In this document: piece by piece, positions 1-64,000 of the stretch
Position numbering within the stretch: the first letter of the stretch is position 1
How the letters are laid out: every line of letters begins with the position of its first letter
The notes under the pieces: model-generated
Database searches by the model: none
What the model was told of the DNA's origin: nothing
The model's input: only the letters and a program-made list of their open reading frames with translations
Made by a program: the position numbers and the translations under genes
Source: Alkalicella caledoniensis
GTDB taxonomy: Bacteria > Bacillota > Proteinivoracia > Proteinivoracales > Proteinivoracaceae
Assembly: GCF_014467015.1 (NCBI RefSeq)
Contig: NZ_CP058559.1
Coordinates: forward strand, 1,612,001 to 1,676,000
DNA length: 64,000 nt
Reading direction: 5' to 3'

Positions 1-848
1 AAGTATAATCTTTCCCCGAGGACTATAAATAGTGCAAATAACCCGAAAGTCATGGCAAGAAATATCAGTATATCATACAACCCAGACATAGTATTGCTTT
101 GGCTAAGACCAGTTGCAGCATAGCTGAGCCCTGGAAATAGATTGCTAATGATGCGAACAAAGGAGTTATTACCCTCTATAAGGGCATTTAATATAAACTC
201 TTCATCTAGTGCATTATTGGCAAATTTTTGGATAGCTATATTTACACCCACTGCAATACCTATAGCTAGGAAACTTCCAAGTAATTTGAACAAGTCTTTT
301 TTCTTTCCAATATTAACAAATCGCATTAAGATCATAACTATTATTGAAGCAAAGGCCAGAGGTATAACTGGAAGTGCCAAAAATGTCAATAGTGCATATA
401 TATAGTAAACAAGTCCTGCTGAACTTTTTATTCCATAGACCACAAGAATTGGCCCTAAAAACAATAACTCTACAATATACTCATATACCACTACTACAAT
501 AAACTTTGCAGCTATAATTTGCGACGGTTTAAAGGGTAGTGGGATAAGGTTTTCTATGTCTAAGGAAAAGTAAAATGTTGAGATTACGTAGAAAATACCA
601 AAGAAAAATATAACAAACCCACTTGCCACTATACCTAGACTCAATATAATACCCGTTTGCTGCAATGGATTTAAAAGATCATAACCCTTTGATATAAAGG
701 TGATCAACCCTATAAGCACTGGTAGTAAACTTACAGCAACAATCCCTAGCATCCACATGTTTGTACGATCTTTCTTTTTTCCGGTTCCTGTTATAGAACT
801 TAAACTAGTTTTGAGGAGCACTTTGGTTAATAATATAGTTTTATTCAC
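1..848 (-). CDS. ABC transporter permease (partial, C-terminus off the window)
   Basis: Membrane half of an ABC exporter whose ATPase lies immediately upstream. Reading the minus strand from GTG at 848 gives an open frame to the window edge (about 282 residues) with several long hydrophobic stretches typical of ABC-2 type permeases. The GTG overlaps the last 8 bases of the ATPase gene, so the two are translationally coupled. The substrate cannot be told from sequence. No stop codon is seen, so the true C-terminus is missing. The GTG start is my choice from the overlap; an internal ATG is possible. Confidence 0.75.
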   Translation of the reverse strand, partial: MNKTILLTKVLLKTSLSSITGTGKKKDRTNMWMLGIVAVSLLPVLIGLITFISKGYDLLNPLQQTGIILSLGIVASGFVIFFFGIFYVISTFYFSLDIENLIPLPFKPSQIIAAKFIVVVVYEYIVELLFLGPILVVYGIKSSAGLVYYIYALLTFLALPVIPLAFASIIVMILMRFVNIGKKKDLFKLLGSFLAIGIAVGVNIAIQKFANNALDEEFILNALIEGNNSFVRIISNLFPGLSYAATGLSQSNTMSGLYDILIFLAMTFGLFALFIVLGERLY

Positions 849-1566
849 TTTGTGTCATCTCCAAAAATATTTTTTCTAAGGACTCATTGCTTTTAAAATG
901 GTCCTTCATCTCATCTAGTTTGCCACAAAATAAAATCTTGCCTTTGTTTATTATGGCTACCCTGTCACATATTTTCTCAGCCACATCTAATACATGTGTT
1001 GAAAAGAACACTGTTTTACCAGCTTGAGTATGTTCTTTCATCATTTCCTTTAGTACAAAGGAAGACCTGGGATCTAAACCTGTCATAGGTTCATCTAAAA
1101 TCCAGACTGGGGGTTCATGAATCAATGCCCCCATAACTATTATCTTTTGTCTCATACCATGGGAGTAACTTTGAATCTTGTCTCCGAGGGCCTTAGTCAT
1201 CTCAAACCTCTTAGCCATCAAATTAATCCTCTCTAACCTTAAATCTCCAGGAACATCGTATACGTCAGCCATGAAGTTTAAGTACTCAATACCTTTTAGC
1301 CTCAGAAACATATTAGGACTGTCAGGTACAAATCCAAATTCTTTCTTAGCCCTTAATGATTCTGACAAAATATCTAAACCATTTATTTTGATATTTCCTT
1401 CATCAGGTTTTAATATCCCTGTTATCATTTTTATTGTTGTTGTTTTACCTGCACCGTTTGGACCTAAAAAACCAAATATTTCTCCATCTGGAATGGTTAA
1501 GTTAAGGGTGTCAACTGCTTTTTCTACGCCACTATAGCTTTTAGTTAAGTTTTGTAACTCTATCAT
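841..1566 (-). CDS. ABC transporter ATP-binding protein
   Basis: Cytoplasmic ATPase that should power the permease encoded directly downstream. It has the Walker A motif GPNGAGKTTTIK, the signature SHGMRQK, the Walker B segment WILDEP and the switch histidine in STHVLD. It is about 241 residues, the usual size for a single-domain exporter ATPase of the CcmA/YtrB kind. I place the start at ATG 1566 because AAGGTGAAC lies just upstream as a ribosome site; a GTG 15 bases earlier overlaps that site. The last 8 bases overlap the permease gene. The substrate is unknown; drug, antimicrobial peptide or lipid export are all possible. Confidence 0.9.
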   Translation of the reverse strand: MIELQNLTKSYSGVEKAVDTLNLTIPDGEIFGFLGPNGAGKTTTIKMITGILKPDEGNIKINGLDILSESLRAKKEFGFVPDSPNMFLRLKGIEYLNFMADVYDVPGDLRLERINLMAKRFEMTKALGDKIQSYSHGMRQKIIVMGALIHEPPVWILDEPMTGLDPRSSFVLKEMMKEHTQAGKTVFFSTHVLDVAEKICDRVAIINKGKILFCGKLDEMKDHFKSNESLEKIFLEMTQSE

Positions 1567-1744
1567 AATGTTCACCTTCACCTTTATATATTTTTTGTAT
1601 TTCTTTCACCTTCTACAAATATACTTTTTTCTCCTTCAAAATTACATTAAAAAAACATTAATTTTTACTTAAATATATTTAATTCTAGCAAATATTGTGA
1701 AATTTTACCTTTTACTTTTTAGTATAATGTGCTATAATAAAATC

Positions 1745-2145
1745 AAGAAGAGCAAAACTCTTCCACATACCCTAATTCACTTATTACGATTTATCAAGTA
1801 TTTTGTATTTGGTATTCAGTAGTTAGATTTAAGAATTGTGGGTTTTTTTATTACCTTTAAACCATTACCTTTTTGCATTTACTGATAGTTAGAGTGTTCA
1901 CTAAGCAATAAGCACTATCCTCCAAAATAGTACTTCGGATTTTATTAGTTAGGTTTAAGTTAGAAAATGATTTATGCTAGACCATTTATTAAGTAAGATG
2001 ATTTATTAAACTGTTAGTAAGTTATTGTTACGGATTGAAAGGATGTATTAGTATTAGATCAGGATCATGTATAGCTTCAAATAGAATTAGGGTATGGTAA
2101 GTAGCCAATTTGTATGAAACAAACAAATTGGCTACTTATTTTTTT
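1745..2145 (+). ncRNA. Candidate structured noncoding RNA, about 400 nt
   Basis: A gene-free stretch of 760 bases carries the marks of an RNA gene. There is an extended -10 promoter (TGCTATAAT ending at 1738, with TTTACT at 1711 as a weak -35), a short hairpin (GAAGAG 1747-1752 with CTCTTC 1758-1763), and a perfect 13-bp closing helix (CATACCCTAATTC at 1766-1778 with its complement at 2084-2096). A strong intrinsic terminator follows at 2099-2145. An internal hairpin GATAGT/ACTATC is also visible. I see no signature of RNase P RNA, tmRNA, SRP RNA or a T-box. It lies divergent from the ABC operon. Function is unknown. Confidence 0.5.
2099..2145 (+). terminator. Strong intrinsic terminator of the candidate RNA
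   Basis: A perfect 14-bp stem (2099-2112 with 2124-2137, core GTAGCCAATTTG) with an 11-nt loop is followed by a T-rich run to 2145. It reads on the plus strand, where no protein gene exists upstream, which is the main reason to suspect an RNA gene here. Confidence 0.85.
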
Positions 2146-2306
2146 GCCCTTTTAAGTTGCAAATTACAACAATATTAGAATCATCTCTTGAGAAGTTCCT
2201 TTAGATGGATTTATTTTTTTTATTCTTACCTAGTTAGCTTATATTTTGTTATTTGAGGCCACTAGGATATTTGCATGTCATATTATAATGCTTAGTGTTA
2301 ATAAGC

Positions 2307-2333
2307 ATAAGACAAGGGAGACCCTTGTCTTAT
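2307..2333 (-). terminator. Terminator overlapping the aminotransferase stop
   Basis: A perfect 12-bp stem (ATAAGACAAGGG 2307-2318 with 2322-2333) with a 3-nt loop includes the stop codon of the aminotransferase gene. The T-run on the minus side is weak. Confidence 0.6.
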
Positions 2334-3448
2334 AATCCACTTATAAACTCTGAAATTTTCTCTAATCCTGCTTTTATCTTTTCTGGGCTGTCTGCATAGC
2401 CAATGCGCACGTATCCTTCCATGTCTAGTGCCTTTCCTGGAACAAGTAGCACTCCTTTTTCTTCTAGCAGTCTGCCACAGAATTCTTCTGATGTCATCCC
2501 AAGATCAAACTTCACAAAAGCAGTGGTTCCTGCCTTAGGTCTTACGTAGGATAGTCTAGGTTCACTGTTAATCCATTTATCAAGTATTTCTATGTTTTCT
2601 TTTACTAAGGTTAGATTTCTATGGATAATTTTATCTAGATTCTCTAGAGCAACAGCTGCTAAACGGTCATCAACCATACTACAGCTAATGGTGTTGTAAT
2701 CTCTGCGTTTACTTAAACTCTTAATGAGGTCAGCTGGTCCTGTAGCCCAACCAATTCTAAGCCCTGCTAGGGAAAATGTTTTAGACATACTTCCTGTGCT
2801 GATACCTTTCTCATATAGGTCAACAATAGATTCTGTAAAGCTTTCACCCTCATGGGTTAGTCCTCGGTATACTTCATCACACAATATATATGCATCATAC
2901 TCTTTAGCGATTTCCACTATTTTTAGCAAGAACTCTTTATCCATTAAAGATCCAGTGGGATTGTTGGGATTACTTATGCAAATCAACTTTGTTCTATCAT
3001 TCATCTGTGCCGTAAGCTCTTCTATATTAGGAAGGTATTTGTTTTCTGCCGTTAGATTTACCGTCTTAACTTGGGCACCTAGGGCTTCTGGTAGGGAGTA
3101 GTGTTGTTGATATGTAGGAATAACAGTTACGACTGTGTCCCCTGGTTCTAGTAATGTCTGAAACACAAGGGAATTTGCCCCAATTGCACCATGGGTTATC
3201 ATAACATTTTCAAAGTCTACTTCTTTATATAATTTTGCTATGGCACTTCTTAGCCTGATTGAGCCATCGATTTCACCGTAGTTAAGTTTCATTTTTAATA
3301 TGTCATTAATAATTTCTTCTTTTTCACCAGATAGACTTAAAAGTTCTTCAACATTAAATGGTTCAACACACGTTTGTGCAAGATTATAAATACAATCACC
3401 TTCACGGGCATTCATCCATATTTCAATGCCAAAATCCTTGATTTTCAT
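2330..3448 (-). CDS. Class I/II pyridoxal-phosphate aminotransferase
   Basis: Fold-type I PLP aminotransferase of 372 residues; it should move an amino group from an amino acid to a 2-oxo acid in the cytosol. Visible motifs are SNPNNPTG (substrate/PLP loop), CDEVYRG (PLP-binding Asp and Tyr) and SMSKTFSLAGLRIGW (Schiff-base lysine). The N-terminal region resembles the group that includes capreomycidine synthase-like and general aspartate-type transaminases, so the substrate is open. It has its own terminator and lies 195 bases after the terminator of the upstream operon, so it is probably a separate unit. It could transaminate products of that operon, which is inference. Confidence 0.85.
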   Translation of the reverse strand: MKIKDFGIEIWMNAREGDCIYNLAQTCVEPFNVEELLSLSGEKEEIINDILKMKLNYGEIDGSIRLRSAIAKLYKEVDFENVMITHGAIGANSLVFQTLLEPGDTVVTVIPTYQQHYSLPEALGAQVKTVNLTAENKYLPNIEELTAQMNDRTKLICISNPNNPTGSLMDKEFLLKIVEIAKEYDAYILCDEVYRGLTHEGESFTESIVDLYEKGISTGSMSKTFSLAGLRIGWATGPADLIKSLSKRRDYNTISCSMVDDRLAAVALENLDKIIHRNLTLVKENIEILDKWINSEPRLSYVRPKAGTTAFVKFDLGMTSEEFCGRLLEEKGVLLVPGKALDMEGYVRIGYADSPEKIKAGLEKISEFISGL

Positions 3449-3602
3449 TATACCAATCTCCTTATGATTTTAGTTTCTATTTAAGTGCATGAGCTTATGG
3501 TTTATTCTTATAGTTTATCTAATTATGTTAAACATTACAATGTTTTGAGTAAATTTCAAATAACATTATTGCTTAAGGTGTTACATTTGGCAACGACAAA
3601 AA

Positions 3603-3624
3603 TCCCACCTAGTAAAAGGAGGGA
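3603..3624 (-). terminator. Terminator of the 3644-10247 operon
   Basis: On the minus strand TCCCTCC pairs with GGTGGGA (one mismatch) around an 8-nt loop and is followed by TTTTTG. It sits 20 bases after the stop of the last gene of the operon. Confidence 0.7.
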
Positions 3625-3643
3625 CTTTGTCTTTTTTGTTATA

Positions 3644-4852
3644 TTACAGGTTTAGCTCTTTTTTAACATGGTTAAGTGCTTGATCAAGATCTGCAATTAA
3701 CTCATCAACGTTTTCAATACCAACAGAAATTCTTACTTGACCTTCTGCGATACCTACTGCTTCTCTTTCTTCTTGAGAAAGTGCGGCATGGCTCATAGAT
3801 GGAGAATGTTGGATTAGAGAGTCAACACAACCTAGAGAAGTTGCAAGGCTGATTAGTTTAACGCTGTTCATTAGTAATTTACCAGCTTCAAATCCACCTC
3901 TAACATTGAAACTCATCATACCACCGAAATCTTTCATTTGCCTTTTAGCAAGCTCATGTTGTGCATGAGATTTAAGTCCTGGATAAAGAACTTCGTCTAC
4001 CATGTCGTGAGCGTCTAAGAACTCAGCGATTTTACGAGCGTTTGCACAGTGAATTTCCATTCTTGGTCCAAGGGTTTTGATACCTTTAGAGATTTCAGAT
4101 GCATCCATTGGAGAGATGATTCCACCAAACCACTCAAGGTATGGTTGTCTGATTTTATCCATAAGCTCTTGAGAACCTACGATCATACCGCCAACAACAT
4201 CACCATGACCGTTTAGGTATTTAGTAGCAGAGTGTAAAACGATGTCTGCACCTAGCTCCAGTGGTCTTTGAAGGTATGGAGTTGCATAAGTGCTATCTAC
4301 AAATAGTAGAGCGCCACCTTCGTGAGCAATGTCTGCAACTGCTTGAATGTCAGTAATTCTTAGAACTGGGTTACATGGAGTCTCGATATATACAACTTTT
4401 GTGTTTGGTTTCATAGCAGCTTTAATAGCTTCTGGTTCAGTGGTGTTTACCATTGTTACTTCAACACCGTAAGTTGGTAGTAAGTCTCTTACGAATCCGT
4501 AAGTACACCCGTAGATGATATCTCCTACTACTAAGTGATCTCCTGCCTTAAGGTTAGCCATAAGAGCAGTTGTGATAGCAGCCATACCAGATGCAGCAGC
4601 TAAAGCAGCTTCTGCTCCTTCTAGAGCAGCTACTTTCTCTTGAAGTGCGTCTACAGTTGGGTTGCCAAATCTACCGTAAGCGTAGCCTTTTTCTTCACCA
4701 TATCCAATTCTGATTGCTCTTTCTACGTTTTCGATTACGAAAGTGGAAGTACGGTATACTGGTGCAACGTGTGCTCCTGTTGTTGGGCAGTGTTCACTAC
4801 CAGCATGAATTGCTCTTGTATTAAATGAAAGATTTTTTCTGTCCATTTTCAT
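3644..4852 (-). CDS. Methionine gamma-lyase-like PLP enzyme (Cys/Met metabolism family)
   Basis: A 402-residue fold-type I PLP enzyme of the trans-sulfuration family. The Schiff-base lysine is K211 (SATKYLNGHGD), the PLP-ring aspartate is D186, and the active-site loop reads IYGCTYGF with Cys116. A Cys at this place, with Tyr114 and the same numbering as the Pseudomonas enzyme, is the hallmark of methionine gamma-lyases; cystathionine enzymes usually have Gly or Asn there. Family members eliminate the gamma substituent of an amino acid, giving 2-oxobutyrate and ammonia. It is the last gene of an operon with a TRAP transporter and two amide hydrolases, so its true substrate may be a product of those (for example 2,4-diaminobutyrate) rather than methionine. 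That is inference. Confidence 0.85.
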   Translation of the reverse strand: MKMDRKNLSFNTRAIHAGSEHCPTTGAHVAPVYRTSTFVIENVERAIRIGYGEEKGYAYGRFGNPTVDALQEKVAALEGAEAALAAASGMAAITTALMANLKAGDHLVVGDIIYGCTYGFVRDLLPTYGVEVTMVNTTEPEAIKAAMKPNTKVVYIETPCNPVLRITDIQAVADIAHEGGALLFVDSTYATPYLQRPLELGADIVLHSATKYLNGHGDVVGGMIVGSQELMDKIRQPYLEWFGGIISPMDASEISKGIKTLGPRMEIHCANARKIAEFLDAHDMVDEVLYPGLKSHAQHELAKRQMKDFGGMMSFNVRGGFEAGKLLMNSVKLISLATSLGCVDSLIQHSPSMSHAALSQEEREAVGIAEGQVRISVGIENVDELIADLDQALNHVKKELNL

Positions 4853-4893
4853 GTTAAAATTCCTCCTAGATCAAGTATTTATATTTCAAATTA

Positions 4894-6063
4894 TTATTTA
4901 ACGAATAGTTTTCTTTCGAAGTTAGCTAAAGCTTCACAGCCATTTTTTGTAACTCTGATTGTTTCACTGATTTCGAAACCGAAATCGTCGAACCACATAC
5001 CAGGTATCACGTGGAATGTCATGTTTTCTTTAACAACAGTTTTGTCGCCAGGTCTTAAGCTTATTGTGTGCTCGCCCCAGTCTGGTGGGAAGTTAAGTCC
5101 TGTAGAGTAACCTATACGGGACTCTTTTTCTAAACCATACTTCCTTAGAACACTTGCCCAAGTTGCTTCTATTTCTTCACATGTTACACCTGGTTTAATG
5201 AAGTCTAAAGTTTTGTTGATACCTTCAGCTACGATATCAGCAGTTCTTTGCATTTGGTCAGTTGGTTTTCCTAGGAATATAGTCCTAGCCATAGGAGAGT
5301 GATATCTTTGGTGACATCCAGCTAATTCAAGGATAATTGCATCCCCTTCTTTATACTTTCTATCAGTCCAAGTTAAGTGACAGGCACCTGTGTTTTCTCC
5401 AGAAGGCATTAGAGGAACGATTGCAGCATAGTCACCACCGAATTCTTCTGTACCAGTTAGGTAAGAACGATAGATCTCAGCAGCTAGGTCACATTCTCTT
5501 ATACCTACTTCAGCTTTAGCTATTGCATCTGCCATGCCGATTTCACTGATTTTAGCCGCACGCTGCATAAGAGTGATTTCATTTTCAGACTTTACAATTC
5601 TCACCCAGTTTACAAGCTCTTTTGCGTCTACAAAACTTGCATTTGGTAAACTTTTATTTAACTCCATGTAGCATTTTGCTGTGAAGTAGTAGTTATCCAT
5701 TTCAACAGCTACAGTTTTGTTGCCTTGGCCTCTTTTTATAAGCTCATTAGCGATAAAGTTCATTGGATGTTTTATTTCGTTTTGAACATAGTCATCACCG
5801 TATTGGATGATATTTTCTCTTTTTAACCATGTTGTTTTTTGAGCACCTAGTTGGTCAATACCACGGCCAATCCAGATAGGTTCTTCTTCATCTAGCATAA
5901 CAACTAGCATTTGGTGTACATAGAATGACCATGCATTGTAGCCAGAGATATAGCACATATTAGCAGGGTCAGTTACTAGTAATACTTCAATACCTCTTTC
6001 TTCCATCTTAGCCTTAACATTTTTTACGCGATTTTGAAACTCTTCACGACTAAACGCCAGCAT
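4894..6063 (-). CDS. Creatinase/M24-fold hydrolase, ectoine hydrolase (DoeA/EutD)-like
   Basis: A 389-residue pita-bread-fold protein. Metal-dependent M24 peptidases have two aspartates in the segments (I/L)DxG and SDxTRT. Here they read LELAG and SPMART, so the dimetal site is lost, as in creatinase and ectoine hydrolase. The N-terminal stretch SGYNAWSFYVHQML and the overall layout and length fit the DoeA/EutD family as I remember it, whose members open the ectoine ring to N-acetyl-2,4-diaminobutyrate. It sits between a TRAP transporter and a gamma-lyase, 35 bases after dctP. Automatic annotation would probably call it Xaa-Pro peptidase; the lost metal ligands argue against that. The exact substrate is not proven. 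Confidence 0.8.
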   Translation of the reverse strand: MLAFSREEFQNRVKNVKAKMEERGIEVLLVTDPANMCYISGYNAWSFYVHQMLVVMLDEEEPIWIGRGIDQLGAQKTTWLKRENIIQYGDDYVQNEIKHPMNFIANELIKRGQGNKTVAVEMDNYYFTAKCYMELNKSLPNASFVDAKELVNWVRIVKSENEITLMQRAAKISEIGMADAIAKAEVGIRECDLAAEIYRSYLTGTEEFGGDYAAIVPLMPSGENTGACHLTWTDRKYKEGDAIILELAGCHQRYHSPMARTIFLGKPTDQMQRTADIVAEGINKTLDFIKPGVTCEEIEATWASVLRKYGLEKESRIGYSTGLNFPPDWGEHTISLRPGDKTVVKENMTFHVIPGMWFDDFGFEISETIRVTKNGCEALANFERKLFVK

Positions 6064-6098
6064 TTATATTCACTCCTAATAATATATTTTTAAAAGTT

Positions 6099-7133
6099 TT
6101 ATTTACTGTCTAAAAGCTCTTGGATCTCAGCTTCAAAAAGATCTAAGATTTCATTACCTCTTGTCCCAACTGAATTTCTAAATACTTGCCTTGCTGATAC
6201 ACTTGCATCTCTAAATAATTCTCTTTCTTCGTCTGTTAGCTCTATTATTTTAATATCACTAACTTCCCTTATTTTATCAAGTCTAGTTTTATTTAAGTTA
6301 CGTTGGAATTCGAAGATATGGTCTGTTACTTCTGCAATTACCTCTTCTACCATTTGTCTTGTTGTAGCATCTAAACTATCAATGAAATCAACGTTAGAAA
6401 CCATTGCTGCAACGAAAGCATCTTGGTTAGATAAAATAATATATCTTTGAACCTCATAGAAACTCATTTCTTCAATTGCAAACACTGGATTTACCTGCGC
6501 ATCAATTTGACCTAGCTGTAATCCACTGTAAACTTCCATGTAAGGCATTGGAGTTGGGTTTGCACCATATGCTCTATAACTGGCAATAATTAATGGAGAT
6601 TGCATGGTCCTAATTTTAACACCTGAAAAGTCCTTTGGTGTTCTAATCTCTTTGTTTGTTGTCCAAACATTAAAACCTTCCACAAACCAGCTGTGTACAT
6701 TCATGTCATGTTCTCTGTTTATTTCGTTTAAACGCTTAATAGCTTGAGATTCATCTAGCATTGTCTTAATGTCCTCTTCATCGGAAGGCAGTAAGAAATG
6801 GTTGTAAAAAATATTGTTTTCAGGTACAGTTGTTGAACTACTACCTGGGTTTACTATGGCAAAGTTTAATAGCCCTTCTTGAATAAATTCTACGTGGTCT
6901 ACGTGGTTTCCAATTTCACCAGTTCTGTATACTTCCACTTCTATAGACCCGTTACTTCTTTCCTCAATAAGTCTTTTGAATTCTAAAGCAAATTCATCCA
7001 TAACACCGCCAACAACTTCTTCATGGCCAATTCTCCATGTTGTTACACCATCATCTACGATTTCTGCACAACCTGCAGTAAAGGTTAAAGTTAATAATAC
7101 TAAACATATAGATATAAGTTTAAAGGCTCGCAT
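6099..7133 (-). CDS. dctP: TRAP transporter substrate-binding lipoprotein (DctP family)
   Basis: Extracytoplasmic binding protein of a tripartite sodium-driven importer, 344 residues. It starts with a lipoprotein signal peptide (MRAFKLISICLVLLTLTFTAG, with the lipobox Cys next), so it is anchored to the outer face of the membrane. The family arginine and asparagine region is visible around VKIRTMQSPL and GQIDAQVNPV. It follows the large membrane subunit by 30 bases. In this family the ligand is usually a carboxylate or a zwitterion such as ectoine, and the neighbouring hydrolases suggest an acylated or cyclic amino acid. Confidence 0.9.
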   Translation of the reverse strand: MRAFKLISICLVLLTLTFTAGCAEIVDDGVTTWRIGHEEVVGGVMDEFALEFKRLIEERSNGSIEVEVYRTGEIGNHVDHVEFIQEGLLNFAIVNPGSSSTTVPENNIFYNHFLLPSDEEDIKTMLDESQAIKRLNEINREHDMNVHSWFVEGFNVWTTNKEIRTPKDFSGVKIRTMQSPLIIASYRAYGANPTPMPYMEVYSGLQLGQIDAQVNPVFAIEEMSFYEVQRYIILSNQDAFVAAMVSNVDFIDSLDATTRQMVEEVIAEVTDHIFEFQRNLNKTRLDKIREVSDIKIIELTDEERELFRDASVSARQVFRNSVGTRGNEILDLFEAEIQELLDSK

Positions 7134-7163
7134 TTTAGTCCCCCTTTTTTTATAGCAAAACTT

Positions 7164-8438
7164 TTATAAAAACCTTGTAGTAAATAAAGCAATTTCTGGG
7201 AAAAAGATCATTAGTATTGATACGATAACAAACATTATCATATATGGCGCTAAACCTTTAACAACTTGTGAGTAAGATTTGTCAAACACTGCACATGCTG
7301 TAAAGATGTTACAACCAAAAGGTGGTGTAACTGCACCAATTGCAGATTGTAAAGTTACGATAATACCAAGGTGTAATGGATCAATTCCAGCTGCTATGGC
7401 AGGTCCAATAAATATTGGAGCCAATATGATAATAACAACAAGTTGATCAACAAACATACATCCAATGAAGTAGAAAATTGTTACTACAAATAGTATCCAT
7501 AATGCTGAAGGGTCAGTACCTAAGATTGATGCACTTATCATTTGAGGTATTCTAGCTAGGGATATTACCCATGAGAAACCCATACCTGCGGCAACTAGTA
7601 CGAATACAACTGATGTAACCATACCAGATGATAATGCTATACTTGGAATATCTTTTATCTTTACTGATTTGAAAATCAATACTTCAAGGATAAATGCATA
7701 TAATACCGAGGCTGCAGCTGCTTCTGTAGGACTAAATAGACCTGTGTAAATACCACCGATAATGATTGCTGGAAAACCCATAGGAAGAATTGCTCTTTTA
7801 AATGCATGTAAGCGCTCTGCCCAAGTTGCTTTAGGTGCAACAGGAATATTGTTCTTTTTAGCAGCAAAGAAGTTATACACTGCGAAGAAAACAAGTATTA
7901 AAAGCCCAGGTCCGATACCTGCTATAAATAGATCTGATACGGAAACACCTGTCATAACTGCATACATAATCATAACAACACTTGGTGGAATAAGCAGTGC
8001 TATATTAGCTGACGAAATAATCAGTGAGTAAATATCTTTTTCTGCATAACCTGCTTTTATCAATCTTTTTTGCATAGGTTTACCGATTGCAACAACTGTC
8101 GCTTGCGTCGAGCCAGATATAGCACCAAAGAATGTACAAGCTGCTGCCGTGGTTATACCCAAACCACCTCTAACATGACCGATAAATCTTTCAACAAAGT
8201 CTAGTAGCCTGTCTGCTGTTTGTCCTGTACACATAATATCAGCAGCAAATATAAACATCGGAACAGCTAACAGAACAAATACTTCAACCCCTGATACCAT
8301 CTGTTGTACTAAGAATACGGGATCGATCTCAGGCATAAATACTAAAACTACTGCCAGTGGACTTAAAAGCAAGGATACTTTTAATGGAAAACTAAGCAAC
8401 ATAAAGATAACTAGTATTGACATTAACAATAAGACCAT
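7164..8438 (-). CDS. dctM: TRAP transporter large permease (DctM family)
   Basis: The 424-residue large membrane subunit carries out sodium-coupled transport together with DctP and DctQ. The sequence is almost wholly hydrophobic with about 12 membrane segments. It shows the family stretches AVPMFIFAADIM, FGAISGSTQATVVAIG and TPPFGCNIF, the last two being the hairpin regions that form the substrate and sodium sites in related elevator transporters. It is the normal family length and lies 31 bases after dctQ. Confidence 0.92.
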   Translation of the reverse strand: MVLLLMSILVIFMLLSFPLKVSLLLSPLAVVLVFMPEIDPVFLVQQMVSGVEVFVLLAVPMFIFAADIMCTGQTADRLLDFVERFIGHVRGGLGITTAAACTFFGAISGSTQATVVAIGKPMQKRLIKAGYAEKDIYSLIISSANIALLIPPSVVMIMYAVMTGVSVSDLFIAGIGPGLLILVFFAVYNFFAAKKNNIPVAPKATWAERLHAFKRAILPMGFPAIIIGGIYTGLFSPTEAAAASVLYAFILEVLIFKSVKIKDIPSIALSSGMVTSVVFVLVAAGMGFSWVISLARIPQMISASILGTDPSALWILFVVTIFYFIGCMFVDQLVVIIILAPIFIGPAIAAGIDPLHLGIIVTLQSAIGAVTPPFGCNIFTACAVFDKSYSQVVKGLAPYMIMFVIVSILMIFFPEIALFTTRFL

Positions 8439-8469
8439 TTATCATTTCCCCCTTTTTTTAGTGGATTTT

Positions 8470-9036
8470 TTATAGTTCTTCTGAAGTTGTTATCCCAGTT
8501 AAGTCAGCAAAAGTTTCTGCTTCTTTATCTGGTCCTTCATTACCGGAGTAAATCTCATCTTTATGGATTACATTAAGCACGAAGTTTACAAGATTTTGAA
8601 CTCCACCCATAAAAAATCCAATTGGGAAGAACATAACTACTACATATCTGGCCCATTCTAGAGCCGGTGTTACACGTCCTCTACTTGCTACCATTAGAGT
8701 GTACCTTAGTCCTAGGTAAGCGAAATAGAACATAACTACCATTGTTACAAAAGAAACTATCAGTGTTAGAATCTTTTTTACCTTGAAAGATGACATGTCG
8801 TAAATTGCAGTCATTCTTATGTGTTTACCTTTACGGGTAGCGTAACTAATACCAACGAATGTAACAACTACAACCATGAACTGACCTATTTCCTCAGCAA
8901 AAGACCATGAGTTGTTAAATACTGCACGCATTATAACGTTACCAATCAAAAGTAATGACATTGCAATTACACCAAAACTTAAAATAAATGCTTCTAGCTT
9001 ACTTAAAATCTGATCAACTTTTTTTAATATAGACAT
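8470..9036 (-). CDS. dctQ: TRAP transporter small permease (DctQ family)
   Basis: A 188-residue protein with four membrane segments, the small subunit that supports DctM. The conserved tryptophan/glutamate stretch SWSFAEEIGQFMVV is present. It has a clear ribosome site (GGAGGGAAGC before ATG 9036) and lies 32 bases after the M20 hydrolase gene, inside the same operon. Confidence 0.88.
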   Translation of the reverse strand: MSILKKVDQILSKLEAFILSFGVIAMSLLLIGNVIMRAVFNNSWSFAEEIGQFMVVVVTFVGISYATRKGKHIRMTAIYDMSSFKVKKILTLIVSFVTMVVMFYFAYLGLRYTLMVASRGRVTPALEWARYVVVMFFPIGFFMGGVQNLVNFVLNVIHKDEIYSGNEGPDKEAETFADLTGITTSEEL

Positions 9037-9068
9037 TGCTTCCCTCCGCCCTTTTTTTTAATAACTTC

Positions 9069-10247
9069 TTATTTCTTGGGAGACAAATACTCTAACGCTG
9101 TTCTAACATGCATTTCTACTCCGATGCTTAACGAATCCTCATCTATATTGAATTTTGGATGATGATGTGGATAGTGAGCATCTTTTGCTTCATTACCTGC
9201 ACCTACGAAGTATAGTGTAGATGGAATTCCTATTGTGAATTCGGAGAAATCCTCACCTGCCATGGTAACATATGGGACAATGTTTTCTTGTCCTACAATA
9301 CTAGCAGCTATACCTTTTACAAATCCCGCCATTTTAGCGTCATTAACAACTGGGAAGTTACAAGGTATGAACTCCATCTCATAGCTGGCTCCAAATGTTT
9401 CACAAATACCAGCTATAATTCTTTCCATACGTTTCCTTGGCTTCTCTGGCGTGTCAGGTCCTCCTTCATATAGGTATCTTAGTGTTCCTTGTAATTCTAC
9501 TTCTTCGGGGATAATGTTAGGAGCAGTTCCCCCATGTATCATTGAAAAATTGATTACCGTAGGTTTTAAGGCGTTAATCTCTTTAGTGGTTATAGCTTGG
9601 GTAGCCACAATAACCTGTGAGGCAATCAAAACTGGATCAATAGCGTTGTGTGGTGAAGATGAATGTCCACCTTTACCTTTAATCTTTACTTTAAAGTTCT
9701 CATGGGCACCCATAACGGCCCCTTCTGAAACACTTATTTTCCCAACTTCAATGGGTGTCCATAAATGGATGGCAGCGCAGGCGTCGACAGTTGGGTTTTG
9801 CAATACACCCTCTTCAACCATAAACTTTGCTCCTGCATCTTCTTCATTAGGTTGGAAAACAAACTTAACGTTTCCATGAAGCATGTCTTTGTTAGAGCTT
9901 AAAATTTTAGCTGCAACTAGTAGCATAGCAACGTGCCCATCATGAGCACAAGAGTGCATTACTCCTTCATTTAGGGATTTGTATGGAACATCTGCTTCTT
10001 CAGTCATTGGAAGTGCATCCATATCCCCTCTTAGTAGCAAGGTAGGTCCAGGGTTGTCCCCCTTAAGCAATCCTACTACTCCTGTCTTAGCCATTTTTTC
10101 AACTTCTAGGCCACATTGCTTTAAATATTCTTCAACTACTCTTTGTGTTCTGAACTCTTGAAACCCAAGTTCGGGATATTTATGGAAATCCCTTCTCAAA
10201 TTTATAAGTTCTTCTTTCAAGTTACTAACTAATGCCTTTACATCCAC
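9069..10247 (-). CDS. M20-family amidohydrolase (N-acyl amino acid deacylase)
   Basis: A 392-residue dimetal amidohydrolase of the hippurate/aminoacylase group, which cleaves N-acyl groups from amino acids in the cytosol. Metal ligands are visible as CAHDGH (about residues 104-109), QPNEEDAG, the His of IHLW, and HYPHHHPKF near the C-terminus. GTG 10247 is the start, with AGGTGG 8 bases upstream. It is the first gene of the operon and is read from a consensus promoter with a tandem operator. In the pathway I infer, it would deacetylate the product of the DoeA-like enzyme, a step that DoeB (a different family) performs in known ectoine degraders. Confidence 0.88.
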   Translation of the reverse strand: MDVKALVSNLKEELINLRRDFHKYPELGFQEFRTQRVVEEYLKQCGLEVEKMAKTGVVGLLKGDNPGPTLLLRGDMDALPMTEEADVPYKSLNEGVMHSCAHDGHVAMLLVAAKILSSNKDMLHGNVKFVFQPNEEDAGAKFMVEEGVLQNPTVDACAAIHLWTPIEVGKISVSEGAVMGAHENFKVKIKGKGGHSSSPHNAIDPVLIASQVIVATQAITTKEINALKPTVINFSMIHGGTAPNIIPEEVELQGTLRYLYEGGPDTPEKPRKRMERIIAGICETFGASYEMEFIPCNFPVVNDAKMAGFVKGIAASIVGQENIVPYVTMAGEDFSEFTIGIPSTLYFVGAGNEAKDAHYPHHHPKFNIDEDSLSIGVEMHVRTALEYLSPKK

Positions 10248-10308
10248 TTAAGACACCACCTTTTTTTGTCTTTGTCTTATCTCTAATTTTGGTCGTATAT
10301 CATTTTAT

Positions 10309-10341
10309 AGAATGGTTGTTCTAAATTAGAACCATCGTTCT
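10309..10341 (-). promoter_or_regulatory. Tandem operator, likely for the neighbouring IclR regulator
   Basis: Two 14-bp half-palindromes, AGAATGGTTGTTCT (10309-10322) and AGAACCATCGTTCT (10328-10341), both of the form AGAA-N6-TTCT, repeat with a 19-bp period. They lie just downstream of the -10 box of the operon promoter, where a bound protein would block initiation. An IclR-family gene lies 270 bases away, and IclR proteins bind paired palindromes. The assignment is inference. Confidence 0.65.
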
Positions 10342-10349
10342 GCAATTTC

Positions 10350-10378
10350 ATTATAGTTTATGATTTATTAATTTTCAA
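10350..10378 (-). promoter_or_regulatory. Sigma-A promoter of the M20-TRAP-hydrolase operon
   Basis: On the minus strand TTGAAA (10378-10373) and TATAAT (10355-10350) are 17 bases apart, close to the ideal housekeeping promoter. About 100 bases separate it from the GTG of the first gene. Confidence 0.8.
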
Positions 10379-10460
10379 GGGGTTTTATGAATTTTTTTAA
10401 TATATTTCGACAAATATTTTATGGAAATCATAAAAGTTCTTTATGGGGAGCTAAATAAAA

Positions 10461-10493
10461 AAGAGTGATCTCAGAAATTCTGAAGTCACTCTT
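10461..10493 (-). terminator. Terminator of the iclR gene
   Basis: AAGAGTGA pairs with TCACTCTT, extended by CTCAGAA/TTCTGAAG, and is followed on the minus strand by six T residues. It stands between the IclR gene and the operon promoter and keeps the two units apart. Confidence 0.8.
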
Positions 10494-10516
10494 AGTTTAA
10501 GTTCTATTATACCTTA

Positions 10517-11326
10517 TTATTTATTAGACTCAAAACCTAAATGTTTTGATATCTGAAGTATCTCTTTACTTAATTCTTCCCTTAATGTCATTATTTTATC
10601 AACGCCAAATCTAAAGGTGGGTCCACTTACACTCAGGGCTGCAACCACTTCACCTTCATGTCCCCTTATGGGCATTGCTAGACATGTAAGCCCCATAAAG
10701 TACTCCTCGTTATCTATTGCATATCCTTGTTCTTTTACCTTTCTTAACTCTTTAAGAAAGTCTTCAGCGTTAGTTATGGTGTTTTCTGTATATTTTTTAA
10801 AGTCGACATTCTTTATTACTTCACGAACTGTATCTTCATCTAATTCAGCAAATAATATTTTACCTAACCCTGTTGCGTAGATAGGTTCTATTTCACCCAC
10901 ATGAGAATCAATTTTAACCCTTGAATTAGTGTCAGGATCTACTTTTGAAACAACTATTACATCATTTCCTCCCCTAACTCCTAGGTTAACTGTCTCTTGA
11001 AACTTATTACTTATATCTTTAAGAGCCTTAACCTCAAGCTTTTCAACTCTTCTTTGTCTAGGTAGTGCACTGCCAATTTGGAACAGACCCCATCCCAATC
11101 GGTAATTATTATTTTCGAGCCTTTCAACATATTGATAAGCTACTAAAGTGTCCAGTAGCCTGTGAATAGTGCTCTTACCCAAATCTAAAATTTCGTTTAA
11201 TTCGCTTATTCCCAGACCTTGGTCTGTGTCTTGTTGGGCCAGTATATCAATAATCTCCAATGCTTTTTCTAGGGATTGAACTGGGTACTTAGGCCTATAT
11301 AATGGTTTTCTAACTGTTCTTTCCAA
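10517..11326 (-). CDS. IclR-family transcriptional regulator
   Basis: A 269-residue regulator with an N-terminal winged helix-turn-helix (GISELNEILDLGKSTIHRLL, about residues 38-57) and a C-terminal ligand-binding domain of the IclR type (GVRGGNDVIVVSKVD; IYATGLGKILFAELDE; GLTCLAMPIRGHEGEVVAAL). The start is TTG 11326 behind AGGGGGAA. It lies directly upstream of the M20-TRAP operon on the same strand, with its own terminator. The tandem operator in the operon promoter is its probable target. The inducer is unknown, presumably the imported solute or a breakdown product. Confidence 0.9.
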   Translation of the reverse strand: MERTVRKPLYRPKYPVQSLEKALEIIDILAQQDTDQGLGISELNEILDLGKSTIHRLLDTLVAYQYVERLENNNYRLGWGLFQIGSALPRQRRVEKLEVKALKDISNKFQETVNLGVRGGNDVIVVSKVDPDTNSRVKIDSHVGEIEPIYATGLGKILFAELDEDTVREVIKNVDFKKYTENTITNAEDFLKELRKVKEQGYAIDNEEYFMGLTCLAMPIRGHEGEVVAALSVSGPTFRFGVDKIMTLREELSKEILQISKHLGFESNK

Positions 11327-11741
11327 TGGTATTCCCCCTAATCAATTCTTCACGTTGTTTTAGTGCGTTTTATATAAAGAATATATTTAGTTACTGACAT
11401 AATAAAAAACTGTATCCTATACAAATCAAGCCGTTCACCAATATACCTAACTCATTTTTATACTACTAATTGGTTCAACACCTTAAATTATTTTTTTTCT
11501 AAGGATAGTGCATTACTTTGAACTGATTTTATATCATTTTTCCCCCTAAGTCAATAAAGGGTATTCTTAGATTATTCTACCCTAGGTACGATTTTTCCTT
11601 TACTTTACATTAATATTAATATATTATTTTTTTCACTTTTTACTTTTTCATTTAGTCATTAAAGTATATAATATATAATGATAGATTAAAAAACTGAAGT
11701 TTCAAATCTATTAATAAATCCTAATTTTGGAGGTAATACAT
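11327..11741. other. Divergent intergenic region between iclR and the aldolase gene
   Basis: A 415-base AT-rich spacer with no open frame I can defend. Overlapping TATAAT boxes (11667-11672, 11674-11679) lie about 65 bases before the aldolase start and are its likely -10 element. A weak six-base dyad AGGGTA/TACCCT lies near 11560-11590. I see no riboswitch. Confidence 0.45.
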
Positions 11742-12605
11742 ATGTTAGTTTCAGCGAGCAAAATGTTAAAAGATGCTAGGGCAGGCCAATATGCTGTTGG
11801 TCAGTTCAACATCAACAACTTAGAGTGGACTAAAGCAATTCTTCAAACTGCACAAGAGAACAATTCCCCCGTAATACTAGGTGTTTCCGAAGGTGCTGGA
11901 AAGTACATGGCCGGTTACAAAACTGTTGTAGGTATGGTAAATGGTATGTTAGAAGAACTTAACATAACTGTTCCAGTTGCTCTTCACCTAGACCACGGTA
12001 GTTATGAAGGTGCTAAAAAAGTTATTGAGGCAGGATTCTCTTCAGTTATGTTCGATGGTTCTCATTACCCTATCGAAGAAAATATAACTAAAACTAAAGA
12101 AATAATTGCCATCGCTAACTCTAAAGGAATATCAGTGGAAGCTGAAGTTGGTTCCATAGGTGGAGAAGAAGACGGTGTTGTAGGCGCCGGCGAGATTGCA
12201 GATCCAAAAGAGTGCAAGCAAATCGCTGACCTTGGAGTTGATATGTTAGCAGCAGGAATCGGTAATATTCATGGTCAATACCCTGAAAACTGGCAAGGTC
12301 TTAACTTCGATGCATTAGCTCAAATTCAGGATGCAACAGGTGAGATGCCACTAGTTCTTCACGGTGGAACTGGTATCCCTGATGCTATGATTAAAGAAGC
12401 TATTTCCCTTGGTGTTGCTAAAATCAATGTTAACACTGAGTGTCAGTTAGTTTTTGCTGCTGCTACTAGAAAATACATTGAAGCTGGTAAAGACTTAGAA
12501 GGTAAAGGCTTTGACCCACGCAAGATTTTTGCTCCTGGTGTTGATGCTATTAAAGCTATAGTAAAGGAAAAGATGGAACTTTTCGGTTCTGTAAACAAAG
12601 CTTAA
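11742..12605 (+). CDS. fbaA: Class II fructose-1,6-bisphosphate aldolase
   Basis: Zinc-dependent glycolytic aldolase, 287 residues, joining or splitting fructose 1,6-bisphosphate, DHAP and glyceraldehyde 3-phosphate. It has the class II signature HLDHG, the glutamate segment EAEVGSIGGEEDG, the zinc histidine in LHGGTGI and the phosphate-binding NVNTECQ. The true start is ATG 11742; an in-frame TTG at 11727 overlaps the ribosome site GGAGG and is rejected. The gene stands alone with its own terminator. The Gly/Glu pattern fits fructose-bisphosphate aldolase best, but tagatose-bisphosphate aldolases of the same family look similar. Confidence 0.92.
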   Translation: MLVSASKMLKDARAGQYAVGQFNINNLEWTKAILQTAQENNSPVILGVSEGAGKYMAGYKTVVGMVNGMLEELNITVPVALHLDHGSYEGAKKVIEAGFSSVMFDGSHYPIEENITKTKEIIAIANSKGISVEAEVGSIGGEEDGVVGAGEIADPKECKQIADLGVDMLAAGIGNIHGQYPENWQGLNFDALAQIQDATGEMPLVLHGGTGIPDAMIKEAISLGVAKINVNTECQLVFAAATRKYIEAGKDLEGKGFDPRKIFAPGVDAIKAIVKEKMELFGSVNKA

Positions 12606-12616
12606 TATGCACAAGT

Positions 12617-12665
12617 AAAAAACAGACATCCTAAGGAATTTATTTACCTTAGGATGTCTGTTTTT
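12617..12665 (+). terminator. Terminator between convergent aldolase and symporter genes
   Basis: A perfect 19-bp stem (AAAAACAGACATCCTAAGG with its complement) with an 11-nt loop; T-runs on both sides make it bidirectional. Confidence 0.9.
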
Positions 12666-12686
12666 ATTTGTTTCTTACTATATAGG

Positions 12687-14084
12687 TTATACTTCTATAC
12701 CTTTAATTAGCTCTGATTTACTCAGTCTTGTTGCCAACAAACATATTGATGCGGAAACAATAATAGGAACTGTAAAGCTCAATAGTAGCTGATTTGCTAT
12801 AAAAAACGGTATTCCTGATATGATACCTAGTACTGACGAAATCAAAGCCATATTCTCTGTACATTTTTTAGAGTAAAGGCCAAAAAATAGTGGAAAACAC
12901 ACACCAGCACAAACTAGATCAGCCACAAAAAATAGGTAAAGCACACTATATCCCCTAGCTGAGACTAGGGCAACAGGTAAAATCATAATAACTGTAGCTA
13001 TCCTAGCAATCCTTAGAAGCTTTTCTTCTTTGGTGTTTTTAAACAGCCTTTTACTATCTTTTGCAAGGGTCGCTATTATTGAATTCATAAGGGTATCAAC
13101 AGTACTCATAACAAGTACTAGAGCCAATAAAAATAACGCCACTATAAGCCCTGCAGGAAAAATACTATATGCAAGTGAGAAAAGGGCTACTGAAGGATTG
13201 TTACCTTGATTGAAACCTGCAGCTACAATCCCTAGTACCCCAGTTAATATCATTATAGGGAATACTATTATTGTCGAAGTCATCAGTGACTTACTAAGGG
13301 TTTTATTATCCTTACCTGCATATATTCTCTGCCAGTACCCTTGATGAAATAGGTTAGATACAAAAACAGCTATACATAATGTCAGCCCATACTGGATGCC
13401 CCCCCAATTATTAAAACTAAGTAGTTGCGGAGAGTAAGTAGTTATTTGGCTGTGAATGTTATTTATTCCACCCCCATAGTACACAACTCCTACTGTAACA
13501 CCTATCAAAAGAATTATAACAAACACCATCTGAACCATATCTGTAAAAATAGATGCCCGTAATCCACCATAGGCAGTGTATATTACAGTGGCTAATCCTA
13601 CTAGTAAAGCCGTATAAAGCATGGGAACTTCCGCAAGTTCAAAGGCTACTTGCCCTATGGCTGTTAACTCAGCTACTAAATGCACAAGCATATAAAACAG
13701 AGCCACTACAATAGTTAGCAAGTACATTCTGTGCCCATACCTTTTAAGTACGTAGTCTGTAAGGGTACTCCCCGTAGGCATATATTCTTTAACCTTAGGA
13801 CTCAGAACCATAAACGCTATATATAGACTTACTACACCTATAGAATAACCTACTACCGCAGGAATTCCTCCTAAAATCCCTGCTTCGGGAGGAGTAAACA
13901 GCATAAACACGCCTAAGAAAGATGCTAATAACGTAGCCGAAAGCATTTTTTTGCCTGCGGTACCCCTGGCAGTGAGAAATTGATCCATTCCATCTACTTT
14001 GCCGCGACTGTAAAGAACCCCTAAGATAGCAAAAACAGACACAGTACCTAACATCATGAGGAATACATTAAAAGTTGTAAACAT
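12687..14084 (-). CDS. Sodium:solute symporter (SSS family), probable thiamine or thiamine-precursor importer
   Basis: A 465-residue membrane protein with about 13 hydrophobic segments and SSS-family features (MDQFLTARGTAGKKML near the N-terminus, TGSTLTDYVLKRYGHRM, YTAYGGLRASIFTDMVQM, VMSTVDTLMNS). It is in the group close to pantothenate symporters. The leader carries a TPP riboswitch plus terminator, so the substrate is very likely thiamine, HMP or another thiamine precursor, matching the predicted transporter class called ThiV. The family is clear from the protein; the substrate comes only from the riboswitch. Confidence 0.88.
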   Translation of the reverse strand: MFTTFNVFLMMLGTVSVFAILGVLYSRGKVDGMDQFLTARGTAGKKMLSATLLASFLGVFMLFTPPEAGILGGIPAVVGYSIGVVSLYIAFMVLSPKVKEYMPTGSTLTDYVLKRYGHRMYLLTIVVALFYMLVHLVAELTAIGQVAFELAEVPMLYTALLVGLATVIYTAYGGLRASIFTDMVQMVFVIILLIGVTVGVVYYGGGINNIHSQITTYSPQLLSFNNWGGIQYGLTLCIAVFVSNLFHQGYWQRIYAGKDNKTLSKSLMTSTIIVFPIMILTGVLGIVAAGFNQGNNPSVALFSLAYSIFPAGLIVALFLLALVLVMSTVDTLMNSIIATLAKDSKRLFKNTKEEKLLRIARIATVIMILPVALVSARGYSVLYLFFVADLVCAGVCFPLFFGLYSKKCTENMALISSVLGIISGIPFFIANQLLLSFTVPIIVSASICLLATRLSKSELIKGIEV

Positions 14085-14146
14085 TTATATCACTCTCCTA
14101 GTTTCTTAAACTGAATAAAACACTCCCTTTCTCAGCAATAAAAAAA

Positions 14147-14167
14147 CACATATCCATAGGATATGTG
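14147..14167 (-). terminator. Riboswitch-controlled terminator
   Basis: A perfect 9-bp stem CACATATCC/GGATATGTG with a 3-nt loop, followed on the minus strand by seven T residues. It lies between the TPP aptamer and the symporter start, as expected for transcription attenuation when TPP is bound. Confidence 0.85.
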
Positions 14168-14192
14168 CAAGAAAGCATTTAAATATGCTAAA

Positions 14193-14290
14193 GGACACTT
14201 TCCTACGCTGGCATTATCCAGATCAGGTAATAGGGATTAAAGATATCATAGGATCTTTTTCTCAGCTGGCCTAACCAACACTCCCAGTGT
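14193..14290 (-). promoter_or_regulatory. TPP riboswitch (THI box)
   Basis: The minus strand holds the conserved core of the thiamine pyrophosphate aptamer: GGCCAGCTGAGA (P2/P3 side; canonical GGCTGAGA) and, further on, ACCTGATCTGGATAATGCC followed by AGCGTAGGAAAGTG. The outer helix P1 can form between ACACT near 14290 and AGTGT near 14195. A terminator follows and then the SSS symporter gene. Confidence 0.95.
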
Positions 14291-14472
14291 TAATATTCAA
14301 TTCTTGATGTTATCTTACCACAGATGACAGAGCTGCGCAATTACGTTTTTTGCCGGAGAACTTGCGGTGATTAAGGAAAATTTTAGGTAAAAAGAAGATA
14401 TAATGGCAGGTTTTTTGAATTTTGTGTCTAATACTATACTTATGTGCGTAATTTGAGGGGGGGGAAAGTAAC

Positions 14473-16491
14473 ATGAATATAATAGCAGAAGGCAGATATA
14501 AATTGAATTCCCGAATTGTGATTAAATATCTTTCCGGATTTTTTGCATTACTTCTAGTATCTCTTTATGTAAGTTTTAAAAACTATTTGTTATTCCACAC
14601 CATAATTGAACTCTTTAGTATAATTATAGCTTTTACAATTACTGCTATCTCTTTACATTCCTATCATGCATCTAAAAATAAGCTTGTGGTTTTTTTAGGT
14701 ATAGCTTATGGATTTATTGGTTCTTTTGACCTACTTCACACCTTGGCTTTTAAGGGCATGGGAGTTTTTCCAAACCATACCGCAGATTTACCTACCCAAC
14801 TTTGGATAATGGCCCGCTACATAGAGGCTTTCTCAGTATTAGCTTTGCCCTATGTACTAGGCAATAACATCAGGCAACGAAAGATATTTTTTGTGTATTG
14901 TTTTGTATCATTGATTTTACTCCTATCAGTTTTTAGATGGGATATCTTCCCCAGTAGCTTTATTGAGGGTCAAGGGCTAACATCATTTAAAATTATTAGC
15001 GAATACATAATATGTGGTATTATCGGTGTGTCTATATTTCAGCTATATAAAATTAGGGATCAGATAGAACCTAGTATTTTCAACTATTTGATTTTAGCAC
15101 TTTTCACAACAATTCTTACAGAGTTATTTTTTACTTTATATACTGATGTGTACGGCATCACCAATATGCTTGGCCATGTATTCAAAGCAGTTTCCTTTTC
15201 ATTTATCTATCAAGCAATTATCAAAACCAGCCTACACTTTCCTTATCTGCAGCTAAAGTTCACCACCGAAGTATTAAAACAAGAAATTTCCGAAAAGAAA
15301 AAAGAGGAAGTTATTAGGAAGAGTATGGAAAACGATATACTAAAAGCTTCTAAACTAGACTCAATTGCCACCCTGGCAGGTGGTATTGCCCATGATTTTA
15401 ATAATTTATTGACTATTATTTTAGGACAAGCATCATTAAGTAGGTTTTATGTTCAAGATAATCCAAAGGCACTTAAAAGTATAGAAGAAATTGAAAAGGC
15501 AACTCAACAAGCTACTGGATTGACACAGCAACTTCTAACCTTCTCTAAGGGTGGAGAACCAATTAAAAACACCGAGGCTGTCGATGGAATAATTCAAGAA
15601 ACACTTGCATTGGCATTAAGCGGTTCGAATGTCATAGCTCAGTTTAATTCATCAGATGATTTAGGACTTGTGGACTTAGATAAAGGGCAGTTTAAGCAAG
15701 TCATTAATAACCTTGCAATAAATGCTTGCCAAGCAATGCCAAAAGGTGGTGTATTAAAAGTTGATGCAAAAAATATATCAATAGGAAAAGATGAGTTGAA
15801 TTTCTTCTTGAATGAAGGTAAATACGTCAAAATTACCATAGAAGACCATGGCATTGGGATATCACCAGAAAATCTATCTAAAATATTTGATCCGTTTTTT
15901 ACAACTAAAAGCAATGGACATGGCCTTGGTCTTGCCTCGTGTTTTTCAATCATTAAGAGGCATAATGGATATATCACCGTTAAGTCTAAAGAAGGTATTG
16001 GGACTACCTTTTACATCTATCTACCTATTTCCACTAATAATGCTTTGATTTTAGATACTGAAATGAGTAATAATATATATAAAGCTGAAGGGAAAATATT
16101 AATAATGGATGACGAAGAAGCCATTAGAGACGTTGCAGAAGGTATGCTTACAGAAATGGGTTATGCTGTAGACTTTGCCACCAACGGGCGTGAAGCTTTG
16201 AATATGTATATGAAATCCTACAATCTTGGCAACCCCTATGATATTGTAATTTTAGACTTGACCATACCTGGTGGTATGGGTGGCAATGAAACTGCCAGAA
16301 AAATATTTGATGAAGATGAAAGTGCCAAAATAATAATTTCCAGCGGATACTCCGATGATAAAATAATTAATCCATTACATAAAAACCTTAACCACTTCTT
16401 AAAAAAGCCCTATACCTTTGAGGAACTAAGTTATGTCATTCACTCTACAACTACACAGGGCACTGGCTCAAATATTAAAAAAATTATATAA
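14473..16491 (+). CDS. Hybrid sensor histidine kinase with MASE3-type membrane sensor and receiver domain
   Basis: A 672-residue membrane kinase. Residues 15-255 form about seven membrane helices of the MASE3 type (SFDLLHTLAFKGMG, WIMARYIEAF). They are followed by a short coiled linker, the phospho-acceptor domain with His307 (GGIAHDFNNLL), a HATPase domain (NLAINACQAM, DHGIGI, GHGLGLA) and a C-terminal receiver domain (DDEE near 546, phospho-Asp595 in VILDLTIPGG, lysine in FLKKPY). No PAS domain is seen. No DNA-binding partner is adjacent, so the output path is unknown. TATAAT at 14399-14404 is a possible promoter and GGGGGGG precedes the ATG. Confidence 0.9.
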   Translation: MNIIAEGRYKLNSRIVIKYLSGFFALLLVSLYVSFKNYLLFHTIIELFSIIIAFTITAISLHSYHASKNKLVVFLGIAYGFIGSFDLLHTLAFKGMGVFPNHTADLPTQLWIMARYIEAFSVLALPYVLGNNIRQRKIFFVYCFVSLILLLSVFRWDIFPSSFIEGQGLTSFKIISEYIICGIIGVSIFQLYKIRDQIEPSIFNYLILALFTTILTELFFTLYTDVYGITNMLGHVFKAVSFSFIYQAIIKTSLHFPYLQLKFTTEVLKQEISEKKKEEVIRKSMENDILKASKLDSIATLAGGIAHDFNNLLTIILGQASLSRFYVQDNPKALKSIEEIEKATQQATGLTQQLLTFSKGGEPIKNTEAVDGIIQETLALALSGSNVIAQFNSSDDLGLVDLDKGQFKQVINNLAINACQAMPKGGVLKVDAKNISIGKDELNFFLNEGKYVKITIEDHGIGISPENLSKIFDPFFTTKSNGHGLGLASCFSIIKRHNGYITVKSKEGIGTTFYIYLPISTNNALILDTEMSNNIYKAEGKILIMDDEEAIRDVAEGMLTEMGYAVDFATNGREALNMYMKSYNLGNPYDIVILDLTIPGGMGGNETARKIFDEDESAKIIISSGYSDDKIINPLHKNLNHFLKKPYTFEELSYVIHSTTTQGTGSNIKKII

Positions 16492-16498
16492 TTAAGAC

Positions 16499-16527
16499 AA
16501 AAAGAGCCATGGGCTCTTTTATTTTTT
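16499..16527 (+). terminator. Terminator between histidine kinase and LspA-like gene
   Basis: AAAGAGCC pairs with GGCTCTTT around a 3-nt loop and is followed by TTTTATTTTTT. It overlaps the stop codon of the convergent gene. Confidence 0.8.
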
Positions 16528-17037
16528 GATAAAGTTTATAAAATCAATAAATAACTCTTTTTCACTCACCTTAGAGATAGCATTCCAGTTTTTTACCACA
16601 AAGAAAACGAATAGTACTTGAAAGGTACTAAGGTAAACATCTTTTAGATCAAATATAAAAAATCCTTTCAAAAGTATGTAGTCAAGACTACCATTCCAAA
16701 AGACTCGATCTATGAGGGAGCAAACCATACCTGAAATAAGAAATACCTCTAGTAGGCCAGAATATATTCTGGGACCATATTTATAGGCAAAGTACCTAAA
16801 TACAAAAAAAGTAAATATCAGTAACACTGTAGTTAGGGCGATATGAAAAAATCTTGTGTTTTGGATTTCAACCATTGAATTTAGCCATGAATAGTGCACA
16901 TTTTGCTTTGGCCTGAAGTATATAAAATTATTTATGATAGGAGTCTCGACACCCTTGTAGTTTTTCACAACTAACTTTATGCCTTGTTCTATCAGCACCA
17001 TAATCGTAATAATTAAATATTTATAAGTAGCTTTCAA
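16519..17037 (-). CDS. Divergent signal peptidase II (LspA)-like membrane protein
   Basis: A 172-residue protein with four membrane segments laid out as in prolipoprotein signal peptidase. The two catalytic aspartates are visible in SLIDR and in DLKDVYLS. Other positions differ: the first motif reads EQGIK instead of DQxTK, and the usual Asn before the first catalytic Asp is Ser. It is therefore a distant LspA paralogue and not the housekeeping enzyme, which must be elsewhere. The TTG start 17037 follows GGGGG. It could process a special lipoprotein or have lost activity; sequence alone cannot decide. Confidence 0.6.
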   Translation of the reverse strand: MKATYKYLIITIMVLIEQGIKLVVKNYKGVETPIINNFIYFRPKQNVHYSWLNSMVEIQNTRFFHIALTTVLLIFTFFVFRYFAYKYGPRIYSGLLEVFLISGMVCSLIDRVFWNGSLDYILLKGFFIFDLKDVYLSTFQVLFVFFVVKNWNAISKVSEKELFIDFINFIKK

Positions 17038-17271
17038 GTCGTATCCCCCAATGTATTATCTTTTACAAGAACTTAGGCCACCATTTTTTTCATGGTGTGA
17101 TGAGCACTCATTACAATTTCCATGTCTAGGACAGGTGAACCTCCCACGAATGAATTCGCAGGCTTCCAGTATCACTACTAGAATTTCCTGTTTCTCAGAC
17201 CGACCTTATTGCATCGCATTCTCCACAGGCGTTAATTCGGATAGTTCCTACCCTACATGTTTTGTTTTTTG

Positions 17272-18402
17272 TTATGCTAACATTCGCAAGCCTTCTTGCA
17301 GTATATTCCTACTGGCATTTATATCTCTATCATGTTCATTTCCGCAATTATCACAAGTCCATTCTCTAACTGATAGACTCTTGGTTTTTGTGTCCTTAAA
17401 TCCACAATGAGAGCATAGCTGACTAGATGGGAATAACCTGTCTATCTTGACATAAGTTCTGCAATACCAGTTAGCTTTATATTCTAGTTGTCTAGTGAAT
17501 TCTGACCATGCCACATCTGATATTGCTTTAGCTAGTTTATGATTCCTAACCATTCCTCTTACATTTAAGTCTTCACTAACTATAATTTGGTTTTCGTTGA
17601 TAATTTGCTTAGACAGTTTATGTAAGAAATCCCTCCTGGTATCTGATATCTTTTCGTGAAGCCTGGCCACCTTGATTCTCATCTTGTTTCTACTGTTACT
17701 AGTTTTTTGTTTCTTGGCTAATTGCCTTTGTAGTTTAGCCAGTTTTCTTTCATGTTTATATAGGTTTTTTGGATTAGAAATTGTATTTCCATCACTGTCT
17801 ATCAGAAAATTACTGATTCCTAAGTCTAACCCTATAGTCTTATCTACTTTCGGTAGTGGTAGATCTTTTGCTTCTGTATCCACAAGAATACTCACATAAT
17901 ATCTTCCGCTTGAGTTTTGAACTATGTTTGCAGACTTGATTTTTCCATCAAATTCTCTATGAACTTTGGATTCTATCCATTTTAATTTAGGCAACTTAAT
18001 TTTATTATCTGAGAAATCAATTTTTATGTTGTTATTTGTAAAATTAGTTGTGTAGCTTAATCTATTGCTATGCCTACTTTTAAATCTAGGAAATCCTGTC
18101 TTATCTTTTCCTTGTTTAACTCTTCTAAAGAAATGCTGATAAGCAGTATCCAGGTTGTAAATAGAATTGGTTAAGGCGAACTTATCTACTTCTTTAAGCC
18201 ATATCAGTTCTTTCTTTAGTTCTCTGTTTAGATGGTTGTTACAGTCTATTTTAGACAGAGATTCTTGTTTGTCTTTATACAGCTTTATTTTTTCGGCTAA
18301 GTAGTAGTTATAAACAAATCTAGCACACCCAAAGGTTTTAGCTAGTTGCACTTTTTGCTCTTCATTTGGATATATTCTATACTTGTATGCCTTTAACACC
18401 AT
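17272..18402 (-). CDS. tnpB: TnpB RNA-guided nuclease of IS200/IS605
   Basis: A 376-residue TnpB, ancestor-type of Cas12. The RuvC triad is intact: Asp193 (GLDLGIS), Glu277 (IIVSEDL) and Asp360 (HDRDINAS). Between the last two lies a zinc ribbon (CSHCGFKD ... CDNCGNEH). The N-terminal helix-turn-helix region FGCARFVYNYYL is present. Its ATG is 16 bases after the tnpA remnant. The usual C-terminal tail (VGTIRINACGE) can be read in another frame just after the stop, so the tail was lost by frameshift; the catalytic core is complete. It may still act as a guided nuclease if its guide RNA is made. Confidence 0.92.
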   Translation of the reverse strand: MVLKAYKYRIYPNEEQKVQLAKTFGCARFVYNYYLAEKIKLYKDKQESLSKIDCNNHLNRELKKELIWLKEVDKFALTNSIYNLDTAYQHFFRRVKQGKDKTGFPRFKSRHSNRLSYTTNFTNNNIKIDFSDNKIKLPKLKWIESKVHREFDGKIKSANIVQNSSGRYYVSILVDTEAKDLPLPKVDKTIGLDLGISNFLIDSDGNTISNPKNLYKHERKLAKLQRQLAKKQKTSNSRNKMRIKVARLHEKISDTRRDFLHKLSKQIINENQIIVSEDLNVRGMVRNHKLAKAISDVAWSEFTRQLEYKANWYCRTYVKIDRLFPSSQLCSHCGFKDTKTKSLSVREWTCDNCGNEHDRDINASRNILQEGLRMLA

Positions 18403-18417
18403 GGTTCGCCTCCCTTT

Positions 18418-18818
18418 CTATTTAGTCTTTTGGCCTCTTATATATTCCCTTATTTGCTCCTGTGTATTTTCTGATACAGTGGCCACAAAGTAGCTAGGAT
18501 TCCACAAATGTCCACCCCAGAGCTGTTTCTTTATTTCTGGATAGCTTTAAATAGTAACCTTGCACTTACTCTCTTTAATGCTTTGATTATATTGGGAATA
18601 TAATGTTGAGGGCTACAATCTATAAGTAGATGAATATGGTCTAAATCAGTTTCTATTTCTTCTATCCTGAACTGATTGTCTTGAGCAATCTGTTTAATTA
18701 TCTCTTTTAGAGTCTTTTCTACTTCTCCTAGTAGTATTTTGTGTCTATATTTAGTACACCAAACTATGTGATACTGGATAGTATAAACATACCCTCTTCC
18801 ATAAATAACTTTTCCCAT
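18418..18818 (-). pseudogene. tnpA: Frameshifted TnpA (Y1 transposase of IS200/IS605)
   Basis: The open frame from ATG 18818 gives only 95 residues, including the HUH motif (DLDHIHLLI). The rest of the family sequence (KKQLWGGHLWNPSYFVATVS and then the helix with the catalytic tyrosine, IREYIRGQ) continues in another frame to 18418. A single lost base near 18540 (GCTATCC where GCTTATCC is expected) explains this. Without the tyrosine the protein cannot cut DNA. Confidence 0.85.
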
Positions 18819-19194
18819 ACGTCACATCCTTTAATTATATGTTAACATATGTATATGTATAATTCTTGTATTTATAATAATATAGGATCTATTTTAAGCA
18901 ACATATGTTGTCACTAACTCATGACTGAAGTCACGAGAATGCGTGGCAACTCATTCAAGCTTTTGCATGGGCAATTTTTATTTTTATTTTCAGCCATTAG
19001 TGTACCCCCTTTTTTTATTCTTTGAATACATATTCTTTTTTTAACTTATTTTTTCCTGCAAATTCGACTTATTTTTCTGATTCAATCTTCTTTATGTAAT
19101 TTCCTGGGAAATAACCCCACAAAAGGTCGAATCATCGTACTTAATTTTTTTTCTAAATTTACTAATATTTTTGTATAAATCCCGTAATTGTGTC

Positions 19195-19285
19195 TATAAT
19201 AATTAAGAATTAAACTTCCTTTTTAATTCTTCCCCATATTTTGCCTGAGGACTCAACCTTCGTGGTTGAGTCCTCCTTTTTTAAC
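19195..19285 (+). ncRNA. Candidate small RNA of about 80 nt
   Basis: TTGTAT and TATAAT (19195-19200) separated by 18 bases form a promoter. The next 80 bases contain no open frame but hold a perfect 10-bp hairpin (AAGAATTAAA 19205-19214 with 19222-19231) and then a strong terminator. A further 10-bp hairpin (AACTAAATTA/TAATTTAGTT) lies between this and the nitroreductase. It may be a free sRNA or an attenuated leader of the nitroreductase gene. Confidence 0.4.
19247..19282 (+). terminator. Strong intrinsic terminator
   Basis: A perfect 12-bp stem GAGGACTCAACC/GGTTGAGTCCTC with a 5-nt loop, followed by CTTTTTT. No protein gene ends upstream on this strand. Confidence 0.9.
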
Positions 19286-19361
19286 TAAATTATAATACTT
19301 CTTATTCTAATTTAGTTATGCTAAAATATAAAATAAACTAACTTTTAAAGGAGGTATAATC

Positions 19362-19922
19362 GTGAGTGTAGTACTTAACAATATTTTTAGCCGTAGAAGT
19401 TTTAGATCCTATAAGGAAGAACCCATAACTGAAGCAGAGTTAGAAGCAATCATTGAAGCAGGTAAATTTGCGCCAAGTGCTATGAATCAACAACCGTGGC
19501 ATTTTACTGTTATACAAAATCAGGCTATCTTACATAAAATAAATGACACACTAAAAAATATGTTTTTAAAGTCTAACAATCCTAAAATGGTAGAAAGGGC
19601 CAGCTCAGAAGATTTTAGCCCTTTTTATCATGCACCTACACTTATCATAGTAAGTGGAGATACTAAGGCTGTTGCCCCTGAAGCAGATTGTTCCCTTGCC
19701 CTTGGCAATATGTTCTTAGCTGCTGAATCCTTAGACATTGGTTCTTGCTGGATAAACTCTTTAAGATCTTTAGGTAATACCAAAGAGGGAGCCGCATTAA
19801 TTAAGGAGTTGGATATTCCAGAGGATTATATTATATTCGGTTCTGGAGCTTTTGGTTATAAGGGCACAGATCATCCAGAAGCACCAACTAGAAGAGAAGG
19901 AACAGTTACTTATATTGAGTAG
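19362..19922 (+). CDS. Nitroreductase-family flavoprotein
   Basis: A 186-residue FMN enzyme of the nitroreductase fold, reducing nitro, quinone or flavin-type substrates with NAD(P)H. The FMN-binding N-terminal motif RRSFRSYKEEPI and the phosphate segment FAPSAMNQQPWHF are present. SWINSLRSLGN and FGSGAFGYKG follow the family pattern. The GTG start at 19362 follows AAAGGAGGT at ideal spacing. It stands alone between a small-RNA candidate and a terminator hairpin. The physiological substrate cannot be told. Confidence 0.88.
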   Translation: MSVVLNNIFSRRSFRSYKEEPITEAELEAIIEAGKFAPSAMNQQPWHFTVIQNQAILHKINDTLKNMFLKSNNPKMVERASSEDFSPFYHAPTLIIVSGDTKAVAPEADCSLALGNMFLAAESLDIGSCWINSLRSLGNTKEGAALIKELDIPEDYIIFGSGAFGYKGTDHPEAPTRREGTVTYIE

Positions 19923-19944
19923 GAAAAGAGGATTATACTTAAAG

Positions 19945-19973
19945 ACGCCTAGCATTTTTAATATGCTGGGCGT
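19945..19973 (+). terminator. Terminator hairpin after nitroreductase
   Basis: ACGCCTAGCAT pairs with ATGCTGGGCGT (11 bp with one G-U) around a 7-nt loop; the T-run after it is short. Confidence 0.6.
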
Positions 19974-20018
19974 TACTTATTAGTAAATGAGGGATAATTT
20001 AGCACCTTTGTGGGTTCA

Positions 20019-20672
20019 CTATCCCCTAAATCCACTTACAAGGTCCCTCTTCTTTAGCTGCATAATCAGGGCACCCCACGTAAGTAATGCTAAAGAGAAG
20101 AGGGCTACGATGGCAAATGTAACGGGATTTGTCATTGTGTAACCAATTATTGTAAATATAATAAGTTTTGGTACTAAACCCATAAGTGAAGCAAGTAAGT
20201 AGTTTCTATAATAATTACCACTGGCTCCAAGCATCAGACTAACCATCTCTATGTTAACAGGTGTTATCCTCAAAAGGAATGTGATAATAAACTCATTTTG
20301 CTGGTTTAGTTCCAAACCCCTCTGTAGTTTTTTGCTTTTACAAACTATCTTGTCTATATAATCAGCACCTAAGAATTTACCGTAAATGTAAGTTAAAGAT
20401 ACCTCTATTAAGACACCTGCGATATTAACAACTATTGCTATATAAATAGGAAGTACCATGCCTGAAGAAATATATAGCATGGGTATTGGCAGTATGAATA
20501 TCACTGACTTTAGGGCAAATAAACCTAAAATAACTGCCATGGTTATATATATATTTTCCGAGTTACTAACAAAATCTGTTATATTAATATTTTTTATGTC
20601 ATCCCAATTAACAAAAGTTATCCATCCCACAAAAACCAAGATCATAAGCCGTAAAATTGTCTTTTTGTTCAT
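20019..20672 (-). CDS. TVP38/TMEM64 (DedA-like) membrane protein
   Basis: A 217-residue membrane protein of the VTT/DedA superfamily with about five to six hydrophobic segments. The family core is visible as a glycine-rich entry segment (YISSGMVLPIYIAIVVNIAG), TYIYGKFLGADYI and the arginine segment FIITFLLRITPVNIEMVSLM. Bacterial relatives act as lipid carriers or scramblases; that is family knowledge and not proof here. I use ATG 20672, which has GGGTGAT at good spacing; a start 12 bases earlier is possible. Confidence 0.82.
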   Translation of the reverse strand: MNKKTILRLMILVFVGWITFVNWDDIKNINITDFVSNSENIYITMAVILGLFALKSVIFILPIPMLYISSGMVLPIYIAIVVNIAGVLIEVSLTYIYGKFLGADYIDKIVCKSKKLQRGLELNQQNEFIITFLLRITPVNIEMVSLMLGASGNYYRNYLLASLMGLVPKLIIFTIIGYTMTNPVTFAIVALFSLALLTWGALIMQLKKRDLVSGFRG

Positions 20673-20828
20673 GGTATCACCCATTCCCTAAATTTCATTA
20701 AGTATAGTCTATTATACTATACATATTACTATAAAAGTGGTATCTAGAACAAAAAAACCAAATGGACAGTAAACAATTTGTAAACTCGCTATGCCAAAGT
20801 AGACTCAATTACGGAAGCACAAAAAGTG

Positions 20829-20852
20829 TGGACAGTCCAAAAAGACTGTCCT
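20829..20852. terminator. Hairpin between DegV gene and TVP38 gene
   Basis: GGACAGTC pairs with GACTGTCC around a 6-nt loop; TTTATTT follows on the plus side only, so it is a weak terminator for the minus-strand DegV gene. Confidence 0.5.
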
Positions 20853-20856
20853 TTAT

Positions 20857-21720
20857 TTATCTCATATCTTCATTTGTATAATAAGCTATTCCCAATGAAC
20901 CTGGGCCAACATGTGCTCCTATCACAGGTCCAATTGGGCATATATCAATTGTCTTTCCAATCATTTTTTTTACCTTCTCAGCCATTTCCATAGCTTCTTC
21001 TTCGCAATTTATGTGATGTATAATACCTTCAGCAAAGCCATACTTTTTTATATCCTCCAGAAAGATATCTATAATTGTGGCAATAGCTTTCTTCTTACTT
21101 CTAACCTTTGTTATGACATCAGTTGTTCCATCTGTAACTGTTAATATGGGTTTAATCTGTAAAAAAGAACCTAGTAAAGCTTGAGCAGTTCCTATCCTCC
21201 CACCTTTTTTAAGATACTCCAATGTATCAGGGGTGAAAACAAACCTACTTCTTTTGAGATTCTCTTTGGTAGCCTGAACTACTTCCTGAAGTGACATGCC
21301 TTTCTTAGCAGATCTCCCAGCAGTTAGAGCTGCATAACCAAGTTGCATACAGTTTGATCTCGAGTCAATAAGTTCAATGGAAGCTTCTGGATAGTTTTTC
21401 AATATCATATCCTTTACCATGTGAGCTGTGGCAAAAGTACCACTCATCTCAGATGAAATAAAAACACCTACAACAGAATTTCCCCTTTTAACAATTTTTT
21501 CAAAGGTAGCATATACTTCCTCAATGGAAGGCTGAGACGATTTAGGTATAACCCCAGACCCATCTAGTTTCTGGTAGAATTCTTTGTTGGTGATAGCATT
21601 TTCTTTATATACCTCTTCCTCATTAAAAACAACACTTAGTGGCACCACAGCTATATCGTAGGATTTTTTCAGTTCCTCTGGTATGTATGATGTACTATCA
21701 ACTACCACTTTAACAGACAT
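20857..21720 (-). CDS. DegV-family fatty-acid-binding protein
   Basis: A 287-residue DegV protein, the fatty-acid-carrying subunit of the FakA/FakB fatty acid kinase system in Firmicutes. It opens with VKVVVDSTSYIPEEL and carries the lipid-pocket segments FISSEMSGTFATAHM, IDSRSNCMQLGYAAL and GGRIGTAQALLGSFLQIKP, ending in IGPVIGAHVGPGSLGIAYY. The start is ATG 21720, preceded by AGGAG; an upstream extension to 21888 has no ribosome site and runs into the palindrome of the neighbouring repeat element. No FakA kinase is adjacent. Confidence 0.88.
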   Translation of the reverse strand: MSVKVVVDSTSYIPEELKKSYDIAVVPLSVVFNEEEVYKENAITNKEFYQKLDGSGVIPKSSQPSIEEVYATFEKIVKRGNSVVGVFISSEMSGTFATAHMVKDMILKNYPEASIELIDSRSNCMQLGYAALTAGRSAKKGMSLQEVVQATKENLKRSRFVFTPDTLEYLKKGGRIGTAQALLGSFLQIKPILTVTDGTTDVITKVRSKKKAIATIIDIFLEDIKKYGFAEGIIHHINCEEEAMEMAEKVKKMIGKTIDICPIGPVIGAHVGPGSLGIAYYTNEDMR

Positions 21721-21833
21721 TGAATCAACTCCTAAAGAATAATTTTCCTTTATTTTAACATTTATTTCGCTTCCCGTAAATTTAAAATTTAAACAACCTA
21801 AATATTTATTCCGCATCCCTATTATATAGTGAA

Positions 21834-22174
21834 AGAAGCGCCTAAGTAGGCGCTTCTCAGCTTGTAGACAACCCTCAGACAAAGTCATTGACCCAAGATG
21901 TGCATATTAAAAAGCAGTACAATTAGTTCGAGGAGACTGGTAGGGGGTCCCCTTTGTGGGGCCCTGACAATCAAAACCATCTAGACCTTTTTGGAAGTCA
22001 GGGTGGTACAAGACCACCCCCTACAACCATGGACGGTGAATTGGAGTGGTCCCCTTCTGGAGTTTAGATAGAAGCCTTAAGGCTCAACGCAGAATTTTGT
22101 ACAGTGTTTATTATGCGACTTTCACCAAAAAATGACTTTGTCATCAGTCCGAGAAGCGCCTAAGTAGGCGCTTC
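21834..22174. repeat. Foldback element with identical end palindromes (MITE-like or structured RNA)
   Basis: A 341-base gene-free element. Both ends are the same 24-bp near-perfect palindrome (AGAAGCGCCTAAGTAGGCGC plus TTCT; 21834-21857 and 22151-22174). Inside are nested long-range helices: GACAAAGTCATT 21878-21889 with 22131-22142; GTACAA 21917-21922 with 22097-22102; GTAGGGGG 21940-21947 with 22017-22024; CCCTGAC 21962-21968 with 21997-22003. Local alternatives also exist (GGTCCCC/GGGGCC and GGTGGT/ACCACC). A T-run follows the right palindrome on the plus strand. It may be a miniature transposon inserted in a terminator, or a structured RNA. Confidence 0.6.
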
Positions 22175-22181
22175 TGATTTT

Positions 22182-23444
22182 TTATATGTTCTTTGTATAA
22201 TTATCCAACAAGAATCTTTCAGCTTCAGCTGACCACAACCCTTTATGCTTCTTAACTATCTTTGCAAGCTCAGCAAAAAACGGATCTTCCTTTCCCTTTT
22301 CCTCAAACTCATCTAACCCTGTTAAATCCATTTCAATATGAGAGTAGATTAGTTTTTTGCCTCCTGGGATATCCGGAAGGTTCAGAGTTGTATCTGCAAC
22401 AGCGTTTAATCCTCCTATGTGTGTTACCATAACAGCTGGGTTAATCAAACCCTTGGCAGACATATCTAGGGACTCCTTCATATCATCTGTGTTACCACCA
22501 CTGGTTCCTACCAGATGGGTAGCTGCGTAGTGGACATTATAAAAATTTACTTTAGCTGAAAACTCATTATCAGTTGGCCCTGCAAAGAAATTTAAACAAC
22601 CATCTTTTCCTAGTATCTTATCTGCATCCTCCAGTAGACCTTGTACAGGTGCGTATACAAAAACATCATTATAGCCAACCCCATCAACATATTCTAATAA
22701 TTGCTTATGAACATTTTCTATACCCTTAGTGTTTACAAATATTAATTCTACACCGCAGTTCTTAGCATCTTCTTCAAAGATAGAACGTGCCCTATTGATT
22801 TTCTCTTCGTCAATATCTGTAACTACCAATAGGCTAGGTTTTCTATCACAATGTATTATATAGTCTATGGCTCCTAAACCCATGGGACCACACCCTGCCA
22901 GTAATGCCATTTTACCACCTTCTACTATGCCCATCTCATGCTCATACTTACCTGGTTTGGTGTGATATGATGCGTGGAATGCTCCGATTATACAAGACAT
23001 TGGCTCAGCTAACGACGCATCATAAAAAGCTTCTCCCTCATATGGCAACAAGCAGCCCAGTTCCATAACTTCTTGAGGAATTACTGTATAAGTAGCATTT
23101 CCTCCAAAGTACATATATGAGTAACCAGGTGATGCCATGCTTCCTTTGTAGTTCAATGCAGGTTGAATAGCAAATTTCTGCCCTGACTTAAATTGGTGCT
23201 GCCATTTTGCCCCAACCTCTTCAATAACTCCTGCAAACTCATGGCCAACAATAATAGGGTTTTCTGAAACATCATTTGGTACCCTTTTGTGGTTTTCTCC
23301 AAGTATAGCTGCCTTGTATGTTGACATACAAATACTGTCAGTGATTACTTTCACAAGGATTTCATCATCTTTAATCTTAGGTAGCTCAAGCTCCTCTAAT
23401 CTTAAATCACTGGCCCCATATAGTCTAACTGCTTTAGTTTTCAT
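22182..23444 (-). CDS. Zinc-type sugar/polyol-phosphate dehydrogenase, L-sorbose 1-phosphate reductase (SorE)-like
   Basis: A 420-residue medium-chain dehydrogenase. It has the catalytic-zinc region SICMSTYKA ... VGHEFAG and the NAD-binding segment ALLAGCGPMGLGAIDYI; the four cysteines of the structural zinc lobe are absent, as in the SorE branch. SorE interconverts L-sorbose 1-phosphate and glucitol 6-phosphate, i.e. it oxidises the hydroxyl next to the phosphorylated carbon. It is the last gene of a mannitol-type PTS operon that also contains 1-phosphofructokinase and no mtlD, so oxidation of mannitol 1-phosphate to fructose 1-phosphate is a chemically consistent guess. Confidence 0.8.
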   Translation of the reverse strand: MKTKAVRLYGASDLRLEELELPKIKDDEILVKVITDSICMSTYKAAILGENHKRVPNDVSENPIIVGHEFAGVIEEVGAKWQHQFKSGQKFAIQPALNYKGSMASPGYSYMYFGGNATYTVIPQEVMELGCLLPYEGEAFYDASLAEPMSCIIGAFHASYHTKPGKYEHEMGIVEGGKMALLAGCGPMGLGAIDYIIHCDRKPSLLVVTDIDEEKINRARSIFEEDAKNCGVELIFVNTKGIENVHKQLLEYVDGVGYNDVFVYAPVQGLLEDADKILGKDGCLNFFAGPTDNEFSAKVNFYNVHYAATHLVGTSGGNTDDMKESLDMSAKGLINPAVMVTHIGGLNAVADTTLNLPDIPGGKKLIYSHIEMDLTGLDEFEEKGKEDPFFAELAKIVKKHKGLWSAEAERFLLDNYTKNI

Positions 23445-23460
23445 TTGTATACCCTCCCAT

Positions 23461-24390
23461 TTATATTTTTTTATATGTTACTTGCTTTTCTAACTCCTCA
23501 ATAATTTCTAGCTCCCCTGGTTGCGTTCCAGGAGTCATAACACTGGCAGCACTTGTAGCGACTGCTAGCCTTACTCGTTTATCTAGGGTATAACCCCTCT
23601 TGAGAGACACAGCAAGGGCTGCAACCATTGAATCCCCTGCTCCGACAGTACTGATTGCGTCTACCTTTAACCCCGCAGCTACTACAGTGCTCTCTTTACT
23701 TATAAAAATTGACCCTTTCTCCCCTAAAGAGATAACAATGTATTGCACTCCATAATTAAACATATCCTTTGCTAATTCAATGGCCTCTTGTTCATTGTTA
23801 ATTTTAGTACCGTATAGCCTTTCTAATTCATGGATATTTGGTTTTACCATATAAGGCCCTGCTTTTATACCTTCTTTCAGAAGCTCTCCATCTGCATCTA
23901 AGATAGTAATAGCTCCCTTCTCCTTTGCTAAAGAGACCATTTTCCCATAAATATTTTTATCAATATTTCCGGGAACACTACCAGACAAAACCAAAATATC
24001 CTTATCATTCACTGCAGCAATGGTTTCATTAACCAAAGTGTTAATTAGATTTTCTGATACTTCAGGCCCCTTTTCATTTATGTCAGTGTTAAATCCTTTT
24101 GCTTTATCTACTACTTTTATATTGGTTCTGGTGTCCCCACAAATTCTAGTAAAACTATTTTCAATCCCCCACTGATCTAGGGCATTCTTGATATAATCTC
24201 CTGTACTACCACCCAGTAAACCAACTGCTACAGTCTTTTCACCTAACACTTGAACAACCTTTGAAACATTAATCCCTTTACCCCCTGCATCTAATCTTGA
24301 AGTTGATACTCTGTTAACACCATTTTCCATAAAATCATCTACTTCAATGGTCTTATCCACTGCAGGGTTAAGGGTTATGGTTATAATCAT
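23461..24390 (-). CDS. fruK: 1-phosphofructokinase (PfkB family)
   Basis: A 309-residue sugar-phosphate kinase of the ribokinase/PfkB family, making fructose 1,6-bisphosphate from fructose 1-phosphate and ATP (tagatose 6-phosphate is the alternative substrate in this subfamily). It opens with MIITITLNPAVDKTIEVDDF, has the first PfkB motif GGKGINVSKVVQVLGE and the catalytic ISTVGAGDSMVA. The start is ATG 24390, preceded by GGGGTGAA; longer upstream starts run towards the previous gene. It lies between a PTS EIIBA gene and the SorE-like gene, so it should act on a hexose phosphate made by them. Confidence 0.9.
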   Translation of the reverse strand: MIITITLNPAVDKTIEVDDFMENGVNRVSTSRLDAGGKGINVSKVVQVLGEKTVAVGLLGGSTGDYIKNALDQWGIENSFTRICGDTRTNIKVVDKAKGFNTDINEKGPEVSENLINTLVNETIAAVNDKDILVLSGSVPGNIDKNIYGKMVSLAKEKGAITILDADGELLKEGIKAGPYMVKPNIHELERLYGTKINNEQEAIELAKDMFNYGVQYIVISLGEKGSIFISKESTVVAAGLKVDAISTVGAGDSMVAALAVSLKRGYTLDKRVRLAVATSAASVMTPGTQPGELEIIEELEKQVTYKKI

Positions 24391-24415
24391 TTTTTCACCC
24401 CTTTTTGTATTTTCA

Positions 24416-25294
24416 TTAGCTTTCATTTGTAGTAAGGATATTGTATACTTCATCTACATCCTTAGTTGATTGTAATATTTCAACAATTTCATCTTCGTCT
24501 AAGGCCGATGCCAGATTAGATAAAATACTTAGATGTTCATTACCTGCTCCTGCTATTCCTATTAATATATGAGCAACATCCTCTCCAAACATTACTCCTT
24601 GGGGAAATTGTAAAAATACTATTCCTGATTTTTTAATGCTCTCCTTCGACTTACCAATACCATGGGGTATAGCCACACCTTTTCCGATATAGGTACTAAG
24701 TTGACTTTCCCTTTCATACATTGCATCTATATAGTCTGAATCCACATAACCGCTTTGTACCAGTAGTTCCCCAGCCATCTTAATAGCCTGGTTTTTTGTA
24801 ACACTGGCTAGGTTTAGTTTTATGTTTTCTTTCTTCAAGATATTTAGGTCTGATTGGTCTCTTCCAGTAGGCTTTTCTCCTTCTTTAAGCCTGTTAATAA
24901 GTTTATCAATGGCAGGATCATCAAAATAATCCCTTATTGATATGTGTTCTGCGTCTTTTGCTATTTTTCTAGCCATCGGAGTCAGCCCTTCGTGACTTAT
25001 AACAAGCTTTGCACCCTGTGGTATTTCACTTACAGCAGTTGATAGAACTTCTGCATTGATACCTGCATCTTTCAGTTTTGATTTTAACATGGATGCAGCC
25101 ATTGCACTTGATCCCATACCTGCATCACAGGCAAAAATTATTCTCTCTATATTCTCACTGCAACTAACTTTTTCTTTGGTTTCAACCTTTAAAATCTTCT
25201 TTTCCTTGTTTTTGCTTCTGTTCCCAAATAGACTATAAGCAATAATTAGTGTAAAAATACCAGTTAAGGCAATAGTCCCTCCCGATGAAATCAT
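24416..25294 (-). CDS. PTS mannitol-type EIIBA protein with residual EIIC segment
   Basis: A 292-residue phosphotransferase component. Residues 1-25 form one hydrophobic segment that looks like the tail of a lost EIIC domain. It is followed by EIIB with phospho-cysteine in ACDAGMGSSAM (about residue 55) and EIIA with the phospho-histidine in VAIPHGIGKSKE (about residue 210). EIIA takes phosphate from HPr and passes it to EIIB. The gene encoding the transport domain is upstream across mtlR and already carries its own EIIB, so EIIB is duplicated. ATG 25294 follows GGGAGGAAAC. Confidence 0.85.
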   Translation of the reverse strand: MISSGGTIALTGIFTLIIAYSLFGNRSKNKEKKILKVETKEKVSCSENIERIIFACDAGMGSSAMAASMLKSKLKDAGINAEVLSTAVSEIPQGAKLVISHEGLTPMARKIAKDAEHISIRDYFDDPAIDKLINRLKEGEKPTGRDQSDLNILKKENIKLNLASVTKNQAIKMAGELLVQSGYVDSDYIDAMYERESQLSTYIGKGVAIPHGIGKSKESIKKSGIVFLQFPQGVMFGEDVAHILIGIAGAGNEHLSILSNLASALDEDEIVEILQSTKDVDEVYNILTTNES

Positions 25295-25311
25295 CTATGT
25301 TTCCTCCCTTA

Positions 25312-27411
25312 TCATTCATTGCTTTTTATGTCATAGAAACCTTCAAGTATTCTCACTAACCCCCTATACAAGTCCCCATGGGTCCCTGTTAGAAAGCTAT
25401 CGAGGAACCTTTTATCTTCTATTAATGATTTACTTACATGACTTATTGTCTCAATGCTCGTCTTTGGGGAATTCTTAGGTGCTATTAATATGAGAATGTA
25501 CTTAACCTGTTTATTATCAACAATTATTTCTTCCTTAAGTCTTAGAAATTTAACTACCAGGGTAGATAATACTGTTGTTCTACAGTGTAAAACCATTATT
25601 TTTTTCTGAGGTATTATAGTGCTACCTAGCATTTCCCTTGCTTCAAATTCTTTCTCTAAAGTCTGCTTTTCTTGCTGTGAAATATCAAAGTCATTTGCTA
25701 TGAACTCAACCACTTCATTTTTACTAGTCAAGTTAACCTCTTCATAAAAATTAAACCCCTTCAGTATCTCCATGATACATTTACTATAATCCATCATTTT
25801 AGTTAACTTATCTTCTAAGTTTGATACTGGGCTCTGTTGTACTTTTCTAGCAGGGTCTTTCTTGTTATTAGTTTTCTTTAGTTCTGTAATCACCCTTTGA
25901 ATCTTCTTTTTATCCTCGGGATTCAATAAGGGATTTACTACTGCTACTTTAATGCCTTCTACTTCGAAGTCAACTGTTGATATAACAAAATCAACATCTT
26001 CATTGAAGCTATAATCTTCTATGTTTATTGTAGATATTATATCTAGTACTTGGACATCACTAAATTCTTTCTCAATCCTACTTGATAAAAGTCTAGAACT
26101 TCCTAAGCCACTTGCGCATGCCACCACAACCCTATATTTTGTCTTTTGACTTGTTTTATAGTTTTCTAAAGCTGCACCTAGGTGCATGGCAAGGTAGCCT
26201 ATCTCAGATTCTGGTATATCAAGCCCGAGTTTTTTCTCCAGAACTTTACCACATTTACTACTCAATTGGTAAATCTCACTATACTCTTCCTTAATTCTCT
26301 CAAGAAGTGGGTTTCGTATTTCAAGGCCCATGGTCAATCTATTAATGGCTGGCTCTAGGTGTGCTAAAAGTGCCAATAAGAGTTCTTGATCATCATGCAG
26401 CCCGAAGCCCGTGGCCACTGAAGCAACATCTATTATCTCTTTGACAATTTCAAAGGTCTTATTACTGAACAAGACATCGGAATCATCACTTAAGAGTTTT
26501 CTTACTTTAGCTCCCTTAAGGTGCATGGTAATATACCCAATTTCATCCTTAGGAACGTCTATATCAAATGTTTCACCAATGGCCTTTGAAATTTTTTCGG
26601 CAGAGATGTATTCTGGACAATTCTGTAGCTCTGATAGAAAATCGTTATCCATCTTAATCTCTTCATCGTTTCTAATCCTTTGTATGGCAATGGAAAGGTG
26701 AATTATCAGTCCCATATATGCATTGTCAGATAGATGTTCTTCTAGTTGTTCTTCTAAGCTATCTATGACCTTTTGTACTTTGCTTATAATCTCTTTATCT
26801 ATCAAATCAAGAAATTCATTTCTTATGTCATCTGTTCTGCCCTTGATTTTCTCCTTTGATCTATCCATTATCCATTGATATAGCTGGTTTTCATCTGTGG
26901 TTTTATATAGTAGGTTAGTTAGTGCCTGTCTTTTGTCCCTTTCTCTACCGTCAATGTAAATTCCATAACCAGGCTTTCTAACTATCTTTAGATTGTATTT
27001 TTTAATCCATGCCTCTATCTGATCTAAATCATTACTTATGGTACCTTCACTAACTTCAAACTCATGGGTAAAAAAATAGGTTTTAATGGGCTCATTTGTT
27101 ATTAAAAGTTTAAATAGCATCAGGTGCTGTCTATCAATAGGTGAATATCCACCTTGGATTTCCTCAGCCTCTAGCTTTGCAAGAAGCTCTTTCTTCTGAT
27201 CCTGTGTAGCTTTTATTTTTATCCCTGCACTGGGTTTTCTGGTCAATTTATATCCTTCTTTAACAACCCAGTCTTCCACATGATCCATCTCCCTCAATAC
27301 AGTACGAGAGCTAACATCTATTTTTTTACCTATACTTTTGAAGGTAATATACTCTTCAACATTTAAGATCTCAGCAAGAATTTGTTTGGACCTTGATGTG
27401 AGTTTTATCAT
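25312..27411 (-). CDS. mtlR: MtlR-type PTS-regulated transcriptional activator
   Basis: A 699-residue BglG/MtlR-family activator. Domains in order: two N-terminal helix-turn-helix regions (residues 1-160), PRD1 and PRD2 with phosphorylatable histidines (LIIHLSIAIQRI, ITMHLKG, LLAHLEPAI, LAMHLGAAL), an EIIB-like domain (ACASGLGSSRLL, about 430) and an EIIA-like domain (MVLHCRTTVLS, about 605). Phosphorylation by PTS proteins reports sugar supply and sets activity. It sits between the transporter gene and EIIBA, so the operon contains its own activator. GAAAGGAGG precedes ATG 27411. Confidence 0.9.
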   Translation of the reverse strand: MIKLTSRSKQILAEILNVEEYITFKSIGKKIDVSSRTVLREMDHVEDWVVKEGYKLTRKPSAGIKIKATQDQKKELLAKLEAEEIQGGYSPIDRQHLMLFKLLITNEPIKTYFFTHEFEVSEGTISNDLDQIEAWIKKYNLKIVRKPGYGIYIDGRERDKRQALTNLLYKTTDENQLYQWIMDRSKEKIKGRTDDIRNEFLDLIDKEIISKVQKVIDSLEEQLEEHLSDNAYMGLIIHLSIAIQRIRNDEEIKMDNDFLSELQNCPEYISAEKISKAIGETFDIDVPKDEIGYITMHLKGAKVRKLLSDDSDVLFSNKTFEIVKEIIDVASVATGFGLHDDQELLLALLAHLEPAINRLTMGLEIRNPLLERIKEEYSEIYQLSSKCGKVLEKKLGLDIPESEIGYLAMHLGAALENYKTSQKTKYRVVVACASGLGSSRLLSSRIEKEFSDVQVLDIISTINIEDYSFNEDVDFVISTVDFEVEGIKVAVVNPLLNPEDKKKIQRVITELKKTNNKKDPARKVQQSPVSNLEDKLTKMMDYSKCIMEILKGFNFYEEVNLTSKNEVVEFIANDFDISQQEKQTLEKEFEAREMLGSTIIPQKKIMVLHCRTTVLSTLVVKFLRLKEEIIVDNKQVKYILILIAPKNSPKTSIETISHVSKSLIEDKRFLDSFLTGTHGDLYRGLVRILEGFYDIKSNE

Positions 27412-27531
27412 TGTGTTATCCTCCTTTCTACAATAATTTTTCCTACTATCAGTTTATATACAAAGCCCATTGTTTACAAGCTTAAGATATTTTGTTGTTG
27501 TCAGCATATTGTGGACATTGCTGACTTTTTT

Positions 27532-27571
27532 AATACAAAGGCCCCCAATCCAAATTGGGGGCCTTTGTATT
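27532..27571. terminator. Perfect 18-bp hairpin between EIICB and mtlR
   Basis: AATACAAAGGCCCCCAAT (27532-27549) pairs fully with 27554-27571 around a 4-nt loop. The T-run is poor on both sides, so it may act as an mRNA-stabilising or partial terminator element after the transporter gene. A second hairpin GTCAGCA/TGCTGAC with T6 on the plus side lies next to it (27500-27530). Confidence 0.65.
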
Positions 27572-27572
27572 A

Positions 27573-28955
27573 TTATTTAGCTTCTTTTAAGTTTTCAACC
27601 AATTGATCATATTTAGGTGAGCTTAAGAAGTTATCGATAGTAATTATTTCAGTGTTTGTCATTTTTCTTACCCTATCAGCTAAACTTTCATGGCAAACTA
27701 TTAAGTCAGCATCAGCAGGGATATTTTCAATGGCATAGTTAGTTACTTCAACATTTAATCCAGATTTCTGGATTTTCTTTCTTAAGTTAGAAGCACCCAT
27801 GGCACTTGAACCCATACCAGCATCACATACAAAGGCGATTTTGCTTACTGCACTGGATTTTTTACCTTTTAGCTCAACCATTTTTTCTTGAGCTTTTTCA
27901 AGTTCTTCATCACTGTCAGCAGAACCTTTGATAAATATAGATGCCACTAGGAAAGATACCGCTGTGGATACAATTACACCTGCTAGTACTGCAAAGTAAC
28001 CTCCCTTTGGGGTCATAGACATTAGCGCAATTATACTTCCTGGAGAAGGTGTTGCAACTAAGCCAGCTCCTAATATATTAAATACAAATACTCCACTTGC
28101 TCCACCTGCTATAACAGCTAACAATAATACTGGTTTCATTAAAACGTATGGGAAGTAAATCTCGTGAATTCCACCTAGAAAATGAATTATGATTGCACCT
28201 GGTGATGATTGTTTAGCAGCTCCTTTACCAAACATCATGAATGCCAGTAGTATTCCTAGGCCAGGACCTGGATTTGTTTCAAGTAAGAAGAAAATAGACT
28301 TACCCGCTTCACTTGCCTCTTGAAGTCCTAAGGGTCCTAGTACTCCATGGTTAAGTGCATTGTTTAAGAAAAGAACCTTCGCTGGCTCAATGAATATGGA
28401 TGATAAAGGAAGTAAACCAGCATTTACAACAACATCTACAAGTGCCTCTATCCCTTTGTTTAAACCTTCAACGGCTGGGCCTATACCTAAGTAAGCAAGT
28501 ATTGCTAAAGCACCACCTATAATACCAGCAGAGAAGTTGTTTACTAACATCTCAAAACCTGCAGGAACTTTTCCTTCTATAAGGCCATCAAATTTCTTGA
28601 TTACATAACCACCAACTGGTCCCATGATCATAGCTCCTAGGAACATTGGAACATCTGAACCTACTATAACACCAACTGTGGCAACAGCTCCTATTACTCC
28701 ACCCCTTACTCCCCCTACTAACTTACCTCCAGTAAAACCGATAAGTATAGGTAGTAAGTATACTATCATTGGCCCAACTAGTTCTGCTAATTTTGCATTT
28801 GGTATCCATCCATCTGGTATAAATAAAGCAGTAATTAGTCCCCATGCAATAAATGCCCCTATGTTTGGCATAACCATACCACTTAAAAATCTTCCAAAAC
28901 TTTGGACTTTAACTCTGAAGTCTACATTAGAGCCTGCCTTAGTTTCTAAATTCAT
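27573..28955 (-). CDS. mtlA: PTS mannitol-type EIICB transporter
   Basis: A 460-residue membrane transporter that imports and phosphorylates a hexitol, most likely mannitol to mannitol 1-phosphate. The EIIC part (residues 1-350) has eight to ten membrane stretches and family motifs VVGSDVPMFLGAMIMGPVGG and HFLGGIHEIYFPYVL (GIHE histidine/glutamate). The EIIB part has phospho-cysteine in FVCDAGMGSSAMGAS (about residue 380). EIIA is missing and must come from the EIIBA gene further down. It is the first gene of the operon. Confidence 0.9.
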   Translation of the reverse strand: MNLETKAGSNVDFRVKVQSFGRFLSGMVMPNIGAFIAWGLITALFIPDGWIPNAKLAELVGPMIVYLLPILIGFTGGKLVGGVRGGVIGAVATVGVIVGSDVPMFLGAMIMGPVGGYVIKKFDGLIEGKVPAGFEMLVNNFSAGIIGGALAILAYLGIGPAVEGLNKGIEALVDVVVNAGLLPLSSIFIEPAKVLFLNNALNHGVLGPLGLQEASEAGKSIFFLLETNPGPGLGILLAFMMFGKGAAKQSSPGAIIIHFLGGIHEIYFPYVLMKPVLLLAVIAGGASGVFVFNILGAGLVATPSPGSIIALMSMTPKGGYFAVLAGVIVSTAVSFLVASIFIKGSADSDEELEKAQEKMVELKGKKSSAVSKIAFVCDAGMGSSAMGASNLRKKIQKSGLNVEVTNYAIENIPADADLIVCHESLADRVRKMTNTEIITIDNFLSSPKYDQLVENLKEAK

Positions 28956-29225
28956 TTATTTCCCTCCCTTTTTTTAAATCCACAGGTCGCGACTGTGAAA
29001 TACTGTATATAACAGCTTTCCTAGTTCAAGTATATTACAGAGTAGTTACAACTTACAACATCTAGATAATGGTGTTATGTCAGCTTTAATGATGACATGT
29101 TTTAAAATTGCGAATTTTAGGGGAAATAATGCCAAATGAACCATGACATAATATAAATAGTCAAAAACATTAAAGTAATATAAACTATTCATAAAGGAAA
29201 ATTATATTTTAATGAGGTGGTATTT

Positions 29226-29978
29226 ATGGAAAAATATTTAACTAGTAAAAGAACTATACTGTTTAAATCATTGGTTGGGTCCCATAATTACAACCTCAAT
29301 GATGCTACAAGTGACGTAGATTTCAAGGTAGTTATAGCACCAAATTTTGAAGATCTTTACTCCGGTAGTATGTTTTCTAAGCAAAGAGTAGGAAACATCT
29401 TTGACATAGAAGTACATGATGTGAGGAAACTATCCAGTGTATGGACTAAGGCAAATATTAATTTCATAGAGATATTGTTCTCCAAGGATATTGTTGTTAA
29501 TCCTACTTTAAATAAAAACATAAGGGGGTTGATTGATGATCTCTTTGCCATAAAACAGGATATAGCAAAAATGAATCTTAAGTATTTATATAATAGTTGT
29601 ATAGGGATGCATACACAAAAAATGAAGCTACTTACAAAGGGTACTTCTGGAACAATGGATCTAGTTGAAAAATTCGGATATGATACAAAACAAGCCCAGC
29701 ATGCATACCGCGTGCTAGACTTCTTAGAAAGATTTTATATAACTGATTTTCTAGATTTCCAAGGGGCAATATGGTATGAAAAAAGTGATCCCACCTATAA
29801 ATTACTAAAAGACCTAAAGGCAGGAGCCTATGGAATAAACCAGTTCTTGGAAATTGCAGAGGCTAAGCTTTTCACTGTACAAGGCAAACTCTCCTCTGTA
29901 AATCTTCCGGAGCTAGATATAAAAACACACAACAATCTCTTAGAGATTATTAAAAGCATTGTTAAGTTGAATATGTAG
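29226..29978 (+). CDS. Predicted nucleotidyltransferase (DNA polymerase beta superfamily, RlaP/YcgL-like)
   Basis: A 250-residue cytosolic protein with the nucleotidyltransferase motif GSHNYNLNDATSDVDFKV (GS followed by SDxD) and a further acidic residue in FDIEVHDVR, giving the three carboxylates of the polymerase-beta fold. The C-terminal half is helical. Relatives are found in RNA-repair clusters, but no RNA ligase or kinase is nearby, so the role is unknown. I use ATG 29226, five bases after AGGTGG; a GTG at 29217 overlaps that site. Confidence 0.75.
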   Translation: MEKYLTSKRTILFKSLVGSHNYNLNDATSDVDFKVVIAPNFEDLYSGSMFSKQRVGNIFDIEVHDVRKLSSVWTKANINFIEILFSKDIVVNPTLNKNIRGLIDDLFAIKQDIAKMNLKYLYNSCIGMHTQKMKLLTKGTSGTMDLVEKFGYDTKQAQHAYRVLDFLERFYITDFLDFQGAIWYEKSDPTYKLLKDLKAGAYGINQFLEIAEAKLFTVQGKLSSVNLPELDIKTHNNLLEIIKSIVKLNM

Positions 29979-30012
29979 TAGTATCTACCTTTATAATATC
30001 AAGACATATAAA

Positions 30013-30043
30013 TAGGACAGAACATACAATTATGCTCTGTCCT
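30013..30043. terminator. Bidirectional terminator between convergent genes
   Basis: TAGGACAGA pairs with TCTGTCCTA, with inner CATA/TATG pairs, between the nucleotidyltransferase and the convergent membrane-protein gene. Confidence 0.75.
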
Positions 30044-30056
30044 ATAATTATTTAAA

Positions 30057-30782
30057 TTACTTTAATAACTGTTTAAAATGAGAAAATGTCTCATCTGAAA
30101 GCTCTAGGTAAAATTCCCTATATCCATTACTTGTAAGGGCATTTACAAATGCAGTGCCATTGGGGTAGACCTTTATAATAACTGGGAAATCCCTGCCTAA
30201 GGGCATAAATCCATTTTTACTATTATCTGAATTTACTAAAACAGTAAAAATTTCCACTGGACTACCTTCCCTTGCCTTGATCTTAGTGTGATTTAGACTT
30301 CTTATAAAACCAATACTTTTTCCCTCTACTTTAGCTAAATCTACTAATAGGTTTTCTTCAAAACCTGGCTCAAAATCAATACTACTTCTTCTCACTTCTA
30401 CGTCTGCATCCTCTGACCATATCCAGTAGCCAGTTTCATCAGATAACTCATATAGTCCACTTTCTATGGTCACGGGAGAATACGCGGCAAAATAATTGGA
30501 CGTTCCCGAATATACTAGAAGGGCAAAAACCGGAAGTAAAAAAAACAAAGGATTCTCAGTTAATCTTTTTGTAAGTGATTTATATGATCTTTCTCCCCTT
30601 CTATAGATTGCAGAATAAATAACAGCCATTGAGGAAACCACAAAAACTATATAGCTCCAGAATAAGTAATAATTGTCCGTGAAGAAAATGCGATACCCAC
30701 TAATTACTAAACCTAAGATTCCAGCAATAAATATAACTTGTTTAAATGAACTAAACCCCAAAAATTTCTTCTTCCCATACAC
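30057..30782 (-). CDS. Membrane protein of unknown function
   Basis: I do not recognise this family. About 241 residues: three membrane segments in the first 100 residues (IFIAGILGLVISGYRIFF, WSYIVFVVSSMAVIYSAIY, FFLLPVFALLVYSGT), then an outer or inner soluble domain of about 130 residues rich in acidic and beta-type sequence (SGLYELSDETGYWIW, FMPLGRDFPVIIKVYPNGTA). I use GTG 30782 because AAAGGGGTGG stands six bases before it; an ATG 24 bases earlier has no ribosome site. It stands alone. Confidence 0.6.
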   Translation of the reverse strand: MYGKKKFLGFSSFKQVIFIAGILGLVISGYRIFFTDNYYLFWSYIVFVVSSMAVIYSAIYRRGERSYKSLTKRLTENPLFFLLPVFALLVYSGTSNYFAAYSPVTIESGLYELSDETGYWIWSEDADVEVRRSSIDFEPGFEENLLVDLAKVEGKSIGFIRSLNHTKIKAREGSPVEIFTVLVNSDNSKNGFMPLGRDFPVIIKVYPNGTAFVNALTSNGYREFYLELSDETFSHFKQLLK

Positions 30783-30870
30783 AGTAACCACCCCTTTTTT
30801 CATCATAATTCAATTATATTTATTCTACCTCCAATGTTTTATTTCCTTCTTTATTAAAAGTAATGTTATT

Positions 30871-31431
30871 TTACTCATGGGATTTTTTTACTGTGGTATA
30901 ATATTCAGCTTTAGATATATTGTAGAAAAGACTGTTAACTTCTTTATTGTCCAACAAAGTATACACATCTTTTTTAGTGAACTTATAGTTGAAACCTGAT
31001 TTTTCACATACCCTCCTGGAGTTTTTGTTAAAGTCGGCGTGGGCACACCAAATGAGTTCTAGACCTATTTCTTTAAATCCATATTCCAGCACCCTTTTTA
31101 CTGCCTCTGGAACATAGCCTTTGCCCCAGTATTTTGGGTTTAGAACATATCCCACTTCCCTTTGTTCTAATTCCTTCAAAGTTTCATCAGGTATCCTCTT
31201 ATGTAGTCCTATACTACCAATTACCTTGTTCTCAGATTTTAACTCTATTGCATAGACATCTTGGTCTTTTATAAACATGTTTATAATGGCTTTACTTTCC
31301 TTCTCATCCTTATGAGGCTTCCACCCTGCATTGGGTCCAACTAACTCACTACAAGCATATTCAAATAAATCACCACTATCGCACTCCCGCCACGGTCTTA
31401 AAACTAACCTTTCCGTCTCTAACACCTTCAT
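30871..31431 (-). CDS. GNAT-family N-acetyltransferase (RimJ/RimL type)
   Basis: A 186-residue acetyltransferase opening with the typical MKVLETERLVLRPWRECD. The acetyl-CoA segment is REVGYVLNPKYWGKGYVPEA (pyrophosphate loop KYWGKGY) and the C-terminal strand ends NSRRVCEKSGFNYKFTKKD. Relatives acetylate the N-terminus of ribosomal or other proteins, or small molecules. The start is ATG 31431 after AAGGGGGAT; the longer frame upstream runs through a terminator-like hairpin and is rejected. Confidence 0.88.
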   Translation of the reverse strand: MKVLETERLVLRPWRECDSGDLFEYACSELVGPNAGWKPHKDEKESKAIINMFIKDQDVYAIELKSENKVIGSIGLHKRIPDETLKELEQREVGYVLNPKYWGKGYVPEAVKRVLEYGFKEIGLELIWCAHADFNKNSRRVCEKSGFNYKFTKKDVYTLLDNKEVNSLFYNISKAEYYTTVKKSHE

Positions 31432-31456
31432 GTTAAATCCCCCTTTTAAATATATA

Positions 31457-31499
31457 AAACCCCACGGAGTCACTTTCTTAGCGACTCCGAAGGGTTTTT
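31457..31499. terminator. Terminator-like hairpin in the leader of the GNAT gene
   Basis: GGAGTC (31466-31471) pairs with GACTCC (31483-31488), extended by AAACCC/GGGTTT, with T-runs on both sides. It lies 26 bases upstream of the GNAT start, so on the minus strand it could attenuate that gene. Confidence 0.55.
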
Positions 31500-31815
31500 C
31501 ACCATTCGTGTAGGACTGATTTAGCCCCTATGCTGCTCACATACAATGCTTAAGCATACTCACCTTTTTAAGTATTATTACACAGCTTTTAATGGTTGTC
31601 AATCAATTCACTTAATTCTTGATATTTTCCTAAGTTTTCGCTAACAAATACTTCAGGAAGACTTTGAAAAAATACTAATCACCAAGCAACTCAAAGATAA
31701 TAAGAAACTACCCTAGCCCTAGCCCTAGACATACTAGTGATTTTTCTTTCAAGAAATGCATAATATATTTTGTGAAGCTCGAGAGAGTGTGTAAGTTATT
31801 AGGGGGGCGTAGATT
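31500..31815. other. Intergenic region, no gene seen
   Basis: This 316-base AT-rich spacer contains a short tandem run of CCCTAG (31711-31728) and a six-base dyad AATCAC/GTGATT around it. I see no open frame, riboswitch or clear terminator. Confidence 0.4.
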
Positions 31816-32112
31816 ATGAACTTTCAAGGATTAATTATTGGTATTGCTGTTTTTTTAGTAATAGGAGTTTTTCATCCAATTGTGATAAAAGGGGAGTATT
31901 ACTTTGGTAAACAAATTTGGCCTGTTTTTTTGATTACGGGACTAGCACTCATAGTTTTATCACTTTTTATAGATCACAACACCATATCTGCAATAGCTGG
32001 AGTCACGGGTTTCTCCTGTCTATGGAGTATCCACGAGATCTTCGAGCAAGAGGAGAGGGTGAAAAGAGGTTGGTTTCCTAAGAACCCTAACAGGTCAAAT
32101 AAAAATAGTTAA
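31816..32112 (+). CDS. Small DUF4491-type membrane protein
   Basis: A 98-residue protein with three membrane segments (GLIIGIAVFLVIGVFHPIVI, WPVFLITGLALIVLSLFI, ISAIAGVTGFSCLWSIHEIF) and a basic tail EQEERVKRGWFPKNP. This layout, FHP in the first helix and SIHEIFEQEERVxRGWFPKNP at the end, is that of DUF4491. Function is unknown. GGGGGGCG precedes the ATG and a strong terminator follows. Confidence 0.8.
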   Translation: MNFQGLIIGIAVFLVIGVFHPIVIKGEYYFGKQIWPVFLITGLALIVLSLFIDHNTISAIAGVTGFSCLWSIHEIFEQEERVKRGWFPKNPNRSNKNS

Positions 32113-32160
32113 TGTTTACATTGTCTTATTTAGATTTCTAAAAATTTAATTACTCTAACC

Positions 32161-32191
32161 AAAAAGAAGGACCGCCATGGTCCTTCTTTTT
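32161..32191 (+). terminator. Terminator after the DUF4491 gene
   Basis: A perfect 13-bp stem AAAAAGAAGGACC/GGTCCTTCTTTTT with a 5-nt loop; T-runs on both sides. Confidence 0.88.
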
Positions 32192-32292
32192 GGTGTTTTA
32201 CAACGTTATGCAATGCCTGGGGATATAATCGAGCACACCTCAAATAAAGACTAGACTATATTATATAATCTTTATGTTACTTACTGTAATTG

Positions 32293-32613
32293 CTATTCCA
32301 AATCCTTAATTGTCATTTTACGAATTTCCGATTTCTTAACAATATGCTTCCTGACATACCAGTAAATAGCCAAAAAAATTATCGTGCTAATATTAAATAT
32401 AAGGAAGATAAGTATGCTTCCCAAATAAAACTCATCTAGAAGTACTGTTAAAGAAAAAACTGTTGTATAAGCTAAAGAAAGTATTGGTAGTATAAGCCCA
32501 AACCACCTGTTATCACTCTTACTTAAAAAATATTGCGGAATACCTAAAATCACACTAAAAAACGTAACGTTAAAAGCTACAATCATTAACGAAATTATGC
32601 TAAATGTCAACAT
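32293..32613 (-). CDS. Small membrane protein coupled to a DUF2089-type regulator
   Basis: I do not recognise this family. 106 residues with three membrane segments (MIVAFNVTFFSVILGIPQYF, WFGLILPILSLAYTTVFSL, GSILIFLIFNISTIIFLAIY) and a basic C-terminus. Its ATG overlaps the stop of the upstream regulator by one base (TAATG), so the two proteins are made together. Such pairs often act as regulator plus membrane partner or anti-regulator; that is inference. Confidence 0.65.
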   Translation of the reverse strand: MLTFSIISLMIVAFNVTFFSVILGIPQYFLSKSDNRWFGLILPILSLAYTTVFSLTVLLDEFYLGSILIFLIFNISTIIFLAIYWYVRKHIVKKSEIRKMTIKDLE

Positions 32614-32918
32614 TACTTTCCCTCCTCTTTTATAGTCTTCTTATATTCAGAAATAAGTATTTTTGCTGTATCTATGTCTAACTTCTCATTAACAGCCAAT
32701 GTTTTAATTAATGAGATAAAAGGGTTACTTGCAACATTCTCAGTTAGTTTAATTTTCTGTATTAGCTTATCTAACTTTAGCCTGACTGTTGGATAAGTAA
32801 CACCATACTGTGTTGCAACCTCTTTTAATGAACCAGATGCTAATAAAAATCTTTTGACAAAGGCCATATCCTCATCATCCAAGTTTGCCATCCACTCAGG
32901 AACTATTTCTCTTGACAT
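32613..32918 (-). CDS. DUF2089-type helix-turn-helix regulator
   Basis: A 101-residue protein with a helix-turn-helix in the middle (FLLASGSLKEVATQYGVTYP, then TVRLKLDKLIQKI), close to the DUF2089 group of small DNA-binding proteins. ATG 32918 follows GGAGGTGATT. A consensus promoter lies upstream with an inverted repeat between the -35 and -10 boxes, which points to self-repression. It is co-translated with the small membrane protein downstream. Confidence 0.75.
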   Translation of the reverse strand: MSREIVPEWMANLDDEDMAFVKRFLLASGSLKEVATQYGVTYPTVRLKLDKLIQKIKLTENVASNPFISLIKTLAVNEKLDIDTAKILISEYKKTIKEEGK

Positions 32919-32946
32919 AGAATCACCTCCATGTTTAATTATATTT

Positions 32947-32975
32947 AGTATAAACTTTAAAAAAGTTAAAGTCAA
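32947..32975 (-). promoter_or_regulatory. Sigma-A promoter of the DUF2089 pair
   Basis: On the minus strand TTGACT (32975-32970) and TATACT (32952-32947) are 17 bases apart. The spacer contains CTTTAA/TTAAAG, a likely operator. Confidence 0.78.
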
Positions 32976-32997
32976 TATTTTAAAAAACTTTAACTTT
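32955..32997. promoter_or_regulatory. Inverted-repeat operator cluster
   Basis: AAAGTTAAAGT (32962-32972) and ACTTTAACTTT (32987-32997) are a perfect 11-bp inverted repeat, and a third half-site ACTTTAA lies at 32954. They cover the -35 box and spacer of the promoter of the adjacent HTH gene. Confidence 0.6.
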
Positions 32998-33120
32998 TAT
33001 TCATGTGCTTCATAATAGTCTCTTATTTTTTTCTCTAACTACTACTTTATCCATAGACTCTTATTCTTCTAGCAACAGTACATCTGGATGTACTGTACCA
33101 CAAAATGAAGACACGGAAAA

Positions 33121-33146
33121 AGCAGAACCTGTATAAGGGTTCTGCT
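33121..33146 (-). terminator. Terminator of the 33214 gene
   Basis: AGCAGAACC pairs with GGTTCTGCT around an 8-nt loop, with TTTTTCC after it on the minus strand. A near-copy of the same hairpin is at 33771-33800. A separate 9-bp hairpin ACAGTACAT/ATGTACTGT lies at 33075-33096. Confidence 0.72.
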
Positions 33147-33213
33147 CTTATATTCACAGCCATTTTGGAAAATCTTTATTCGTATTGTGGAAAGGCCTTA
33201 TTTTACTTACTGC

Positions 33214-33543
33214 TTATGCCCTCTTTATTTTAGATTTAGTTGCTGGGCCGTTGGTTGAATCAAAGATATCATCCTTGAGATATACAAAAAACCCTATAAT
33301 TAGCCCAAAGCCAATATAACCAAGGGCAAAGAAATCTTTTACAATTGTAGCAGTAAAAATAATTCCTATAAACAAGGATCCGCGAAACACTTTAGTTTTA
33401 GGTGTTTTTTGATCGATCTTCTTAAACAAATCATCAAGTCTTGGAATAAGTTGTTTCAGTACAGTGAGCATCAAACAAGACAATAGAGCGCCCCCAGCAC
33501 TTCCCAAGGTGATATATAAGATATCATATAAGATTTCTTTCAT
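33214..33543 (-). CDS. Small membrane protein of unknown function
   Basis: 109 residues, family not recognised. An N-terminal membrane segment (YITLGSAGGALLSCLMLTVL) is followed by a short charged loop (DDLFKKIDQKTPKTK) and two more membrane segments (GSLFIGIIFTATIVKDFFAL, IGFGLIIGFFVYL), then a polar tail. AAAGGGGAG precedes ATG 33543. It stands alone with a terminator downstream and may be a phage-type or stress membrane protein; there is no evidence for either. Confidence 0.6.
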   Translation of the reverse strand: MKEILYDILYITLGSAGGALLSCLMLTVLKQLIPRLDDLFKKIDQKTPKTKVFRGSLFIGIIFTATIVKDFFALGYIGFGLIIGFFVYLKDDIFDSTNGPATKSKIKRA

Positions 33544-34215
33544 GGATTATGTCTCCCCTTTATACATAGAATTATAATCGCAACCTCTATGCTTCTAGTT
33601 ACTAAAAGGTTGCTGCTTGTATATTATTCTAGATTTTTATTGAATATCCTCTTTAGCGGATTACTTATTGTCTTGTTAACCTTTTAGTGCTGCTTCGCCA
33701 CAATAGACAAAGGGCTCTGCATCTAATTTACAATAAACATTTGTAATTAAAACATATTTATTAAGACAAAAAAGCAGAACCGTTTAATAGGTTCTGCTTT
33801 GCATTTACAACTTTTTTAGAAAAACTTTATCACTTTTGATAATTTAAAATAAAGTTTGCAGAATTTGTTACATCGGTAAAACCTAGATATATCAATGGCT
33901 CATGGGCATTTTTACAGTAAAACCCAGATAAAAAAGATTGCAGAAAAAATATGCCTATTTATCCCATAAAATGCCACTTCATACAAATAAGTAAATAAAA
34001 AAGTTTGCCTAAATTAGATATAAGGTCATGCTTAAAAAGGGTTCTCATTGGACATTAAACGTCAGTAAATGTTGTAAAAATCGGGGTATAAACCCCTCTA
34101 TATTAGTAGTTATGTTATTAACCCTTACCTAGGTATGCTTTTAAGAAAACTATCCATAGCATTGAGATTTAACCCTCTTTATAGAATCACAAGTAAAACC
34201 GGCGTTATTGAACTA
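33544..34215. other. Start of a 1.8-kb gene-free region
   Basis: No defensible open frame on either strand. It contains the second AGCAGAACC hairpin and direct repeats of GTAAAACCYAGATA (near 33876 and 33917), and leads into three copies of a longer repeat. Composition is very AT-rich. Confidence 0.5.
33771..33800 (-). terminator. Terminator-like hairpin, copy of the one at 33121
   Basis: AAAGCAGAACC pairs with GGTTCTGCTTT around an 8-nt loop; six T residues follow on the minus strand. No gene ends before it on that strand; only the repeat region lies upstream. Confidence 0.65.
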
Positions 34216-34350
34216 AGTGTAGAATTCTAACATATATATTTTGTTTTGAAATCCCTTAATAACGGCGTTCTATGCAGTTATAGTGCTTAAAAATTACCTT
34301 TTCTAACACTATATATTAATACATAAAAAAGACCCTCACCACTGGGTTTA
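34216..34350. repeat. 136-bp noncoding repeat, copy 1
   Basis: First of three copies. Blocks in order: AGTGTAGAATTCTAACATAT, a variable stretch, TATAGTG (34279-34285) pairing with CACTATA (34307-34313) around the invariant CTTAAAAATTACCTTTTCTAA, then ATACATAAAAAAGA and finally a small hairpin ACC-NCT-GGGT. In this copy AAGACC also pairs with GGTCTT just beyond the end. No protein frame is conserved among copies. Confidence 0.75.
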
Positions 34351-34566
34351 GGTCTTAAGACACTACACTCTTTCTCTATATCTATTCACATCTTTATACG
34401 CATTATATAGTGTTCAACTAAAGGTAATTCGCTGCTATATATGTTTATAAGATATAATTTGCTTCTAAATAGTGTTCATTGTATTACCTAAAGAGAAGTA
34501 TGTCTAATAAGATTAGGTACTTATCTACCTACCTATCTATCTATGCTGCCTAATCTATAATTGACG

Positions 34567-34702
34567 AGTGTAGAATTCTAACATATATACCAACATCTTA
34601 AATCCCTTTATAATGGGATTCACCGAAATTATAGTGCTTAAAAATTACCTTTTCTAACACTATATATAAATACATAAAAAAGACCTATAACCACTGGGTT
34701 TA
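34567..34702. repeat. 136-bp noncoding repeat, copy 2
   Basis: Second copy, same orientation, 351 bases after copy 1. The variable stretch forms a clean hairpin here (AATCCC/GGGATT). TATAGTG/CACTATA and ACCACTGGGT are kept. TTGACG stands just upstream. Confidence 0.75.
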
Positions 34703-34883
34703 GTAAATATTACATGTAACTGTCATGTTAAGTTAATAAATTGTTTTCTCTGACTACCATACTTTATATCTTCCTTTCTTTATATATATCAATACTCTAT
34801 TCTCTACAATATATGTCTTCCATAAACTTGATATCTAAGTAGTTACACAGTTCCCTAGATTACCTCCCTTGATAGTATAGTTA

Positions 34884-34918
34884 GCAAGTAAGGGTTACTA
34901 TCTAACCCCTTACTTACG
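34884..34918. repeat. Hairpin between repeat copies 2 and 3
   Basis: AAGTAAGGGTTA pairs with TAACCCCTTACTT (one bulge) around a 6-nt loop. It lies in the unique spacer; no T-run follows. Confidence 0.5.
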
Positions 34919-34982
34919 TCTGACTGATATTACCCTACTCTACGTGATAGTTGGCAAAGCAGCAGCATAAGATCAAAGTAGT

Positions 34983-35118
34983 AGTGTAGAATCCTAACAT
35001 ATACACTTGAATCTAAAATGCCTTAATAGAGGGATTCCCATCATTAATAATACTTAAAAATTACCTTTTCTAACACTATATATTAATTACATAAAAAAGA
35101 ATCTATACCTCTGGGTTT
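34983..35118. repeat. 136-bp noncoding repeat, copy 3
   Basis: Third copy, 416 bases after copy 2 and the most diverged. The invariant core CTTAAAAATTACCTTTTCTA is unchanged, but TATAGTG has become TAATAC, weakening the main hairpin; ACCTCTGGGT is kept with one change in the loop. Confidence 0.72.
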
Positions 35119-35217
35119 CGTAATTATTGCTTGTGGTGTTAGATTAAGAATCTTGAATCTTACACACATAGGTAATGTGGAAGGATAGGGTCCATAAGTA
35201 TTTATAGGTAAAATAAA

Positions 35218-35259
35218 TAAACCGTAGATGTATAAGTATTTATATACACCTACGGTTTA
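35218..35259 (-). terminator. Terminator of glmS
   Basis: A 17-bp stem (TAAACCGTAGATGTATA with 35243-35259, one mismatch) with an 8-nt loop, followed on the minus strand by TTTATTT. It lies about 90 bases after the glmS stop; short repeats of AATCTTTATTATC fill the gap. Confidence 0.78.
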
Positions 35260-35346
35260 TACAATCTTTATTATCTTTCTTCAATCTTTATTATCATTAA
35301 TCAAACTTTATTATAAATTGACAACTTTTTTGTGGACTTAATTTGC

Positions 35347-37161
35347 CTACTCAACCGTTACTGATTTAGCTAGATTACGTGGTTTGTCTACGTCGCAGCC
35401 CCTTGATGTTGCTACGTAGTAGGAGATTATCTGTAGTGGTAGTACTGTTAGTATTGGAGTCAGTAGTGATGGTACTTTTGGTATTGCTAGTACCTGGTCT
35501 ACAGATTTACCTATTTCTGTATCTCCTTCTTGAGCTAATGCTATTACATAGCCTTCCCTAGCCTTTACTTCTTTTATATTACTCACTGTTTTCTCGTATA
35601 CATCTTTTTGAGTTGCTAAGGCTATAACGGGAATATCCTTTTCTATAAGGGCTAGTGTGCCGTGTTTTAGCTCTCCTGCAGCGTATGCTTCTGCGTGGAT
35701 GTAGGAGATTTCTTTTAATTTTAGGGATCCTTCTTCAGCTACATGCCAGTCAAGTCCTCTACCGATGAAGAAACTGTCTCCCCATCCTTCGAAAGGCTTG
35801 ATTAGTGATTCTATCTGTTTTTCAGTTTCGATGATGATTTTATCAGCTAAAATTGGCAGCTCTTTCAGACCGCTGTATAGTTCTTTAGGCATTTCTTTGC
35901 CTAGAAGTTGACCAAAGTATAGTGTGATTAGGTAGAATCCTAGTAGCATAGTTGAGTACGCTTTTGTTGAGGCCACAGCTATCTCTGGTCCTGCTATGGT
36001 CTGGAAGATAAAGTCTGCTTCCCTAGCTACAGAGCTACCTTTTACATTTGTTATGGCTAGAACTTTAGACCCTCTGCGTTTTGATTCTCTCAGTGCAGCT
36101 AAAGTATCGGCAGTTTCACCTGATTGACTTACAACTATAACCAAGGTTTTGTCATCTACCAATGGATTTCTGTATCGGAATTCTGATGCCACAGATACCT
36201 CTACTGGTATTCTCAGTAATCCTTCGATAAGCTCTTTACCAACTAATCCAGCGTTGTATGCTGTTCCACAAGCTACTATGGATATATTTTTTATATCTTT
36301 TAGGTAGTCAGCAGTGATATTCATGTTATCTAGGTCAACTGTATCACCAATTATTCTATCTTTTAATGTGTTCCTTAATGCCGTTGGTTGTTCGTGGATT
36401 TCCTTTAACATGAAGTGTGGGTAACCATCTTTTTCAGCTGCCACAGCATCCCAGTCTACATTCATGATGTTTTTGTCTATAATATTACCCTCTTTGTCCA
36501 TGATTTCAACTTTATCCTTGGTGATTACTGCTATCTCGTTGTCGTCCAGTATGATGGTTTTTCTTGTGTATTGTATAATAGCCGGAATATCCGAAGCTAT
36601 GAAGTTTTCACCTTCCCCTAGTCCTATAACTAGTGGACTATCTTTTCTTACACAAATCAAGGTGTCTGGTGATTCTTTATGTGTAACAACTAGTGCGTAG
36701 GCGCCGTGAAGTTCTTTCACTGCTGCTTTAACAGCTTCTAGTAGGTCCCCTTTATAGTATTGTTCTATAAGGTGTGGTACAACTTCAGTATCAGTCTCTG
36801 ATTTGAAATCATGGCCTTTTTCAATTAGCATTTCTTTTAGCTTTAAGTAGTTTTCAATGATTCCATTGTGAACTACAGCTATGTTGCCTGTGCTGTCTTG
36901 ATGTGGATGTGAGTTTACATCTGAAGGCTTACCATGTGTAGCCCAACGAGTATGACCTATACCGATGTTAGCAGAGAATTTGTCTCCTACAACATCTTCT
37001 AAACCCTTAAGTCTACCTTGTTTTTTCTCCACAACTAGCTCATTATTTTCTAGTACTGCTATTCCAGCAGAGTCATATCCCCTATATTCTAGCTTTTCTA
37101 ATCCGTCAAACAAAATTGGCGCAGCCTTTTTTGGTCCTATATATCCTACGATTCCACACAT
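35347..37161 (-). CDS. glmS: Glutamine:fructose-6-phosphate aminotransferase (isomerizing)
   Basis: A 604-residue cytosolic enzyme making glucosamine 6-phosphate from fructose 6-phosphate and glutamine, the entry to UDP-GlcNAc. Catalytic Cys2 (MCGIVGYIG) and GHTRWATHG mark the glutaminase domain. Two SIS domains (VACGTAYNAGLVGKE; FIGRGLDWHVAEEGSLKLKE) form the isomerase half, ending in the invariant RNLAKSVTVE. It is full length and controlled by a glmS ribozyme and a terminator hairpin in its leader. The genes for the next steps (glmM) and for c-di-AMP lie just upstream. Confidence 0.97.
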   Translation of the reverse strand: MCGIVGYIGPKKAAPILFDGLEKLEYRGYDSAGIAVLENNELVVEKKQGRLKGLEDVVGDKFSANIGIGHTRWATHGKPSDVNSHPHQDSTGNIAVVHNGIIENYLKLKEMLIEKGHDFKSETDTEVVPHLIEQYYKGDLLEAVKAAVKELHGAYALVVTHKESPDTLICVRKDSPLVIGLGEGENFIASDIPAIIQYTRKTIILDDNEIAVITKDKVEIMDKEGNIIDKNIMNVDWDAVAAEKDGYPHFMLKEIHEQPTALRNTLKDRIIGDTVDLDNMNITADYLKDIKNISIVACGTAYNAGLVGKELIEGLLRIPVEVSVASEFRYRNPLVDDKTLVIVVSQSGETADTLAALRESKRRGSKVLAITNVKGSSVAREADFIFQTIAGPEIAVASTKAYSTMLLGFYLITLYFGQLLGKEMPKELYSGLKELPILADKIIIETEKQIESLIKPFEGWGDSFFIGRGLDWHVAEEGSLKLKEISYIHAEAYAAGELKHGTLALIEKDIPVIALATQKDVYEKTVSNIKEVKAREGYVIALAQEGDTEIGKSVDQVLAIPKVPSLLTPILTVLPLQIISYYVATSRGCDVDKPRNLAKSVTVE

Positions 37162-37218
37162 ATGTGAATCCTCCCTTTTATACGTTAAGTTTATTTTTTA
37201 CAAAAAAGCAATAAAAAA

Positions 37219-37264
37219 TGTGCCCTAAATCAAAGGTACGTAAAATACCCTATTTTGAGGCACA
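37219..37264 (-). terminator. Terminator hairpin between glmS ribozyme and glmS
   Basis: On the minus strand GTGCCTCAAA can pair with TTTG...GGGCAC (a few bases looped out), followed by ATTTTTTATTGC. It lies downstream of the ribozyme and about 58 bases before the glmS start, so some transcripts should stop here. Confidence 0.6.
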
Positions 37265-37290
37265 ACAAAAATACAAGCAATTTTTTTTAA

Positions 37291-37453
37291 AGTACTTCTC
37301 TTACGAAGTAGCTACCTAGTCCCTTTTGTTTCCCGAGTCACCTCGGGACTTTGTGAGACCTTTAACGGTAGTAGCATACCGGAAGTTAATCCGCCGAATC
37401 TTTCGATAAAACTTCTTCCTCGTCAACTCAAGTATAGCTTGAGTCCAGGCGCT
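37291..37453 (-). promoter_or_regulatory. glmS ribozyme (glucosamine-6-phosphate riboswitch)
   Basis: The minus strand shows the conserved ribozyme: cleavage site A|GCGCC (37453/37452), then GACGAGG, TTTATCGAAAGATTCGGCGG with ATTAACTTCCGG (P2.1/P2.2 pseudoknot core), and the P3/P4 part (GTCCCGAGGTGACTCGGGA; CTACC/GGTAG). When glucosamine 6-phosphate binds, the mRNA is cut and glmS expression falls. Confidence 0.95.
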
Positions 37454-37657
37454 TTAAGGTTAATAATTTTGACAAATTGCCATTTTGTCACCTCCATATT
37501 TAGTTTTTAGCTTACGTTTTTCTGCCTCACCTCCTTAAAAAATTGAAACATCAATACAAAAATCAAAACCTTAATCACACAAATTAAATAACTTAACCAC
37601 TACTTTACACTAAAAGGCTAACACTATCAAGAGCAAGCTTTAAAAACCATCAGTGAA

Positions 37658-37787
37658 GATCCGTGTAAATCCGTGGCTATGAATTTATCTTTTAGATCAT
37701 GCAGAATCATGTAGATCCGTGGCTATGAACTTATCTCTTAGATCATGCAGATCATGCAGATCATGTAGATCTGTGGCTATGATTTTA
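37658..37787. repeat. Imperfect tandem repeat, three units of 46-54 bp
   Basis: The phrase GATCCGTGGCTATGA recurs at about 37668, 37714 and 37768 with GATCATGCAG/ATCATGTA between copies. The first unit reads GATCCGTGTAAATCCGTGG, a phrase found in intergenic repeats of many unrelated bacteria. No open frame crosses it. Confidence 0.7.
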
Positions 37788-37809
37788 CGTTCTGCTTATT
37801 GTATGGTCC

Positions 37810-37829
37810 GGGCAGGTGTGAACCTGCCC
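37810..37829. terminator. Hairpin after glmM
   Basis: GGGCAGGT pairs with ACCTGCCC around a 4-nt loop, with TTTTT a few bases later on the plus side only. It is 30 bases after the glmM stop and a weak terminator for it. Confidence 0.5.
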
Positions 37830-37857
37830 ATCCCAATTTTTAAATTATATATTCAGT

Positions 37858-39195
37858 CTATGCTAGTTCTGTTTTTATGACACTGGCAATTTCTTCAGCC
37901 AATTCTTTTATTTCCTGAGGGTTTTTGCCTTCGATCATTACCCTAATCAGATTCTCTGTACCAGATGGTCTAACAAGGACCCTTCCAGTGCTACCTAGCT
38001 TGCCCTCTACCTCTTCAACTTTACTTGAAATCTTGGTGCTTGTGAGATATTTCTCTTTGTCATTAACTTTAACATTAATTAGGACTTGTGGCAACTTCTC
38101 TAGTATTGTTTTTGCATCTGATAAGTCCTGACCTAGGGAAATTAAGGTATCTAGTAATTGGACAGCTGTTAATATACCGTCACCTGTTGTCCCATGCTCT
38201 AGGAAAATTATATGACCAGATTGTTCTCCACCCAGGGTGTATCCACCTTTTAGCATTTCCTCTAGTACATATCTATCCCCTACTTTTGTTTTAATAGGCT
38301 CAAGACCTTCCCTTTGGCAAGCTAAGTCGAAGCCAAGGTTTGCCATCACAGTACTAACTACTACCCCGCCAGGAAGTTTGCCTTGCTCTTTTAAGTGTTT
38401 TCCGCAAATGGCTAGGATAAAATCTCCGTCTATCTCTGCACCGGTTTTGTCAATTGCTATTAGTCTATCTGCATCACCGTCAAAGGCAAAACCTAAATCT
38501 AGACCTTGCTCCACCACATATTTAGCCAGTTCTTCTGGGTGAGTAGATCCACAGTTTTTATTTATATTAGTGCCGTCTGGAGTGTTGAAAATAGTATGAA
38601 CCTGGGCACCTAGCTCTTCAAATAGCTTAGGAGCCAAGTCATAAGCAGAACCATTGGCACAGTCAAGTCCTACTTTTATCCCATTAAATTTGTTACTTAT
38701 TGTTGTTTTAAGGTATTCTAAGTACATGTTTTGAAGACTTTTGTCTTCTTTTACTATACCAACTTTTTCTCCAGTGGGGTAAGGCAGCTCTTTTTTGATG
38801 AAATATAACTCTTCGATTTCGTCTTCTACACTATCTTGAAGCTTAAAGCCCTCGTTAGAGAAGAACTTTATACCGTTATCTTCCATGGGGTTATGGGATG
38901 CTGAAATCATTACTCCCGCTACAGCTTCTGTATTTTTAGTAAGATAGGCTACTGCAGGTGTAGTTACAACACCTAACTTTATAACTTCGACACCAACAGA
39001 AGTGAAGCCCAATGACAAAGCTGCCTCTATCATATCACCTGAAATTCTTGTGTCTTTACCAATCAAAATTTTTGGATTAGTTTCATGTTTTGTAAAGTAG
39101 TATCCCGCGCAGCGAGCAATTCCATATACCAATTCAGGTGTTAGCACCTCATTTGCTACTCCTCTAATACCATCTGTTCCAAAAAGTTTACCCAT
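37858..39195 (-). CDS. glmM: Phosphoglucosamine mutase
   Basis: A 445-residue cytosolic mutase converting glucosamine 6-phosphate to glucosamine 1-phosphate for peptidoglycan precursors. The phosphoserine loop is ISASHNPMEDNGIK (about residue 100), the metal loop is DGDADR, the sugar loop is GGEQSGH and the phosphate-binding loop is RPSGTENLIRVM. It opens with the typical GKLFGTDGIRGVAN. It follows cdaR by 7 bases in the cdaA-cdaR-glmM operon; in other Firmicutes GlmM binds and restrains CdaA. Confidence 0.97.
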   Translation of the reverse strand: MGKLFGTDGIRGVANEVLTPELVYGIARCAGYYFTKHETNPKILIGKDTRISGDMIEAALSLGFTSVGVEVIKLGVVTTPAVAYLTKNTEAVAGVMISASHNPMEDNGIKFFSNEGFKLQDSVEDEIEELYFIKKELPYPTGEKVGIVKEDKSLQNMYLEYLKTTISNKFNGIKVGLDCANGSAYDLAPKLFEELGAQVHTIFNTPDGTNINKNCGSTHPEELAKYVVEQGLDLGFAFDGDADRLIAIDKTGAEIDGDFILAICGKHLKEQGKLPGGVVVSTVMANLGFDLACQREGLEPIKTKVGDRYVLEEMLKGGYTLGGEQSGHIIFLEHGTTGDGILTAVQLLDTLISLGQDLSDAKTILEKLPQVLINVKVNDKEKYLTSTKISSKVEEVEGKLGSTGRVLVRPSGTENLIRVMIEGKNPQEIKELAEEIASVIKTELA

Positions 39196-39202
39196 TTTTT
39201 TA

Positions 39203-40102
39203 CTACTCCCTTTCCTCTATAATTACTTGGATTTCCTCAGGTTCAAACACTACACCTTCTGGCCCATTTATCTGCACTGAAACTGTATGTTCTCCTTCTG
39301 TAAGGTCTGCTAAATCCACAAATAGTTCAATATCCTCTACTGCTATATTAGGTGGATATGTCACAGTACCTGATTGCTGGGATAGTTGTACCTCAAATCC
39401 CTCTTCTAGGTTTATGTATTGGATACTCACGGTATCCTGTATAGCGTCTTGTTCTACCACAACTTCGATTATAACATTGGTTTGATTTACCTGTAAAGAG
39501 TTTACATTTCTTTTATGAATATCCAGTATAGATACTGTTGTGGATATTTCAGTGCTCTGAGTGATTTCATCTAGGTTTACTGTAGCTAATACCGAAGCCA
39601 CTCTCTCAAGTTCACTGACAGGTCCCGTTAAGGTTATATTACTAGGCCTTGCTGTTATACCCCTAAGGGTTACCCCCTCAGGTAATGTTCCTGTTGTCTC
39701 TATGGCTATACTAAAGTCAGTTGATGTAATTGGATCAATAACCACTGTTACATAATTTGGCAAGATAGATTGAACCACTCCACCAGCTATGGCTGTTGTG
39801 ACTTCAAGGTTGTGGATTCCCTCTTCTAAATTCCTAACATCCACTGTAACCCTATGTTCCCTATTTACCATGTTATTTATAAATTCTTGACTACCCCTTA
39901 TGACAATATCCACTGTTCCGGGAGTAACTAAGTACTGAAAGTCCCTATCTGAACCTATGATCTCCACTGGAACATTGGTTATGGTACGTGTGAATTCTGG
40001 TACGTTTGTATTTGGTTGTTGCCCAAAGACAAACAACCACAAAACAAGTGCCAGTAAAAGGGAAATTGCCTTAGTCCCTATATTCTTTCCATAGCTCTTC
40101 AT
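39203..40102 (-). CDS. cdaR: CdaR, membrane regulator of CdaA (YbbR-domain protein)
   Basis: A 299-residue protein with one N-terminal membrane anchor (AISLLLALVLWLFVFGQQP) and an extracytoplasmic part built from repeated YbbR domains of about 80 residues (RTITNVPVEIIG; LRGITARPSNITLTGPVSEL; IQYINLEEGFEVQLSQQSG). It regulates the diadenylate cyclase CdaA, whose gene ends 3 bases before. The gene order cdaA-cdaR-glmM is the conserved Firmicutes arrangement. Confidence 0.92.
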   Translation of the reverse strand: MKSYGKNIGTKAISLLLALVLWLFVFGQQPNTNVPEFTRTITNVPVEIIGSDRDFQYLVTPGTVDIVIRGSQEFINNMVNREHRVTVDVRNLEEGIHNLEVTTAIAGGVVQSILPNYVTVVIDPITSTDFSIAIETTGTLPEGVTLRGITARPSNITLTGPVSELERVASVLATVNLDEITQSTEISTTVSILDIHKRNVNSLQVNQTNVIIEVVVEQDAIQDTVSIQYINLEEGFEVQLSQQSGTVTYPPNIAVEDIELFVDLADLTEGEHTVSVQINGPEGVVFEPEEIQVIIEERE

Positions 40103-40105
40103 CTT

Positions 40106-40918
40106 TTACCACCTCCAGGGCCACAGGCTGCTACTTTCTTGTTCATTACTTTGTAGCTCAAGGGAAAGCATTTCCCTTAATGTTTTTTCATCTAAATATC
40201 TGGTAAGCTTTCCATTTTGTGCCACTGATATAACCCCTGTCTCTTCAGATACCATTACAACTATGGCATCACTTACCTCACTTATACCAAGTCCAGCCCT
40301 ATGCCTTGTACCAAGATCTTTGCTTATATCAGTGTTTTCACTTAAGGGTAGATAACATGTTGCTGCCACCACTCTATTACCCCTTATTATTACTGCTCCA
40401 TCATGAAGGGGAGTCTTCTCAACGAATATATTGATTATTAGTTGAGAAGATATCACGGCATCGAGGATTACTCCTGACTCTATATGCTCGTTTAAACCAG
40501 TTTCTCGTTCTATAACAATAAGTGCTCCTGTTTTTGATTTAGCTAGATTTACCACGCCTCTAACAAGGTCCCCCAAAGCTTGATCGAACTCCTTTGGAGC
40601 TAAAAACCTAGTTGTTTTAAAGAATTTGCCTCGTCCAAGCTGCTCCAGTGCCTTTCTCAATTCCGGGTAAAATATTATAGGAAGGGCAACCAAACCCACA
40701 GTCATAGTCTGTGTTAATAGCCAGTTAATAGTATTCAACCCCAACCAACCAGTTATAACTGTAATAGTTAACAACACACCTACACCCTTTAGTAGTTGTA
40801 CAGCCCTAGTTCCTCTAATCAACATCATTACTTTATAGAGGGCAAAAGCAACTATTATTATATCTATAATATCTATTATTTGAAAATGTGTAAGAACACG
40901 GGTTATGTATTGCCACAT
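40106..40918 (-). CDS. cdaA: Diadenylate cyclase CdaA (c-di-AMP synthase)
   Basis: A 270-residue membrane enzyme joining two ATP into c-di-AMP, the second messenger that controls potassium and osmolyte uptake and wall homeostasis. Three N-terminal membrane helices (residues 12-80) are followed by the DAC domain with DGAVIIRGNRV and GTRHRAGLGISE, the two catalytic motifs. It is the normal family length and the first gene of the cdaA-cdaR-glmM operon. Confidence 0.96.
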   Translation of the reverse strand: MWQYITRVLTHFQIIDIIDIIIVAFALYKVMMLIRGTRAVQLLKGVGVLLTITVITGWLGLNTINWLLTQTMTVGLVALPIIFYPELRKALEQLGRGKFFKTTRFLAPKEFDQALGDLVRGVVNLAKSKTGALIVIERETGLNEHIESGVILDAVISSQLIINIFVEKTPLHDGAVIIRGNRVVAATCYLPLSENTDISKDLGTRHRAGLGISEVSDAIVVMVSEETGVISVAQNGKLTRYLDEKTLREMLSLELQSNEQESSSLWPWRW

Positions 40919-41117
40919 AAAAACCCCTCCACTTTTTTAAGTACCTGCTTATTATTATATTTACCTTTATAGGATATAATTAACTATTTCTACAAAAATA
41001 CTTTATATTCCTTCACATATTTTTTTTATTTTCTCATCCCTTTGTATATTTAGGAATCTGGTGTTTTTCTGACACATATATCTAGCCACAAAGTAAACTT
41101 TTTTCATTGTAATAAAT

Positions 41118-41152
41118 CAGCTACATCAATCTTTGATAGATTAATGTAGCTG
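41118..41152. terminator. Hairpin upstream of cdaA
   Basis: CAGCTACATCAATC pairs with GATTAATGTAGCTG (one mismatch) around a 7-nt loop. It lies 25 bases after the stop of the small membrane gene; T-run weak. The remaining 200 bases before cdaA show no further element. Confidence 0.6.
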
Positions 41153-41174
41153 TCTGGGACTGGGGCTTGGGCTT

Positions 41175-41435
41175 TTAAAAAAAGTCTTTTAATGCTTTGC
41201 GGCGTTCTTTTCTATAGTGGAGTGATGTAAGTGTTGCATCAGCTGCTATAAAAGACCAGATTACCCACAACAACCAACCTACATAGGATAATAAAAAAAT
41301 ACCAGTAATAAAACTAATAAGTGCCGCTAAAGCCTTTAGGGGTTGTTTGTTGTAGTACTGCCCCGATGAAGGAATACATAGGGACATCACAAATGCCAGT
41401 ACTGGTGAGGTATCGGGATATTGTTTCTTGTCCAT
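41175..41435 (-). CDS. Small membrane protein (TM2-like)
   Basis: 86 residues with a polar start (MDKKQYPDTSP) and two or three membrane stretches (VLAFVMSLCIPSSGQYYNKQ, ALAALISFITGIFLLSYVG, WLLWVIWSFIAADATL), ending in a basic tail. The PSSGQYYNKQPLKAL turn is like that in TM2-domain proteins. Function is unknown. It follows another small membrane gene by 23 bases, so the two may be co-transcribed. Confidence 0.65.
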   Translation of the reverse strand: MDKKQYPDTSPVLAFVMSLCIPSSGQYYNKQPLKALAALISFITGIFLLSYVGWLLWVIWSFIAADATLTSLHYRKERRKALKDFF

Positions 41436-41458
41436 AAAAACACCTCCGATTTTTTTAA

Positions 41459-41662
41459 TTATGCATTTTTACCAAATAAATGGTAAATAAAAGCCCCTAA
41501 AAAATTGCCAAAAAAGACTACGATAATCCACAGCGCCCTGTCTGTAGGATTTTTGAAGGAGTCTTCATGACGTCTTAGTACATCAAGTAGTGTTATGATC
41601 CAAAATGCAATTAATGCCAGTGGAAAAAAGATAATAATGGGTAAACAGCCTAATCTCAGCAT
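41459..41662 (-). CDS. Small PLDc_N-type membrane protein
   Basis: 67 residues with two membrane segments (LPIIIFFPLALIAFWIITLLD and ALWIIVVFFGNFLGAFIYHL) separated by the loop VLRRHEDSFKNPTDR. This is the layout of the cardiolipin-synthase N-terminal (PLDc_N) domain found alone in many Firmicutes. Function is unknown. GGAGG precedes the start. Confidence 0.72.
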   Translation of the reverse strand: MLRLGCLPIIIFFPLALIAFWIITLLDVLRRHEDSFKNPTDRALWIIVVFFGNFLGAFIYHLFGKNA

Positions 41663-41743
41663 AGTACACCTCCTAAGCCTAGTATATTATATTAGCTTAC
41701 TTCTCTTATTTATACTTGAAATCCTCCTTTTAAAAAAGAGTTT

Positions 41744-41798
41744 TTCGGGGTCAGGTCACATATCCTCCCATTGGAAGTAAATGTAACCTGACCCCGAA
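41744..41798. repeat. Long palindrome GGGGTCAGGT...ACCTGACCCC (REP-like)
   Basis: TTCGGGGTCAGGT plus CACAT pairs with ATGT plus AACCTGACCCCGAA around a loop of about 20 bases. The phrase CGGGGTCAGGT resembles REP-type sequences moved by IS200-like (RAYT) enzymes in many genomes. It ends 5 bases after the arcC stop and may also serve as its terminator. Confidence 0.65.
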
Positions 41799-41802
41799 TC
41801 CT

Positions 41803-42765
41803 CTAACTGATTATAACAGTTCCTGTTTTACCTTCTATGCCTTCTTTGGCTTTTTCTAGTGACGTGATTAGCGTCCTTCTTCCTGGTTTTGATTTAACAA
41901 ATTTAGCTGCAGCTTTGACTTTTGGCAGCATGGAACCAGGTGCAAAATGGCCTTCATCAATATATTTTTGTACATCTTCTATAGTTAACTCACTTAAGTC
42001 TTTTTGATTTGGCTTATTAAAATTAATGGATACCTTTTCAACAGCAGTAAGTATGATTAGATAGTCTGCGTCTAGTATTTCAGCGATCTTAGCTGATGCG
42101 AAATCTTTATCTATAACTGCAGCTACCCCTTCTAATGAACCATTGCCGTTATCCACAACTGGCACTCCACCACCACCTACAGTTATTACAACATGACCAG
42201 CATCTACTAGAGTCTTCACAATTGGAGCCTCTACCACATCAATTGGTTCAGGGGATGGAACTACACGTCTGTACCCTCGCCCTGCATCTTCTTTCATGGC
42301 ATAGCCCTTTTCTTTTACTAGCCTTTGTGCCTCTTCTTCTGTAAAAAATGAACCTACTGGCTTAGTGGGGTTTTCAAATGCAGGGTCTTTTTTATCAACT
42401 ACCACTTGGGTTACTAAAGCTGCTACACTTTTCTTAATTCCCCTGTGCAGCATTTCTTCCCTTATTGCTTGCTGAAGATGATACCCTATATACCCTTGAC
42501 TCATTGCACCACACTCTGGAAATGGCATGATGGGGAAGCTTGAGTTAACTTGTGCTGCCCCTTCATAGGTAGCCACAATCTGCCCAACTTGTGGTCCGTT
42601 ACCGTGGGCAATTATTACCTCATGACCTTCTTGTATTAAGTCTACTATGGGTTTTGCCGTATTTTTAGCAGTTACTAACTGACTTTCAGCGGTTGTATCT
42701 TTGGGATTTGCCTGAAGTGCATTTCCTCCTAGGGCTATTACGATTCTATTCTTTTTACTAACCAC
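41803..42765 (-). CDS. arcC: Carbamate kinase
   Basis: A 320-residue cytosolic kinase, last step of the arginine deiminase path: carbamoyl phosphate + ADP to ATP, ammonia and CO2. It has ALGGNALQ at the nucleotide/phosphate site, AHGNGPQVG, VTVGGGGVPV and DKDFASA. The GTG start 42765 follows AGGGGAGGG. It is the third gene of arcA-arcB-arcC, 14 bases after arcB. Confidence 0.95.
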   Translation of the reverse strand: MVSKKNRIVIALGGNALQANPKDTTAESQLVTAKNTAKPIVDLIQEGHEVIIAHGNGPQVGQIVATYEGAAQVNSSFPIMPFPECGAMSQGYIGYHLQQAIREEMLHRGIKKSVAALVTQVVVDKKDPAFENPTKPVGSFFTEEEAQRLVKEKGYAMKEDAGRGYRRVVPSPEPIDVVEAPIVKTLVDAGHVVITVGGGGVPVVDNGNGSLEGVAAVIDKDFASAKIAEILDADYLIILTAVEKVSINFNKPNQKDLSELTIEDVQKYIDEGHFAPGSMLPKVKAAAKFVKSKPGRRTLITSLEKAKEGIEGKTGTVIIS

Positions 42766-42779
42766 TTGGCTTCCCTCCC

Positions 42780-43766
42780 CTATAGTGTTGCTACCATAAC
42801 TGCTTTTATAGTATGCATTCTGTTTTCTGCCTCATCGAAGACAACAGAGTGTCTACTTCTAAATACTTCATCTGTTACTTCCCGCACATCTAGACCATTC
42901 TCTTTGGCCTGTGCTGCAACTTTGGTTTCGAAATCGTGAAATGCTGGTAAACAGTGCATGAAAATGACCCCATTATTTTCAGTTCCTTTAAGCATATCCA
43001 TATCTACTCTAAATGGGGACAGTAGTTTAACCCTAGCCTCCATTTGGTCTTCCTCTCCCATTGAAACCCACACGTCAGTGTATATTACATCTGCATCTTT
43101 TAGGCTTTCTTTATTATCAGAAACCTCTATAATTGCTCCTGTTTGTTTAGCTACCTCATTTACTCTTTCTAAAATGTCTTTATCTGGCCATAATTCCTTT
43201 GGACCGTATGCCACAAAGTGCATGCCCATTTTAGCACATCCATACATCCATGCATAAGACATGTTATTACGTGTATCTCCTACAAAAACTACTTTAGTTT
43301 TATTCAATGGTTTCGGAACATGTTCTTCTATTGTCAGTAAGTCAGCAAGTATTTGCGTTGGATGATCCACATCTGTTAGACCGTTCCAAACAGGTACTCC
43401 CGAAAACTTTGCTAAGTCTTCTACAACCCTTTGGTCAAACCCTCTGTATTCGATACCATCATAATATCTACCTAGGACACGGGCGCTATCCTCTAGGGAT
43501 TCTTTTTTTCCCATTTGTGAGCTATTTGAGTCTAAAAATGTAACATGTGCACCTTCGTCTAATGCTCCAACTTCAAAGGCACATCTAGTTCTTGTGGATG
43601 CTTTTTCAAATAAGAGCACAATGTTTTTACCTTCAAGGACGTTATTTTTTATACCTGCTCTTTTTTTCGCTTTTAGATCCCTAGATAGGTCTAGTAAGTA
43701 CCTAATTTCTTCTGGGGTAAAATCCATAAGTGTTAGAAAACTTCTTCCTTTTAAATTTACTGGCAT
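42780..43766 (-). CDS. arcB: Ornithine carbamoyltransferase (catabolic)
   Basis: A 328-residue cytosolic enzyme; in this operon it splits citrulline with phosphate into ornithine and carbamoyl phosphate. Carbamoyl-phosphate loop [16 protein letters not shown](D) loop, [10 protein letters not shown], ornithine site DVWVSMGEE and catalytic HCLPAF are all present. The ornithine it releases can enter the ornithine oxidation operon next door. Confidence 0.96.
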
Positions 43767-43783
43767 TTTAAGCCCTCCCTTTT

Positions 43784-45007
43784 TTATAAGCTCTCCCTAA
43801 TTAGTGGCATGGACATACATCTTGGTCCACCCCTGCCCCTAACTAACTCCGAGCCTTCTATTTCAATAACTTCAATTCCCCTTTTTCTCAGTGATTCGTT
43901 TGTCATCTCATTTCGATCGTAGGTTATAACAACACCTGGCGCTATTGCTAAGGTATTTGTACTATCACTCCATTGTTCTCTAGCTGCTGTTATTTCAGTA
44001 CCTCCGCCACTTCCTATTATCTCAACTGAAGGTAAATTTAGTACATACTTCAAAGCTTTTCCCAAGCTTTCCATGGGTGTAATCTTCGGGGATTTTTCGC
44101 CCTTTGTTAACAAATAAACCTTTAATACCTCCGCCACCCTTGGATAAATGGTAAATTGGTCATAATTCAACATGGTAAATACTGTATCTAAATGCATATA
44201 TGCCCTTGTAAAAGGTATCTGAATAACTAGCACCTTTTCAATGTTTGTTTCCTGAAATATTCTCTGGGTTAGAGTTTCAATACCCTTAGAAGAAGTTCTT
44301 TCACTACACCCTATGGCCAAAACCTTTTCACTAAGAACTAGTATGTCCCCTCCCTCAATACTGTATTTTTCTTTGTAATCATAATACTTAGGTGTACTCT
44401 CTGCCTGCCATAATGGATGATTTTTGTATATATACTCCAGTATCATGGTTTCCCTGTCCCTAGCTGGAGTTTTCATTTTATTTATTGATATACCTTTTCC
44501 TATGGTTGTTCCAGGATCCCTTGTAAAGTATAGGTTAGGCAGTGGATTAATATAAAATGGATAATGACTTTTAACATAGTCAACTAAGCGGAAATCCCAA
44601 GTTAGGTCTGGTAAATCATCTTTGTGTAGGCCCTCTATAGTGGCTGCTACAACTTCCCCAGGGGACTTTGTATACAAGTGTTCTCCTAAAACTGCTTCTA
44701 AACAAGGATTTTCGAAGTTACAGCTAGTTAATACTTCTGAAATAAATTTTTTCTTAACTCTTTCGTTTTGAAGTACATCTTCTAGTAATTCATGATAGTA
44801 GAAAATTTGACACCCTCTATCCTCCATTGTTTTAGCAAAGGCAGCATGCTCAAACTTCATCCTCTTAAGCCAAGGTATGTCGTCAAAAAGTAATTCTCCT
44901 AAGTACTGGGGAGTCAATCTTTCAAGTTCTCGTCCCGGACGGTGTAATAGGACTGCCTTTAGTTTACCTATCTCAGATGTCACGTTAAGAAAAGCTTCTT
45001 TTTTCAA
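43784..45007 (-). CDS. arcA: Arginine deiminase
   Basis: A 407-residue cytosolic enzyme turning arginine into citrulline and ammonia. It has the start region [20 protein letters not shown], catalytic [20 protein letters not shown] (His) and the nucleophilic Cys in [15 protein letters not shown] at the C-terminus. I place the start at TTG 45007 after GGGTGAGG; a TTG 18 bases earlier overlaps the ribosome site. First gene of arcABC; the 220-base leader contains no riboswitch that I can see. Confidence 0.95.
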
Positions 45008-45191
45008 TATCCTCACCCTCTCCAAAAATTTTTACTTAAAAACCTCCTTTTACTGGTATTATTAGTTCATCCCTTACATATACTTTTATAATACGCCAAA
45101 TGTTATTAATCTTTATAAGTTTATTAATGTTCTGATTGTTTATGTTAAAAAAATAAATAGCTTCCTTTGTCTATTATAATTACTTAAAAGT

Positions 45192-45217
45192 CCGGTCTCA
45201 GTCTAATCTAAGACCGG
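45192..45217. terminator. Bidirectional terminator between rocF and arcA
   Basis: CCGGTCT pairs with AGACCGG around a 12-nt loop; T-runs follow on both sides. It ends the ornithine/arginase operon. Confidence 0.8.
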
Positions 45218-45229
45218 TCTTTTTCTTAT

Positions 45230-46129
45230 TTATAGTATGTTTTCCCCAAGGGCTGAGGCAATTAGCTCCACTGCTAGCTCCGCAGTTCTATTCCCTTGGT
45301 CTAGGATCGGGTTAACTTCTACCATGTCTAAGGAAATCATTTTTTTAGTTTCTGCTATAAGTTCCATGGCCAGATGTGCTTCCCTATAGTTCAAACCACC
45401 ACGTACCCTTGTTCCCACACCTGGTGCTTCCATAGGATCCATAACATCTAAGTCAAAACTAACATGAAATCCGTCTGTATTTTTAGTGACTAATTTTAGG
45501 GCCTGTTCCATTACTTCTTTGATACCCATGCGATCTACTTCATGCATTGTAAATGCATTGACACCACTTTGTTTAATCATTTTTTTCTCCTGGAGGTCCA
45601 CATCCCTTAGACCTATTACAACTACATCTTCAGGCTTTACTTTGCCAACAAAACCTCCTATATTAGTAAGTTCTGGTGCTCCGTAGCCTAAGGATACAGC
45701 CAGTGGCATGCCGTGTATGTTGCCAGAAGGTGTTGTTTCTGCTGTATTGAAATCTCCATGGGCATCAAACCAGATAAGGCCCATTCTCTTAACCCTTTGG
45801 CTCACCCCTGCAATGGATCCTATGGCAATGGCATGATCACCACCTAATATTACTGGACGATAGTTATTTTTTAGGGCCTCAGATACTTGATCTGCTAACA
45901 CTGTGTTCACATCTTTTATAACATCTAAATATTTAAGTTTTTCATTTTCTATTATACGGGACTCTGGAGCAGGGACAAATATATCCCCTATGTCCCTAAC
46001 GTTTATAGCATTATTTTGTAATCTTTTTTTCAGACCCGCATAGCGTATTGCACTAGGACCCATGTCCACTCCCCTACGATTAGCACCTAAATCTAAAGGT
46101 ACACCTATCACTTGAATACGTTGCTCCAT
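45230..46129 (-). CDS. rocF: Arginase
   Basis: A 299-residue manganese hydrolase giving ornithine and urea from arginine. Metal motifs GGDHAIAIGS, FDAHGDFNT and SFDLDVMDP are complete, and VPLDLGANRRGVDMGPSAIR is the arginase N-terminus (agmatinases lack it). It starts 18 bases after the racemase gene, so it is the last gene of the ornithine operon, giving a second route from arginine to ornithine beside the deiminase. Confidence 0.93.
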   Translation of the reverse strand: MEQRIQVIGVPLDLGANRRGVDMGPSAIRYAGLKKRLQNNAINVRDIGDIFVPAPESRIIENEKLKYLDVIKDVNTVLADQVSEALKNNYRPVILGGDHAIAIGSIAGVSQRVKRMGLIWFDAHGDFNTAETTPSGNIHGMPLAVSLGYGAPELTNIGGFVGKVKPEDVVVIGLRDVDLQEKKMIKQSGVNAFTMHEVDRMGIKEVMEQALKLVTKNTDGFHVSFDLDVMDPMEAPGVGTRVRGGLNYREAHLAMELIAETKKMISLDMVEVNPILDQGNRTAELAVELIASALGENIL

Positions 46130-46146
46130 TTGTGGTTCCTCCTCGA

Positions 46147-47214
46147 TTATTTGCTGTGTTTGTATACCTTTTTTACATATGGTGATGTCATTGCTTGTAA
46201 TAAACTACCATAACCAGGTATAAATTCAACTTTATCCCCCACTTTTAAAGTAGGTATTGCTGTTACGTCTAGGATAATATGGTCACTACTTCCACCTAGT
46301 ATCTCTATTCTTTCATCAATGGGTTCAAGGTTTAAGTCAACATCTTGTCTTCCTATGGCCACTATAGCCCTTTTATGAACACCTCTGTCCTGGAACACCG
46401 GTGAGTTTCCAAATGCATCTTGACCTATTGTTCCTATGGGTAAAGATGGCTTCTCTTTTATCTCCACAATCTCAGCCACAAGTACAAAGGCGTCTAAATG
46501 AGTGTTTGGTATGTGTCCCCTATCAATGGTCTCTCTGCCAAGTAGGAGGCTCTCCCCAAGACGCAGGTGATTAATCCCTGTAGGTATCTTACCCTCTAAA
46601 ACCATGTTTATAGTGCTTGAATTTCCACCGGATACCACCTTAAGGGGCATACCTTTATGCTCCCAATTTGCTTTTAGCTCAAGAAGTTCCTCTAACTTCT
46701 CTTCAGTGGGTATAACCCCACCATAGCAGGTTAGGTTCACACCCAAACCTAGAACATTTATATTTCCTAATTTTCTTAATTCCTCTTGTACTTTTTCTAT
46801 ACTACTTGGCCAAATTCCTTCTCGCAGATCACCTAAATCCACCATTAGGATAATATTATGCTTTTTCCCAAGATCAGAAGCTGCTTTATCCAAAGCTTTT
46901 ATTGTCTCAATTTCTGAGTTTAAACTGGTGTCACAATATTGAACAACTTCCTTTGCTTGGGATATCATGGGTATCCTTAAAAGGAGGGTTTTAACTTTAT
47001 TGTCAAAGTGACTTTTAAGTTTTTTTATATTTTCGATTCTAGAGTCTGCTAACTCTTCAAAGCCTGACTCCAATAAGGTCTTTGCCACCTCTATATCTGC
47101 ACAGGTAACTTTTGTTACTGCACATGGCTTTATTCCTACAGCCTTTGTTTTTTCTAATATAATCTTACTATTTTCTTCAACTTTATTTAAGTCAATAATT
47201 ATTTGTGGATAGAT
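46147..47214 (-). CDS. orr: Ornithine racemase with probable AUC start codon
   Basis: PLP racemase of the alanine-racemase fold making D-ornithine for the aminomutase. The longest frame with a normal start (GTG 47088) gives 313 residues and would lack the PLP lysine. Reading on upstream in frame gives 42 more residues that fit the family: YPQIIIDLNKVEEN and CAVTKVTCAD with Lys35. No ATG, GTG or TTG occurs in that stretch. The codon at the family start position (M-Y-P) is ATC 47214-47212, six bases after AGGGGGG. I therefore annotate 355 residues from AUC. Other motifs: LADSRIENI, LRLGESLLLGRETI, VGDKVEFIPGYGSL. Confidence 0.85.
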   Translation of the reverse strand: MYPQIIIDLNKVEENSKIILEKTKAVGIKPCAVTKVTCADIEVAKTLLESGFEELADSRIENIKKLKSHFDNKVKTLLLRIPMISQAKEVVQYCDTSLNSEIETIKALDKAASDLGKKHNIILMVDLGDLREGIWPSSIEKVQEELRKLGNINVLGLGVNLTCYGGVIPTEEKLEELLELKANWEHKGMPLKVVSGGNSSTINMVLEGKIPTGINHLRLGESLLLGRETIDRGHIPNTHLDAFVLVAEIVEIKEKPSLPIGTIGQDAFGNSPVFQDRGVHKRAIVAIGRQDVDLNLEPIDERIEILGGSSDHIILDVTAIPTLKVGDKVEFIPGYGSLLQAMTSPYVKKVYKHSK

Positions 47215-47225
47215 GTCAATCCCCC

Positions 47226-48581
47226 CTAAACATTCAAGCTTTTTCTCATCAAAGATACACTTTCCCTTGGGAAATTTACAGCCATGGCACCTAAGACTCC
47301 CATATTATAATCGTGATCTAGTAAAGGTTTTGCGTTATCCTTTGGTAAAAGCAGGTCACCTTTTAAGTTTCTTTTAACGTTCTCTAGCATCTCCAATCCA
47401 CCGTCCAAACGAGTTAATGCCCCCCCTGTACCGATAATCCAACGGACCTGTGTTAAATCTTTACCTTCCACAATTTTATATCTACCTGTTGGGCCATATA
47501 ATAGCTTTATTTTGCCCACATGACGGTTAACCGCCGTTTCCACGGCCATCTGAGTCATAGCTTTGGAAACATCCCTTTCCTTTTGTGTTTGAGGGATAGG
47601 CTTTATAAAGTTGTTTATCTCTTGTTCAAATATACCTAGCCTTTGGGCAAACTTTTCTTGTCCTACTAGGTTTATGATGTTCTCACTGTTAATAAAGACA
47701 CCTAGGTCTCCCTCTACGGTTCTTTTTTCCCTAGGCTCAGGTGAGATTAAATACTTGTTCATCTCTTCACTTCCATCAGTGACAGAATGCACATCTGTTG
47801 TGGCACCACCCACATCAATAACCATTAGATCCCCGATCTCTCTTTGTAAAACCATAGCAGCTTTCATAACGGCACCTGGAGTAGGTATGATTGTACCTGT
47901 AACAAGCTGTCGTATCTTTTCCATACCTGGACCTTTAGTTATATGTTCTTCAAATACCCTTTGAATTACATCCCTAGCTGGCCCAACATTGAGTTCATCT
48001 ATTTTGGGATATACGTTTTCTATAAGAACTATATCTTTTCCATGAGATTTAAATAGTTCCTCAACTCTTTTTGCTATTTTTACATTTCCTCCATAGATCA
48101 ATGGTACTTCAAGGGGCACTGATGCAAGTTTTTTTGCGTTTTCGTATATTATGTTTTCTTCACCGTAGTCCACACCACCAGCTAGCATGACGATGTTAGG
48201 ATTAATTTTTATGATGTCATCTAAATCTTCATCTTTTAGTAGTCCTGCTGTTATCCCTTTTATAACAGCCCCTGCTCCTAGTGCGGCCTCTTTTGCTGCC
48301 CTCACGGTCATATCATAGACAAGACCATGAACAGTCATTTTAAGGCCCCCAGCAGCAGAGCTAGTTGCATACATTTGGTTATAATCTATTCTTTCTTCCC
48401 CTAGATTTTTAGCTAGGTTTTTTAACGCTATTTCTAGTCCCTTTGTCACATCCCCCTCAAGGACTGTTGTGGGTCCTTGACCTTGACCTATAAATATAGG
48501 GTTAGGGGAGTTTATATTTGAAAAGGCGTTAACAACTGTTGTGGTGCTACCTATTTCTGTTACTATAACATCTATTTTCAT
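47226..48581 (-). CDS. MutL/GlmL-type ATPase, probable reactivator of ornithine aminomutase
   Basis: A 451-residue protein of the ASKHA ATPase fold. Phosphate loops VTEIGSTTTVVNAF at the N-terminus and VIDVGGATTDVHSV in the middle are clear, with NIVMLAGGVDYGE between them. Relatives (GlmL/MutL) accompany B12-dependent mutases and are thought to exchange damaged cofactor. It follows the large aminomutase subunit gene by 17 bases, so the aminomutase is its obvious client. The role is family knowledge plus context. Confidence 0.85.
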   Translation of the reverse strand: MKIDVIVTEIGSTTTVVNAFSNINSPNPIFIGQGQGPTTVLEGDVTKGLEIALKNLAKNLGEERIDYNQMYATSSAAGGLKMTVHGLVYDMTVRAAKEAALGAGAVIKGITAGLLKDEDLDDIIKINPNIVMLAGGVDYGEENIIYENAKKLASVPLEVPLIYGGNVKIAKRVEELFKSHGKDIVLIENVYPKIDELNVGPARDVIQRVFEEHITKGPGMEKIRQLVTGTIIPTPGAVMKAAMVLQREIGDLMVIDVGGATTDVHSVTDGSEEMNKYLISPEPREKRTVEGDLGVFINSENIINLVGQEKFAQRLGIFEQEINNFIKPIPQTQKERDVSKAMTQMAVETAVNRHVGKIKLLYGPTGRYKIVEGKDLTQVRWIIGTGGALTRLDGGLEMLENVKRNLKGDLLLPKDNAKPLLDHDYNMGVLGAMAVNFPRESVSLMRKSLNV

Positions 48582-48598
48582 AATAACTCCCCCTGATT

Positions 48599-50800
48599 TT
48601 ATTTTTTTAATTCTCTTCTTCTTTTTACTAGGAAGCTGGCAACATCTATACCCTTGGTACCTCTACCAAAGCCTGCATCCATACCTTCTTCTACGGCTAT
48701 ATCGTTTGTTACCTGAGTTCCACCTGCGATAAGGATCATCTTGTCTCTGATACCTTTTTCCTCACATAGCTGGTGTAGTCTTTTCATATTGATTCTGTGG
48801 ATTTCAGCATGGGTTATGATAGTGGAAATCAAGATAGCATCTGCTCCTATTTCAATGGCAGCATCCACTGCTTTAGCTATGGATACAGATGTCCCTAGAT
48901 AGTGACACTCCACTCCAAACCCTTCTATACCACCATGCTTGATGTCTATGATTTCTCTCATACCCACAGAATGTTCATCTTCACCCACTGTTGCTCCTAC
49001 TATCTTCATAGGTCTATTCTTTATATCTTCCCTTATCTCTTCTTCTGAAAGCCTTGGTATCCCTTTAGGGATTTTTAGTTCTTTTGGATCGATGGATACG
49101 TTTAACCTACCCTTTACCTCGACAAGTGTGCCTTCTGATGGGTGTATGGATTGCTTATGAATAGCTTCCACATCTGTAAGACCCATCTTCTTAGCCATTT
49201 CCATGGCAGCGTATTCTGCCACTCTACTTGATGCAGGGATGAAAATGTTCATGCTCACAACCCCGTCTGCATACCACTCAACCTCTGGGGTTAGAAGGCC
49301 TGCTTCTCTATGGTCCTCTTTGACAGCCATTCTCTTTTGAGCATTGTCTTCTTCATCTAGTTCGTCAATGTATACGATTTTTCCTGGGTTACAAAGTGTG
49401 CAGCCATCTATGGGTTCACAAGGCCTGCTGTACTCCCCAGGTACGTTGTTTTCCCCGAAGTGGTGACAAACTGGTGCAAAGTAATCGCTGTCCCTTTCAA
49501 AAATTGTTCCACTACCTATACCTTGATCGGCTTTTCTTACAATACCGTCACCATTTCTTTGTGGATAATAGCCACTATCAACAAAAAAGCCATGTTCAAC
49601 AGCATTGAAGTAACCACCTTCGGCGATTATTTCTTCTAGGAAAAGAATTGCCCTCTCTTTTAGTTCCCTTGCCTTTTCCCTTAAGGGACCATCTTCTTTT
49701 AGCTGTATATAGTCCATAATGCCGTCAAGACCTATGAGAGATTGTTTTGCAGTGTTTACTGCATGAATACTGTTGTAATGCCATGGAACATTTCTGCCCT
49801 CATCTGGTGTAATTGTACTTTGGATATCTACCCTTGTTAGCCTTGATATCATTAGGTTAAGGGTATGGCTAACTGTAGCTTCCCTTACACAGCTTTCCAT
49901 ATACTTTGTATTCATTTGTGCCCTCATTTTAAACTCTGAGAAGAAATCTCTAAGGGCTACAGCATATGGTAAGTCTAATGCCATGCATGGTGCTGGTGTT
50001 GCAGTGGGAGGTACAGTAGATAAGCTTATATTCTCTTTCTTCATACCTACTTTCGTTGAGAACATGGAGTTTATACCATGTTGCACCATAAGCTCTGGCA
50101 TTACCTTCCAAGCTTCTCTAGCTGTTGCATTTGCGTTATGGGCTCCATCTATCTGTAGCATATCAACAGATGCCATAAGCTTTTTGGCAACTGCAGCATC
50201 CACAAAGGAGCGAAGCATGTTTACATTTCTATAAAGCACGTTATATTGTGGATCTTGATGGGCTCCATTTATTCCTTCTTCAGCAAACAGTACAGCTATG
50301 TCTGGCCCTGCCACACCGCTAACGTAGGAGTGTAAATTTATGGGGCGACCTACTTCATCTTCTATCATATCAAGAGCTTTACGGCTAGCTCTGATTTGTT
50401 TTCTTGTTATGGGCACACCACCAATCCCCTCTGGTGTCCCTTCTATCAGGCCATCATAATGGCTTTGTCCAGCAGTTCTGATAACCATAATATGATCTGC
50501 ACCATGCCAAGCTGCCATTCTCATACGACGAATATCGTCTTCAAATCTACCGGAAGCGATTTCAGATGTAACTACACATTCTGGTTGTGGATCGATATCT
50601 CCAAAGTATTTAGCTGCAGGTAGGCCTATGCTATTTTTCAGTGGTTCTGAAATTTGCTTATATACAAATGGTCCCATTTGAGTTGGCTCTTCTACCTTTT
50701 TACGCCATGTCCAGCCTTTTCTTCTGGGTCTGTAGTTTTCAAGATCTTTAAGTACCTCTTCCACATCTATTTTAGTGTTGATATCTAGTTTTTTAGTCAT
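48599..50800 (-). CDS. oraE: D-ornithine 4,5-aminomutase, large subunit (B12- and PLP-dependent)
   Basis: A 733-residue subunit moving the terminal amino group of D-ornithine to C4, giving 2,4-diaminopentanoate. The N-terminal TIM barrel (residues 100-420) is followed by a C-terminal Rossmann-type cobalamin domain with the base-off histidine motif GEDEHSVG and the segments GVECHYLGTSVSIAKAVDAA and LIAGGTQVTND. It starts directly after oraS (stop and start adjoin) and has GGAGGTG upstream. Confidence 0.95.
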   Translation of the reverse strand: MTKKLDINTKIDVEEVLKDLENYRPRRKGWTWRKKVEEPTQMGPFVYKQISEPLKNSIGLPAAKYFGDIDPQPECVVTSEIASGRFEDDIRRMRMAAWHGADHIMVIRTAGQSHYDGLIEGTPEGIGGVPITRKQIRASRKALDMIEDEVGRPINLHSYVSGVAGPDIAVLFAEEGINGAHQDPQYNVLYRNVNMLRSFVDAAVAKKLMASVDMLQIDGAHNANATAREAWKVMPELMVQHGINSMFSTKVGMKKENISLSTVPPTATPAPCMALDLPYAVALRDFFSEFKMRAQMNTKYMESCVREATVSHTLNLMISRLTRVDIQSTITPDEGRNVPWHYNSIHAVNTAKQSLIGLDGIMDYIQLKEDGPLREKARELKERAILFLEEIIAEGGYFNAVEHGFFVDSGYYPQRNGDGIVRKADQGIGSGTIFERDSDYFAPVCHHFGENNVPGEYSRPCEPIDGCTLCNPGKIVYIDELDEEDNAQKRMAVKEDHREAGLLTPEVEWYADGVVSMNIFIPASSRVAEYAAMEMAKKMGLTDVEAIHKQSIHPSEGTLVEVKGRLNVSIDPKELKIPKGIPRLSEEEIREDIKNRPMKIVGATVGEDEHSVGMREIIDIKHGGIEGFGVECHYLGTSVSIAKAVDAAIEIGADAILISTIITHAEIHRINMKRLHQLCEEKGIRDKMILIAGGTQVTNDIAVEEGMDAGFGRGTKGIDVASFLVKRRRELKK

Positions 50801-51166
50801 CTATTTAACACCTCCAAAGATAGCTTTGGCTTCTTCCCATAAATCCTCATTGTCAATAAGCTTTTGACCTGCCTCTTTGTAATCGAGCCCAAGTTTTTCT
50901 GCCATTTTAAGTACCACATGTCCCGCACCTTTGCCCATCAAACCATGCTCAATACAACGATCAACTATGACTTTACAATCTAAACTATTAAAACCCATTC
51001 TAAGTAGCACACTTCTCTCCACAGCTGGAGACGTATGTGTAGCGGCATTATCTACCATAGGGGTTACAATTTGATCTAATAGATCCCAAAACCTTTGTTT
51101 TAGTTGTTCATCTGATAGGTCCTTAAATTTTTCTTTCTTTTCTAAGTAAGTATCAACTCTTTCCAT
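50801..51166 (-). CDS. oraS: D-ornithine 4,5-aminomutase, small subunit
   Basis: A 121-residue helical subunit of the aminomutase, encoded just before oraE in the same order as in Clostridium sticklandii-type operons. It is recognisable by LLRMGFNSLDCKVIVDRCIE and GKGAGHVVLKMAEKLGLDYK. Normal family length. Confidence 0.93.
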   Translation of the reverse strand: MERVDTYLEKKEKFKDLSDEQLKQRFWDLLDQIVTPMVDNAATHTSPAVERSVLLRMGFNSLDCKVIVDRCIEHGLMGKGAGHVVLKMAEKLGLDYKEAGQKLIDNEDLWEEAKAIFGGVK

Positions 51167-51169
51167 GTC

Positions 51170-52576
51170 CTATCTCTCCCTTCCTATTAGAAGTTCTTTT
51201 ATTTTTTCCTCACAGGTATTAAGCTCTTGGGCTAAGAACTCCCAGTCAGTATCATTAAACTTTTCTATGTCAAACTGGCTTTGAACATTTTTTAAGTATG
51301 TTCTTTTTAGTTTATCCATAGGGAACTCTGTTACAGAAAGTTGGCTTGGGTGTTCAGGAAGCACTATGGATTTACCTGGAATGCTTTCTTTTGGGTTTCC
51401 TACGTATACGTTTATTCCATTTTCCTTTGCAAAGGCTAGCTGTGCATTTAGGTGTTTCCCTGCTCCAGTGTATTCAGTTTCTTGGACAACTATGATTTGA
51501 TCTTCGTCCATCTCCATGGCTAGAGGGATAGCTGCTGCTAAAGAGGTATTGCCAGCAGGACCCCTTTCTAAGCCTTCTAGTACTGCTAACATTTCAGTTA
51601 CGTAGAATGCTTCACCTTGGGTTATGGTGACATATCTATCCATGTATCTAAGGGGTCTAGCTGCATTTTTGGGAACGTCTGCCCTATCTGGCCATGTGGC
51701 AAATGGCACTCCAAAGCCTGTATGTCCTGTAGTGAAGGATTTTTTGTTAAAGTCGTGATCACTGGCCATATGCAAGCCTTGTAAATCTATGCTTGCACCT
51801 ATGATTTGAGTTTCTTTACACCCTGCTTTTATTAAGCCTCTTGCAGTACCTGTAAGGTTACCTCCTCCAGCATGGGTTACAACTACCCTGTGGGGCTTTT
51901 GTCCTGTTCTTTCATATACCTGCTCTGCTAGCTCTAAGCCCAGTGTCTCTATACCTGCTATTCCAAAGGGTGTGTATAGGGAAGCATTGAAATATCCAGT
52001 CTCTTCTAGGGTTCTTAGGAATACGTAGAATAGTTCTGGTCCCACTGAAAGTTGCAGTACCTCACTTCCGTAAGCTTCACATGCTCTGCCTTTTTCCATG
52101 ATTTCCGGCTGATATACACCTTTACTGTCAAAAGCTTCTTGTACTATTATACTTTCTATACCTTGCATGGCAGCTTGAGAAGCAACTGCTGCCCCATAAT
52201 TACCACTGGTTGCTGCGATTACACCTTTATACCCATTTTGTTTTGCATGATATACGCTTATGGCTGCACGACGTGCCTTGAAGCTCCCAGATGGGTTAGA
52301 TGCTTCATCTTTTAGGAAAATCCTCGCCCCTTTACCTTTGGGAGCTAGCTTCCTTACAAGTTTAGTTATGTTTTTAAGCTCGTATAAGGGTGTGTTACCC
52401 ACCCCTTGCTCCTTTTGTATCTCTCTAATTTTTTCTATGGTGTATCCCCCGTAGGACATCATGTTTTCATAGTCAAAGGCCAGGTCAGTAAGCTGGAATT
52501 GGCTATAATCCATACCTATAGCTTTTTTCATAATCTGATTTTTTCTGTCCATTACACCTTGATAGCTATTGTCCAT
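51170..52576 (-). CDS. ortB: 2-amino-4-ketopentanoate thiolase, beta (PLP) subunit
   Basis: A fold-type II PLP protein of 468 residues that splits 2-amino-4-oxopentanoate with CoA into alanine and acetyl-CoA, together with OrtA. The PLP lysine is in NPSGSFKARRAAIS, the phosphate loop in HAGGGNLTG, and ATSGNYGAAVASQAAM is the substrate loop typical of threonine-synthase-like enzymes. ATG 52576 follows AGGTGATTG; its start overlaps the end of ortA by 11 bases, so the subunits are coupled. Confidence 0.95.
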   Translation of the reverse strand: MDNSYQGVMDRKNQIMKKAIGMDYSQFQLTDLAFDYENMMSYGGYTIEKIREIQKEQGVGNTPLYELKNITKLVRKLAPKGKGARIFLKDEASNPSGSFKARRAAISVYHAKQNGYKGVIAATSGNYGAAVASQAAMQGIESIIVQEAFDSKGVYQPEIMEKGRACEAYGSEVLQLSVGPELFYVFLRTLEETGYFNASLYTPFGIAGIETLGLELAEQVYERTGQKPHRVVVTHAGGGNLTGTARGLIKAGCKETQIIGASIDLQGLHMASDHDFNKKSFTTGHTGFGVPFATWPDRADVPKNAARPLRYMDRYVTITQGEAFYVTEMLAVLEGLERGPAGNTSLAAAIPLAMEMDEDQIIVVQETEYTGAGKHLNAQLAFAKENGINVYVGNPKESIPGKSIVLPEHPSQLSVTEFPMDKLKRTYLKNVQSQFDIEKFNDTDWEFLAQELNTCEEKIKELLIGRER

Positions 52577-52880
52577 CACAATCACCTGTCTTCATAAAGT
52601 TTTTTATACTATCCCTCACCTTAAAAATTTCAGGTACTATATCTCCGAAATCATGGGAATAGCGAGGATTATCACTTGTCAGAGAACCTTCTTGTTCTCT
52701 TCCTAGTACTGTTTTGATTTTTACGGTTTCCCCTATCTCACCATCTTCAAGCAAAAAACCCTTTACCTTCATCATTAGTGGTGTTTTTTTAGTATCTTCT
52801 GGTATCTGTGGTGCCCTTTGATTTTGAGATAAAACCTCTTTTGTGATTTCTACATATGATCCCTTGGGGACTGTTACCAT
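52566..52880 (-). CDS. ortA: 2-amino-4-ketopentanoate thiolase, alpha subunit
   Basis: A 104-residue small subunit of AKP thiolase, opening with VTVPKGSYVEITKEVL and containing MKVKGFLLEDGEIGETVKIKT and SHDFGDIVPEIF, as in known OrtA proteins. It lies 12 bases after ord and overlaps ortB. Confidence 0.92.
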   Translation of the reverse strand: MVTVPKGSYVEITKEVLSQNQRAPQIPEDTKKTPLMMKVKGFLLEDGEIGETVKIKTVLGREQEGSLTSDNPRYSHDFGDIVPEIFKVRDSIKNFMKTGDCDGQ

Positions 52881-52892
52881 AATGTTTCACTC

Positions 52893-53921
52893 CTATTTTA
52901 GCATTTTCTTAATATCACCTAGTATTGCAGCTGGTACTGGCAGTTCTGCCATTGTTGTAAGTCCAGGGTCTGCGTTTATTACATTTGCTATTGAGTTTAC
53001 TGCCATGGCTATTGTACCGATTCCTCCTGGAATTTCGGGCTTTATTGCCATGTTCACATTTGGTGTGCCAAATACGTTTATATAGTCACCGGTGTTAACA
53101 CCTTCGAGCTCTGGAAGCACTTGTTGAGGATGTTCGAGTTTTATAATTGTTTTTCCATCTTTAATACCATAAGCAATGTGTTTGCAGCCTGCAACCATTC
53201 CTGGTTGCACTTCCACATATTTCGTTTTCCTATAAGTGTTTGAGATGATAGGTTCTTTAGTTTCTTTGATTTCATCTAACTCCCAGCCTAGAGCTTTAGT
53301 TATTAGACCTAAGGATTCTTGGAAACCCACATGCCCAACGATGTAGCCTTCTTCTATTCCTTTATTGAACTCTTCAACTGTTGTTCCAACACCTTGAGTT
53401 TTCATAACAGTTGGTCCAAAGGGAGATAGGTCATTTATTCTAGCTGCTTCTATTTTTTCTACATCCATACATACACCTGTTAAAGCGATAATTAAAGTGT
53501 CTAGTACAAAACCTGGGTTTATACCTGTCCCTAGTACTGTTACACCATTTTCTTTGGCTATCTTGTCTATTTCTTCAGCAAGTTCTGGCTCTTGCTGTTG
53601 GGGATACGCCATTTCTTCTGCTATACAAATAACGTTCTTTTTATTTTCTAAGGCTAGTTTAATCTGCGGAAATACTTCTTTAGTAAAGGATCCTGTTGCA
53701 ATGATGACAAGGTCAGCTTCTTTGGACAAAACCCCTTCAGGGTTCTCTTCTATAATTACATCTTTACTTTGGCCTTCGAATATGTCACCTAGTATCTTAC
53801 CAACCCTGTTAGGGTCTATGTCAATTGCTCCTACAGATGTTATACCTTGCTTTTTAGCAGTTAATTCTGCCATACCTCCACCCATTGCTCCTAATCCCCA
53901 GTGAATGACTTTAACAGACAT
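52893..53921 (-). CDS. ord: 2,4-diaminopentanoate dehydrogenase
   Basis: A 342-residue NAD(P)-dependent enzyme oxidising (2R,4S)-2,4-diaminopentanoate to 2-amino-4-oxopentanoate with release of ammonia. The Rossmann start VIHWGLGAMGGGMAEL and the segments AIDIDPNRVGKILG, EADLVIIATGSF and GTGINPGFVLDTLII fit the dihydrodipicolinate-reductase-like family to which Ord belongs. First gene of the ornithine operon, read from a sigma-54 promoter 44 bases upstream. Confidence 0.94.
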   Translation of the reverse strand: MSVKVIHWGLGAMGGGMAELTAKKQGITSVGAIDIDPNRVGKILGDIFEGQSKDVIIEENPEGVLSKEADLVIIATGSFTKEVFPQIKLALENKKNVICIAEEMAYPQQQEPELAEEIDKIAKENGVTVLGTGINPGFVLDTLIIALTGVCMDVEKIEAARINDLSPFGPTVMKTQGVGTTVEEFNKGIEEGYIVGHVGFQESLGLITKALGWELDEIKETKEPIISNTYRKTKYVEVQPGMVAGCKHIAYGIKDGKTIIKLEHPQQVLPELEGVNTGDYINVFGTPNVNMAIKPEIPGGIGTIAMAVNSIANVINADPGLTTMAELPVPAAILGDIKKMLK

Positions 53922-53964
53922 CTCTAATCCGCTCCTTTAATATTTATTTTTCAATATTTATATT

Positions 53965-53980
53965 TGCAATAATCATGCCA
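53965..53980 (-). promoter_or_regulatory. Sigma-54 promoter of the ornithine operon
   Basis: On the minus strand TGGCATGATTATTGCA has GG and GC exactly 10 bases apart, as required for -24/-12 recognition by sigma-54. It is 44 bases before the ord start, and a sigma-54 activator gene lies just upstream. Confidence 0.85.
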
Positions 53981-54017
53981 CTGTTATTATGTGCAGAACA
54001 TGGGGAATTAGACAGAA

Positions 54018-54037
54018 TTTGCGGTATTAATGGCAAA
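54018..54037 (-). promoter_or_regulatory. Possible enhancer site for the sigma-54 activator
   Basis: TTTGC and GCAAA form a dyad with 10 bases between, about 40 bases upstream of the -24 box. It is the only clear dyad between the promoter and the regulator gene. Assignment is tentative. Confidence 0.4.
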
Positions 54038-54054
54038 AACTCCAATAAAAAAAA

Positions 54055-54086
54055 CACCCTAGTGCAAAATTCTTTGCTTTAGGGTG
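54055..54086 (-). terminator. Terminator of the sigma-54 activator gene
   Basis: CACCCTA pairs with TAGGGTG and an inner GCAAA/TTTGC stem continues it; nine T residues follow on the minus strand (54054-54046). It isolates the regulator gene from the ornithine operon. Confidence 0.88.
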
Positions 54087-54147
54087 CAAAATATTTTTCT
54101 TTTTTACATGTCAAATACTGCTGTATACCCAAAATTTTAGTACATCC

Positions 54148-55533
54148 TTAATTAATATTGTATTTCTTTAGTTTGTACTGTAAATTTTGACGGGATATAC
54201 CCAAAACTTCTGCTGTCTTGGTTATGTTTTTATTAAAGTCATAGTATTTTTCCTTTATAGTGTTTACTTCTAATTGCTCCACTAGTTCAGGAAGGGTTGT
54301 GGCTTTAGGTTGTTTTTGAAAGTTTTCTCTCAGATAACGTGGCAATGATTCCATAACTATATAGTTTTCATCAGATAAGAAGTTTATGGCTCCTTCTATA
54401 ACATGTTGGAGTTCCCTCACGTTGCCTGGCCAGTTATAGCTTAAGAACAATTCATGTACATCCTTTGTAATGCCTATATTGGAAATATTAAACTCTTGTT
54501 TATATTTATTGAGAAAGTGTTTAGTTAGTAAGGGTATGTCCCCTCGCCTATCCCTTAGTGGCGGAAGCTCTATATTAACAACAGCAAGACGGTAGTATAA
54601 ATCCTGTCTTAATATATTATCCTTAACACTTATCACGGGTTCTGAGTTTGTTGTTGCTATGATGCGGACATTTACAGGAATCTCCTTAAGTCCACCTAAG
54701 GGTCTTACTTTTCCATCTTGTAATACCCTTAGTAGTTTAGCCTGTAAATCGAATCCCATGGAATTTATCTCATCTAAAAGGAGGGTCCCACCATCTGCTT
54801 GCTGCAAAAGCCCTGGACGATCCACAGCGCCTGTGAAGCTTCCCTTTACCGTTCCAAAAATTATACCTTCAAGTAAACTCCCAGGTAGAGCAGCACAGTT
54901 TTGGGCTATGAAAGGTTTTTTAGCTCTTTTGCTCCCGTAGTGAATACTTTGGGCAAAAAGCTCTTTACCTGTGCCAGTTTCCCCATATATGAGGACCGAT
55001 GAATCAGTAAGGGCCGCCCTTTTGCCAAATTCTATTGTCCTTATAAGCCTTTCGCTTTCTCCCACTATATCTTCAAATGTAAAGTTCTTATTTTTAGTTT
55101 TTATAGATTCTTTTTTACTAGTTTTAGTGGTATAAAGTTGTTGTTGCAAATCCACTATCTTCTCAGCTAGGTCTTGAAGTCGTGTTACATTTTTTGATAT
55201 TTCTAACACTCCTACAAATTCGTTGTCACTGTATAAAGGAACTGTAGTGTTAATAGTTGTAATTCTTCTTCCTTTATAGTTTGTATATGATTGAACGTTA
55301 TCGTAAATTGCCTTTTTCGTCTTTAATACTTTATGTATTGTACTTGTTTCGGGAGTTAAAGATGGAAACATAGCCAGCACATCTTTATACATAACTTGGT
55401 AGCCTTCCATTCCTTCCATTTGCGCCATGGTTGGATTATAAAAGATTGTCTCACCATTTGTGTCTACAATATGTATTCCTTCATCTATGGAGTTTAAAAT
55501 GTTTATAAAATTTTTTCTGATAACTTCATTCAT
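54148..55533 (-). CDS. Sigma-54-dependent PAS/AAA+ transcriptional activator
   Basis: A 461-residue enhancer-binding protein. N-terminal PAS domain (residues 5-110: NSIDEGIHIVDTNGETIFYN), AAA+ domain (about 155-390) with Walker A GETGTGKELFAQ, the sigma-54 contact loop GSFTGA, Walker B TLLLDEIN and the arginine-finger region, then a Fis-type helix-turn-helix (ITKTAEVLGISRQNLQYKLK). The PAS domain probably senses an amino acid or metabolite. It lies just upstream of the ornithine operon and its -24/-12 promoter, which is its likely target. The start is ATG 55533; an upstream TTG overlaps the ribosome site. Confidence 0.93.
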   Translation of the reverse strand: MNEVIRKNFINILNSIDEGIHIVDTNGETIFYNPTMAQMEGMEGYQVMYKDVLAMFPSLTPETSTIHKVLKTKKAIYDNVQSYTNYKGRRITTINTTVPLYSDNEFVGVLEISKNVTRLQDLAEKIVDLQQQLYTTKTSKKESIKTKNKNFTFEDIVGESERLIRTIEFGKRAALTDSSVLIYGETGTGKELFAQSIHYGSKRAKKPFIAQNCAALPGSLLEGIIFGTVKGSFTGAVDRPGLLQQADGGTLLLDEINSMGFDLQAKLLRVLQDGKVRPLGGLKEIPVNVRIIATTNSEPVISVKDNILRQDLYYRLAVVNIELPPLRDRRGDIPLLTKHFLNKYKQEFNISNIGITKDVHELFLSYNWPGNVRELQHVIEGAINFLSDENYIVMESLPRYLRENFQKQPKATTLPELVEQLEVNTIKEKYYDFNKNITKTAEVLGISRQNLQYKLKKYNIN

Positions 55534-55655
55534 ATACCTCACCCCCAATTAGATTATATCTGAATTAGGGGTGTTTGTATATAAAAAAGCAACACCGGAG
55601 GCGCTTTTGGATGGAAAGTGTTCAAAAAAATAAACATGTTTTTTTAGATTTAAAA

Positions 55656-56762
55656 CTAGTTTTTCTTATTTTTATCTTTAATCTTTACTGTTATCAATAG
55701 AAGTATAGGAACTATAAAAAGAAGGGGTATTGATATAATGAAGTAAGGTACCACTGAGTTCACCACCACATCAAATCTAGGTATACATAGGGGCATGGCA
55801 ACTGCCAAAAGTACTGCAATGGGTAATGAAGTACTCTTTAATTCTTTTATGTTAAGCAGATTGGATAATATCTGATTTATGACATAATATGTTATAACAA
55901 ACTTCAAAAAGGTTGTGGCATAAAAAATTGCTAAAAAAATAAAATCCAGTCTTTCTATGAAATCGCCCAATTCAATTACCCTAATTGTACTAAACTGAGG
56001 GAAAACCATAACTTTTAGGAAGTCTTCACTAAATGTTCCAACTGTAACAACCCTACTTATGGCTAGTAGTAAAGTCCCAGCAAAAATAGCCAAAAAAGTA
56101 GTTTTTAGATACCTGGTCTCCTTTGGGTTGTCTTGAGGAACATATTGATACAAAAAAGCAATGGGTAAAATTTGTGCAAAGGGAAAATTCATGTTTGGGA
56201 TGGCTCCTGCAATAACGGGTTTTATTCCATCTGCCATGATGGGTAATAAGTTAACAAACTCCTTTTGTTGTAAAGCCAATGCATATAATCCTAGAAACAG
56301 AATTGCTAAGATAGGTACTACAAATTCAGAAAATCGAGCTATGGTTTCTAGTCCTAGTTTAACTGCATATATGGAAGGGACTAATAAAAATATCATAAAG
56401 ACATATCCGGGGGTTTCAGGCATGGTTATTTTCCCAAAATAATATACGTCTGAAAGTACTAATAAACAAAGTATATATAAAAAAAATAAATAGTAAAGGT
56501 TAACAAGAATACTTATTGGTTTTGGCCAGTATTCATTTAAAACTTCTGTAACTGACTTACCGGGGTTTAGGGATAGGGGTAGGTAAAGTAGATAGACCAC
56601 TATATAGCCAATTAAGGAAGCTATAATGAATGAAATCCAAACATTTCTCCCTGCTTCAATGGTTCCTGGCATATACAGTATGGCTGCTCCCCCTAGCTGC
56701 CCTACTGTTAAAAAAAATATTTGTCTATAGGATATTATTTTCTTTGGTATATTATTAGACAT
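55656..56762 (-). CDS. gerAB: Spore germination receptor B subunit (GerAB/GerBB family permease)
   Basis: A 368-residue inner-membrane protein of spores with about ten membrane segments, of the APC-superfamily spore permease group that binds the germinant. Typical stretches are ISYRQIFFLTVGQLGGAAIL and SLNPGKSVTEVLNEYWPKPI. It is read away from gerAA across a 78-base gap; in most operons the order is A-B-C on one strand. It should work with the A and C proteins encoded next to it. Confidence 0.9.
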   Translation of the reverse strand: MSNNIPKKIISYRQIFFLTVGQLGGAAILYMPGTIEAGRNVWISFIIASLIGYIVVYLLYLPLSLNPGKSVTEVLNEYWPKPISILVNLYYLFFLYILCLLVLSDVYYFGKITMPETPGYVFMIFLLVPSIYAVKLGLETIARFSEFVVPILAILFLGLYALALQQKEFVNLLPIMADGIKPVIAGAIPNMNFPFAQILPIAFLYQYVPQDNPKETRYLKTTFLAIFAGTLLLAISRVVTVGTFSEDFLKVMVFPQFSTIRVIELGDFIERLDFIFLAIFYATTFLKFVITYYVINQILSNLLNIKELKSTSLPIAVLLAVAMPLCIPRFDVVVNSVVPYFIISIPLLFIVPILLLITVKIKDKNKKN

Positions 56763-56840
56763 AAAATCCCACCTTCTTTCCTATTTTGTGATATTTTTCT
56801 AAAATAATGCAAAAAATAGGATGAACGGGAGGTGCCTTTA

Positions 56841-58472
56841 TTGAAACCAACCATGTTAAACCTAATTAAGAGAAGTTTATCTAAGTATTTAAAGACTCAT
56901 AAAGAAAATAAATCATCAGATTCAACAATGTCTGAGGAAGAAGATACAACGGTTTTTACTAATAATTTAGATAGAAATGTAACTATCATAAAGTCAAAAC
57001 TTAAGGATAGTGATGATGTTGTATATAGGGACTTTCAAATTACAGCAACTGACCCTCCACTAAAGGGAGCTATTATATTTATTGATAGTTTAGTAGATGG
57101 GAGAGCCCTAGAATCATCAGTGATACTCCCTTTAACTCAAGGTTTAATGGATGCCCCTCTCCTAGGAAGAACCATTTCCAAGGGTAGTCCACAGCTTTTA
57201 CTGGAGAGCTTTTTAATAAATTCTAATTTTTCTTATCAATCTACCATAAAAGATGCATTAAACACCATTGTAAGTGGAAATGGCATCTTGTTATTAGAGG
57301 GCTTTCCCAAGGCAGTTCAGGTCAGTATTACAAAACCTCCTCCGAAGAACTCAGCAGATCCCAAATCGGAAAAGGTGATAAAAGGTCCTCAACAAGGTTT
57401 TGTGGAGGATATTACCGTAAATATATATGCTTTGAGAAAGCGCATCAAGTCACCTAACTTAGCAGTGAAGGAGATAAAGCTAGGGCGGGAAACAGATACA
57501 CATATAAAGGTTGTATACCTAAAAAATATTGCTGACATGTCCATTGTGGACGAATTGTTTAAAAGACTTAAAAGGATTGATGAAAATGGTTTGTTTGGAG
57601 CAGCAACTATAGAGGATTATATATCTGATTCCCCTGTCAACTTGTTTAACACCACTTTTACAACTGAAAGACCCGATCGCGTTCAAGCAATGTTACTTGA
57701 AGGACGTATTGCTCTATTTGTTGACGGAACCCCTTTTGTTAACATAGTCCCATCCATTATATCAGACTTTTTTATATCCACAGAGGACTATAATATCAAT
57801 TATTATTTTGCTACATTCAATAGATTTCTAGGGTATTTTGGCGCTTTCATTGTTTTGTTTCTGCCCCCAGTTTATATTGCTGTGGTCACCTATCATCAAG
57901 AAATGATTCCAACTACCCTTGCACTTACAATAGCAGGGACTAGGGCAGGTGTCCCATTTCCTGCCTTTGTGGAGGCCTTATTCATGGAAATAGCCTTCGA
58001 GGCCTTGAGAGAGGCCGGCACTCGCTTGCCTACACAGGTTGGGCAGGCTGTTAGCATAGTGGGTGCTTTGATTATTGGTCAAGCAGCGGTGGAAGCGGGC
58101 CTTGTCTCTCCTGCTGTAGTTATAGTTGTTGCTACCACAGCGATTTTCTCCTTTGCCATGCCCTACAATAACCTTGTGCTAAGCTTTAGATTATCAAGAT
58201 TTGCCATTATGATATTAGCTGCTATTTTAGGTATCTATGGTATTATGACAGGTGCTTTGATGATCCTTTTAACCCTAATTTCCCTCAGATCATTCGGAGT
58301 TCCTTTCATGACACCCTTTGCTCCTTTGACACCAACGGATATGAAAGATTGGGTTTTTAGGTATCCACAATGGTCAATCAGAAATAGGTCTTCACAGATA
58401 GTTAAGGAAAATGTCAAAAAAAAGGCCTCTAATCTTAAGCCTATGCCCCCTGTTAAGAAAGAGGAGGAATAG
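56841..58472 (+). CDS. gerAA: Spore germination receptor A subunit (GerAA family)
   Basis: A 543-residue receptor subunit with a soluble N-terminal half (residues 1-300: FQITATDPPLKGAIIFIDSL, GNGILLLEGFPKAVQVSI, GPQQGFVEDITVNIYALRKR) and a membrane half of about five helices (LPPVYIAVVTYHQEMIPTTL, PAFVEALFMEIAFEALREAG). PQQGFxEDxxxNxxLxRxR and FVEALxMExxFEILREAG are family hallmarks. The start is TTG 56841, eight bases after GGGAGG; the GTG at 56832 overlaps that site. Confidence 0.94.
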   Translation: MKPTMLNLIKRSLSKYLKTHKENKSSDSTMSEEEDTTVFTNNLDRNVTIIKSKLKDSDDVVYRDFQITATDPPLKGAIIFIDSLVDGRALESSVILPLTQGLMDAPLLGRTISKGSPQLLLESFLINSNFSYQSTIKDALNTIVSGNGILLLEGFPKAVQVSITKPPPKNSADPKSEKVIKGPQQGFVEDITVNIYALRKRIKSPNLAVKEIKLGRETDTHIKVVYLKNIADMSIVDELFKRLKRIDENGLFGAATIEDYISDSPVNLFNTTFTTERPDRVQAMLLEGRIALFVDGTPFVNIVPSIISDFFISTEDYNINYYFATFNRFLGYFGAFIVLFLPPVYIAVVTYHQEMIPTTLALTIAGTRAGVPFPAFVEALFMEIAFEALREAGTRLPTQVGQAVSIVGALIIGQAAVEAGLVSPAVVIVVATTAIFSFAMPYNNLVLSFRLSRFAIMILAAILGIYGIMTGALMILLTLISLRSFGVPFMTPFAPLTPTDMKDWVFRYPQWSIRNRSSQIVKENVKKKASNLKPMPPVKKEEE

Positions 58473-58474
58473 AC

Positions 58475-59626
58475 ATGAAGAAAATTTGTGTGTTGTTAAT
58501 TATAATTCTAGTAGCTACCACACAGGCCTCGTGCTGGAGTCGACGGGAGATTGAAGATCTAGGCTTTGTCATGGGACTAGGCGTTTGCAGGACAGATGCA
58601 GGGCTTTATACCATAACTGTCCAGTTTGCAAACCCCAGTGCCATAGTAGCTGAAAACCCTGACCAAAGATATATATATACCATTATGGAAGGGCATGGGC
58701 TCAGTATTTTTGATGCTTTACGTAATTTATCAATGGTTGCAGGTAGGAGGCTATTCCTTTCACATGTGAACGTAATAATTATAGAGGAGTCTTTGGCTAA
58801 AGAAGGGATAAAGGATTTTTTAGGTTTTCTTCTTCAAGATATGGAAGTTAGGCTAGAGCAAGAAGTCTTTATTAGTAAAATCCCACCCAAAGAGATTTTA
58901 GATACTCCTAATACCTTAGGAGTAATTCCAGCTATGGCTTTGCATTCCATGGCCCTTAACCAAGGAGCAAATTCTAAAATATATGTTGCCGATCTTCACG
59001 AAGCTTTGGAGGCTGTCCATAGTCCTGTGAATAACTTTGTTACTAGTTTAGTTGAAATAATTCCGGCACCTACTGAAAATGAAATGGACTTTTTAAACTT
59101 GACTGAAATTGCTATTTTTGAACACGATAGACTTATTGGTTATCTCCACCATGAGGACGGTCAGAGCTATAATTTTATAACTAATAATTTTGAAAATGGC
59201 GTTATAGTTTTTGAGCGTTCAGAAAAAGAAGATATAATTACCATCGAAGTTTTACAATCAACTACAGATATTGTTCCTAAGTACTCAAACGGCAAAGTGG
59301 GCTTTGATATTAGTTTAGATGTTAATGGCAATATAGCTGGGAGGACTATTCAAACAGAACTTAGGGAGCCTGTTATCATAGAAGATGTTAACAATCAGTT
59401 TGCTAAGGTTTTATTAGATAAACTAAATAAAAGTATCATAACTGCTCAACAGGATTTTGGAGTGGATTATTATAATCTTAGTGGTCACTTTGCTCGGAAA
59501 TACCCAAAGGAATTTGCAAATATGAAAGATGATTGGAATAAACACTTTGCAGAAGCGGACATAACAGTGACAGTTAAAACAGAGATTGTCCATTCCGCCC
59601 TTGGTACTTTAGGGGGAGATGAATAA
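58475..59626 (+). CDS. gerAC: Spore germination receptor C lipoprotein (GerAC family)
   Basis: A 383-residue lipoprotein subunit. The signal peptide ends at the lipobox QASC (residues 17-20), followed by WSRREIEDLGFVMGLGV, the family start. Three GerAC domains follow, with VAGRRLFLSHVNVIIIEESL and the C-terminal KYPKEFANMKDDWNKHF. It begins 2 bases after gerAA and is co-translated with it. Confidence 0.93.
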   Translation: MKKICVLLIIILVATTQASCWSRREIEDLGFVMGLGVCRTDAGLYTITVQFANPSAIVAENPDQRYIYTIMEGHGLSIFDALRNLSMVAGRRLFLSHVNVIIIEESLAKEGIKDFLGFLLQDMEVRLEQEVFISKIPPKEILDTPNTLGVIPAMALHSMALNQGANSKIYVADLHEALEAVHSPVNNFVTSLVEIIPAPTENEMDFLNLTEIAIFEHDRLIGYLHHEDGQSYNFITNNFENGVIVFERSEKEDIITIEVLQSTTDIVPKYSNGKVGFDISLDVNGNIAGRTIQTELREPVIIEDVNNQFAKVLLDKLNKSIITAQQDFGVDYYNLSGHFARKYPKEFANMKDDWNKHFAEADITVTVKTEIVHSALGTLGGDE

Positions 59627-59851
59627 ATGGATGTTATGCTTATAGTTTTGGTTTTTGTTGTCTTAGTTATTGATTTTTCCACTGTTGATAAAGATGATAA
59701 AAACTCAGTTTATTTTTACGGCTTTCTTGTATCACTTATTATTGGTATTGCCCTTATAGACAAGTATAATATACTACCAGTAAGTCCCTTAGAAGCATTA
59801 GTAGAACTTATGACACCAGTGACGAGCTGGCTAGAAAATATTTTACAATAA
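59627..59851 (+). CDS. Small membrane protein at the end of the ger operon
   Basis: 74 residues with two membrane segments (MLIVLVFVVLVIDFSTVD and NSVYFYGFLVSLIIGIALID) and a short tail. It starts directly after the gerAC stop. It is like the small D subunits found with some germination receptors (two membrane helices, about 75 residues) and may tune receptor function. The assignment rests on size, topology and position. Confidence 0.7.
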   Translation: MDVMLIVLVFVVLVIDFSTVDKDDKNSVYFYGFLVSLIIGIALIDKYNILPVSPLEALVELMTPVTSWLENILQ

Positions 59852-59905
59852 AAGCCCAGTTACTCATGATTGTAGATATCGTGAGTAACTGGGCTTTATT
59901 TTTTT
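59851..59905 (+). terminator. Terminator of the ger operon
   Basis: A perfect 16-bp stem (59851-59866 with 59882-59897, core AAAGCCCAGTTACTCA) followed by TATTTTTTTATT. Confidence 0.92.
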
Positions 59906-59908
59906 ATT

Positions 59909-60640
59909 CTAGTTCAATGGTGGTCTTGATGGATTTTGTTCTAAAAACTGAATTAATCCTTTTGCTATACTCCAGGCAATTGTATATTGGTATTTTTCAT
60001 CTTGTAGCATTGCCCTTTCACCTGGATTTGATAGGAACCCTGCTTCCACCACCACCCCTATTATCTCTATTTCCCTAGTGAGATAAAAATCTGTGGGTTT
60101 AGCTTCCCTTGTGGTCTGAGTATCGTTTTTAAGTTGATTTTGAATTAGTGTACCTAATTGTTCCGATTGTTCCCTGTTACTTTGATAAAATACCTGGGCC
60201 CCTGTCCATTTCGGACCAGGTATACTGTTGGCATGTATGCTTATTAGATAATGGGCACCACTTTCTTCTATAATCTGTTTCCTTGCTGCCATATCCTTTT
60301 GTTTTTTAGGGCCTGAAGTCTGTAAGAAATCTTCGTCTTCATCCCTTGTTAGCACTACTTCAAATCCATTTAAGAACAGTACTTCCTTTAGCTTAAGTGC
60401 TATGGCTAGATTCACATCTTTTTCGTCAAGTTCTTCTAGGGTAACTCCAGGGTCATAGCCCCCATGCCCAGCGTCTACTGCAATAATAAACCTATCCACT
60501 GTAGGGTCTGTTGTTACGGGTTCAGCTGTCTTTATGGTATTTGCTGTAACTAATATGGTTGATATAATAAGCACTATGGAAAAACTAACTATGTAAAACC
60601 TGTATCTTAGCTTTTTTGCATCAATAAAAAATAGTTTCAA
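59909..60640 (-). CDS. cwlD: N-acetylmuramoyl-L-alanine amidase (Amidase_3, CwlD-like)
   Basis: A 243-residue zinc amidase that cuts peptide side chains from muramic acid. One N-terminal membrane anchor or signal (YIVSFSIVLIISTILVTANT) is followed by the catalytic domain with AVDAGHGGYDPG (zinc His), the glutamate in DEKDVNLAIALKL, SIHANSIPGPKWTG and VVEAGFLSN (catalytic Glu). Size and the spore-gene neighbourhood suggest CwlD, which makes muramic lactam in spore cortex. TTG 60640 is the start, after GGGGAT. A general cell-wall amidase is the alternative. Confidence 0.85.
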   Translation of the reverse strand: MKLFFIDAKKLRYRFYIVSFSIVLIISTILVTANTIKTAEPVTTDPTVDRFIIAVDAGHGGYDPGVTLEELDEKDVNLAIALKLKEVLFLNGFEVVLTRDEDEDFLQTSGPKKQKDMAARKQIIEESGAHYLISIHANSIPGPKWTGAQVFYQSNREQSEQLGTLIQNQLKNDTQTTREAKPTDFYLTREIEIIGVVVEAGFLSNPGERAMLQDEKYQYTIAWSIAKGLIQFLEQNPSRPPLN

Positions 60641-60704
60641 GTTGCTATCCCCTTTCTTTTTTCTTTTAGTAGTTTATGTAGAGAAAGGGGGTTTTATTAT
60701 GGGT

Positions 60705-63008
60705 TTATTTAGCAAAAAAATTAATTCCAACTTTGTCTAGCAGAGGGTTTTGTCCGTCCATTGAGTATATATGTACCTCATGTAAGGCACGGGTTAAGGC
60801 TACATATAGTAATTTTATATCTAGGCTTGTGTTATAATATCCTTCATCCATATTCACTATAAGTACCGCATCAAACTCTAATCCTTTAGCTAAGTAGGAA
60901 GGTACTATTATAGCCCCTGCTTCATAACTCTCTTGTTTTTCGTCCAATAGCCTGGCTTGGACCTTTTTACCCTTATCGAGATATCTTTTTATCCTTAGCC
61001 CTTCAGATCTGTTTTTGCAAATCACAGCTATGGACTTATATTTCACTACTAGGTTCCCTATTTTATCTTCAATATCAGCTAATAGCTTTATATCATCTTT
61101 GTAACTTTTGTAAGAGGGTTTATCTCCGTGTCTTATTACTGGCTCTGCTAACACTGTACCTTCATTTTTCAGGTTCTTTATCACTTCATTTGCTAGTTCC
61201 ATAATCTCTATGGTTGTCCTATAACTTTGTTTGAGGGTTATATAATTTGATTGTCTAGTTGTAAAAACCTTATCCATGACATCCTGCCAGTTTTCGGTGC
61301 CACGGTAGGAGTGTATTCCTTGGGATATATCCCCTAGGATTGTTATTTTTTCGGTGTTTAGAATCTCTTTTATCACATAGAATTGAAATAAACTAAAGTC
61401 TTGTGCCTCATCTATAACAACACTTTGAATGGTTATTTTATCTTTAAACCCATATAAAAGATGTTTGAGGTATACCAGTGGTGCGTAATCCTCAAGCTCT
61501 ATGGTTTTACTATACTGCAATTTCTCATTGTGGCTACAAAAGTCTTCTAGTCGTTGTTGATCCAGCTCTTGTTCACTAAATTCACCTAGTATCTTAGTAT
61601 TTGTCATGACATGCCAGTAAAAGTCGTATAGTTCAACCTTGGGAAATTCATCAATGTATTTTTTTACTAGGGTTTTACTATCTGCTTTAATTTGTTCTAG
61701 CTTTTTATCCCGTTCATCAAATACTGGAACTATATGCTTTTGCCTCTCCAGTGGGTCTGGATATTTACTTCTTATGGAGTCGATTTTGTATGTGTAATAA
61801 TCTTCCGTTTGTTTTAGCACATCTTCTTTTACCACTTTTAGTTTAGCCCTTAGTACAAGTTTAAGTTGTTCAAATCTTTTGTATAGGGGCAGGAATTTAT
61901 AGTCCTTTAAGATATAGTTAGCAACTTCTCTTCTGGACACTATAACTTTGTCTTCTAGCTTGAAATCCTTTTTAGGTATAGATAGGCGTTCGACCTTTGC
62001 AACATAACCATCAATAATATTTTTTAGTTCTAAAGATCCCTTAAATTTACAACTCCATATTATTTTGTCTTTAGCTTGCTGATCTTTTTGTTGATCCATA
62101 AGATCTATTAGCTTTTCAGTGGTATCCCGAAGCTTTTGTTTTTTACCCAGGCCCAGTAGCTCATTCATGAACTCTATATATGTGGTCTGTTTTACTTTTT
62201 CCACACCTAACTCTGGAAGAACTTCAGATATATAGTTAATAAACATTTTATTTGGTGCAATTATCATGAAGTTTTCTGGATCAAAGGTCTTTTCGTATGT
62301 GTATATAAAGTATGCTATACGGTGCAAGGCTATGGTGGTTTTGCCACTACCGGCTACCCCTTGTACTATGAGGGGCACGTGCATGTCCGCTCTGATTACT
62401 TTATTTTGTTCTGCTTGGATTGTAGATGCTATGTCTTTTAGCCTTTTTTCTGCACTACTCTTGAGGGCCGATTGTAGTAGTGGGTCATTTGCTGCTATGT
62501 CTATGTCTATGATGTCTTGAATTTTTCCTTCATCTATGATGAACTGACGCTTTAGAAATAGTTCTCCCTGCTCCTGGCCTTCCACAGATGTATAGCTTGT
62601 CTTGCCTAGCTTTCCTTCGTAGTAAACAGAGGCTACAGGTGCCCTCCAGTCAACGATTAGTTGTTCGTTATCCTCTGCCTTTATTAAGGATGCTTTACCT
62701 ATGTAAAGTTCCTCTTTCTTTAGGCTACCTTCACCTTGAAAGTCTATTCTAGCAAAGTATGGCTTATCTTTAACTTTGTTAAGGCTTGTATAGTTTTTCT
62801 CAGCCATTTCCATAAACCTTGTGTTTAGTATGATGTTTATGTAGCTATCAGAGCTATCTAAGTAGTCTAGGTTTGCAAAGGCTTCCCTCATACTACCTTT
62901 ATACTTGTTAAGGTATACGTCTGTTATTTCAATGGTTTTGTTAAGATAGCCCTTCACATACTCTAAATGTTTAGCTTCACTATTAAAGTCAGGATGCTTA
63001 TTGGACAA
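60705..63008 (-). CDS. helD: HelD-like UvrD-family helicase (RNA polymerase recycling factor)
   Basis: A 767-residue superfamily 1 motor. Walker A is GVAGSGKTTIALHR (about residue 217), Walker B is VVIDEAQDFS, with later motifs LKQSYRTTIEIMELANEVI and VALTRALHEVHIYS. A long N-terminal coiled part (residues 1-110) is as in HelD, which in Firmicutes strips stalled RNA polymerase from DNA. TTG 63008 follows GGGAGGTAA. No partner genes are near. Confidence 0.9.
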   Translation of the reverse strand: MSNKHPDFNSEAKHLEYVKGYLNKTIEITDVYLNKYKGSMREAFANLDYLDSSDSYINIILNTRFMEMAEKNYTSLNKVKDKPYFARIDFQGEGSLKKEELYIGKASLIKAEDNEQLIVDWRAPVASVYYEGKLGKTSYTSVEGQEQGELFLKRQFIIDEGKIQDIIDIDIAANDPLLQSALKSSAEKRLKDIASTIQAEQNKVIRADMHVPLIVQGVAGSGKTTIALHRIAYFIYTYEKTFDPENFMIIAPNKMFINYISEVLPELGVEKVKQTTYIEFMNELLGLGKKQKLRDTTEKLIDLMDQQKDQQAKDKIIWSCKFKGSLELKNIIDGYVAKVERLSIPKKDFKLEDKVIVSRREVANYILKDYKFLPLYKRFEQLKLVLRAKLKVVKEDVLKQTEDYYTYKIDSIRSKYPDPLERQKHIVPVFDERDKKLEQIKADSKTLVKKYIDEFPKVELYDFYWHVMTNTKILGEFSEQELDQQRLEDFCSHNEKLQYSKTIELEDYAPLVYLKHLLYGFKDKITIQSVVIDEAQDFSLFQFYVIKEILNTEKITILGDISQGIHSYRGTENWQDVMDKVFTTRQSNYITLKQSYRTTIEIMELANEVIKNLKNEGTVLAEPVIRHGDKPSYKSYKDDIKLLADIEDKIGNLVVKYKSIAVICKNRSEGLRIKRYLDKGKKVQARLLDEKQESYEAGAIIVPSYLAKGLEFDAVLIVNMDEGYYNTSLDIKLLYVALTRALHEVHIYSMDGQNPLLDKVGINFFAK

Positions 63009-63237
63009 TATATTACCTCCCTTTTAAAGTTTTAAAGCTAACTTCCGATCACCTTCTTGAGTCACGTTTTTATATTATACCTAAAGAAGGGAGAAAAATA
63101 AAGTATTTTTTGAAGTCATTATACTTTTAAGAAATGAACCAATAACCAAACAAGAAAAGAAAATTGGGATTTAATGTATGGTCTGGGTGGCAGCCGAAGG
63201 AAAATAAGAAATTTATATATTCTCTACAACTAAATAA

Positions 63238-63255
63238 AACTCCCCGTAGGGAGTT
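63238..63255 (-). terminator. Terminator of the last gene
   Basis: AACTCCC pairs with GGGAGTT around a 4-nt loop; TTTATTT follows on the minus strand. It ends 5 bases from the stop codon of the gene. Confidence 0.72.
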
Positions 63256-63259
63256 AATT

Positions 63260-63892
63260 TTAGTTTTTCACTAGTTTATCCAGAGCCTCATGACGATTAT
63301 TGTTTAATATTTTAGGTGGATTGTTATAGATTTCTAATAGCTCTTTATGGTTTTGATAGCTAATCAGCAACCCTAGAACTGAACAATGCATCACTAGCAA
63401 ATACGATACTATGGACTTAAATTCACCAATACTGAAAGAACGGGTACTGAGGAGCAGTCCACCTACAATTGCTATTCCAAATATTTCTAGATAATCCTTT
63501 TGTATCATTCTTTTTGACATAAAGTACACAATTATATAATATGCCAAGTATACCGCACTTAAAACATAGGGTTTCTGAACTAAGAGACTCACTAAAATAA
63601 ATGTGCTAAATATAACACCAACCATAAAAAAAGCAATGGTGTAAATATGCCCCCCTAATTCATTTTTTATTTTACTCCAGTTCCATACTTCATAATTTCC
63701 TCGTAAGTTAATTACTTTGTTCCGAAATGCCCTGATGTGGAAAATACGGAATAAAATGAAAAGATAGAAAAAAAGATAGAAAAATAAAAATCTGCTGGTT
63801 TCTAATAAAAATGCTCCTGTAATAATTGCTACCAGTAAATATGTTATCCAAATACTTACGTGAACTATCAAGAACTTTTTCTTACTCTCCAT
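63260..63892 (-). CDS. Membrane protein of unknown function
   Basis: 210 residues with about six membrane segments (VSIWITYLLVAIITGAFL, FLFFYLFFYLFILFRIFHI, IYTAFFMVGVIFSTFILVSL is close to the third, then YVLSAVYLAYYIIVYFMS and others), and a polar C-terminus with ILNNNRHEALDKLV. I do not recognise the family. The early part resembles sensor-kinase-type membrane regions only in general composition. It stands alone at the right edge. Confidence 0.6.
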   Translation of the reverse strand: MESKKKFLIVHVSIWITYLLVAIITGAFLLETSRFLFFYLFFYLFILFRIFHIRAFRNKVINLRGNYEVWNWSKIKNELGGHIYTIAFFMVGVIFSTFILVSLLVQKPYVLSAVYLAYYIIVYFMSKRMIQKDYLEIFGIAIVGGLLLSTRSFSIGEFKSIVSYLLVMHCSVLGLLISYQNHKELLEIYNNPPKILNNNRHEALDKLVKN

Positions 63893-64000
63893 CTTAACCT
63901 CCTAATCTACATAAACTTTGGTCTTATGTTAATAAATTTTAGGTAAGGTGCAAAGATTTGTTTAGTTTGCTTAATTGGCTCCTAAAATGGTATAGCTCCA

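What the first reader, a model, noticed from the sequence alone, without database searches (positions are those of the whole stretch)
3644..10378. Possible anaerobic ectoine-fermentation operon ending in a gamma-lyase
Five kinds of protein sit in one operon behind one promoter: TRAP importer, DoeA/EutD-like ring hydrolase (M24 fold with metal ligands lost), M20 deacylase, and a PLP enzyme with all methionine gamma-lyase residues (Cys116, Lys211, Asp186). Known aerobic ectoine breakdown uses TRAP or ABC import, DoeA, DoeB deacetylase, then transamination of 2,4-diaminobutyrate. Here DoeB is absent, but an M20 deacylase could replace it. Diaminobutyrate carries a gamma-amino leaving group, so a gamma-lyase could turn it straight into 2-oxobutyrate and two ammonia, a fermentable product. 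I know of no described pathway of this form. The family calls are from sequence; the chemistry is inference.
Basis: partly seen in the sequence, partly recalled or inferred. Interest (0 to 1): 0.78.

Follow-up and report, generated by a model that had tools for sequence, protein, structure and literature searches.

The report
Predicted anaerobic ectoine-degradation operon with gamma-lyase
A bacterium that looks anaerobic carries a six-gene operon predicted to import the salt-protectant ectoine, open its ring, strip its acetyl group and then cut the resulting diamino acid with a pyridoxal-phosphate lyase, an ending of ectoine breakdown for which no report was found.

Summary
Six tightly spaced minus-strand genes (3644-10247), with one good promoter-like site at 10378-10350, encode an M20 deacylase, a TRAP importer, a close relative of ectoine hydrolase DoeA (46% identical to structure 6TWK, peptidase metal ligands lost) and a PLP gamma-lyase-type enzyme. 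DoeB/EutE was not found in the genome. Gene content suggests an anaerobe (no COX1, five 2-oxoacid:ferredoxin oxidoreductase loci).

One claim is wrong. The lyase does not have all methionine gamma-lyase residues: the hallmark Lys240-Asp241 pair is Glu240-Trp241. It belongs to a 13-member clade (tree support 99/96) in which the pair is broken in every member. Seven of the 13 lie in DoeA operons of several families, one of these a decayed remnant. Five lie in one genus without DoeA. Canonical Lys-Asp lyases sit elsewhere in the genome, so a sulfur role is less likely.

Best explanation: ectoine -> N-acetyl-diaminobutyrate -> 2,4-diaminobutyrate, then gamma-elimination to 2-oxobutyrate and two ammonia. 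Import and ring opening are well supported; the lyase's substrate and product are inferred. Putative ectoine clusters in Bacilli and Clostridia were reported in April 2026, but I found no gamma-lyase ending described. New variant of a known kind.

The parts
9069..10247 (-). M20 amidohydrolase, predicted N-acetyl-2,4-diaminobutyrate deacetylase (DoeB replacement)
   Evidence: TIGR01891 352 bits (cut-off 154), DoeB2 model NF038260 269 bits (cut-off 550), CpsA model 398 bits (cut-off 500). Metal-site residues C100, H102, E135, E136, H161, H362 invariant in 29 cluster M20 proteins.
8470..9036 (-). TRAP transporter small permease (DctQ)
   Evidence: PF04290 E=4e-24
7164..8438 (-). TRAP transporter large permease (DctM)
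   Evidence: TIGR00786 364 bits (cut-off 268)
6099..7133 (-). TRAP solute-binding protein of the TeaA/UehA kind
   Evidence: PDB hits 4pfi, 3gyy/2vpn (TeaA), 3fxb (UehA) rank first. TeaA positions E9, R144, N184, F209 kept; W167 is Y; F66 and W188 replaced by S and A.
4894..6063 (-). Ectoine hydrolase DoeA/EutD homologue (M24 pseudo-peptidase fold)
   Evidence: TIGR02993 504 bits (cut-off 613); 6TWK DoeA E=8e-118, 46% identity, Y52, H238, E255, H264, R269, Y329, W339 of 6TWK conserved; prolidase metal ligands lost.
3644..4852 (-). PLP-dependent gamma-lyase-type enzyme, predicted 2,4-diaminobutyrate gamma-lyase; Glu240-Trp241 in place of Lys240-Asp241
   Evidence: PF01053 484 bits; below both MGL cut-offs (499.8 vs 549.7; 508.6 vs 666); clade with DoeA-linked homologues 100/100, 13-member clade 99/96; fold search best hits are MGL structures.
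10350..10378 (-). Promoter-like site TTGAAA-17-TATAAT of the operon
   Evidence: 11 of 12 match; the scan overall found no more sites than shuffles, so position rather than score is the argument
10309..10341 (.). Operator-like 33-bp imperfect palindrome with a perfect 15-bp core GTTCTAAATTAGAAC, probable regulator site
10461..10493 (-). Terminator-like hairpin between the IclR gene and the operon
   Evidence: 16-nt arms, 88% complementary, followed by a T run
10517..11326 (-). IclR-family regulator, probable regulator of the operon
   Evidence: PF01614 and PF09339; a 58% identical homologue lies beside the decayed copy of the operon in G052

Best explanation
The operon most likely lets an anaerobe use ectoine (or hydroxyectoine) as a fermentable carbon and nitrogen source. 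The TRAP system imports it. The DoeA homologue opens the ring to N-acetyl-2,4-diaminobutyrate. The M20 protein removes the acetate. The terminal PLP enzyme forms an aldimine on the alpha-amino group of 2,4-diaminobutyrate and eliminates the gamma-amino group, giving 2-oxobutyrate and two ammonia. 2-oxobutyrate would then be oxidised by a 2-oxoacid:ferredoxin oxidoreductase to propionyl-CoA. Shown here: gene content, order, family placement, loss of the methionine-lyase specificity pair, recurrence. Inferred from families: import, ring opening, deacetylation. Pure inference: lyase substrate, product and downstream fate.
For: DoeA placement and residues. TeaA/UehA-type binding protein. EutE/DoeB not found, and no diaminobutyrate transaminase above its cut-off. 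DoeA + M20 + TRAP is conserved in most clostridial DoeA loci. A lyase clade in which the Lys240-Asp241 pair is broken in all 13 members, with HSP[ST]MSH for HPASMTH: 7 members lie in DoeA operons from several families, including L160 where M20 and DoeA fragments and the lyase remain in order after the importer was lost. L117 carries a canonical Lys-Asp lyase with a sigma-54 regulator and an NhaC-type transporter, and the divergent lyase in the adjacent DoeA operon. The window's genome has two Lys-Asp paralogues elsewhere. In Entamoeba MGL the equivalent Lys234 relays the substrate's amine proton via Tyr108 and Cys110 (PMC5501846). No COX1, five POR loci.
Against: No activity data. I found no report of gamma-elimination of ammonia from diaminobutyrate by this family. 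Six of 13 clade members are not beside DoeA; five (one genus) have no DoeA in the genome and sit with a phosphotriesterase-family hydrolase and a metal-binding-type M24 protein. Most DoeA-bearing clostridia use other terminal enzymes. DoeA and M20 score below their equivalog cut-offs. The binding protein lost two aromatic ligand positions. Position 240 is Glu, Gln, Lys or His within the clade, so an acid for the gamma-ammonium is not universal.
Confidence: 0.45

Rival explanations
1. Same ectoine route, but the PLP enzyme replaces the gamma-amino group with water, giving homoserine and one ammonia, which then enters threonine or aspartate metabolism.
For: Canavanine gamma-lyase, a PLP-dependent gamma-lyase, makes homoserine and hydroxyguanidine from canavanine (PMC10018355). 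In Bacillales the DoeA-linked PLP enzyme (family NF006097/PRK08249, 764 bits against a cut-off of 600) is followed by M20, homoserine dehydrogenase and an aldehyde dehydrogenase, which fits a homoserine route to aspartate.
Against: The window enzyme is not PRK08249 (415.7 bits, cut-off 600), keeps Cys116 where those have Gly, and its operon has no homoserine dehydrogenase.
Confidence: 0.17
2. Ectoine operon with an ordinary sulfur amino-acid lyase carried along; the last gene degrades methionine, homocysteine or cysteine and has no part in ectoine breakdown.
For: Closest structures and models are methionine gamma-lyases; Tyr59, Arg61, Tyr114, Cys116, Asp186, Lys211 kept. Relatives occur without DoeA.
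Against: Lys240-Asp241 pair broken in the whole clade; below MGL cut-offs; recurrent placement inside DoeA operons in several families; canonical paralogues elsewhere in the genome.
Confidence: 0.15
3. The operon handles a relative of ectoine (5-hydroxyectoine, N-acetyl-diaminobutyrate or another N-acylated diamino acid), and the lyase acts on that product.
For: DoeA below the equivalog cut-off (504 of 613 bits); aromatic ligand positions of the binding protein changed (F66S, W188A); five clade members occur with different hydrolases.
Against: DoeA shares 44 invariant positions with the solved enzyme across 43 rows. No EutB or EutC gene, which accompany hydroxyectoine use, lies in this operon.
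Confidence: 0.18

Closest known systems
doe/eut ectoine catabolism of Halomonas elongata, Ruegeria pomeroyi and Methylomicrobium alcaliphilum (DoeA-DoeB-DoeD-DoeC)
   Same: DoeA-type hydrolase, a deacylase next to it, and in R. pomeroyi a TRAP importer of the same kind (UehABC).
   Different: No DoeB/EutE, DoeD transaminase or DoeC dehydrogenase in the operon; M20 deacylase and PLP gamma-lyase-type enzyme instead; IclR instead of EnuR/AsnC.
Putative Bacillales ectoine cluster eutD-eutC-atf + abgB-thrA-adh (PMC13188858, 2026)
   Same: DoeA + Cys/Met-metabolism PLP enzyme ('atf' there, by position) + M20 ('abgB').
   Different: The PLP enzyme there is a separate clade (PRK08249, Gly for Cys116) and is followed by homoserine and aldehyde dehydrogenases; usually EutC and a PucR regulator; no gamma-lyase role proposed in the passages read.
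Methionine gamma-lyase (EC 4.4.1.11)
   Same: Fold, PLP lysine, Cys116, Tyr114, about 50% identity.
   Different: Lys240-Asp241 replaced by Glu-Trp, HPASMTH by HSPSMSH; below both curated cut-offs; DoeA operon context.
Canavanine gamma-lyase
   Same: PLP gamma-lyase removing a nitrogen-containing gamma substituent (known from literature).
   Different: Product is homoserine and substrate is canavanine; not compared by sequence here because no reference sequence was at hand.

Membership tests
Ectoine hydrolase DoeA/EutD | Best match to the DoeA family over other M24 families | tested here: met
   503.8 bits against 109.7 for PepQ, the next non-DoeA model; 6TWK 397 bits against 113 for a prolidase
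Ectoine hydrolase DoeA/EutD | Passes the curated equivalog cut-off (613 bits) | tested here: not met
   503.8 bits. None of the 17 genomes of the phylum with a match passes it either, so the cut-off may be tuned to proteobacterial proteins. For this reason it is called DoeA-like, not DoeA.
Ectoine hydrolase DoeA/EutD | Peptidase metal ligands lost; conserved residues of 6TWK kept | tested here: met
   Prolidase Asp, Asp, His and one Glu ligand positions replaced; Y52, H238, E255, H264, R269, Y329, W339 kept in 43 rows. The residues' catalytic roles were not read from a paper here.
Ectoine hydrolase DoeA/EutD | Hydrolyses ectoine to N-acetyl-diaminobutyrate | not testable with these tools
   needs assay
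TeaA/UehA-type ectoine TRAP importer | Sequence family and polar ligand positions E9, R144, N184 | tested here: met
   choice of positions from memory of the TeaA structure
TeaA/UehA-type ectoine TRAP importer | Aromatic cage F66, W167, W188, F209 | tested here: not met
   F209 kept, W167 is Y, F66 and W188 replaced; positions from memory
N-acetyl-diaminobutyrate deacetylase DoeB2 (M20 type) | Passes NF038260 cut-off (550 bits) | tested here: not met
   268.7 bits
Methionine gamma-lyase | Passes TIGR01328 (549.7) or PRK06234 (666) | tested here: not met
   499.8 and 508.6 bits; the Lys-Asp paralogue in L117 scores 582 on TIGR01328
Methionine gamma-lyase | Cys116 together with Lys240-Asp241 | tested here: not met
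   Cys116 kept, pair is Glu240-Trp241
PRK08249 (Bacillales DoeA-linked PLP enzyme) | Passes cut-off 600 | tested here: not met
   415.7 bits; separate clade
Strict anaerobe / fermenter | No terminal oxidase; ferredoxin-linked 2-oxoacid oxidoreductases | tested here: inconclusive
   No COX1, five POR loci; cytochrome bd not tested, organism not named

The most novel reading that the evidence does not exclude
A new enzyme activity, 2,4-diaminobutyrate gamma-lyase (deaminating), derived from methionine gamma-lyases by breaking the Lys-Asp pair, ends a fermentative ectoine pathway; and clostridia have fitted several unrelated endings (gamma-lyase, glutamate-dehydrogenase-like enzyme plus 2-oxoacid oxidoreductase, folate-linked PanB type, SHMT plus aldehyde:ferredoxin oxidoreductase) to one conserved DoeA-M20-TRAP core.
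Probability: 0.4. Interest if true: 0.75.

Novelty: new variant of a known kind. Interest (0 to 1): 0.6.

Why it matters
Ectoine is a major salt protectant, and its described breakdown is in organisms studied aerobically. If true, this gives a direct anaerobic route from ectoine to acetate, ammonia and a fermentable oxoacid, a new reaction for a well-studied enzyme family, and a simple assay that would test it. It would also help annotate the clostridial and bacillar clusters, which the curated models examined here do not name at equivalog level.

Tried and rejected
Creatinase or prolidase identity of the hydrolase: rejected. Ordinary methionine gamma-lyase: not supported by the pocket residues or cut-offs. 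Involvement of the downstream aminotransferase 2330-3448: not conserved with the cluster and separated by 195 bp that include a hairpin with a T run visible in the sequence. A shared operator in other loci: the 15-bp core was not found in 187 loci. L030's diaminopropionate ammonia-lyase looked like an alternative ending, but it lies with a YgeY gene behind a regulator and is probably a separate locus. The G052 homologue without DoeA first looked like counter-evidence; it proved to be a decayed DoeA operon. The M24 protein beside the lyase in genus g268 appears to keep metal ligands and is not DoeA. The ectoine synthase search is uninformative because no control rang. No held paper on anaerobic ectoine fermentation or diaminobutyrate gamma-elimination was found. 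The canavanine gamma-lyase paper was not held, nor was a DOI I tried from memory for the EutD/EutE structure paper.
Full report
WHAT IS THERE. Six co-directional genes on the minus strand, spaced by 30-41 bp, run from 10247 down to 3644: M20 amidohydrolase, DctQ, DctM, DctP, M24 hydrolase, Cys/Met-metabolism PLP enzyme. All are intact. A TTGAAA-17-TATAAT site lies at 10378-10350, a terminator-like hairpin (10461-10493) separates it from the IclR regulator gene 10517-11326, and a 33-bp palindrome (10309-10341) with a perfect 15-bp core sits just past the -10. The promoter scan as a whole found no more sites than shuffles do, so the site rests on its position. In the sequence after the last gene (about 3640-3600) there is a hairpin followed by a T run, so the operon probably ends there.

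THE HYDROLASE. It scores 503.8 bits on the DoeA equivalog model (cut-off 613) and 110 bits on the next non-DoeA family. The best structures are Halomonas elongata DoeA, 6TWK and 6TWJ, E about 1e-117, then prolidases at 1e-31. The prolidase metal ligands are replaced as in DoeA. Identity to 6TWK is 46%, and 44 positions including Y52, H238, E255, H264, R269, Y329 and W339 are invariant across 43 rows including 6TWK. This is a DoeA-type enzyme. In the phylum sample 17 of 398 genomes carry one and none passes the cut-off, so the shortfall is not peculiar to this protein. None of the sampled genomes of the window's own family or class other than itself carries one, so the operon is patchily distributed and may have been acquired horizontally.

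THE IMPORTER AND DEACYLASE. The binding protein is nearest to 4PFI, TeaA and UehA. At seven TeaA positions that I chose from memory as ligand contacts, E9, R144, N184 and F209 are kept, W167 is Tyr, and F66 and W188 are small; the same pattern is found in most DoeA-linked clostridial binding proteins. The M20 protein keeps its metal site and matches the general amidohydrolase model, with a sub-threshold match to the M20-type DoeB2. EutE is not found in the genome, and no diaminobutyrate transaminase passes its cut-off.

THE LYASE. It is a PLP enzyme of the Cys/Met-metabolism family close to methionine gamma-lyase with Tyr59, Arg61, Tyr114, Cys116, Asp186, Lys211 and Arg374. It lacks the Lys240-Asp241 pair (Glu240-Trp241). 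In Entamoeba methionine gamma-lyase the equivalent Lys234 belongs to the relay Tyr108-Cys110-Lys234 next to the substrate (PMC5501846). The enzyme falls below both methionine gamma-lyase cut-offs. Homologues in DoeA operons of a Tissierellia MAG (L029), G227 (L117), G367 (L118), G412 (L188) and G416 (L189) show the same loss (Gln-Cys, Gln-Thr) and the same HSP[ST]MSH motif, and group with it with full support. G052 (L160) has a 77% identical enzyme; upstream of it are an M20 fragment (76% identical over 72 residues) joined to a frameshifted DoeA C-terminal part (60%), and downstream a 58% identical IclR gene: a decayed copy of the same operon from which the importer was lost. In L117 a canonical Lys-Asp enzyme with a sigma-54 regulator and an NhaC-type transporter lies just upstream of the DoeA operon with its divergent enzyme. 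The window's own genome also has two Lys-Asp paralogues elsewhere. This argues that the operon enzyme has another substrate. Against a strict link, five genomes of one genus (L184, L191-L194) have clade members but no DoeA, and in two of them examined (L192, L193) the gene lies next to a phosphotriesterase-family hydrolase and a metal-type M24 protein; G423 has DoeA only elsewhere in its genome. In one member of that genus (L191) position 240 is Lys and only the Asp is replaced.

MECHANISM. Given DoeA and a deacylase, the expected product is 2,4-diaminobutyrate (for DoeA/DoeB: PMC7192451, PMC8739950). A gamma-lyase acting on it would eliminate the gamma-amino group and release 2-oxobutyrate and a second ammonia. 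That is inference. An alternative is water replacement to homoserine, as canavanine gamma-lyase does with canavanine (PMC10018355). It fits the Bacillales clusters better, where the PLP enzyme (PRK08249, 764 bits) is followed by M20, homoserine dehydrogenase and aldehyde dehydrogenase. The window operon has neither dehydrogenase and its enzyme keeps Cys116, so elimination is preferred. The genome lacks COX1 and has five 2-oxoacid:ferredoxin oxidoreductase gamma-subunit loci, which suits a fermentative fate through propionyl-CoA.

COMPARISON WITH WHAT IS KNOWN. PMC13188858 (April 2026) reports putative ectoine clusters in Bacilli and Clostridia, with 'eutD-eutC-atf' and 'abgB-thrA-adh' in Bacillales. 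By position 'atf' is the Cys/Met-type PLP enzyme seen here in Bacillales and 'abgB' the M20. No gamma-lyase step is proposed in the passages I read. Across clostridial loci the core DoeA-M20-TRAP is largely constant and the ending varies, which makes the terminal enzyme the variable, diagnostic part of the pathway.

VERDICT. New variant of a known kind. Confidence about 0.8 that the operon serves uptake and hydrolysis of ectoine or a close relative, and about 0.45 for the full route to 2-oxobutyrate.

Noticed in passing
L085:4279-16019, L101:4245-14775, L111:3588-14043: DoeA-M20-TRAP clusters (L085 is Anaerotignum neopropionicum) accompanied by a glutamate-dehydrogenase-like enzyme and a three-subunit 2-oxoacid:ferredoxin oxidoreductase: possible route diaminobutyrate to 4-amino-2-oxobutyrate to beta-alanyl-CoA.
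   Followed up: partly
L112:11263-13222, L114:3703-5581, L116:9532-11378, L122:15432-17350: Clusters with the glutamate-dehydrogenase-like enzyme, a PanB homologue and a conserved protein of about 320 aa with no Pfam match; its low-confidence model resembles methylenetetrahydrofolate reductase and PanB barrels. Possible transfer of the aminomethyl carbon to folate, leaving pyruvate.
   Followed up: partly
L105:12454-17227, L107, L108, L109, L068: DoeA clusters with a serine hydroxymethyltransferase homologue and an aldehyde:ferredoxin oxidoreductase: possible hydroxyectoine route through glycine and aminoacetaldehyde.
   Followed up: no
L033:11215-17623 and many Bacillales loci: DoeA, EutC, PRK08249 PLP enzyme, M20, homoserine dehydrogenase, aldehyde dehydrogenase in order: possible diaminobutyrate to homoserine to aspartate route.
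   Followed up: partly
L193:3680-8319, L192:571-5105: A member of the lyase clade in a conserved operon with a phosphotriesterase-family hydrolase, an M24 protein that appears to keep metal ligands, and a DUF6544 protein; no DoeA in the genome.
   Followed up: partly
L160:9180-9962: Decayed DoeA operon: M20 fragment joined to a frameshifted DoeA C-terminal part, importer lost, lyase and IclR genes intact.
   Followed up: yes
window 14183-14295 (-): TPP riboswitch (75.6 bits) upstream of the 465-aa membrane-protein gene 12687-14084, which may be a thiamine-related transporter.
   Followed up: no
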